Assembly (NCBI GenBank): GCA_016197155.1
Contig: JACPWF010000004.1
Coordinates: 1-35,528 of the forward strand
Direction: 5' to 3'
From: Candidatus Omnitrophota bacterium
Lineage (GTDB): Bacteria; Omnitrophota; Gorgyraeia; 2-02-FULL-51-18
Length of the DNA stretch: 35,528 nucleotides
Below, one piece after another: positions 1-35,528 of this stretch. A model generated the notes under the pieces. The model was not told the origin of the DNA. It was given only the letters and a program-made list of their open reading frames with translations, and ran no database searches. The stretch's first letter is position 1; each line of letters opens with the position of its first letter. Made by a program: the position numbers and the translations under genes.

Positions 1-7
1 GGTTCGG

Positions 8-3000
8 TTGATTGACGGACGAACGACGAACCGTCTTTCTGATCTTTTGCTTGCGCTATATATTTCATCCACCAACCCGGTCGCGCGGGAAGGAATTATC
101 AAAATAGATCCCGAAAAATTTTATGAGTATGTGGTATCGACTTTTGGAACATCCTGGCCTGAATTTCTTTCGGAGACCAGCCGCTACAGAAAAGAAATCA
201 ATCCTTCTTCCCCCGCCCGGCTGGCGGATTTTTGGAATACGGTTAAGGCGGCCTGGGGGAGGTTTTTGGTCAGGGCCGGTTTTGTCAAAGAGCCCCGTAC
301 ACTCCCCTTCCTTGAAAAAGCAAGAGCCGTTGACAAAAGGATAAGGCTGTTCGGAACAAAGTCCTGGCTGACCGATACGGAAAACAGCGGCTGGGTGACC
401 GTGAACGGAGTGGCGCACTTCCAGTGGAAAAGCGTCAACTCCGCTTCCAATGCCTGGCTCCGCATGAATCTCAAAACGGGCGACACACACATTTTTTATG
501 CCAACAGCGCCTCAAAAGCCATTCATCCTGATTTCCATATTTTTGACATCGCCCGCGATTCAGACGGCAATGTTCTGATAAATACCCAACCCGATCCCTT
601 CACGGGCATACCGGACAAATTTGCCCGGACGGAACCTTTTTCACCGTATCAGCCGGCTCCCAGGAAACCCGTTGTTCGAGGGCGCTTTCTTCAACCCTCT
701 TTTGCGGGCGCTGGCGCGCGGGCCGCCACTAGAGCGCCGGCGGACGCGTCGGCTGCGGGCGCGCGCCTGCCTGCCGGACAGGCAGGGATGGCGGGGATGA
801 AGAATGGGAATGAGAAAAAAACCCACATTCTGACTCGCGCGGCGATTTGGACTGCGCTGACATTTGCGACCTCGGGAGGCGCAATTTTGTGGGCGATGCA
901 TGAGACACTCCCCCAAGCTCACCCCTATGTTGTTCTGGTCGCCGTTGCGGTTTTTTTAATCGCCGTAAACTTGGGCTATCAACTTTACCAAGTCCGAAAG
1001 CATGATCTTCAGGAGATCGAAAAAGCGTTTCGGGAGGTTAAAAAGGCTCATCATGAAACCGAAGAGGCTCTTGAGGGGGAAAGGGCGGCTCGCCGGGAGG
1101 CCGAACAGCTTGCCCTGACGGACCCGCTTACGGGACTTCTTAACAGAAGGGGTTTGGAGAATAGAGTGGCAATTTTATTTCCCGTTGCCAAACGTCATCG
1201 AGGGAATTTGCGCATTGCCGTGGCGGTTCTTGATATTGATAATTTTAAAAAAATTAACGATAAAGAAGGACATCCAGCGGGAGATAGAGTATTGGAAGAG
1301 ATCGCAAGACTTCTGAGGAGCGAGCTCCACCGCGAAACCGATGTCATTGCGCGCCTCGGCGGAGAGGAATTTTGCGTGGTTTTTATATCGCAAGATTCGG
1401 ACAAAGATGAGGATTTTTATTTGAATTCTTTAAAAAAACTTCTGAGGGCGCACCCGGAAAACGTGACGTATTCGATAGGGACTGCTCTTCTCGAAGCCGA
1501 GACCGTGGATATAACAGAACTTATCAACCAAGCGGATATATCGCTGTATAGGGCCAAGAAAGCCGGTAAAAACCAGATTTATGATCCGAAAAAAGGCTTT
1601 ATTAAAACAGAGGATGAACCGGAACCGAAAGCCGCCCGGATGGCGGGGGAAAGCGGTGGTCAGGAGTCAGTAGACAGTCGACAGGCCGAAACAAAAGAAT
1701 TTGCCCGCAGGCTGGCTGAGGGGTTGGAAGTGCGGCTTGACAAGCTGAGACTGATCATCAGCGCCCTAAAAGAAGGGCCGTTGGATGATGCGGATCAACA
1801 GAAGCTGAAGGAGCTGGCGGCGTTCGTGACAGTTGAGAAGCATAACGACAACATTGTTGAGTTTGTGAAAGGTTTTGAGCGAGAAAATAGATCGGATGGC
1901 CAACAGGCTTTGATCAACGTCATCACATACGGCGGAGAGTGGGCGGATTTTGATATCGTCAACGGACTGGCGCCGTTGGGGTTTGGCGAGATTGCCTTAA
2001 TGGAGAGAACATTAAACAAAGGTTACCTGTCATATATTCAAACATCATTTCAAAGAGCCGAAAAGGTCTTGGCTTATCTTAGAATTTATTCACAATCAAA
2101 CATTGCTCTTCCGATTGACGGGGAGGGTAAGGTGAATGGTGAGAACTTGCAGAAATTAAAAGATGCATATGACCAAGCCGTGCGAAGAGGTGATGTTTGG
2201 CCCACTCAATTTTCTTCCTCCGCCCGCCCGGCCGCCGGCGCGGAGCCTTCGGTAGGGGCGCCATTGACGGCGCCCACAGACACGCGTCACACGGGGTCAG
2301 ACCCCCTGCGGGAGTTGTCCGGACATTCTGAGGTTGTTTCCCCGGGGGGTCAGACCCCACCAGAGATTGCTTCGGCGCCTGCGGCGCCTCGCAATGACAC
2401 GGAAGAAGGGGCGCGGAGTTTTTTAAGCGCCGCGAGGCTGGGGGCGGTGTCAGGCGCTCAAACCGATTTCCTCGAGAGTCACGCGCCGCAGGGTCGTAGC
2501 ATCACCGAAGCGCTTCAGCGCGTCCAGGATTTCTATGCCCGCAATCTTGCCTTTTTTGTCGAAGTCCACCGCCACGCCCTCGGTCACTTGTTTGGACGTA
2601 ACAGTCCCTTCCTCAAAACGGATGTAAAGGGCGTCAACCTCGGAATCGTAGGTAATTCTCATATTTTATCTCCCTCAAAAATAGTACACGTAAACCGTGA
2701 CGATTACAATCTCATTCGGCGCCTCAATGAAAATGGGCCTTACCTGCTTGGTTTTGTAATGTTTGCCGTTCCAATTTTGATTATTATAGGGAAAATCTTT
2801 TCTGCATTGCAACCGGCCCAGATCGGCATTCTCCCATTTGGATTGACGAACGGCATTTATAATCTCATCTTCATCGGCGCCGCGGCGGTCCAACTGCATT
2901 TCAGCGTGGCGGCTAAGCCGAATGGGTTTAGTCATGTCCCAACCGTAGCAAATACCCCCCATAAAGTCAATTTTACTACCCTACATCAAAAATTATCTTC

Positions 3001-4195
3001 CGCCGCCCGTCTGGCCGCCGGCGCACCGCCTTCCGTAGGGGCGCCATTGATGGCGCCCACAAACACGCGGCATCAGACCCCGGCAAAGATTGCTTCGGCG
3101 CCTGCGGCGCCTCGCAATGACAGGGGAGGGGCGCGGAGTTTTTTAAGCGCCGCGAGGCTCACGGCGGTTTTGCCGCATCTCAGCGTGGCCAGCGCCGCGG
3201 AGATCGGGTCGGAAACTCAGGCGATTTTGGCGGAACTGTATGTGAGCCGCGCCGCGCGCCTTTCGGAAACCGATGTCCTGCCGCTCGAAGTCTCTCTTGG
3301 CCGGTATGTCAATGTCCGTTACGCGAAGCCGCAAGGCGCCCGCGCGGCACACTTCGAACTTTTGGATATGAAAAACGGTGGAATCGTCTACGGTGAAGTG
3401 CCCATGAGCGGAGAGATGTTGAGACAGGCCATCGCGGCTCGTTTGGCGGAGAAATACAGACAGGCCCCAGCGGCCCAACCCATAAAAGGTGAGGGGCCGC
3501 TTGCGGAGGCCGCGGAGCTTTACCGGCAGGAGGAGGTCGGCGCCCGTTTTGCCGCCAAGATGCTGGGTGAATTTGCGCAAACCCTCCCGCCCGGCGTTCA
3601 TGCTGTGGAGGTTTTATTTTTGGAAAGCGGTCAGGATGGTAGCGCTTATCAATCGGCGAGGGACAGACTTAAGAGGCAAATTGAAAATCTTAATGGCCGC
3701 GGAGCCCGGCTGAGCGTTTCTTTCAAGAGCGTCAAATTTGATCAAGGCCGCTTTGTCACGGACGCGGGAGAGGAGATCAGTCCGGCGCCCCGCGGCGTTC
3801 CCAGAGTGCTGATGGGCGCGGTCCGGAATCAGGAAATTCTGAGCGAAGGCGCCCGTTTAGGCGCGTCGTTTTTGGCGTTGGGAGAAGCGGATTCGAGGGA
3901 GGGCCGTCGCGTCATGCCCTACTTCGCCTCGCTTGTCGCCGCAGTCATGACGCCTTTCGAGAGCCGATACGATGAGGATTCGCCTTTGTCGCGGCTTTTA
4001 AGCCGGATCATCTATCGCGGCGAGGGGATCGTCAATGCCGAAATCTTTAAGAATTGGATTCTCAAAATCAATACCGCCGCCGATGCGCTCAGGAGATATC
4101 GGCAGGAACTTGCCGTCAAGCCGCTCAGCGCGTTCCTCAGCGAAGCCGTTTATTCAGCTTACACCCAGCTCGTCGCCGCCGGGACTGCGGCGTGA
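8..4195 (+). CDS. Large mosaic GGDEF (diguanylate cyclase) protein; may be truncated at the window start; repeat-rich middle and uncharacterised C-terminal region
   Basis: ORF track 1395 aa. TM-like segments (AAIWTALTFATSGGAILWAM; PYVVLVAVAVFLIAVNLGYQLY), coiled coil, then TDPLTGLLNRRG...VLDIDNFKKINDKEGHPAGDRVL...RETDVIARLGGEEF (GGEEF active-site variant with RxxD I-site five residues upstream). Begins with TTG at the window edge. Confidence 0.75.
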   Translation: MIDGRTTNRLSDLLLALYISSTNPVAREGIIKIDPEKFYEYVVSTFGTSWPEFLSETSRYRKEINPSSPARLADFWNTVKAAWGRFLVRAGFVKEPRTLPFLEKARAVDKRIRLFGTKSWLTDTENSGWVTVNGVAHFQWKSVNSASNAWLRMNLKTGDTHIFYANSASKAIHPDFHIFDIARDSDGNVLINTQPDPFTGIPDKFARTEPFSPYQPAPRKPVVRGRFLQPSFAGAGARAATRAPADASAAGARLPAGQAGMAGMKNGNEKKTHILTRAAIWTALTFATSGGAILWAMHETLPQAHPYVVLVAVAVFLIAVNLGYQLYQVRKHDLQEIEKAFREVKKAHHETEEALEGERAARREAEQLALTDPLTGLLNRRGLENRVAILFPVAKRHRGNLRIAVAVLDIDNFKKINDKEGHPAGDRVLEEIARLLRSELHRETDVIARLGGEEFCVVFISQDSDKDEDFYLNSLKKLLRAHPENVTYSIGTALLEAETVDITELINQADISLYRAKKAGKNQIYDPKKGFIKTEDEPEPKAARMAGESGGQESVDSRQAETKEFARRLAEGLEVRLDKLRLIISALKEGPLDDADQQKLKELAAFVTVEKHNDNIVEFVKGFERENRSDGQQALINVITYGGEWADFDIVNGLAPLGFGEIALMERTLNKGYLSYIQTSFQRAEKVLAYLRIYSQSNIALPIDGEGKVNGENLQKLKDAYDQAVRRGDVWPTQFSSSARPAAGAEPSVGAPLTAPTDTRHTGSDPLRELSGHSEVVSPGGQTPPEIASAPAAPRNDTEEGARSFLSAARLGAVSGAQTDFLESHAPQGRSITEALQRVQDFYARNLAFFVEVHRHALGHLFGRNSPFLKTDVKGVNLGIVGNSHILSPSKIVHVNRDDYNLIRRLNENGPYLLGFVMFAVPILIIIGKIFSALQPAQIGILPFGLTNGIYNLIFIGAAAVQLHFSVAAKPNGFSHVPTVANTPHKVNFTTLHQKLSSAARLAAGAPPSVGAPLMAPTNTRHQTPAKIASAPAAPRNDRGGARSFLSAARLTAVLPHLSVASAAEIGSETQAILAELYVSRAARLSETDVLPLEVSLGRYVNVRYAKPQGARAAHFELLDMKNGGIVYGEVPMSGEMLRQAIAARLAEKYRQAPAAQPIKGEGPLAEAAELYRQEEVGARFAAKMLGEFAQTLPPGVHAVEVLFLESGQDGSAYQSARDRLKRQIENLNGRGARLSVSFKSVKFDQGRFVTDAGEEISPAPRGVPRVLMGAVRNQEILSEGARLGASFLALGEADSREGRRVMPYFASLVAAVMTPFESRYDEDSPLSRLLSRIIYRGEGIVNAEIFKNWILKINTAADALRRYRQELAVKPLSAFLSEAVYSAYTQLVAAGTAA
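766..786. repeat. Short inverted repeat CCTGCCTG-ccgga-CAGGCAGG, in-frame in the GGDEF ORF
   Basis: 8-bp perfect arms 766-773/779-786, translated as LPAGQAG; resembles a G+C-rich palindromic repeat often seen translated as PCLPAGRQAG-like peptides. Confidence 0.6.
2293..2305. repeat. 13-nt odd palindrome GGGGTC-A-GACCCC, copy 1
   Basis: Exact match; identical to 2346-2358. Confidence 0.85.
2346..2358. repeat. 13-nt odd palindrome GGGGTC-A-GACCCC, copy 2
   Basis: Exact match; a partial third copy (tcagacccc) is at 3073-3081 in R2. Confidence 0.85.
2450..2662 (-). CDS. DUF2283 family protein (antitoxin-like partner)
   Basis: MRITYDSEVDALYIRFEEGTVTSKQVTEGVAVDFDKKGKIAGIEILDALKRFG: typical DUF2283 sequence; lies 12 nt downstream of the DUF4258 ORF on the same strand. 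Confidence 0.85.
   Translation of the reverse strand: MRITYDSEVDALYIRFEEGTVTSKQVTEGVAVDFDKKGKIAGIEILDALKRFGDATTLRRVTLEEIGLSA
2675..2935 (-). CDS. DUF4258 domain protein (toxin-like)
   Basis: MTKPIRLSRHAEMQLDRRGADEDEIINAVRQSKWE...VRPIFIEAPNEIVIVTVYVYYF matches the DUF4258 pattern. The ORF track extends to 2962, but the second Met (2935) fits the promoter better. Confidence 0.8.
   Translation of the reverse strand: MTKPIRLSRHAEMQLDRRGADEDEIINAVRQSKWENADLGRLQCRKDFPYNNQNWNGKHYKTKQVRPIFIEAPNEIVIVTVYVYYF
2942..2970 (-). promoter_or_regulatory. Predicted sigma70-type promoter for the DUF4258-DUF2283 pair
   Basis: Minus strand: TTGACT (2970-2965), 17-nt spacer, TACGGT (2947-2942), 6 nt, then ATG (2935). 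Confidence 0.5.
2996..3159 (+). repeat. Long direct repeat copy R2
   Basis: Second copy of R1 (see 2213-2439); the pair bounds a 556-nt interval holding the DUF4258/DUF2283 pair. Confidence 0.9.
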
Positions 4196-4230
4196 GGGCG
4201 GGGAGAGTGGATGGCGGATAAAAAGCGTGG

Positions 4231-4236
4231 TACAAT
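4231..4236 (+). promoter_or_regulatory. Candidate -10 box TACAAT of the second toxin/antitoxin-like pair
   Basis: TACAAT followed 7 nt later by an in-frame GTG (4244). The -35 at 17 nt is poor (TGGATG). Confidence 0.3.
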
Positions 4237-4243
4237 GCTGTTC

Positions 4244-4579
4244 GTGACGGAGAAGACATCCGAGGATTTTAAAGTCATTGTTGATTTCCAGGGAAAATCG
4301 ATAAAAGTTTGGAATTATACGATAGAACACATCAAACAATCGCATCCTGAAATTGAAGACCCTTTCTCGTTCGTCGAGGCCATTTTAAAAAACCCTGTTC
4401 TGATCACGGAAGATGAATTGCCCGGCACAGTGATCTATCATAAGAGGGCGCAAAAACCGCTCGTGCATGTGGCTTATGTTCAGGTCGAAAAGGGAATGGT
4501 AAAGTCGGCGCATATCAGCGATAGGATTAAAGGAGGCAACGTGGTCTGGTTTATAGAGTCAAAGGATCTCCTTCGATGA
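4244..4579 (+). CDS. PBECR-like / RelE-fold nuclease-like toxin candidate
   Basis: ...YTIEHIKQSHPEIEDPFSFVEAILKNPVLITEDE...VIYHKRAQKPLVHVAYVQVEKGMVKSAHISDRIKGGNVVW resembles phage-Barnase-EndoU-ColicinE5/D-RelE-like nuclease domains. ORF track start is 4211 (ATG). Confidence 0.6.
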   Translation: MTEKTSEDFKVIVDFQGKSIKVWNYTIEHIKQSHPEIEDPFSFVEAILKNPVLITEDELPGTVIYHKRAQKPLVHVAYVQVEKGMVKSAHISDRIKGGNVVWFIESKDLLR

Positions 4580-4791
4580 AAATCTCTTACGACGATCTCA
4601 CGGATACTCTGTACGTTTTTTTTGACAGTCAGGCCGATACGATTGCCAGAGACATGGGCAACGGGCTTTTACTTAAATACCAAAAGAAAAACAACAAAGT
4701 CGTTGGGGCCGTCGTCCATGATTTTGAATCCCGTTTTAAGATGCGCCAATCTTCCTTTGTTGAAATACCGGCAAATCCTGCCTCCGCATAA
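4576..4791 (+). CDS. DUF2283-like protein (antitoxin-like partner)
   Basis: MKISYDDLTDTLYVFFDSQADTIARDMGNGLLLKYQKKNNKVVGAVVHDF; ATGA overlap with the upstream ORF indicates translational coupling. Confidence 0.7.
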   Translation: MKISYDDLTDTLYVFFDSQADTIARDMGNGLLLKYQKKNNKVVGAVVHDFESRFKMRQSSFVEIPANPASA

Positions 4792-4853
4792 AAGATCAGT
4801 AAAATTGCAAAGGTTTCTCCGCGATTTTCCCCCGAAAAGAAAATCATTTTTGT

Positions 4854-4859
4854 TATAAT
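4854..4859 (+). promoter_or_regulatory. Extended -10 element (TGT-TATAAT) upstream of the DUF5674 gene
   Basis: tgtTATAATcaaacgATG: consensus -10 ends 6 nt before the start codon; no good -35 seen. Confidence 0.5.
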
Positions 4860-4865
4860 CAAACG

Positions 4866-5207
4866 ATGATTAAAATTATTTCTAAGAGAATTTCTCCGGA
4901 AAAATTAAAAGAATTCCTCGGGAAACCTTTTTCGGACATGGTGAAGTTTGTCGTCGATATCGAGAAAGGCGTTGTCGCGCTGGGCGGGGAGCTCCATTCG
5001 GATGCCGAAGCGCTTTTGCTGGAGAAGGGCTGTCTGCAAAAAAATTTATGGGGCGGCAATCTTTATCCCGATTTGCCGGGTGAGGGACGGATCGTTTACA
5101 CTTCCATGATCAACATCCGCCCGTCGGCGGGCAACCGTTCGATGGAGTTAAAAGACGAGAAGGCCCGCGCCCGCGTCAAAATTGTTTTGGATAAATTAAT
5201 TTTATGA
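4866..5207 (+). CDS. DUF5674 family protein
   Basis: Signature DMVKFVVDIEKGVVALGGELHSDAEALLLEKG...LWGGNLYPD...SMINIRPSAGNRSMEL. Confidence 0.8.
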   Translation: MIKIISKRISPEKLKEFLGKPFSDMVKFVVDIEKGVVALGGELHSDAEALLLEKGCLQKNLWGGNLYPDLPGEGRIVYTSMINIRPSAGNRSMELKDEKARARVKIVLDKLIL

Positions 5208-5533
5208 CGACGATATCATTGGAACGATGGAGCGCCATGCCGCTGGAAAAAAGGCTTCTCAATGTGGCTTCGGAGATCACGCGCGCGAAAAATCTGGCGG
5301 CGGAAGACGCGGGTTTGGCGCGCCAGTCCGTCGAGCGCGCTTTGGATCTGGTGGATTTGACGGTGGAGTCGGTGCGGGGGCAAAGCCCCGTTTATTTTAT
5401 GCGGGAACTTTTGAGATTGAGAGAGATCCTCGCCGGGGAGCATGAACGGCCCGACCGGGCGGTTTTGGAATCGGTCTTGAGGGGCCTGCTTGACCTGAAT
5501 CCGGAAACGCATAATCTGGGGCTTGAGATTTAG
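5204..5533 (+). CDS. Hypothetical protein, 109 aa
   Basis: ATGA overlap with the DUF5674 stop and TAGTG overlap with the aconitase start; no domain recognised. Confidence 0.7.
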
Positions 5534-7797
5534 TGGACGAATTTGAAGCGCGGATAAAAAATTTATACGGATCCTTCGCCGAGCGGTGCGGATTTTTGCG
5601 CAAGAAACTCGCGCGGCCGCTCACCCTTTCGGAAAAAATTTTGGGCGCGCACGCGGCGGATCTGAAAAATCAGGATTTTACCCGCGGGACAAGCTATCTC
5701 TCGCTCCGCCCCGACCGCGTGGCGATGCAGGACGCGACCGCCCAGATGGCGCTTCTGCAGTTCATGCTGGCCGAGCGAAAGAGCGTCGCCGTCCCGACGA
5801 CCATTCACTGCGACCACCTGATTCAGGCGCGCGTCGGCGCCGCCGCGGACACGAAAACCGCGCTCGAGACAAATAAAGAAGTCTACGACTTTCTGCGCAC
5901 CGCGTCGATGCGCTACGGGATCGGTTTCTGGCAGGCGGGGGCGGGGATCATTCACCAGGTGGTTTTGGAGAACTACGCGTTTCCGGGCGGACTCATGATC
6001 GGCACCGACTCCCACACGCCGAACGCCGGGGGCCTGGGCATGCTCGCGATCGGGGTCGGCGGCGCCGACGCGGCCGACGTGATGGCGGGGCTTTCCTGGG
6101 AAGTGAAGTGCCCGAAGCTCATCGGCGTTTATTTGAAAGGAAGCCTTTCCGGTTGGGCGTCGGCGAAGGACGTGATCTTGAAACTGTGCGGCATTCTCAC
6201 GGTGAAGGGCGGTACGGACAAGATCGTGGAATATTTCGGGCCCGGCACGCGCTCGATCAGCTGTACCGGCAAGGGGACGATCACGAACATGGGCGCGGAG
6301 CTGGGCGCCACGACTTCTGTTTTTCCCTACGACGAACGCATGGCGGCTTATCTCAAAATCACCCAACGCGAATCGCTTGCCGCGCTCGCCGGCCAAAATC
6401 GCGATCATTTGACCGCGGACCCCGAGGTCGAAAAAGATCCAAAAAAATATTATGACGAGGTGATCGAGATTGATCTGTCGACGCTCGAACCCTACGTGGT
6501 TGGGCCGCACACGCCAGACCTCGCGCGGCCGGTTTCTGAGTTGGCCAAAGACGCGCGGGAAAAAAATTATCCGGTTGACCTGCGCGCCGCCCTCATCGGT
6601 AGCTGTACCAATTCCTCCTACGAAGATATCGGTCGCGCCGCGCGCGTCGCCGAAGAGGCCAAAAAGGCGGGCCTCAAATCCAAATGCTATTTTCTCATCA
6701 CACCCGGCTCGGACCAGATCCACAACACGATCCGCCGCGACGGGCAGATGGCCGCGCTCGAGGGCATGGGCGGCACGGTGCTCGCCAACGCCTGCGGGCC
6801 GTGCATCGGCCAATGGAAGCGCGACGACATCAAAATCGGCGAAAAAAATTCGATCATCACTTCCTTTAACCGGAATTTTCCCGCGCGCAACGACGGCAAC
6901 ACCGAGACGCTCGCGTTCATGGCCTCGCCCGAAATCGTCACGGCCTTCGCGCTGGCGGGGAGGCTCGATTTTAATCCATTGAAAGACAAATTGAAAACGC
7001 CGGACGGCCGGGAAATTTTGCTGTCGCCGCCTTCGGCTCCGGAATTTCCCGCCAAGGGCTACGCCGCGGGCGAGGCGGGATTTGTGGCGCCCCTTCCGGA
7101 CGCCGAGCGCCAAAAAGTGGAGGTCGTGATCCATCGCGGAAGCGACCGTCTCCAAAAACTCGAGCCGTTTCCGGCCTGGGACGGAAAGGATTTCGAAAAT
7201 TTATTCATTCTCCTCAAGGCGAAAGGCAAATGCACCACCGACCACATCTCACCGGCCGGCGTGTGGCTCAAATACCGCGGGCATCTGGATAAAATTTCCG
7301 ACAACCTGTTTTTGGGGGCCAATAACGCCTGGACCGCCAAGCCCGGCGTCGTGAAAAACCGGCTCGAGGGCGGCAAGGAAACGACCCCCGCCGAAACCGC
7401 GCGCGATTACAAGGCCGAAGGGATCGGCTGGGCCGTGATCGGCGATGAAAATTACGGCGAAGGCTCGAGCCGCGAGCACGCCGCGATGTCGCCGCGTTAC
7501 CTGGGCTGTAAAGCGGTCATCGCCAAAAGTTTCGCGCGCATCCACGAAACGAATTTGAAAAAGCAGGGGCTCCTGCCTCTGCGGTTCATCGATCCGGCGG
7601 ATTACGAAAAAGCGCGCGCGGACGACCGCGTGGCGATCCGCGGCCTGACGGGGCTCGCGCCCGGATCATTGCTCGAGATGATCCTGACGCGCGCGGACGG
7701 GAGCAAAGAAAAAATCGGGATCGCTCATTCCTTCACCGCCGAACAGATCGGATGGTTCAAAGCCGGCTGTGCGCTGAATTTAATCAAAGGCCAATGA
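5533..7797 (+). CDS. Aconitate hydratase (mitochondrial-type aconitase), 754 aa
   Basis: GTG start; [58 protein letters not shown] (Fe-S cysteines), [22 protein letters not shown]. Confidence 0.95.
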
Positions 7798-7822
7798 CAA
7801 ATTGAACGATTCGTGTTATAAA
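7794..7822 (+). promoter_or_regulatory. Predicted promoter for the deoxyhypusine-synthase-like gene
   Basis: ATGACA (7794-7799), 17 nt, TATAAA (7817-7822), 6 nt, then ATG 7829. Confidence 0.5.
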
Positions 7823-7828
7823 TAACCG

Positions 7829-8848
7829 ATGCCCATTCAAACACAGACGCCCGCCCAAAAAAAAGCCGCCGCGGGGAAAAATTACGCGGCCGTGAAGGAT
7901 TTCATCCGCCATCACTTCCGCCATTTCAACGCGGCCGTCGTGATCGACGCCGCCGAGGCCTACGTGAAGCACCTCGGGGGCGGCGGGAAAATGTTCATGA
8001 CCGTCGCGGGCGCCATGAGCACGGGCGAACTCGGCGTGTCGCTGGCCGAGATGATCCGCGAGGGAAAAGTCCACGCGATCTGCTCGACCGGCGCCAACCT
8101 CGAAGAGGACATTTTCAATCTCGTCGCGCACGACCATTACCGCCGCGTGCCCGGCTACCGCAACCTTTCCGACAAAGAAGAGGCCGAGCTCCGCGACAAG
8201 GGCCTGAACCGCGTCACCGACACCTGCATCCCCGAGGAAGAGGCCATGCGCCGCATCGAGCGGCAGGTTTTGAAACTATGGCAGAAGGCGGACAAAGAGG
8301 GCAAGCGCTATTTTCCCCACGAATACCTCTACCAGCTCATCCAGACCGGCTGGATCAAGGATTCCTATCAAATCGACGCGAAAGATTCGTGGGTCGTCGC
8401 CGCGTGCGAGAAAAATATTCCCATCTTCACGCCGGGCTGGGAGGATTCGACGCTCGGCAATATTTTTGTCGCGAACGTCCTTCGAAAGGATGTCTCCAAT
8501 TTTCAGGTCGTCAAATCCGGCACCGAGCAGATGGCCGCGCTCATTGACTGGTACCGCGCCGCGAGCCAAACCCAGTCGGTCGGATTTTTTCAGATCGGCG
8601 GCGGCATCGCCGGAGATTTTCCGATCTGTGTCGTGCCGCTCATCCTTCAGGATTTGAAGGAAAAATGCCGGCTCTGGGGTTATTTCTGCCAAATTTCCGA
8701 CAGCACCACGTCCTACGGCTCCTACAGCGGCGCCGTGCCCAACGAAAAGATCACCTGGTGGAAACTGGACCGCCAGACGCCGCGCTTTGTGATCGAATCC
8801 GACGCCTCGATTGTGGCGCCGCTTATTTTTTCGTACGTCCTCGCTTGA
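7829..8848 (+). CDS. Deoxyhypusine synthase family protein (bacterial DHS-like; possibly homospermidine synthase-type)
   Basis: GGGGKMFMTVAGAMSTGELGVSLAEMIREGKVHAICSTGANLEEDIFN...SGAVPNEKITWWKLD...IESDASIVAPLIFSYVLA. Confidence 0.9.
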   Translation: MPIQTQTPAQKKAAAGKNYAAVKDFIRHHFRHFNAAVVIDAAEAYVKHLGGGGKMFMTVAGAMSTGELGVSLAEMIREGKVHAICSTGANLEEDIFNLVAHDHYRRVPGYRNLSDKEEAELRDKGLNRVTDTCIPEEEAMRRIERQVLKLWQKADKEGKRYFPHEYLYQLIQTGWIKDSYQIDAKDSWVVAACEKNIPIFTPGWEDSTLGNIFVANVLRKDVSNFQVVKSGTEQMAALIDWYRAASQTQSVGFFQIGGGIAGDFPICVVPLILQDLKEKCRLWGYFCQISDSTTSYGSYSGAVPNEKITWWKLDRQTPRFVIESDASIVAPLIFSYVLA

Positions 8849-9867
8849 GACCCGCCCGCGGCGACGTCGCCCAACTCAAAAAAGAACTGATCGGCATCCT
8901 CGAGGAGGATTTTCCAAAAGAGCGCGCCGACGAGATCTACACCGACATGCTCTTCAATATCGGCAAGCTCCGAGAAGAGAACCTCGATGTCATGGAGCTC
9001 CGGCTCCTCAACACCGCGTTTAAGGAACTCCGCTACGCCCTCAAAATTTTTAAACCCTATCGCCACACGCCCAAGGCCGCGGTGTTCGGCTCCGCGCGCA
9101 CCGAGATCGATCACTCGAGTTTCAAACTGGCCCAGGAATTCGGAAAAAAACTCGCCAAAAAAGGCTGGATGCTCATCACCGGCGGCGCCAGCGGCATCAT
9201 GGAGGCCGCGATGACCGGCGCCGGCACGAAAAACAGTTTTGGCCTCAACATCCTCCTGCCGTTCGAGCAGGCGGCGAGCGAGGTGATCCGCGGCGACGAG
9301 AAACTCATTCACTTTAAATATTTTTTCACGCGCAAACTGATGTTCCTGAAGGAATCCCAGGCGACCGTGCTTTTTCCCGGCGGATTCGGGACCTTTGACG
9401 AGGGTTTCGAATCGCTCACGCTCGTCCAAACCGGCAAGGCCATGCCGCGGCCGATCGTGGCGCTCGACGCGCCGGGCAGTGATTTTTGGAAGTCGACCCT
9501 GCGCGTGTTCAAAAAAAACATGGAAGGCGAAAAGGTGATTTCTGACACGGATCTCTCGCTCATCCGGCATTTCCAAAATGCCGACGAGGGGGTGGCCGAG
9601 ATCACCGGATTTTACCGCAACTACGAATCCTCGCGCTTTTTGAAAGACCGGTATCTCGTCCGCCTTCGCCGGCCCTTGCCGGACGGCGTCCTGTCCAAAA
9701 TGAACCGCGATTTTAAAGACATTTTATCGGAGGGATCTTTCGAGCGGCTCACGGATCTGGCCGGCGAGGACAACAAGGACCCCGGGCTCGGGCGGATCGT
9801 TTTTTCGTTCGACCGGTCGGGCTACAGCCGGCTTCGCCAGCTCATCGATTATCTCAATTCCGTTTAA
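8845..9867 (+). CDS. LOG-family Rossmann-fold protein (TIGR00730-like, 'lysine decarboxylase-like')
   Basis: AAVFGSART...GWMLITGGASGIMEAAMTGA...FPGGFGTFDEGFESLTLVQTGK. TTG start overlapping the upstream stop (TTGA) is more plausible than the track start at 8665, which overlaps the DHS-like gene. Confidence 0.85.
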   Translation: MRPARGDVAQLKKELIGILEEDFPKERADEIYTDMLFNIGKLREENLDVMELRLLNTAFKELRYALKIFKPYRHTPKAAVFGSARTEIDHSSFKLAQEFGKKLAKKGWMLITGGASGIMEAAMTGAGTKNSFGLNILLPFEQAASEVIRGDEKLIHFKYFFTRKLMFLKESQATVLFPGGFGTFDEGFESLTLVQTGKAMPRPIVALDAPGSDFWKSTLRVFKKNMEGEKVISDTDLSLIRHFQNADEGVAEITGFYRNYESSRFLKDRYLVRLRRPLPDGVLSKMNRDFKDILSEGSFERLTDLAGEDNKDPGLGRIVFSFDRSGYSRLRQLIDYLNSV

Positions 9868-9869
9868 CA

Positions 9870-9898
9870 TTGACGCTCGCGGCGCTCTTTAGTATCCT
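9870..9898 (+). promoter_or_regulatory. Predicted sigma70-type promoter
   Basis: TTGACG (9870-9875), 17 nt, TATCCT (9893-9898), upstream of the OmpA/LysM gene. Confidence 0.5.
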
Positions 9899-9955
9899 AG
9901 TTGGCGGCAGAGGTTTGTTCTTCCAACCATCAAAAGATTAATCGAAGGGTGAGTC

Positions 9956-10910
9956 ATGAAACGCGCATGGGTTAAATCAGCGGGAGTTTTCTTTTTTGTG
10001 TTTTTAATGGGTTTGGCGGGGGTCCGTTTCGCGTTCGCCGACGCCGGATCCGCGGATGACGCCTCTGATTCAGATTCAAAGGCCTTGGGCCAATTTCCCC
10101 AGGCTGAGATCCTGCCGGTTTCCCAGGCCCAGGCCGTCGAGACGCCCGCCGCCTCCGCGGGCCCCGGCGGCATCGATTTTCCGAAAGTGAAAACCGCCGA
10201 CGACGAAATGATGGCGAAAAAATTTTCCTAATCAGGGTTTTGTTTACGTCCGGAAGGTCATTTTTGATTATAAAAGTTCGACGGGCGAAATGAAGCCGTC
10301 GCTCGTCATTAAAAAAGTGATCAAAAACGTGAAGGTTTATTTTGATTACGACAAATCCGAACTGCGCCCCGACGCCGAGGACGCCCTGCGAAAGGCGATG
10401 GACACGCTCATGAAAAATCCGCGGGCCGACATCCTCATTACCGGCAACGCCGACGTGCGCGGCTCGGAGAAATACAATCTGAAACTCGGCGAAAAACGCG
10501 CGGCCTCCGTCAAAGAATTCATGAGCGGACAGGGCCTCCCCGAGGACCGGATCCGGATCCTGAGCCGCGGCAAACTCGACGCAATGGCGCCGGTCGGGGA
10601 CCTCGTGGGCATGCAAAAAGACCGCAACGCCCAGTTCATGATCGCCGAGGTCGAGGAAGTGATGATCCCCGCGTCTCAGGCGGGCCTCTACCAGGATCGG
10701 GCGATCGAGGAAAGACAAAATATCGAAGGCGAGGTCAAGGTCGACACGCGCGAATACGAGATTCAGCCGGGCGACACGCTTTGGAGCGTCGCCAAAAAAG
10801 AATACGGCGACGGCAGGCAATGGAAGCGGATCTACGAATTCAATAAGGATCTCCTGCCCAATCCGGACAGGCCGAAAAAGGGAACCAAACTCAGAATTCC
10901 GATCGAATAG
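9956..10910 (+). pseudogene. Secreted OmpA-like + LysM protein split by an apparent frameshift (ORFs 9956-10231 and 10290-10910)
   Basis: ORF1 has a signal peptide (MKRAWVKSAGVFFFVFLMGLAGVRFAFA). ORF2 has OmpA-type ...VYFDYDKSELRPDAEDAL...ITGNADVRGSEKYNLKLGEKRAASVKEFM and LysM YEIQPGDTLWSVAKKEYGDGRQWKRIYEFN. Its frame is open upstream (NFPNQGFVYVRKVIFDYKSSTGEMKPS) back to A6T4 at 10217-10226. Could instead be recoding or a sequence error. Confidence 0.75.
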
Positions 10911-10918
10911 GAGGCACC

Positions 10919-11611
10919 ATGGACAATCGAACCATCGTAGGCGCAGAGGCGTCTGAATCCAATTTCATTTCGCGCGTGTATTTGTGGATGGCGGCGGGGC
11001 TTTTGGTTTCCGCGGCCGCCTCGTTTTGGCTTTTGGCCCAGCCGGGACTGCTGAAGGCCGTTTTCACGAACAACGTTCTCCTGATCGGGCTTGTGGTGGC
11101 CGAGATTGCCCTCGTGATCTGGTTGTCCGCGGGGGCGATGAGAATGAGCACCGCGATGGCCTCGAGCGTGTTTCTGGTTTATTCGTTTCTGAACGGCATC
11201 ACGCTCACGTCGATCTTCATCGTTTACACGGGGGTGTCCATTCTCACGACCTTCGCCGTGACGGCGGGGACCTTTTTCTTTTTCAGCGTTTACGGCATGA
11301 CGACGAAAAAAGATCTCACGGGCGTGGGGGGACTCGCGATGATGGGGCTCATTGGCATCATTATCGCGAGTGTCGTGAATATTTTTCTGAAAAGTCCCGC
11401 GGTGATGTGGATCTCGACGTTCATCGGGATCGCGGTGTTCCTGGGGCTGGTCGCCTACGACACGCAGAAGCTGAAAGCGATCCGCCACATGGGTTTTGAG
11501 AACGCCGAGATGGAAAAGCGCGTGGCGATTTTGGGGGCGCTCGCGCTGTATCTGGATTTCATCAATCTTTTTCTCCTGCTTCTCAGGATTTTTGGAAGAA
11601 GACGGGATTAG
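10919..11611 (+). CDS. Bax inhibitor-1/YccA family membrane protein
   Basis: Multi-TM; GITLTSIFIVYTG, VTAGTFFFFSVYGMTTKKDLTGVGG, VAYDTQKLK, ALYLDFINLFLLLLRIFGRRRD. SD aggagg upstream. Confidence 0.92.
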   Translation: MDNRTIVGAEASESNFISRVYLWMAAGLLVSAAASFWLLAQPGLLKAVFTNNVLLIGLVVAEIALVIWLSAGAMRMSTAMASSVFLVYSFLNGITLTSIFIVYTGVSILTTFAVTAGTFFFFSVYGMTTKKDLTGVGGLAMMGLIGIIIASVVNIFLKSPAVMWISTFIGIAVFLGLVAYDTQKLKAIRHMGFENAEMEKRVAILGALALYLDFINLFLLLLRIFGRRRD

Positions 11612-11634
11612 TTTTTTTTCACTGTGATCCAAAG

Positions 11635-11667
11635 GGCCTACTCGAAAAAAGTAGGCTCTTTTTTTGT
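11635..11667 (+). terminator. Rho-independent terminator
   Basis: GCCTAC-tcgaaaaaa-GTAGGC followed by tctttttttg. Confidence 0.85.
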
Positions 11668-11682
11668 GCATAGGAATTTTTA

Positions 11683-13413
11683 ATGGCCCTGCTCCTAAAA
11701 AAAGTCGAACGCCCGCGCGAGCTCAAATGGCATCAGGCCAGCGCCATGCTGTACGGCGATTGGGGCACGTCCAAGGCCTACGTGCTGGGCTTGGCCTTCG
11801 CGATCGCGGGGCACGCGTCGTTCTTTTTTCTTTTGGCGATGAGCGGACTCACGGCGATCATCGGCTTCTGTTACATCATCATCTGCAAAGCCTATCCCGA
11901 CGGCGGCGGGGTTTATTCGGCGGTTCGGAGCCGCTCGCGGCTTTTGGCGGTGATCGGGGCGCTTCTCCTTATCGCGGATTACGTGGTGACGGCGTCTCTC
12001 AGCAGTCTCGACGCGTTTCATTATCTGGGCGTCCCACACCCGGCTCTGTGGGCGATAGGGGCGCTCGTTCTCATCGGCGTCATCAACATCATCGGTCCGG
12101 CCCAGAGCGGAAATATCGCGGCGATCATCGCGGCGTCCGTGGTCTTGGCGCTCGTGGGTCTGGTCGCCGCGGTGATCCCGCATGTCCGCGAGGTTCAGAT
12201 ATCGGTCCCCGAGGGCGGATTTTTTACGAATTGGACAAAGTTTGTGGGGATCGTTCTGGCGCTGTCGGGTGTGGAGGCCATCGCCAACGTCACGGGCATC
12301 ATGGTGGAGCCCGTGAAGCGCACGGCCAAGCACGCGATCCTACCGGTGCTGGTCGAGGTGACGTTTATTTCGCTCGTTCTGGGGGCGGCGATGAATTCGA
12401 TTCCCGGACTCACCGGCCACACCGAGGACATGATCCGCGTCATCGCCGATTATTTCATCGGCCCCTGGTACGGCAGGGTCATCGCCGTGGTGCTGGGCCT
12501 GCTTCTCTTGTCGGCCTGCAACACCGCCATCATGGGCCTGGTGAGCATTCTCTTTTTAATGGCCAAAGACAAGGAACTGCCGTCCGTTTTTTCGGACTTG
12601 AACCGCTACGGCATGCCGTGGTTCGGGCTTTTTGTGGCGGTGGGCGCGCCGATCTTGGTTCTCGGCCTTGAGCATCGCGTCGAACAGCTGGCGGCGCTCT
12701 ACGCCATCGGCGTCGTGGGCGCCATCACGATCAATCTCGCCGCCTGTTGCACGAATTTTAATCTGGGAATCAAAAAAAACGAGCGCCTGATCTTGGGCGC
12801 GGCGGCGCTGGTCATGTTTTTGGTGGAGCTCACGATCGTTTATCAAAAACATCACGCGGTTATTTTCGCGTCGAGCGTTTTGGCGGTCGGGCTCACGGCG
12901 CGCGCCGGGGCCCAGTGGCTCGAACGCGTGCGCGTGGTGGTGCCCGAGGTGCTGGGGATCAATGTGCTGACGCTCGAAGAGGCGCGCGACCTCATGCCGC
13001 TTTACCGCGGTTCGACGCTCGTGGCCGTGAAGACCGCGAGCCCCGGCCTTGTCGAGGAGGCCTATTTCCATGCGCGGGGCAAGAACGAAAGCGTGGTTTA
13101 CGCGCTTTTTGTCGAGGAGAAGCCGCCGGGCTGGGCCTATCCGACCGAGGTCGAGCCCTCCCAGGCATCGGTGCAGATTTTGAATCAGGTGGTTCAGGAA
13201 TTTGAAAAAAAAGGAATAACGGCTGTTCCGCTCTGGAATCTCGGAGACGACCCGGGCGGGATCATTGTCAAAACATCGAAAGAGCTCGGCCTCGACACGG
13301 TGATGATCGGCGCCACGCGCCGGACGACCCTCGAGCGGTTGCTGAAAGGGGAGGTTTTGAAGAAAATCTCCGAGCAGTTGCCGCAGGAGAAACATTTGGT
13401 AATCTGTAACTGA
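11683..13413 (+). CDS. APC-family amino acid permease with C-terminal universal stress protein-like domain
   Basis: N-terminal ~420 aa multi-TM ([25 protein letters not shown]...[22 protein letters not shown]); C-terminal soluble part ends [41 protein letters not shown] (UspA-like). Confidence 0.85.
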
Positions 13414-14027
13414 TGCCCACACTCGTTCTCGTCCGTCACGGCGAATCGAAGTGGAACCTCGAAAACCGTTTTACCGGTTGGGTGGACGTGCCTTTGTCCG
13501 CCAAGGGTGTCGAAGAAGCCAAAAATGCCGGTGACCGGATCAAAGCGGAGCATATTCATTTTGACAAAGCCTACACCTCCGCGCTCGAGCGCGCGCAAAA
13601 AACGCTTGATCTGATCCTTCAGCGTCTCGGACAGGAAAATATTCCCATTGAAAAAGACCAGGCGCTCAATGAGCGTCACTACGGAGATTTGCAAGGTTTA
13701 AATAAAGCCGAGACTGCCCAAAAATTTGGTGAGGCGCAGGTCAAGATCTGGCGACGTTCGTACGATGTGGCGCCGCCGAACGGCGAAAGCCTGAAGGACA
13801 CGGCCGCGCGGACCCTTCCTTATTTCCATTCCAAAATTGAAAAAGACTTAAAAGCCGGCCTGAACATCATCGTCGCCGCGCATGGCAACAGCCTCCGCTC
13901 CATCGTGATGCACCTCGACAAGCTCTCGAAGGAACAGGTTCTCGAACTCAACCTCGCCACCGGCGTGCCGATGGTTTATCAATTTGACGATAAACTTCGG
14001 ATTCTCTCTAAGAAACAGCTGACCTAA
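13413..14027 (+). CDS. gpmA: 2,3-bisphosphoglycerate-dependent phosphoglycerate mutase
   Basis: [96 protein letters not shown] overlap with the upstream gene. Confidence 0.95.
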
Positions 14028-14048
14028 AGTTAGTTTTTGTATTATTAA

Positions 14049-14084
14049 GGGACTGTCCCTTTTTGGCCAAAAAGGGACAGTCCC
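14049..14084. repeat. Perfect 36-bp palindrome GGGACTGTCCCTTTTTGG|CCAAAAAGGGACAGTCCC
   Basis: 18-nt arms are exact reverse complements with no spacer. Confidence 0.95.
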
Positions 14085-14129
14085 CATTTATTCATTTATT
14101 GATTAAGTTTAATGAGTAATAATTAAAAC

Positions 14130-14158
14130 TTGACAAAAAAGTATGGGTTTGATAGGAT
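14130..14158 (+). promoter_or_regulatory. Predicted sigma70-type promoter
   Basis: TTGACA (14130-14135), 17 nt, TAGGAT (14153-14158); SD aaggagg before GTG 14202. Confidence 0.6.
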
Positions 14159-14201
14159 TCACTCAAATAAGTATTTTTATTCAAACTAAGAAGGAGGGGT
14201 C

Positions 14202-14882
14202 GTGGTAGACTGGCAAACAACTGTGTTGGAACCTATGGAATCCATGTGGGCGCGTGTGCTGGGATTTTTGCCCACTTTAGTCAGTGTCATCGTCATCCTC
14301 ATCGTGGGGTGGATTGTTGCCGCCCTGGTTCAGAAGGTCATTACCCGCTTTCTGAAGCTGGCGAGGCTTGATACGGTCAGCGAGAAAATAGGCGTCGCCA
14401 ATATCCTGACCAAGGGCGATATCAATTATACCCTGTCGGAGATCATCGGCGTTCTCATTTACTGGCTTCTCATGCTCGTCGTGGTGCTGGCGGCGGTGAA
14501 CGCCCTTCAGCTTACGGTGGCGGCCGAGCTCCTGAATCAGGTCATTCTCTACGTTCCGAACGTCATCGCGAGCGTGTTCATCCTGGTGCTGGGGATTTTC
14601 TTCGCGAGTGTCGTCGCCAACGCGGTGAGAACCGCCGCGGCCAACTCCCGTATCCAGCAGGCCAGGACCCTGGGACAATTTGCCCAGGCGATCATCGTGG
14701 TCTTCGCCATCGTCGAGTCGCTCAACCAACTCAAGATCGACACCACCTTCATCGAGCTTTTCCTGAAAGCGGTGCTCGGAGCGGTCGCTTTGGGCGTGGG
14801 TTTGGCGATCGGTCTGGGGTGCAAAGACATGGCGGGCCGGTATGTGAACCAGCTCATCGACAGTTTCAAACCGAGACGTTAA
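14202..14882 (+). CDS. Membrane protein with mechanosensitive-channel-type conserved TM helix repeats
   Basis: LGFLPTLVSVIVILIVGWIVAALVQKVITRFLKLARLD...; YVPNVIASVFILVLGIFFASVVANAVRTAA; AVLGAVALGVGLAIGLGCKDMAGRYVNQLID. Confidence 0.8.
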   Translation: MVDWQTTVLEPMESMWARVLGFLPTLVSVIVILIVGWIVAALVQKVITRFLKLARLDTVSEKIGVANILTKGDINYTLSEIIGVLIYWLLMLVVVLAAVNALQLTVAAELLNQVILYVPNVIASVFILVLGIFFASVVANAVRTAAANSRIQQARTLGQFAQAIIVVFAIVESLNQLKIDTTFIELFLKAVLGAVALGVGLAIGLGCKDMAGRYVNQLIDSFKPRR

Positions 14883-14900
14883 TTTCGATTGATTGATGCG

Positions 14901-14939
14901 ACGTAGGGGCGGGGGAATCCCGCCCCTACGTTGTTTTTT
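14901..14939 (+). terminator. Hairpin ACGTAGGGGCGGG-ggaat-CCCGCCCCTACGT plus T-run (terminator-like, repeat-derived)
   Basis: 13-bp perfect arms 14901-14913/14919-14931 followed by tgttttttg; the gtaggggc core also occurs in R1/R2. Confidence 0.75.
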
Positions 14940-14956
14940 GTGGTATGATTGAGCCC

Positions 14957-15502
14957 ATGAAAAAAATTTTGTGCCTCGCCTTTCTTTTATTATCCGGTTG
15001 CTCGCCCTACGGGCCCGAAGAGCTCGACCGCCTCACCAAGGAAGACCCGCAGTTTAGACAGATGATCCTCGCGCGCGACCGCGCGCACGCCGAGATGCGC
15101 CTGGTGAAAGACGACCTTCTGGTCAGGAAAAGGGCCATGGATGCCCAGATTGAAAAATTGAGAGGCGAGTACGACGCCATCGCCAAGACGCAGAACCTGC
15201 GGATCGAGAAATTGGAACAAACGATGGAGGCCAACCGGACCTTTTTGAAGCGCCAAATGGAGGCCGCGGACCTGGCGCTCGAGACCAAGGGCCGGGAGCT
15301 GGACGGGCTTGAGAAGACGCTTGCCGACGTGAAAAAAGTTTTGCACGAGAGTAAGGGCATCACGCTCTCCGCTCAGGAAAAACAGAAATGGGAAGAGCGG
15401 ATCCTTCTTTTGTCCGAAAAGATCCGGCCGATCGTCGAAGAGATCCGGGATTTGAAAATTCAAAACCGCCTGAGGAAAAGAAAAATCTCCTTTTTAAAGT
15501 AG
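14957..15502 (+). CDS. Putative lipoprotein with coiled coil
   Basis: MKKILCLAFLLLSGCSPYGPEE (lipobox LSGC) followed by long heptad-rich helix. Track start 14945. Confidence 0.8.
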   Translation: MKKILCLAFLLLSGCSPYGPEELDRLTKEDPQFRQMILARDRAHAEMRLVKDDLLVRKRAMDAQIEKLRGEYDAIAKTQNLRIEKLEQTMEANRTFLKRQMEAADLALETKGRELDGLEKTLADVKKVLHESKGITLSAQEKQKWEERILLLSEKIRPIVEEIRDLKIQNRLRKRKISFLK

Positions 15503-16980
15503 TGCGCCCCCCCTTTTTTCAAAAAACCAGCCTCTCCGCCGATCCTTTTTCCGTTTACGGGGCCCTTCATCAAAAAGGGCCGGGCGTTTTGCTCGAAAGC
15601 GCGCGCGTCTCGGAAAAAACAGGCCGTTATTCGGTCGTCGCCTGCCGTCCTTATGATGAACTCAGGGCAAAAGGCGGAACGAGAGACCCCTTTCGGCGTT
15701 TAAAAAAACATCTCCGCGAACGCGCTTCGGAAAATATTCCCGGCCTTCCGCCTTTTACGGGAGGGGCTCTGGGTGTGGTGAGCTACGAGGCCAAGCGGTG
15801 GGTTGACCGGACCAGGTCCGCGGGTGTGAAAGGGGGCACCGGACCTGGTCCGGTGGACGACCTGGGTCTGCCGGAGGTTCATTTTTTCTTTTTTGACGAA
15901 GGGGTGGTGCTGGACCACGCGGAGGGCGCCGTTTATTTTTTCGCGAAAACGAAAAAGGCATTAAAGAACCTAGTGGACCGGACCAGGTCCGTGGGTGTGA
16001 AAGGGTGTACCGGACCTGGTCCGTTAACTGGTCCGGTGACGGCGGGTGCACTCGACGCCGAGTCGTCCATGACGCGCGCGGAATTTTTAAACGCGGTGCG
16101 GGCGATTCAGGCATTCATTAAAAAAGGCGATATTTTTCAGGCCAATCTTTCGCAGAGGTTTTTGTTTCCCTTCGTTGACCGGACCAGGTCCGTGGGTGTG
16201 AAAGGGTGTACCGGACCTGGTCCGGTGGAGTCGGTGTACGCGCGCCTGCGGCGCATCAACCCCTCCTCATTTTTTGGCATCTTCGACGCGGGCGATTATC
16301 AGATTCTTTCGGGGTCCCCCGAGAGGCTCGTGAAATTGGAGAACGGGATCCTCGAGACGCGGCCCATCGCGGGCACCCGCGCGCGCGGCGCGACCGCCGA
16401 AAAGGACCGCAGGCTCTCTCTCGAACTTCTTTTGAATGACAAGGAGCGCGCCGAGCACATCATGCTGGTCGATCTCGAGCGCAACGACATGGGCCGCGTG
16501 GCTGAATACGGCAGTGTCACGGTCGATGAGCTGATGGCGGTGGAGGATTATTCGCACGTGAAACACATCGTCTCGAACGTGCGGGGGGTTTTGAGGAAAG
16601 GCTGCGACGCGGTGGATGCCCTGAAAGCTTTTTTTCCGGGCGGGACGATCACGGGCGCGCCGAAAATCCGTTGTCTCGAAATTTTGGATTCGATCGAGCC
16701 GGTGGCCCGCGGGCCGTACACGGGATCGATGGGTTATTTTAGCTTTACGGGCAACATGGATTGGAATATCATCATCCGGAGTCTTCTCATCCAAAACCAT
16801 CGGGCCGCTCTTTCGGTCGGCGCGGGCATTGTCGCCGATTCCGTTCCCGAAAAGGAATATGACGAAACCCTTTATAAAGCGCTTGCCCTTCTCACGGCCG
16901 TCTTCGGAAAGAGGCGCGCGGCCGATTTCCTCGAAACGTGCCGCTCATCCGGAATGCCTGGGTCCCGAATCCCTCGATAA
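15502..16980 (+). CDS. pabB: Aminodeoxychorismate synthase component I / chorismate-binding enzyme
   Basis: GTG overlapping the upstream TAG; GDIFQANLSQRF, SGSPERLVKLENGILETRPIAGTRARG, LLNDKERAEHIMLVDLERNDMGRVAEYGSV, FPGGTITGAPKIRCLEILDSIEPVARGPYTGSMGY; followed by a pabC-like gene. Track start 15388 overlaps the lipoprotein. Confidence 0.9.
   Translation: MRPPFFQKTSLSADPFSVYGALHQKGPGVLLESARVSEKTGRYSVVACRPYDELRAKGGTRDPFRRLKKHLRERASENIPGLPPFTGGALGVVSYEAKRWVDRTRSAGVKGGTGPGPVDDLGLPEVHFFFFDEGVVLDHAEGAVYFFAKTKKALKNLVDRTRSVGVKGCTGPGPLTGPVTAGALDAESSMTRAEFLNAVRAIQAFIKKGDIFQANLSQRFLFPFVDRTRSVGVKGCTGPGPVESVYARLRRINPSSFFGIFDAGDYQILSGSPERLVKLENGILETRPIAGTRARGATAEKDRRLSLELLLNDKERAEHIMLVDLERNDMGRVAEYGSVTVDELMAVEDYSHVKHIVSNVRGVLRKGCDAVDALKAFFPGGTITGAPKIRCLEILDSIEPVARGPYTGSMGYFSFTGNMDWNIIIRSLLIQNHRAALSVGAGIVADSVPEKEYDETLYKALALLTAVFGKRRAADFLETCRSSGMPGSRIPR
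15806..15854 (+). repeat. Palindromic coding element copy 1 in pabB
   Basis: ACCGGACCAGGTCCG (15806-15820) ... CGGACCTGGTCCGGT (15840-15854), perfect 15-bp inverted repeat, 19-nt loop; encodes VDRTRSAGVKGGTGPGPV. Confidence 0.95.
15977..16037 (+). repeat. Palindromic coding element copy 2 in pabB, with partial right-arm duplication
   Basis: ACCGGACCAGGTCCG (15977-15991) ... CGGACCTGGTCCG (16011-16023) followed by ttaaCTGGTCCGGT (16024-16037); encodes VDRTRSVGVKGCTGPGPLTGPV. Confidence 0.95.
16178..16226 (+). repeat. Palindromic coding element copy 3 in pabB
   Basis: ACCGGACCAGGTCCG (16178-16192) ... CGGACCTGGTCCGGT (16212-16226); core identical to copy 2; encodes VDRTRSVGVKGCTGPGPV. Confidence 0.95.
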
Positions 16981-17614
16981 AATCGCTTATTTTGAAACCC
17001 TGCGCGCCTACGGCGGAAAAATTTTTTGTCTCGACCGGCACCTCGAGCGCTTGGAAGAATCCTGCCGGGCGGCTCTGGACGCGCTCCCGATTGGGAAATC
17101 TGAACTGGGGCGCCGGCTTACGCGGTCTCTGGCGGAAAGCGGCCTGGCCGAGGCGGTCTTAAGGGTTTCGGTTTCGTGGGAGGATGAAAAAAAAGGATCG
17201 GCGATCGTGATGGTCCGCGAATTTAAGCCGCGCGACCCCGAACTTTACCGGAAGGGGATTGAGCTGAGAACCGCCGTCATGAGACGCTGGGGTTTTCGCG
17301 CCCAGGATCCGAAGATCAAGGCCTCGCAGTTCATGAACGGGGTCCTGGCCTTTCTCGACAAGGGGGACGCGCCGGCCGACGAGCTTTTATTTCTGGGTCA
17401 AAACGGCGTGGTCGCGGAGGGGAGCATTTCCAATATTTTTATTGTCCGCGAGAAAAGGCTTTTGACACCGGATACCGCTTCGGGTATTTTAAGAGGAGTG
17501 ACGCGCGGCCTCGTGACGGAGCTGGCGCAAAAAAGAAAGATCCCTTTCGTGGAAACCCTTTTGACGCGGCACGAGATTTATAACGCGAATTTTTTTGTAA
17601 AACATCAAAATTGA
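16829..17614 (+). CDS. pabC: Aminotransferase class IV, probable 4-amino-4-deoxychorismate lyase; atypical N-terminus and short C-terminus
   Basis: FETLRAYGGKIFCLDRHLERLEESC...VMRRWGFRAQDPKIKASQFMNGVLA...DELLFLGQNGVVAEGSISNIFIVREKRLLTPDTASGILRGVTRGLV. Start uncertain: homology begins ~16960 and no good in-frame start lies there. Confidence 0.75.
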   Translation: MSPIPFPKRNMTKPFIKRLPFSRPSSERGARPISSKRAAHPECLGPESLDKIAYFETLRAYGGKIFCLDRHLERLEESCRAALDALPIGKSELGRRLTRSLAESGLAEAVLRVSVSWEDEKKGSAIVMVREFKPRDPELYRKGIELRTAVMRRWGFRAQDPKIKASQFMNGVLAFLDKGDAPADELLFLGQNGVVAEGSISNIFIVREKRLLTPDTASGILRGVTRGLVTELAQKRKIPFVETLLTRHEIYNANFFVKHQN

Positions 17615-17647
17615 ATTTTCTGTTTAAAAATGTAAAAATTATTGATT

Positions 17648-17675
17648 TTGACATCTGGGTATCATGCTATATAAT
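17648..17675 (+). promoter_or_regulatory. Consensus-like promoter upstream of purH
   Basis: TTGACA (17648-17653), 16-nt spacer, TATAAT (17670-17675). Confidence 0.65.
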
Positions 17676-17682
17676 ACTTTTT

Positions 17683-19215
17683 ATTAAACGCGCGCTCATC
17701 AGCGTCTACAACAAAGACGGCCTCGTGCCGTTTGCCAAATTCCTCGCCGAGAACGGGGTGGAGATCGTCTCGACCGGCGGCACGTTCGCCGTTTTGAAAA
17801 AAGAGGGCGTGCCGGTGAAAGAGGTTTCCGGCGTGACGGGCTTTCCGGAGATGCTCGGCGGCCGCGTGAAGACCCTTCACCCCAATTTGCACGCCGGTCT
17901 TTTGGCCATTCGCGGAAACGCCGAGCACGAGGCCGCGCTTGCCGAAAACGGGATCCGGCCCATCGATCTCTTGGTCGTGAACCTTTATCCTTTCTGGGAA
18001 ACCCTGCACACGAAAGCGGCCGAGGCCGATATCATTGAAATGATCGATATCGGCGGGCCGGCGCTCCTGCGGAGCGCGGCGAAGAACTTTAATTTTGTCG
18101 CGGCCGTCTCCAGTCCCGCGGATTACGACGCCGTCCGCGCGGAGCTCGGGAAAAATAATTTGAGTTTGAGCGGCGCCACGCGCCGAACACTTGCCGCGAA
18201 AGTGTTTAAGCTCACCTCGTTTTACGACGGCCTGGTCCGCGATTATTTTGAGGGCGGAAATGCCGCGGGGACCCTTTTCCCGCAGGCGCTGTCGCTCGAG
18301 TTTCAGAAGGTGAGCGATCTGCGCTACGGCGAAAATCCCCATCAAAAGGGCGCCCTCTACCGCCAAAAGGGCGCGGCCGCGGGCGTGGTGCAGGCCAAAA
18401 AATGGAACGGCAAGGAACTTTCATTCAACAATATTCTGGACCTCGACGCGGCGCTGGAAATGGTGAAGGCGTTCGAGAAACCCGCGTGCGCGATCGTGAA
18501 GCACACGAGCCCCTGCGGTTTTTCGACCGGAAAAAACGCCGCGGCGGCCTTCAAAAACGCCTTTGCCTGCGACCCGATCTCGGCGTTTGGCTCGATCATC
18601 GGTTTCAACACGGCCCTCGATGAGACGGCCGCGCGCGCGATCTTGAAAAGCGGATTTGTGGAATGCATTCTCGCCAGGAGCTTCACGGCGGGCGCGCTTG
18701 AGCTTTTGAAGGCCAAAAAGAATCTCCGGCTTTTGTCCGTCGACGCGGCCGGGGCCGAAGGATGGGATTTTAAAAAAGTGACGGGCGGACTGCTCCTCCA
18801 GGAGCGCGACGCCAAAGAGGTGAAGGCCTCGGACTTGAAATGCGTGACGAAAATCGCTCCCCGGAAATCCGAGATCGAGGACCTCTTATTCGCGTTCAAA
18901 GTCTGCCGCTACGTGAAATCCAACGCCATCGTCGTCGCCAAGGGCGGCACGACGCTGGGACTCGGGATGGGCCAGCCCTCGCGGGTGGATTCCTGCCAAA
19001 CCGCGCTCAAAAAAGCGGGCGCGCGCGCCCGCGGGGCGGTGCTGGCCTCGGACGGTTTTTTTCCGAAACCGGACTCGATCGCGCTTGCCAAAAAATACGG
19101 GATTCGCGCCATCATCCAGCCCGGCGGTTCCATTCAGGACGAAGCGGTGATCGAGGCCTCGAACCGCGCCCGGATCGCGATGGTTTTCACCGGTGTCCGG
19201 CATTTTAAGCATTAA
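17683..19215 (+). CDS. purH: Bifunctional phosphoribosylaminoimidazolecarboxamide formyltransferase/IMP cyclohydrolase
   Basis: IKRALISVYNKDGLVPFAKFLAENGVEIVSTGGT, VTGFPEMLGGRVKTLHPNLHAGLL, DLRYGENPHQKGALYR, KHTSPCGFSTG, IIQPGGSIQDEAVIEASNRARIAMVFTGVRHFKH. Track ORF begins 17611 (TTG) but homology begins ~17683. Confidence 0.93.
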   Translation: MKRALISVYNKDGLVPFAKFLAENGVEIVSTGGTFAVLKKEGVPVKEVSGVTGFPEMLGGRVKTLHPNLHAGLLAIRGNAEHEAALAENGIRPIDLLVVNLYPFWETLHTKAAEADIIEMIDIGGPALLRSAAKNFNFVAAVSSPADYDAVRAELGKNNLSLSGATRRTLAAKVFKLTSFYDGLVRDYFEGGNAAGTLFPQALSLEFQKVSDLRYGENPHQKGALYRQKGAAAGVVQAKKWNGKELSFNNILDLDAALEMVKAFEKPACAIVKHTSPCGFSTGKNAAAAFKNAFACDPISAFGSIIGFNTALDETAARAILKSGFVECILARSFTAGALELLKAKKNLRLLSVDAAGAEGWDFKKVTGGLLLQERDAKEVKASDLKCVTKIAPRKSEIEDLLFAFKVCRYVKSNAIVVAKGGTTLGLGMGQPSRVDSCQTALKKAGARARGAVLASDGFFPKPDSIALAKKYGIRAIIQPGGSIQDEAVIEASNRARIAMVFTGVRHFKH

Positions 19216-19284
19216 CTTTTCCGCCGGCGGGTGGTATAATCCCTTTCAGTAGCTTGTGTGGCCCAACCAAAAGGAGGCTTGAGA

Positions 19285-19509
19285 ATGACCAGTCAAGGTT
19301 GTATCGTCTGCAAAGCGGTGTGCGCGCTCGTGATCATCGGGGCGCTCAACTGGGGCGCGATCGGCATTTTTCAAACGGACCTGGTTGCCAAAGTGTTGGG
19401 TGAAATGACCATGGCCAGCCGCGTGGTTTATGGGCTCGTGGGCGTGGCGGGGCTACTTAAGATCGTCAGTTGTTTCAAACAATGCCCCTGCCAGTGCAAA
19501 AAGGCATAG
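19285..19509 (+). CDS. DUF378 family small membrane protein
   Basis: CALVIIGALNWGAIGIFQTDLVAKVLG...VYGLVGVAGLLKI; SD aaaggagg upstream; -10 TATAAT at 19235-19240. Confidence 0.85.
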   Translation: MTSQGCIVCKAVCALVIIGALNWGAIGIFQTDLVAKVLGEMTMASRVVYGLVGVAGLLKIVSCFKQCPCQCKKA

Positions 19510-19530
19510 AGTAGAACTTTATTTTCAAAA

Positions 19531-19562
19531 GCCGTCCCGTCCGGCGATGGGGCGGCTTTTTT
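19531..19562 (+). terminator. Rho-independent terminator
   Basis: GCCGTCCC-gtccggcgat-GGGGCGGC then TTTTTT. Confidence 0.8.
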
Positions 19563-19575
19563 ATTTGGGGACGGA

Positions 19576-20907
19576 ATGGAATACGCCCGCGCGATCGAAT
19601 TTTTAGATTCTTTTACCAATTACGAAAAGGACCCTTCCTTCCGGTATCCGGAGGATTTAAAGCTGGACAGGATGCGGGCCCTGGCCAAGGAATTGGGCAA
19701 TCCCCAAAACGCCTACGAAAGTGTGCTGATCGCCGGCTCCAAGGGCAAAGGCTCAACCGCGGCGATCTTAAGCTCGATCCTGAGAATGGAAAATTTTCGG
19801 GTCGGGCTTTACACGTCGCCGCATCTTTTGGACTTGCGCGAACGCGTCCAGGTGAACGGCCTTTCCATTAATGAAATCCGCTTCGCGGAAATAATGGGCC
19901 GCATCCGGCGGGCGCTTGACACCGCCGATTGGAGGCGCACGCCGCCGACCACTTTCGAAATTTTGACGGCGCTGGCTTTTTCTTATTTTAAGGAAATGAA
20001 AGTGCAGATCGCGGTGCTGGAGGTGGGCCTGGGCGGCCTCTACGATTCCACGAATATCGCAAACGCCAAAGCGGCGGGCCTGGCGCCCATCAGTCTCGAG
20101 CACACGGACAAATTGGGGAAGACCGTCGCCAAGATCGCCGTCCAAAAATGCGGGGTTGTGAAGGGCCGCGAGGTCGTCGTGTCGGCGCCGCAGGCCGCGG
20201 AGGCCGAAAGCGTGATCCAAAAAGCCGCCGAAGAGCGCGAGGCGCGGCTTCTGCGCGTCGGAAAAGAAATCCGCGTTTTCGAGCGGGAACACGGGGAGTC
20301 GTTTCAGCGGTTCGACATTCAGACGCCTTTCGGAAATTTTCATAATCTGGAGCTCGGGCTCCTGGGCCGGCATCAAATCGACAACGCGGCTGTGGCCATC
20401 GGCCTGGCGAAGGGTCTCGAGACCAGGACGCGCCTCAAAATTTCCGAGATCGCCGTGCGGCGCGGGGTGCTTGACGCGCGCTGGCCCGGGCGGATGGAAA
20501 AATTTTCGGAAAATCCCACGCTCATTTTGGACGGCGCGCAAAACGCCGAGAGCGTCAAAAAATTGATCCTGGGCCTGCAAAGGCATTTTCACTACGAGCG
20601 GCTGGTCACGGTGCTCGGGGTTTCCTCGGACAAGGACCTCCCCGGGATTTTGGGCGAACTTTCGGAACCGGCGGCGGTTTTGGTCGCGACGCAGTCCCAG
20701 AATCCGCGCGCGCTTCCCGCGAAAGAGATCGCGCGCCGGGCCGAGGACTGGAAAAAAGAAATTTGGGTCGAGGAAAACGCGAGGGAGGCCGTGGAGAAGG
20801 CGTCCGCCCTCTCCGGGCCGCGGGATTTGATTTTGGTGACGGGGTCGTTGTATCTTGTGGGAGAGATTAAAAAAGGACTCGTGGAAAATGGCGCTCCGGC
20901 AGTTTGA
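19576..20907 (+). CDS. folC: Bifunctional folylpolyglutamate synthase/dihydrofolate synthase
   Basis: IAGSKGKGSTAAILSSILRMENFRVGLYTSPHLLDLRERVQVNG, LEVGLGGLYDSTNI, HTDKLGKTVAKIAVQKCGVVK, LDGAQNAESVKKLI. Confidence 0.93.
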   Translation: MEYARAIEFLDSFTNYEKDPSFRYPEDLKLDRMRALAKELGNPQNAYESVLIAGSKGKGSTAAILSSILRMENFRVGLYTSPHLLDLRERVQVNGLSINEIRFAEIMGRIRRALDTADWRRTPPTTFEILTALAFSYFKEMKVQIAVLEVGLGGLYDSTNIANAKAAGLAPISLEHTDKLGKTVAKIAVQKCGVVKGREVVVSAPQAAEAESVIQKAAEEREARLLRVGKEIRVFEREHGESFQRFDIQTPFGNFHNLELGLLGRHQIDNAAVAIGLAKGLETRTRLKISEIAVRRGVLDARWPGRMEKFSENPTLILDGAQNAESVKKLILGLQRHFHYERLVTVLGVSSDKDLPGILGELSEPAAVLVATQSQNPRALPAKEIARRAEDWKKEIWVEENAREAVEKASALSGPRDLILVTGSLYLVGEIKKGLVENGAPAV

Positions 20908-22279
20908 GGACGACACGATCGCGGCAATCGCCACCCCTCCCGGCGAAGGGGGGCTCGGCGTGATCCGCATGAGCGGCGGCCGGGCGCTGGCCGTCGCGGA
21001 CAAAATTTTTGTTTCCCATTCAAAAAAGCTTCCATCCAAACAAAAAACATTCACCGCGCAAGTCGGCCGCGTTGTTTCGTTGGGAGGCCGAACGATCGAC
21101 GAGGCGGTTTTGCTCGTGATGCGCGCGCCGAAAAGCTACACCTGTGAGGACGTGGTCGAGATCAGCGCCCACGGCGGGACCGCGGTGCTCCGGGCGATTT
21201 TGGAATCCGCCGTCCGCGCCGGCGCGCGCCTGGCCGCACCCGGCGAATTCACCAAGCGCGCGTTTCTGAACGGGCGGATCGATCTTTTGCAGGCCGAGGC
21301 GGTGCTGGACCTCATTCAGGCAAAGACCGAACTGAGCCGCCGCCACGCCGGCGCTCAGCTCGAGGGCCGTCTCTCCGGGCAAATCCGCGAGATGCGGGAG
21401 GAATTGCTGAACGTCCTCAGCCATTTGGAGGCGGCGATTGATTTCCCCGATGACCATTTACAGACGGATTCGATTTCCAAAACCGGCGAAACCATTGAAA
21501 GGCTTCTTGAAAAAGTAAACCGCCTCTTGGCCGGTTCGGAAATGGGTTTATTGGCCAAAAGAGGGGTCAAGGTGGTCATCACCGGCTCGCCCAATGCCGG
21601 CAAGTCCAGCCTCATGAATCGATTGGCCGGAAAAAACCGCGTCATCGTGGCGCCGGAACCCGGCACGACGCGGGATTTGGTGGAGGAGGAGATTGAGCTT
21701 GGGGGATTTCCCGTGCGGCTCGTGGATACGGCGGGCATTCAGGAGACCACAAATCCCGTCGAAAAAGAAGGCATTGCCCGCGCTAGAGTCGCGATCGAGG
21801 GGGCGGACCTGGTCCTTTTGGTTTTGGACGGAAGCCGCGATTTGGGCGCCGGTGAGGCAGATTTTGTGGCGGGGCTGAATGGAAAACCCAAAGTGGTCGC
21901 GGTGAATAAAAAGGATCTGCCGCTCCGGCTTGATTTGGAGAGGGTCGGGCGTTTGACAAAGACGCCCGCCTTGCGCTGTTCCTGTGTGGAAGAGGGGGGA
22001 ACGGAAAATTTGGAAAAGGAGCTTTTACGGCTTATCCGGGGCGGCAAGCCCGAGGTCTCGGACGAGGTCGTCATCAGTTCCATTCGTCAAAAAGACATTC
22101 TGGAAAAAGTCTCTCAAGATCTCGAAGGCGCTCGCCGGGCCTGTCAAAAAAGCCTTTCCTCCGAGTTTGTGGCCTCGGACATTCGGCCGGCGCTGGACCG
22201 GTTGGGGGAACTGGTGGGGGAAACCGTCACAGAGGACCTGCTGGAGCGGCTTTTCAGCCGGTTCTGCATCGGAAAATGA
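20888..22279 (+). CDS. mnmE: tRNA uridine-5-carboxymethylaminomethyl(34) synthesis GTPase MnmE
   Basis: DDTIAAIATPPGEGGLGVIRMSG, GEFTKRAFLNGRIDLLQAEAVLDLI, GSPNAGKSSLMNRLAG, APEPGTTRDLVEEEIELGGFPVRLVDTAGI, C-terminal FSRFCIGK. Confidence 0.95.
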   Translation: MALRQFEDDTIAAIATPPGEGGLGVIRMSGGRALAVADKIFVSHSKKLPSKQKTFTAQVGRVVSLGGRTIDEAVLLVMRAPKSYTCEDVVEISAHGGTAVLRAILESAVRAGARLAAPGEFTKRAFLNGRIDLLQAEAVLDLIQAKTELSRRHAGAQLEGRLSGQIREMREELLNVLSHLEAAIDFPDDHLQTDSISKTGETIERLLEKVNRLLAGSEMGLLAKRGVKVVITGSPNAGKSSLMNRLAGKNRVIVAPEPGTTRDLVEEEIELGGFPVRLVDTAGIQETTNPVEKEGIARARVAIEGADLVLLVLDGSRDLGAGEADFVAGLNGKPKVVAVNKKDLPLRLDLERVGRLTKTPALRCSCVEEGGTENLEKELLRLIRGGKPEVSDEVVISSIRQKDILEKVSQDLEGARRACQKSLSSEFVASDIRPALDRLGELVGETVTEDLLERLFSRFCIGK

Positions 22280-22360
22280 GTTGCGGGAACCCAAACCAAA
22301 TTATATAATGACTCGTCTTTTTTAACAGGAGTTTATCCCATAGACCATTCAGGTTCTCTC

Positions 22361-22801
22361 TTGGCCCAGTTGGGCCGAAATAAGCTCGTTTCTCCCGTGG
22401 TGGTGGCCTGGGCGTCTGCGCAGGCGCTTAAAGTTCTTGTCGGGGCCATTGAGGAAAAGCGGTTTAATTTTGGCTGGTTTTTGAAATCAGGCGGGATGCC
22501 GAGTTCCCACACGGCGTTCACGATGAGCCTGGCCACCGCCATGGGCCTGAACTATGGGTTTGATTCCGGTCTTTTTGCGATGGCGCTCGGGTTTGCCGTG
22601 ATCACGATGTTTGACGCTCAGGGCGTCCGGCGCCATAGCGGCGAGCAGGCCGAGACCCTGAACAAAATTTTGGAAGACATTTACAGCCATCGGGGCCTGC
22701 AGGAGGAACGCTTGAAAGAGCTTGTGGGCCATACGCCGCTCGAGGTGTTCGCCGGCGGGGCGCTCGGAATCGCCGCCGCGCTCCTTTTCTACAAAGGATA
22801 A
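22361..22801 (+). CDS. Divergent PAP2 family protein (DUF212/YuiD-like)
   Basis: KSGGMPSSHTAFTMSLATAMGL, AVITMFDAQGVRRHSGEQAETLN, GHTPLEVFAGGALGI. Start uncertain. Confidence 0.88.
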   Translation: MAQLGRNKLVSPVVVAWASAQALKVLVGAIEEKRFNFGWFLKSGGMPSSHTAFTMSLATAMGLNYGFDSGLFAMALGFAVITMFDAQGVRRHSGEQAETLNKILEDIYSHRGLQEERLKELVGHTPLEVFAGGALGIAAALLFYKG

Positions 22802-22804
22802 TTT

Positions 22805-23470
22805 TTGAAGCAGTCTATTTTCTCCCCAAAAGCCATTTTGTGGGCGATCCCGGTGTTTTTCCTCGCCGTCCCGGCGGGCCGGGCGGCGGAGGTTCTCCAT
22901 TCCGCTGATTCTTCCGCGTTTCGGGCGCTTTTTGCGCCGGCCGCCGACCCCCATTCCTTTTTCTACGAAGTGAAGCCCGGCGACAACCTCACGGCCATTG
23001 CCAAAAAAAATCACGTCACCGTGGATGTGTTGAAAAAAATCAACGCCCTGGCGGACGACCGGCTCGTGCCGGGCCAAAAATTAAAAATCCCTTCTTACAA
23101 ATTCAGCGTGGTGATCGACAAATCTCAAAACACGCTCATCCTGAAAGGCGATGAGGAGGTTCTGAAAACCTATGTCGTCTCGACCGGCACGGACCATTCG
23201 ACGCCCACGGGGGTGTTTCAGGTGACGGACAAACTCGTGAACCCGACCTGGTACAAGGCGGGCGCCGTGGCGCCGCCGGGAAGTCCGGAGAATCTTTTGG
23301 GCACGCGCTGGATCGGCATCAGCAAAAAAGGCTACGGCATTCACGGGACCATCGAGCCGGAAAAACTGGGCCAGCAGGTGACGGCCGGATGCGTGCGCAT
23401 GCGTAACGAAGAGGTGGAGGAGCTGTATGGTTTTGTGCTGCCGGGTACGGAAGTCACGATTGTCGACTGA
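22805..23470 (+). CDS. LysM domain L,D-transpeptidase (YkuD)
   Basis: YEVKPGDNLTAIAKKNHVTVDVLKKIN (LysM); GYGIHGTIEPEKLGQQVTAGCVRMRNEEVEELY (YkuD active-site motif). Confidence 0.93.
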   Translation: MKQSIFSPKAILWAIPVFFLAVPAGRAAEVLHSADSSAFRALFAPAADPHSFFYEVKPGDNLTAIAKKNHVTVDVLKKINALADDRLVPGQKLKIPSYKFSVVIDKSQNTLILKGDEEVLKTYVVSTGTDHSTPTGVFQVTDKLVNPTWYKAGAVAPPGSPENLLGTRWIGISKKGYGIHGTIEPEKLGQQVTAGCVRMRNEEVEELYGFVLPGTEVTIVD

Positions 23471-23482
23471 AGAGGTGGCGGA

Positions 23483-24280
23483 GTGATCACGGTGCTCGAT
23501 TTTGAAAAACCTATTTTTGAGCTTGAGAAAAAAATCGAAGAGCTGAAGGGCCTGAGCGACGACGGAAATCTCAACCTCCAGTCCGAAGTGGAAAAGCTCG
23601 GGGCGCGCCTGGATCATTTGAAAAAAGAAACCTACGCGCACCTGACCCCCTGGCAGCGCGTCCAGATCGCGCGGCACCCCCGCCGGCCGTACACGCTCGA
23701 CTACATTCAGCTCATCTTTTCGGATTTTGTGGAACTCCACGGCGACCGGACGTTTGCCGATGACAAGGCGCTCGTCGGCGGGTTCGCGAAACTGGACGGC
23801 GAATCTCTTTTAATCCTGGGCCACCAGAAAGGCCGTGACGCGAAAGAAAATATCATGCGCAATTTCGGCAGTGCCCATCCGGAAGGTTACCGAAAAGCGC
23901 TCCGGCTCATGAAATTGGCCGAAAAATTTAACCGGCCGATCGTCGTGTTCGTCGACACGCCGGGCGCCTATCCCGGCGTCGGCGCCGAGGAGCGCGGCCA
24001 GGCGTACACGATCGCCTGCAACATCCGCGACATGGCGAGGATCCGCGTGCCGATCCTCGTTTTTGTGATCGGAGAAGGCGGTTCGGGCGGGGCCCTCGGC
24101 ATCGGCGTCGGCGACCGCGTCATCATGCTCGACAACGCGTACTACTCGGTGATCACGCCCGAGGGCTGCTCGTCGATCTTGTGGCGCACGGCCGATCACG
24201 CGCCGCGCGCGGCCGAGATCCTCAAGCTCACGGCGGCCGACCTGCTGCAAAAGGCACTTGAAAGAAATTCAGGTTCTTGA
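23483..24280 (+). CDS. accA: Acetyl-CoA carboxylase carboxyltransferase subunit alpha, C-terminally truncated/frameshifted
   Basis: [83 protein letters not shown]-terminal residues [34 protein letters not shown] continue in another frame to 24359. Confidence 0.9.
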
Positions 24281-24342
24281 CAAAGAAGGTCTTGTTGCCC
24301 AACGGTACGAAAAGTTCAGGCGCATGGGCGCTTTTGAGCGGC

Positions 24343-26109
24343 ATGAAAAAAAAGAATAAAATCCTGATCCTGATCGATGAGCCGAGGCTGAGGGCTTCCC
24401 TCGCCAAGGAGCTGGAGGCGCTCCACCACACGGTGGTCTCCCGCGGGGACGACAACGTCCTTTCCGAAGTTTTCGATGAGGTGCCCCATCTCATCGTCGT
24501 CGACGAGGATTACAAAAATAAGGACGGGCGGAACATCGCGCTCGGCATCAAAGAAGACCTCGTTTTAAAATACATCCCGATCATTTTGCTGGTGGGCCGC
24601 GAAGAACCGCCCGGGGAAGGCGCGGGCGCCCGGATCGATTTTCATTTCGTGAAGGGAAAGAGCGCCGAGGAATTTCGCTTCTACGTGCGGGAGGCGCTCA
24701 CCAAAAGCGCCCATGAGCTGGATCTCAATCCCCTGACCCGCCTGCCGGGGACGCGGTCGAGCGTGCTCCGGATCGACCGCGCGATCCATTCGAAAAAATT
24801 GTTCGCGGTTTGCTGTATCGACCTTTCGGACCTGTCGGCTTTCAACAGCGCCTACGGGGACGCGCGCGGGGACGCGATCATCCGGCGCCTCGGGGAGATC
24901 GCGCAGGAGGTTTTAAAAAAAGAGGGCGGTGGAGAGGATTTTTTGGGGCATTTGGGCGGCGATGATTTGATCGTGTTGACCCAGCCGGAGGCGGCGGTGC
25001 CCATTTCGCAGGCCGTGATCGAGCGTTTTGACGCGGCGATCCCCGATTTTTATGACCCGCAGGACCGCGAGCGGGGCTACCTCGTCCAGCGGGACAAGGC
25101 GGGCCATCTGGCCCACTACCCGATCATGAACGTGCGGATCGCGATCGTGCACAACGACACGATCCCGCTCACGGCGATGACGGAAATCACGCGGATCGCC
25201 GGGGAGCTCAAGCGCTACATGAAGACCCTGCCGGGCAGTTGTTACGTCAAGTACCGCCGGACAAACCCGGCGCCTCACAAACAGCCCGCCGAGAATTTGT
25301 CCCTGGAGGTTCACTTCCCGACCAAGATGAAAAGCGTCACCATTGCCCAACCCCGGCCGGAAACGGATAAATACTCGGAGCTTTTCAGCGCGATCCTTCG
25401 CGGAAAGAAGATCCAAACGGTCTACCAGCCGATCGTGGAACTGTCGACCCGGCAGATCATCGGCTACGAGGCCTTGACCCGGGGAGTCACGGAGCCGCCG
25501 CTGAACGACGCGACGCTCCTTTTCAGCGTGGCGCGCGAATCCGGCCGCGTGAAAGAGCTGGATAAACTGTGCGTGGACTACGCGCTCTTGAACGGCCAAT
25601 CCCTGCCCGCCGAGAAAAAGCTGTTTTTAAATTTGAATCACGAGACGCTGATCGACTCGGGTTTGATGAAAAATCTTTTTTCCGAAAAAGGGGGCATCGG
25701 GTTTAAAAACCTCGTGATCGAAGTGACCGAGCAGAGCATTTTGCGTTCCTTCGACAAGATGCGAAACGCGCTCGCGGAGCTGAAGGCCCAGGGGCTTTCG
25801 GTGGCCATCGATGACGTGGGGGGAGGCGCGGTTTCCCTGCGCGACGTGGCCATTTTGAAGCCGGATTACATCAAGTTTGACCGCACCCTCATCCGGGAAA
25901 TTGACACCAGCCCCACCAAACAGCAGATCGTGCTTTCCATGATCCTCTTTGCCAACGGCATTGAGGCCATGACCACCGCCGAGGGCATCGAGACCCGCGA
26001 GGAATACGAGACCGTGCTCCATTGCGGCATTCACCTGGGACAGGGCTATTATTTCGCCCGGCCCTCGGGCGAGTTCGCGAAGGCCGTTTCCCACGCCCAC
26101 CAGAAGTAA
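24343..26109 (+). CDS. Response-regulator-like + degenerate GGDEF + EAL domain protein
   Basis: ILILIDEPRLRASLAKELEALHHTVV; GHLGGDDLIVL (degenerate GGDEF); EAL part YQPIVELSTRQIIGYEALTRG, NLNHETL, VIEVTEQSI, AIDDVGGG, DYIKFDRTLI, AEGIET, QGYYFARP. Confidence 0.88.
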   Translation: MKKKNKILILIDEPRLRASLAKELEALHHTVVSRGDDNVLSEVFDEVPHLIVVDEDYKNKDGRNIALGIKEDLVLKYIPIILLVGREEPPGEGAGARIDFHFVKGKSAEEFRFYVREALTKSAHELDLNPLTRLPGTRSSVLRIDRAIHSKKLFAVCCIDLSDLSAFNSAYGDARGDAIIRRLGEIAQEVLKKEGGGEDFLGHLGGDDLIVLTQPEAAVPISQAVIERFDAAIPDFYDPQDRERGYLVQRDKAGHLAHYPIMNVRIAIVHNDTIPLTAMTEITRIAGELKRYMKTLPGSCYVKYRRTNPAPHKQPAENLSLEVHFPTKMKSVTIAQPRPETDKYSELFSAILRGKKIQTVYQPIVELSTRQIIGYEALTRGVTEPPLNDATLLFSVARESGRVKELDKLCVDYALLNGQSLPAEKKLFLNLNHETLIDSGLMKNLFSEKGGIGFKNLVIEVTEQSILRSFDKMRNALAELKAQGLSVAIDDVGGGAVSLRDVAILKPDYIKFDRTLIREIDTSPTKQQIVLSMILFANGIEAMTTAEGIETREEYETVLHCGIHLGQGYYFARPSGEFAKAVSHAHQK

Positions 26110-26125
26110 ATTTTTTTATTTCGAT

Positions 26126-26154
26126 TTGTAATTTGAAAATTCATCATGTATACT
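26126..26154 (+). promoter_or_regulatory. Predicted promoter for the ComFB-like gene
   Basis: TTGTAA (26126-26131), 17 nt, TATACT (26149-26154). Confidence 0.4.
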
Positions 26155-26177
26155 ACCTCTCGAAAAAGGAAAAAGCG

Positions 26178-26471
26178 ATGGCCCTCACGGAAAAAAACCA
26201 AAAATCGGCACCCCTCGTGAACTACATGGAACAGTTGGCGGGGAATGTGTTGAGCCGGCTCATCCTCGAATACAAAGACGCCGATTTTTCCCGGGGCGCG
26301 GTCGAGGACATCAAGGCCCTGGCCTTGAACCGCCTGTGGCCGATGTACACCACGACCCCGCGCGGACGGGATTTCCTGAAGAAAATAGTCGACGAAGACC
26401 GGGTGGAGAAGGACGTCGCCCGCGAGCTTCGCGCCGCCATTGACATCGTCCGCTCGAATCCCCGAAGATAA
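26178..26471 (+). CDS. ComFB family (late competence development protein-like)
   Basis: VNYMEQLAGNVLSRLILEYKDADFSRGAVEDIKALALNRLWPMYTTTPRG matches the ComFB pattern (NYME...L..DI.ALALNRL.P.Y). Confidence 0.75.
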   Translation: MALTEKNQKSAPLVNYMEQLAGNVLSRLILEYKDADFSRGAVEDIKALALNRLWPMYTTTPRGRDFLKKIVDEDRVEKDVARELRAAIDIVRSNPRR

Positions 26472-29400
26472 ATTTCTCCTCGTTTCACCTCCCGGAACGG
26501 GCAAGACCACCCACTGCATCGAGCTTTTTAAGAATGAAATTTTAAAAACCAGGGGCGGCATCGAGAGCCGCTCTTTTTTTGTCCTGCCCAGCCGCGAACA
26601 CGCCGACCGCATCCAGAATCTTGTCTTAAAAAAGGACCTGACAGGCCTTTTCAATGTGCATATTTTGACGATCAATGACCTGGCGGCAAAACTGTTGGGG
26701 GTCTCGGGCAAGCCGCGGCCGACGGGGCCCCTGCGCGCGGCGATCGTGAAAAAAATTCTTGAGGACATCGGCCAGGAAAAGGGGCTCGAATATTTTGAGC
26801 CGGTGAAGGCGCTTCGCGGTTTTCATGAACTCCTGGTCGACGCGATACGCGAATTTAAAACGAGCCTTTTGAGCGTCCGGGAGTTCGAGCGCCTTTCTCA
26901 GGGGCTCCTGAAAGACGCGGTTTTCCGGTCGAAGTTCAGGGACTTCAGTTTAATTTTAAAAAATTATTCAAAAGAGCTGGAAAGATTGGGGCTTGAGGAG
27001 CCCGAGGAGGCCATCGGGTCGCTTCTTTCCAGGGAACCGGCCGGCCGGTTGGCGGACCTGGTGATCTTTGACGGTTTTTATGATTTCACGAGAGCCCAGA
27101 GGCGGCTCATCGAAGCCCTGTGCCGCGTGTCCAAACGGACGGTGGTGACGCTCACCCTGCCGCCGGAAAAATCCGAGCGGCCCGCGCTTTTCGCCTACCC
27201 GCGCCGGACGCAGATCTTTCTCGAATCGATCGGGTTTAAGCCGCACGGGGATTTTTCCCAAAATCACCGGACGGCCGACCGGGCGCTCACGCATCTGGAA
27301 AAGAATATTTTTTCCGACGCGCCGCAGGCGCATGCCGGTCCGCAGGATTCGGTCGCGGTGTTCGAGGCGCCGAGTGTCCGTCTCGAGATCGAGATGATCG
27401 CGCGCGAGATCAAGAGGCTTTACCGCGAAAACCAGATCCACTTCAGCGACATCTGCGTCATTCTTCGAAAAATTGCCGGCACCGAAGGCCTGATCCGGTC
27501 CGTATTTTCGGATTTTGAAATTCCCCTTCACATTCACGAGAGAAAAAAACTCGCCGCGCACGGCCTGGCGGCGACCCTGCACCGGTTTCTCAATTTGGCT
27601 CAGGAGGACTGGCGCCGGGAGGACGTGTTTTTCGTTTTGAAATCGAGCTATCTGGCGCCGCGCGTGAATTTCAGCGACGTGCTGGCGCTCGAATCGGCGG
27701 CGTCCTCGGGCGAAAATATTCCCGAGGGAAGGGCGGCCTGGCGGAGGCTTCTGGCGGACCCGCGGGTTTTGGCCGGGCAGAAGGAGCCGCTCAAAATGCT
27801 TTTGGATCTGGAGAGCCGTCTTTTGGGAGCGGCGGGCGTGCGGGAGTTCGCGCGCGCGATTTTCGGATGGTTCGACACGCTCGGCGTGGGGCCCGAGGAC
27901 GCGGAGGCGCTTCACTCGCTCGGGAATATTCTGAAAGGCGCGGCCCTTTATTATGAAGGATCGGAAAAGAGGGCCTTTCAGGCGTCCGCGTTCGCCCGCG
28001 AACTGCAGTCGTCGATCGAGAGCGCCCTTTTTTCGTCCAAAGTTTACGGCAAAAACCGCGTGCAGGTTTACGACGCGGTGATGGCCCTTCCCAAAGAATA
28101 CAAAGTGGTTTTTTTGGCCGGGCTTCTCGAAAAGACGTTTCCCCAGGCCGTGACCGAGGACCCGATCTTTAAAGACGCGGAGCGGCGGCTTCTCAATCGG
28201 GAGGGGGTCGTGCTCGAGGAGCGCCTCTGGCGCGTCGAGGGGGAGCGTTATTTTTTCTACATGGCCGCCAGCCGCGCGAAAGAGAAATTAATTTTGACCT
28301 ACCCGACCCACGACGCCGAAGACAGGCCGACCCTGCCTTCTTTTTTTATCGAGGAAGTCCAAAAATGCTTCGCCGCCGTTTCCCGGAAGACAAAAGGGCC
28401 CGGCGGCATTCTGCCGGAGGCCGGGGAATGGGAAACCGCCGGCGAGGTCACGCGGGGGTTAGCGCAGATTTTATTTGAACGAAGAAACGGCGCGCCGCGC
28501 GTTTCGGATTTTTCCGGTTGGGCGCCCACTATCCGCCGGTGGCGCCGCGAAACGTCTTTCCGGGAAATCGTGGAGGCGGGCCGGCGCGGCGAAGAGGCCG
28601 CGATCCGCGATCCGCGCATCCGGGAAATTTTGAAAAAAAAGGAGGAGACCTTCAGCGCGACAAAACTGGAGACATTCGTCACCTGCCCGTTCAAGTATTT
28701 TGCCGGGCGCGTGCTCGATCTCAACGAACCGATCGAGGGCCGCGAAAATCTCGAGATGGGGAGCCTCCTCCATGAGACCCTCGAGGCGTTTTACAAGGAA
28801 CTGGACGCCCGCGATCGCGCGAACCCGGCCTTTTGGGAAAAGGAATCCGAAATCGGCGGGCGGCTTCAAAAAAAATTGGAAGGCCTCATGGCCGAGAGCG
28901 CCTTTCGGAATGAACCGCTTTACCGCCGCAGGCTTTACGCGGAGAAAATGAAAGGGATCCTCTCGCTTTTTGTGAAACGGGAGAGAGAACTTTTGGCCGC
29001 GCGCGGTTTTTTGCCCTCCTATTTTGAATGGGAATTCGGTTTGGGCGGCAAGACCCCGCCGCTTATCCTGGACGGGATCCGCATCGGCGGCAAGATCGAC
29101 CGCATCGATGTGTCGCCCGACGGCCGCGGGGCGCTCGTCATTGACTACAAAAAATCCAAAAGGCCGGAAACCTTGAAGAAAAAATTGGCCAAAGGCCTCG
29201 AGCTCCAGCTTCCGATCTACATCCTGGCGGCGAGGAAACTCCTGGGTCTGGACGTCATGGGCGGGGAACTCCGGTTTTTGCAAACCGGAACGGAAGAGGC
29301 GATTCTTCGCGAGAAAGGCCCCGCGGACGAATTTGAAAAAATCCTGACGGATACCGAAGGCGCCATCCGCGGCGCCGTCGCCCGCCTGAAAGACGCCGAT

Positions 29401-29487
29401 ATCGCGGTGCGGTCCAAGACCTGTCAACACTGCCCGTACGACGCGGTGTGCCGGTTTGAGACCTGGAGACTCGTGTATGGGGCCTGA
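26440..29487 (+). CDS. AddB-like PD-(D/E)XK helicase/exonuclease subunit with Fe-S cysteine motif
   Basis: Walker A LVSPPGTGKTTH; FYDFTRAQRRLIEAL; CPFKYFAGRVLDLNEP; GGKIDRIDVSPDGRGALVIDYKKSK; QLPIYILAARKL; CQHCPYDAVCRF. Confidence 0.85.
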   Translation: MTSSARIPEDKFLLVSPPGTGKTTHCIELFKNEILKTRGGIESRSFFVLPSREHADRIQNLVLKKDLTGLFNVHILTINDLAAKLLGVSGKPRPTGPLRAAIVKKILEDIGQEKGLEYFEPVKALRGFHELLVDAIREFKTSLLSVREFERLSQGLLKDAVFRSKFRDFSLILKNYSKELERLGLEEPEEAIGSLLSREPAGRLADLVIFDGFYDFTRAQRRLIEALCRVSKRTVVTLTLPPEKSERPALFAYPRRTQIFLESIGFKPHGDFSQNHRTADRALTHLEKNIFSDAPQAHAGPQDSVAVFEAPSVRLEIEMIAREIKRLYRENQIHFSDICVILRKIAGTEGLIRSVFSDFEIPLHIHERKKLAAHGLAATLHRFLNLAQEDWRREDVFFVLKSSYLAPRVNFSDVLALESAASSGENIPEGRAAWRRLLADPRVLAGQKEPLKMLLDLESRLLGAAGVREFARAIFGWFDTLGVGPEDAEALHSLGNILKGAALYYEGSEKRAFQASAFARELQSSIESALFSSKVYGKNRVQVYDAVMALPKEYKVVFLAGLLEKTFPQAVTEDPIFKDAERRLLNREGVVLEERLWRVEGERYFFYMAASRAKEKLILTYPTHDAEDRPTLPSFFIEEVQKCFAAVSRKTKGPGGILPEAGEWETAGEVTRGLAQILFERRNGAPRVSDFSGWAPTIRRWRRETSFREIVEAGRRGEEAAIRDPRIREILKKKEETFSATKLETFVTCPFKYFAGRVLDLNEPIEGRENLEMGSLLHETLEAFYKELDARDRANPAFWEKESEIGGRLQKKLEGLMAESAFRNEPLYRRRLYAEKMKGILSLFVKRERELLAARGFLPSYFEWEFGLGGKTPPLILDGIRIGGKIDRIDVSPDGRGALVIDYKKSKRPETLKKKLAKGLELQLPIYILAARKLLGLDVMGGELRFLQTGTEEAILREKGPADEFEKILTDTEGAIRGAVARLKDADIAVRSKTCQHCPYDAVCRFETWRLVYGA

Positions 29488-32400
29488 ATTCACCGCCGCT
29501 CAGAAAGAGGCGATCGAGACGTTCGACCGGAATGTCTTTGTGTTCGCCTCGGCGGGATCCGGAAAGACGACACTGCTCGTCGAGCGGTTCATTCATGCCG
29601 TGACGAGGAAAAGCATCGACCCGCAGAAAATTTTGGCCATCACGTTCACGGAAAAGGCCGCGAGCGAAATGAAGCGGCGGCTCGTGCGGGAATGCGACCA
29701 GAGGGGCCTCGTGGATTCGAGGCGCCGGCTTGAAAACGCGCCGATCGGCACGATCCACGGTTTTTGCGCGAGGCTTTTGAGGGAAAATCCGGTGGAAAGC
29801 GCCCTCGACCCCTTTTTTCAGATCCTGGGAGAGGGCGAGGCGGAGATCCTTTTTTCGAAGACGCTGGACCGGCTCTTTGAAGAAGAGGCGGACAATGCCG
29901 CCACTCTGCGGCTTCTGGCCGATTTCGGCGAAGAGGCCGTCCGGAAGGCGCTTAAAAATTTTTACGACCAGTCGCGGGCGCTCGGGGAGGAAGGACTTTT
30001 CCGCCGCGAGGATTTCGCCGCCGAGAAAAAAGCGCTTGAAAAAAAATTGGCGGCCGATTTAAAAAATTTGTCCGATAAAATGAACGAGAAGGATGCGACC
30101 GAGCCGCAGAGGCGCGCGCGGGAGTCGCTCATGCGTCTGGCCGGTCTTTTGAAGGATTCCATTAAAGAAAAAGATCCGTGGAATTTTCTGAACGCGGTCC
30201 TGGACGAGAAAAAAAACCTTTCGAAGAGGACAAAATTTAAAGACGGGATCGGGCTTCTGCACGAACAAATCGACGCGCGGGTGCGTTTTGAAATCCAGGA
30301 CCTGGCGCGGCCCGTGAAGACGGAGTTTGCCCGGCTCTTCGGGCGTTTCAAAAGCGCGTACGAAAAGGAAAAGACGCGCCTGGCCGTTTATGATTTTGAG
30401 GACCTCCTCGTTTTGACTCACCGGCTTTTGTCGGGCGATTCGCCGGCTCAAAAAACGCTGCGCGCGCGGACTCAAAATTTCTTTGCCTCCGTCATGGTCG
30501 ACGAGGTCCAGGACACGAGCCCCCTTCAGGCGCGGATCGTGGACCTTTTGGTCAACGGCCGTAACCTCTTCGCGGTCGGCGACGTCCAACAAGCCATCTA
30601 CGGCTTTCGTCACGCGGACCCCGAAGTGTTTCGAAATTTGGGCAGGCAGGCCGGCGCGGGCGCGAGAAACATCGTGTTGAGCGACAATTACCGGTCGAGG
30701 CCCGAGATCCTGGAATTTGTGAACGGCGTCTGCCGGAACATGACGCCGGGCGCGGATTTTACGCCGCTTCGGGCGATGCGGGCCTTTCCGGACCCCGCGC
30801 CGGGTGCGGTGGAACTTTTTTACGTTTCGAGAAAAAAAGAGGAGACGCTCGACCAGGCGCGCGTGAGGGAGGCGCGCGGCGTGGCCGCGCGGATCCGGGA
30901 GCTCGCGGCGTCCGGCTCTGCCGAATACCGCGACATCGCGATCCTTCTCAAGGCGACGACCTCGTCCTATCTCTTTGAGAAAGAGCTCGAGGATCTGGCC
31001 ATTCCTTTTTTCGTGGTGAAGGGGAGCGGTTTCTATGAGAAGCCGGAGGTGAAGGATTTCATTCATCTTTTCAAATTGATCGAAAACCCCGGCGGGGATA
31101 TTTCACTCGCGGCCGTTTTGCGCTCGGGGCTTGTGGGATTATCCGACGACGCGCTTTTTTGGCTGGCGCGCCGCGCGAAGGCAAAAGACAGCCGGAGGCC
31201 TTTGGCGTCGGCGCTGGCGTCGATTGAAGCCATTCCGGAGCTCGACGAAACCGACCGGAAAAAACTGGCCGCCTTCCGCGATTTTCTGGCGGATCTGAGG
31301 GCGAACCGGAATCATTTAAACGTTTCGGAGATCCTTCACGCCGCGCTCGCCCGGACCGGTTACGAGGCCAAGGCTCTCACGCATCCCGAGGGCCGGCAGA
31401 AATTGGCGAATGTGCGAAAACTCGAAACGCTCGCGCGAACTTTGGAGGCCAAAGGCATTTTCGGCCCGCCGGATTTTATTTCCTTCGTGAAAAACGCCTC
31501 GAACCGCGAGGAGCTCGAGCCCGAGGCGAGGATCCGCGCCGAGAACGCCGTCACGATCCTCACGATCCACGCGGCCAAGGGGCTCGAGTTTCCCTGTGTG
31601 ATCGTGGCCGACCTGGGCGGCCAGGGCCACCGCGACGGCGGGGACCCGTTTGCCGCCGACCGGAAGGCGGGACTCGGCGTGAAACTAAAAAATCCGCGGA
31701 CGCAAAAATGGATGTCCGATGAAACCTTCGCGCGCCTGGGCCTGGCCAAAAAGAAAAAAGGGGAAGAGGAAGAGGACAGGCTTTTTTACGTCGCGATGAC
31801 GCGCGCGAAGGAACGCCTGATCCTCTCGGGGGTCGTGGCGGATTCGGATGGGGACGGCGACGATCCCGGCAGACGGCCGTCGTGGATGGGGCGTTTGGCG
31901 CGCGCGATTGGACCGAACCCGGCAGGGGTCAAAATTTTACGGGCTGAAGAACCGGAGAAAGTCCCCGCGCCCCGGAGCGTATCGCTTGCGGATGAGCCCT
32001 TCTTCACCGAACTGTTAAAGGAAGACGGCGGCGCGCGCGGCGCCGAGAGGCTTTCCGATTTGGAGGCGAAGCTACGCTTTCCCATCAGGGCTTACGACCG
32101 CGTGCAGGACCTCACCGTGACGGATTTACTGGAGGGGAAACTTTCGCGCGAGGAACCGCGGCTCGAGCTCACCGAAGATGAGGATCAAATCGCGCCGGCT
32201 GAATTCGGGACCCTCTTTCACCGTCTCATGGAACAGGCGGTTTTGAAAAGGCCGCGTTCGTTTGCGCGCTGGCCGTTTTTCACGGCCCTCACGCGGGGTT
32301 TGAGCGCCGCCGAAAAAATAAAAATGAGACAAGCCCTTTCGAAATTTTGGGAAGGCCGGTGGGGTGTTCTCGTTCGAAACGCCCGGCGCGTTTATCCGGA

Positions 32401-32737
32401 ACTGCCTTTCATTTACCGGACGCGGCTGGGGTTGTTGAAGGGTCAGATCGATCTGGTGTTTGAAACCGAAAAAGGGGAGTGGGTGATTTTGGATTATAAA
32501 ACAAACTGGATCACGTCGGCGCAGAAAGAGGCCGTCGCCGAAAGTTACCGGCTCCAGATTTCTTCGTACGCGTTTGTGTTCAGGGAACTTTACGGAGAGG
32601 CGCCCAAGATGGGCGTGCTTTATTTTTCGGCGATCGACGAGGCGAAGACGATCGACTACGCGGAAGGGGATTTTGCGGCTTTGGAAAAGGAACTTTCCGG
32701 CGCGTTCGAAAAAACCGTCCGGGAATTGCCCACTTGA
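29477..32737 (+). CDS. AddA-like UvrD/Rep-family helicase with C-terminal nuclease domain
   Basis: FTAAQKEAIETFDRNVFVFASAGSGKTTLLVERF; ILAITFTEKAASEMKRRL; VMVDEVQDTSPLQARIVD; VGDVQQAIYGFRHADPEVF; TILTIHAAKGLEFPCVIVADL; LFYVAMTRAKERLILSG; LKGQIDLVFETEKGEWVILDYKTNW. Confidence 0.92.
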   Translation: MGPEFTAAQKEAIETFDRNVFVFASAGSGKTTLLVERFIHAVTRKSIDPQKILAITFTEKAASEMKRRLVRECDQRGLVDSRRRLENAPIGTIHGFCARLLRENPVESALDPFFQILGEGEAEILFSKTLDRLFEEEADNAATLRLLADFGEEAVRKALKNFYDQSRALGEEGLFRREDFAAEKKALEKKLAADLKNLSDKMNEKDATEPQRRARESLMRLAGLLKDSIKEKDPWNFLNAVLDEKKNLSKRTKFKDGIGLLHEQIDARVRFEIQDLARPVKTEFARLFGRFKSAYEKEKTRLAVYDFEDLLVLTHRLLSGDSPAQKTLRARTQNFFASVMVDEVQDTSPLQARIVDLLVNGRNLFAVGDVQQAIYGFRHADPEVFRNLGRQAGAGARNIVLSDNYRSRPEILEFVNGVCRNMTPGADFTPLRAMRAFPDPAPGAVELFYVSRKKEETLDQARVREARGVAARIRELAASGSAEYRDIAILLKATTSSYLFEKELEDLAIPFFVVKGSGFYEKPEVKDFIHLFKLIENPGGDISLAAVLRSGLVGLSDDALFWLARRAKAKDSRRPLASALASIEAIPELDETDRKKLAAFRDFLADLRANRNHLNVSEILHAALARTGYEAKALTHPEGRQKLANVRKLETLARTLEAKGIFGPPDFISFVKNASNREELEPEARIRAENAVTILTIHAAKGLEFPCVIVADLGGQGHRDGGDPFAADRKAGLGVKLKNPRTQKWMSDETFARLGLAKKKKGEEEEDRLFYVAMTRAKERLILSGVVADSDGDGDDPGRRPSWMGRLARAIGPNPAGVKILRAEEPEKVPAPRSVSLADEPFFTELLKEDGGARGAERLSDLEAKLRFPIRAYDRVQDLTVTDLLEGKLSREEPRLELTEDEDQIAPAEFGTLFHRLMEQAVLKRPRSFARWPFFTALTRGLSAAEKIKMRQALSKFWEGRWGVLVRNARRVYPELPFIYRTRLGLLKGQIDLVFETEKGEWVILDYKTNWITSAQKEAVAESYRLQISSYAFVFRELYGEAPKMGVLYFSAIDEAKTIDYAEGDFAALEKELSGAFEKTVRELPT

Positions 32738-32771
32738 TTTTTAATTTTTATTCTGCAAGAATGAATTAAAA

Positions 32772-33518
32772 ATGCTCCCGCGCCTCTTCATTCGCCTCTT
32801 CATCGCCGTATTCATGGCCACGCTCGGCGCGTTTCTCGCGGTCAGTTTCAAAAAAATAAGCCACCGGAGCCTTTGCATTCTCATCTCCTTCGCCGCCGGG
32901 GCGCTTTTGGCGGTGTCGCTCTTCGATATTTTTCCCGAGACCGTGGAGATCGTGGGGTTTTTGCCGGCGATTTTCAGTTTTCTCTCCGGGTACCTCGTTT
33001 TCTTTTTCATCACGCGCTTTGTGTTTCACATCTGTCCGGCCTGCGCGGCCACGCACACGGAGGTCAACTTCAAGGCCGTGACCCTCGCGATGGTCGTGGC
33101 GCTGTCGGTGCACAGCTTCATGGATGGCCTGGCCATTTACAGCGGCTACGTGGCGACGTCGAAGATCGGGCTTCTCATTTTTCTGGCTGTGGCCTATCAC
33201 AAACTCCCCGAGGGCATGGCGCTGGCCCTGGTGTCGCGCGGTTCGGGCGCCGGCCGCGCGCGGTCGTTTTTTTTAAGTTTTTCCATTGAATCCCTAACGA
33301 CCTTCGCCGGCGGCGTGGCGGGGCTTGTGGCGCTTTTGCCCGGCGCCTCACGCTGGGTGGGGTACGTGCTGGGGCACGTGGGAGGGGGGTTTGTGTTTCT
33401 TGTGGTTCACGCGCTTTTGAGCGAGGTCATTAAACACCACCCGCGTTCCACGCTCCTGGCGGCCTTTTTGGGGGCGGTGTCCATCAGCCTCGTCGGAGTC
33501 TTTTTCGGGGGATTTTAG
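32772..33518 (+). CDS. ZIP family metal transporter
   Basis: 8-TM pattern with HSFMDGLAIYSGY and HKLPEGMALALV metal-site motifs. Confidence 0.88.
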   Translation: MLPRLFIRLFIAVFMATLGAFLAVSFKKISHRSLCILISFAAGALLAVSLFDIFPETVEIVGFLPAIFSFLSGYLVFFFITRFVFHICPACAATHTEVNFKAVTLAMVVALSVHSFMDGLAIYSGYVATSKIGLLIFLAVAYHKLPEGMALALVSRGSGAGRARSFFLSFSIESLTTFAGGVAGLVALLPGASRWVGYVLGHVGGGFVFLVVHALLSEVIKHHPRSTLLAAFLGAVSISLVGVFFGGF

Positions 33519-33535
33519 CCCCCGATTCCCCGTTT

Positions 33536-33564
33536 TTGAATTATCCCAACCCTTGTGTTATAGT
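33536..33564 (+). promoter_or_regulatory. Predicted promoter of the tRNA-Ala/tRNA-Leu/leuS unit
   Basis: TTGAAT (33536-33541), 17 nt, TATAGT (33559-33564). Confidence 0.6.
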
Positions 33565-33583
33565 GAACGCTTCGCAATTTTTA

Positions 33584-33656
33584 GGGCCTGTAGCTCAGCT
33601 GGTAGAGCGCCTCAATGGCATTGAGGAGGCCAGCGGTTCGATCCCGCTCAGGTCCA
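33584..33656 (+). tRNA. tRNA-Ala (GGC)
   Basis: gggcctgtagctcagctggtagagcgcctcaatGGCattgaggaggccagcggttcgatcccgctcaggtcca: full cloverleaf, anticodon GGC, CCA not encoded. Confidence 0.95.
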
Positions 33657-33666
33657 TTCACTCACT

Positions 33667-33750
33667 GCCGAAGTGGCGGAACTGGCATACGCGTCGGTCT
33701 CAAAAACCGATCCCTTCACAGGGTTGTGGGTTCGACTCCCACCTTCGGTA
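33667..33750 (+). tRNA. tRNA-Leu (CAA)
   Basis: gccgaag...tcggtctCAAaaaccga...tcccttcacaggg variable arm...gtgggttcgactcccaccttcggta; class II tRNA, anticodon CAA. Confidence 0.95.
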
Positions 33751-33770
33751 TGAAATTTTAGGATGCGTTC

Positions 33771-35528
<1,758 letters not shown>

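What the first reader, a model, noticed from the sequence alone, without database searches (positions are those of the whole stretch)
4211..4791. Second DUF2283-type two-gene module immediately after the mosaic ORF
A PBECR/RelE-like nuclease candidate followed by a DUF2283-like ORF with an ATGA overlap repeats the toxin-first gene order of the antisense DUF4258-DUF2283 pair 1.2 kb upstream. The two modules have different toxin candidates but the same partner family, so DUF2283 may be a shared antitoxin platform with interchangeable toxins.
Basis: partly seen in the sequence, partly recalled or inferred. Interest (0 to 1): 0.6.

Follow-up and report, generated by a model that had tools for sequence, protein, structure and literature searches.

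The report
PBECR-type toxin with DUF2283 antitoxin
Two tiny overlapping genes in an uncultured bacterium look like a self-poison and its antidote; the antidote family (DUF2283) is paired with two branches of RNA-cutting poisons, and each branch of antidote stays with its own branch of poison instead of swapping partners.

Summary
ORF 4211-4579 (or from GTG 4244) overlaps by ATGA a DUF2283 gene at 4576-4791, the same toxin-first order as the antisense DUF4258-DUF2283 pair at 2450-2962. The genome is Candidatus Omnitrophota. The first ORF is a diverged PBECR-type (BECR-fold) RNase candidate: sub-threshold Pfam PBECR3/2, a confident AlphaFold model, PBECR-like conserved His and Ser/Thr, and best structural neighbours among phage polyvalent and MuF proteins. 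In 285 Omnitrophota genomes every assessable PBECR-type homologue (27/27) sits beside DUF2283, while 41/107 DUF2283 genes lack a recognised toxin, and several toxins are broken beside intact DUF2283: the signature of a toxin-antitoxin pair. The same module is on Synechocystis, Chondrocystis and Leptospira plasmids and on viral contigs. 'Interchangeable toxins' fails as stated: PBECR-type and DUF4258-type toxins are one superfamily joined by intermediates, and the DUF2283 and toxin trees share the same deepest split with no exchange in 71 pairs. What varies is the DUF4258 side: about half of those toxins lack DUF2283, and most of those read have an MqsA-like partner. Toxicity and neutralisation are untested. 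No paper in the library mentions DUF2283.

The parts
4211..4579 (+). Toxin candidate, PBECR-type BECR-fold endoRNase (122 aa; alternative start GTG 4244). Conserved H40 and H45 at the N-terminal helix, S99 (S/T in all 14 aligned relatives) in the penultimate strand, K107, G109, W113.
4576..4791 (+). DUF2283 antitoxin candidate (71 aa), ATGA overlap with the toxin gene; predicted five-strand sheet plus C-terminal helix, no DNA-binding domain seen.
2675..2962 (-). DUF4258-type toxin candidate (95 aa), first gene of the antisense pair; distant homologue of the 4211-4579 product.
2450..2662 (-). DUF2283 antitoxin candidate (70 aa), second gene of the antisense pair; belongs to the DUF4258-partner clade of DUF2283.

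Best explanation
4211-4791 is a type II toxin-antitoxin module in toxin-first order. [quoted passage not shown] The second, translationally coupled through ATGA, makes a DUF2283 protein that binds the toxin and blocks it. DUF2283 has no recognisable DNA-binding domain, so control is more likely through co-translation and stoichiometry than through classical autoregulation. The antisense pair at 2450-2962 is a paralogous module from the other branch of the same toxin superfamily, with its own DUF2283 clade, so the two modules are probably insulated from each other. Shown: gene order, conservation, partner dependence, co-divergence, and sequence links between the toxin branches. Predicted: the fold. 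Inferred: RNase activity, RNA target, neutralisation by binding.
For: 27 of 27 assessable PBECR-type toxins in 285 genomes are beside DUF2283; at least 4 of 28 toxins are broken or truncated next to an intact DUF2283. 66 of 107 DUF2283 genes have a superfamily toxin directly upstream on the same strand, median gap 8 nt; the iterative search gave 0 hits among 3886 shuffled decoys. Congruent toxin and DUF2283 trees (toxin split SH-aLRT 99, 1 change vs about 17 when shuffled; zero errors also with 12 further pairs) and Mantel rho 0.41 vs permutation maximum 0.17. AlphaFold toxin model pLDDT 81, pTM 0.73; best BFVD matches are phage polyvalent proteins and a MuF-C protein, prob 0.87-1.0, the setting in which PBECR was defined (PMC5512222). 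Same module on plasmids of Synechocystis, Chondrocystis and Leptospira and in viral contigs. Probable toxin-antitoxin fusion in one open frame in G014.
Against: No toxicity or binding data. ORF1 is below Pfam's cut-offs and no solved structure matched significantly (BrnT only at rank 49, E 1.2). The best viral structural E-value is only 1.7e-3. 41 of 107 DUF2283 genes lack a recognised toxin neighbour, and on Thermus plasmids DUF2283 stands next to DUF5647 or other genes. S99 and H101 in the window replace the commoner T and Y.
Confidence: 0.8

Rival explanations
1. Shared antitoxin platform: DUF2283 is a generic neutraliser onto which unrelated toxins are repeatedly swapped.
For: DUF2283 is next to PBECR-type, DUF4258-type, HNAFFDR-type and, on an Acidiphilium plasmid, a RelE/ParE-annotated ORF.
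Against: All recruited toxins fall in one superfamily found with no decoy hits; DUF2283 and toxin trees share one split with no exchange in 71 pairs; most finer toxin subtypes are also single or nearly single clades on the DUF2283 tree.
Confidence: 0.08
2. The pair is not a toxin-antitoxin system: ORF1 is a non-toxic RNA-processing or RNA-binding protein and DUF2283 is its accessory subunit.
For: No activity data; some PBECR relatives such as Mu gp30 are reported as inactive (PMC5512222); vertical retention upstream of aconitase in two genera.
Against: Patchy distribution (26 of 285 genomes), plasmid and viral occurrence, toxin decay beside an intact partner and no toxin seen without its partner fit an addictive pair better; the putative catalytic residues are conserved.
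Confidence: 0.13
3. DUF2283 acts mainly as immunity against PBECR-type RNases injected by phages; the paired toxin is secondary, which would explain solitary DUF2283 genes.
For: PBECR domains occur in phage-injected polyvalent proteins (PMC5512222); many DUF2283 genes have no recognised toxin neighbour; the best structural matches of the toxin are phage polyvalent proteins.
Against: Solitary DUF2283 genes are also expected after toxin loss; most DUF2283 genes belong to the DUF4258 branch; no injected PBECR was linked here to a DUF2283-carrying host.
Confidence: 0.07

Closest known systems
PBECR domains (PF18810, PF18812; Iyer et al. 2017, PMC5512222)
   Same: Predicted BECR fold with a His at the N-terminal helix and Ser/Thr late in the sheet; best structural matches are phage polyvalent and MuF-C proteins.
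   Different: Scores below Pfam's cut-offs; stands alone in a bacterial two-gene module with DUF2283, whereas the paper describes PBECR mainly in phage polyvalent proteins, with solo forms in phages.
DUF4258-DUF2283 pairs (present in this window and on several plasmids; not named as toxin-antitoxin in the records seen)
   Same: Same gene order, same partner family, homologous toxin superfamily.
   Different: Different toxin branch and different DUF2283 clade; no exchange between branches seen.
DUF4258-MqsA/YgiT modules (DUF4258-MqsA fusions in PMC11980606)
   Same: DUF4258 toxin of the same superfamily, two small genes.
   Different: The partner carries CxxC zinc-finger motifs and is unrelated to DUF2283.
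BrnTA
   Same: BECR-fold RNase toxin in toxin-first order (PMC11980606).
   Different: No BrnT or BrnA match by sequence; only a very weak structural match to BrnT 3u97.

Membership tests
DUF2283 (PF10049) | Pfam score above gathering cut-off | tested here: met
   P0002 26.3 vs 23 bits; P0003 66.6 bits
PBECR (PF18810/PF18812) | Pfam score above gathering cut-off | tested here: not met
   P0001 17.1 vs 30 and 16.1 vs 27.1 bits
[quoted passage not shown]
   AlphaFold: E20-24 E30-34 H35-44 H51-60, then five strands, pLDDT 81; a prediction only
[quoted passage not shown]
   H45 invariant and S/T99 in all 14 aligned relatives; H45 lies one residue after the modelled helix, H40 lies inside it but is not invariant
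PBECR (PF18810/PF18812) | Structural neighbours among phage PBECR-bearing proteins | tested here: inconclusive
   Top BFVD matches are polyvalent and MuF-C proteins, prob about 1, but E 1.7e-3 to 0.1
DUF4258 (PF14076) | Profile match of the toxin at 4211-4579 | tested here: not met
   No match for P0001, though 6 of 14 PBECR-type relatives match weakly
Type II toxin-antitoxin system | Two small co-directional adjacent genes conserved as a pair | tested here: met
Type II toxin-antitoxin system | Toxin gene not retained without its antitoxin | tested here: met
   27 of 27 assessable PBECR-type genes have DUF2283; the 28th is at a contig end
Type II toxin-antitoxin system | Toxicity and neutralisation by protein binding | not testable with these tools
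   Needs an experiment
Type II toxin-antitoxin system | Antitoxin with DNA-binding domain and operon autoregulation (common, not universal, so not decisive) | tested here: not met
   DUF2283 model is a small sheet plus helix; no HTH/RHH/AbrB match
BrnTA | BrnT (PF04365) and BrnA matches | tested here: not met
   No such Pfam match

The most novel reading that the evidence does not exclude
PBECR-DUF2283 is an old, partner-locked toxin-antitoxin lineage related to the RNase domains that phages inject inside polyvalent proteins, and solitary DUF2283 genes serve as anti-toxins against such injected RNases.
Probability: 0.1. Interest if true: 0.7.

Novelty: new variant of a known kind. Interest (0 to 1): 0.42.

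Why it matters
It proposes a function, antitoxin, for DUF2283, a widespread family on which the paper library holds nothing, and ties PBECR RNases, so far known mainly from phage injection proteins, to bacterial and plasmid toxin-antitoxin pairs. Two paralogous modules 1.2 kb apart in one genome give a ready system to test insulation against cross-talk, and the matching trees turn 'shared antitoxin platform' from a guess into a tested claim, with a negative answer at the level of the two branches.

Tried and rejected
PDB searches by sequence with single proteins and profiles gave nothing usable. Structure search of the toxin in PDB gave only chance-level matches, mostly CorA, with BrnT at rank 49. 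PADLOC and NCBIfam: no relevant match; PHROGs only families of unknown function. The genome-contig scan with the toxin alignment found three loci, all Omnitrophota; the first alignment was not conserved enough to search with. Two viral-contig scans returned no relative. Promoter and terminator scan at background level. tblastn found no similarity between the upstream mosaic ORF and the stretch upstream of the sister-genus module, so a shared 'mosaic ORF plus module' unit was rejected. The third DUF2283 of this genome (C35) has no recognisable toxin; tblastn of a sister-genome candidate gave no hit.

Full report
OBSERVATION. The second is a DUF2283 protein above Pfam's cut-off. The first has only sub-threshold matches, both to PBECR (PBECR3 E 0.0053, PBECR2 E 0.014). 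The antisense pair, DUF4258-like 2675-2962 then DUF2283 2450-2662, is also confirmed and toxin first. The window is a contig of a 1.43-Mb genome whose relatives are Candidatus Omnitrophota.

CONSERVATION. Relatives of P0001 in 285 genomes of the phylum, one more from GTDB contigs and one on a viral contig all have DUF2283 directly downstream, apart from two weak matches that lie in unrelated proteins (L009, L010). Against the sister genus both proteins are 72-76% identical (pN 0.157 and 0.150) while synonymous sites are saturated: purifying selection on both. The module lies upstream of the aconitase gene in both genera.

DUF2283 SURVEY. PF10049 gave about 107 places in 62 of 285 genomes; I analysed 107. 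An iterative search seeded with P0001 over 3886 real frames plus 3886 shuffled decoys recruited 72 frames and no decoy, reaching the window's own DUF4258 protein at the sixth round. 66 of the 107 DUF2283 genes have such a toxin directly upstream on the same strand, median gap 8 nt. Hits not beside a DUF2283 are duplicates of loci already counted, split toxins, one pair with a 186-nt gap, or a probable toxin-DUF2283 fusion in one open frame (L058). Of the other 41, at least four have another small upstream ORF family (SHLEFRL...ITIHPI), and 14 have no small upstream ORF.

PARTNER ASYMMETRY. A PBECR-type profile found 28 places in 26 of 285 genomes. In 27 DUF2283 is adjacent; the 28th is at a contig end. 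Six toxins look broken or truncated (in-frame stops, frameshift or short fragment), at least four of them next to an intact DUF2283. Toxin decays, partner persists, toxin is not seen without partner: expected for an addictive pair.

ONE TOXIN SUPERFAMILY. Among 14 PBECR-type proteins, 6 match PBECR2, 4 PBECR3, 1 MuF_C and 6 DUF4258. All 11 of an intermediate TAYW/TAYLTS-type group match DUF4258 and one also PBECR2. hhalign: PBECR-type vs intermediate 94.7%, E 6e-8; intermediate vs the window's DUF4258 type 97.2%, E 3e-11; the two extremes directly, 0.8%.

CO-DIVERGENCE, NOT EXCHANGE. Toxin and DUF2283 distances correlate (Spearman 0.41; maximum of 2000 permutations 0.17). The midpoint split of the DUF2283 tree puts 22 rows on one side, all with PBECR-type toxins, and 44 on the other, all DUF4258-type by inspection (my regular-expression labels left some rows as 'other' and mislabelled one). 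The same split appears in the separately built toxin tree with SH-aLRT 99 and one change against about 17 expected. With 12 further pairs (plasmids of Synechocystis, Chondrocystis, Leptospira, Microvirga, Rhodothermus, Geminocystis, Athalassotoga and Cyanobacterium, three viral contigs, one further Omnitrophota) both trees keep the split with no error and the same seven extra pairs on the PBECR side. Caveats: DUF2283 gives only about 50 columns, many forks are unresolved, the pairs were chosen by a recognised toxin, and the clade labels came from the first DUF2283 tree.

WHERE INTERCHANGE OCCURS. Of 59 DUF4258 places in the same genomes 30 are next to DUF2283 and 29 are not; 10 of 12 of the latter that I read have a CxxC...CxxC[GS]E protein downstream, i.e. 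MqsA/YgiT-like by motif only. DUF4258-MqsA fusions are in the literature (PMC11980606). It is the DUF4258 toxin that has alternative antitoxins.

STRUCTURE. The P0001 model (7 sequences) has pLDDT 81 and pTM 0.73, ordered from about residue 20: two helices followed by five strands. Best BFVD matches are phage polyvalent proteins (ddrB-ParB, LPD3, PolyVal ART) and a MuF-C protein, prob 0.87-1.0 but E 1.7e-3 to 0.1. [quoted passage not shown] here H45 is invariant and position 99 is always S or T. Nothing significant in PDB. P0002: pLDDT 82.5, five strands and a helix; best PDB match a GatB-YtpR model chain, TM 0.61, E 0.07, only a lead.

MECHANISM. Most likely ORF1 cleaves RNA and stalls growth, and ORF2, made from the same message through coupled translation, binds and blocks it. 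Gene pairing, dependence and co-divergence are shown; the fold is predicted; toxicity, target and neutralisation are inferred.

NOVELTY. No paper in the library mentions DUF2283 (COG5428 also absent), and the plasmid records read do not name these PBECR-like or DUF4258 pairs as toxin-antitoxin systems. The kind of system is known; the PBECR-DUF2283 pairing and its partner fidelity appear undescribed within what I could search, which excludes most subscription journals.

Noticed in passing
window 2208-2448 and 2991-3168: Direct repeats (82, 63 and 42 nt, 87-93% identical, spacing 720-783) flank the antisense DUF4258-DUF2283 pair; the long copies occur only here in the genome, short pieces elsewhere. 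Suggests the pair was inserted into, or duplicated with part of, the GGDEF-containing ORF 8-4195.
   Followed up: partly
L058 1054-1707 (G014:C10): A DUF4258-type toxin and DUF2283 lie in one open reading frame, a possible natural toxin-antitoxin fusion.
   Followed up: partly
L165-L171, L173, L174, L176: In the same phylum DUF4258 toxins not next to DUF2283 mostly precede a CxxC zinc-finger (MqsA/YgiT-like) gene.
   Followed up: yes
L023, L025, L033, L051, L056 (upstream of DUF2283): A further small ORF family upstream of some DUF2283 genes (pattern SHLEFRL...IITIHPI) has no Pfam match and may be another branch of the toxin superfamily.
   Followed up: partly
L119, L128 (Thermus plasmids): DUF2283 genes on small Thermus plasmids stand beside DUF5647 and other genes, not beside a recognised BECR toxin; in pTT8 the DUF5647 gene is on the opposite strand.
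   Followed up: no
window 4576-4791 (AlphaFold model): Best PDB structural neighbour of DUF2283 is a chain of a GatB-YtpR model (9a77_B, TM 0.61, E 0.07), hinting at a shared small-sheet fold.
   Followed up: no
window 4866-5207: A DUF5674 protein (E 6.5e-33) of unknown function directly after the module.
   Followed up: no
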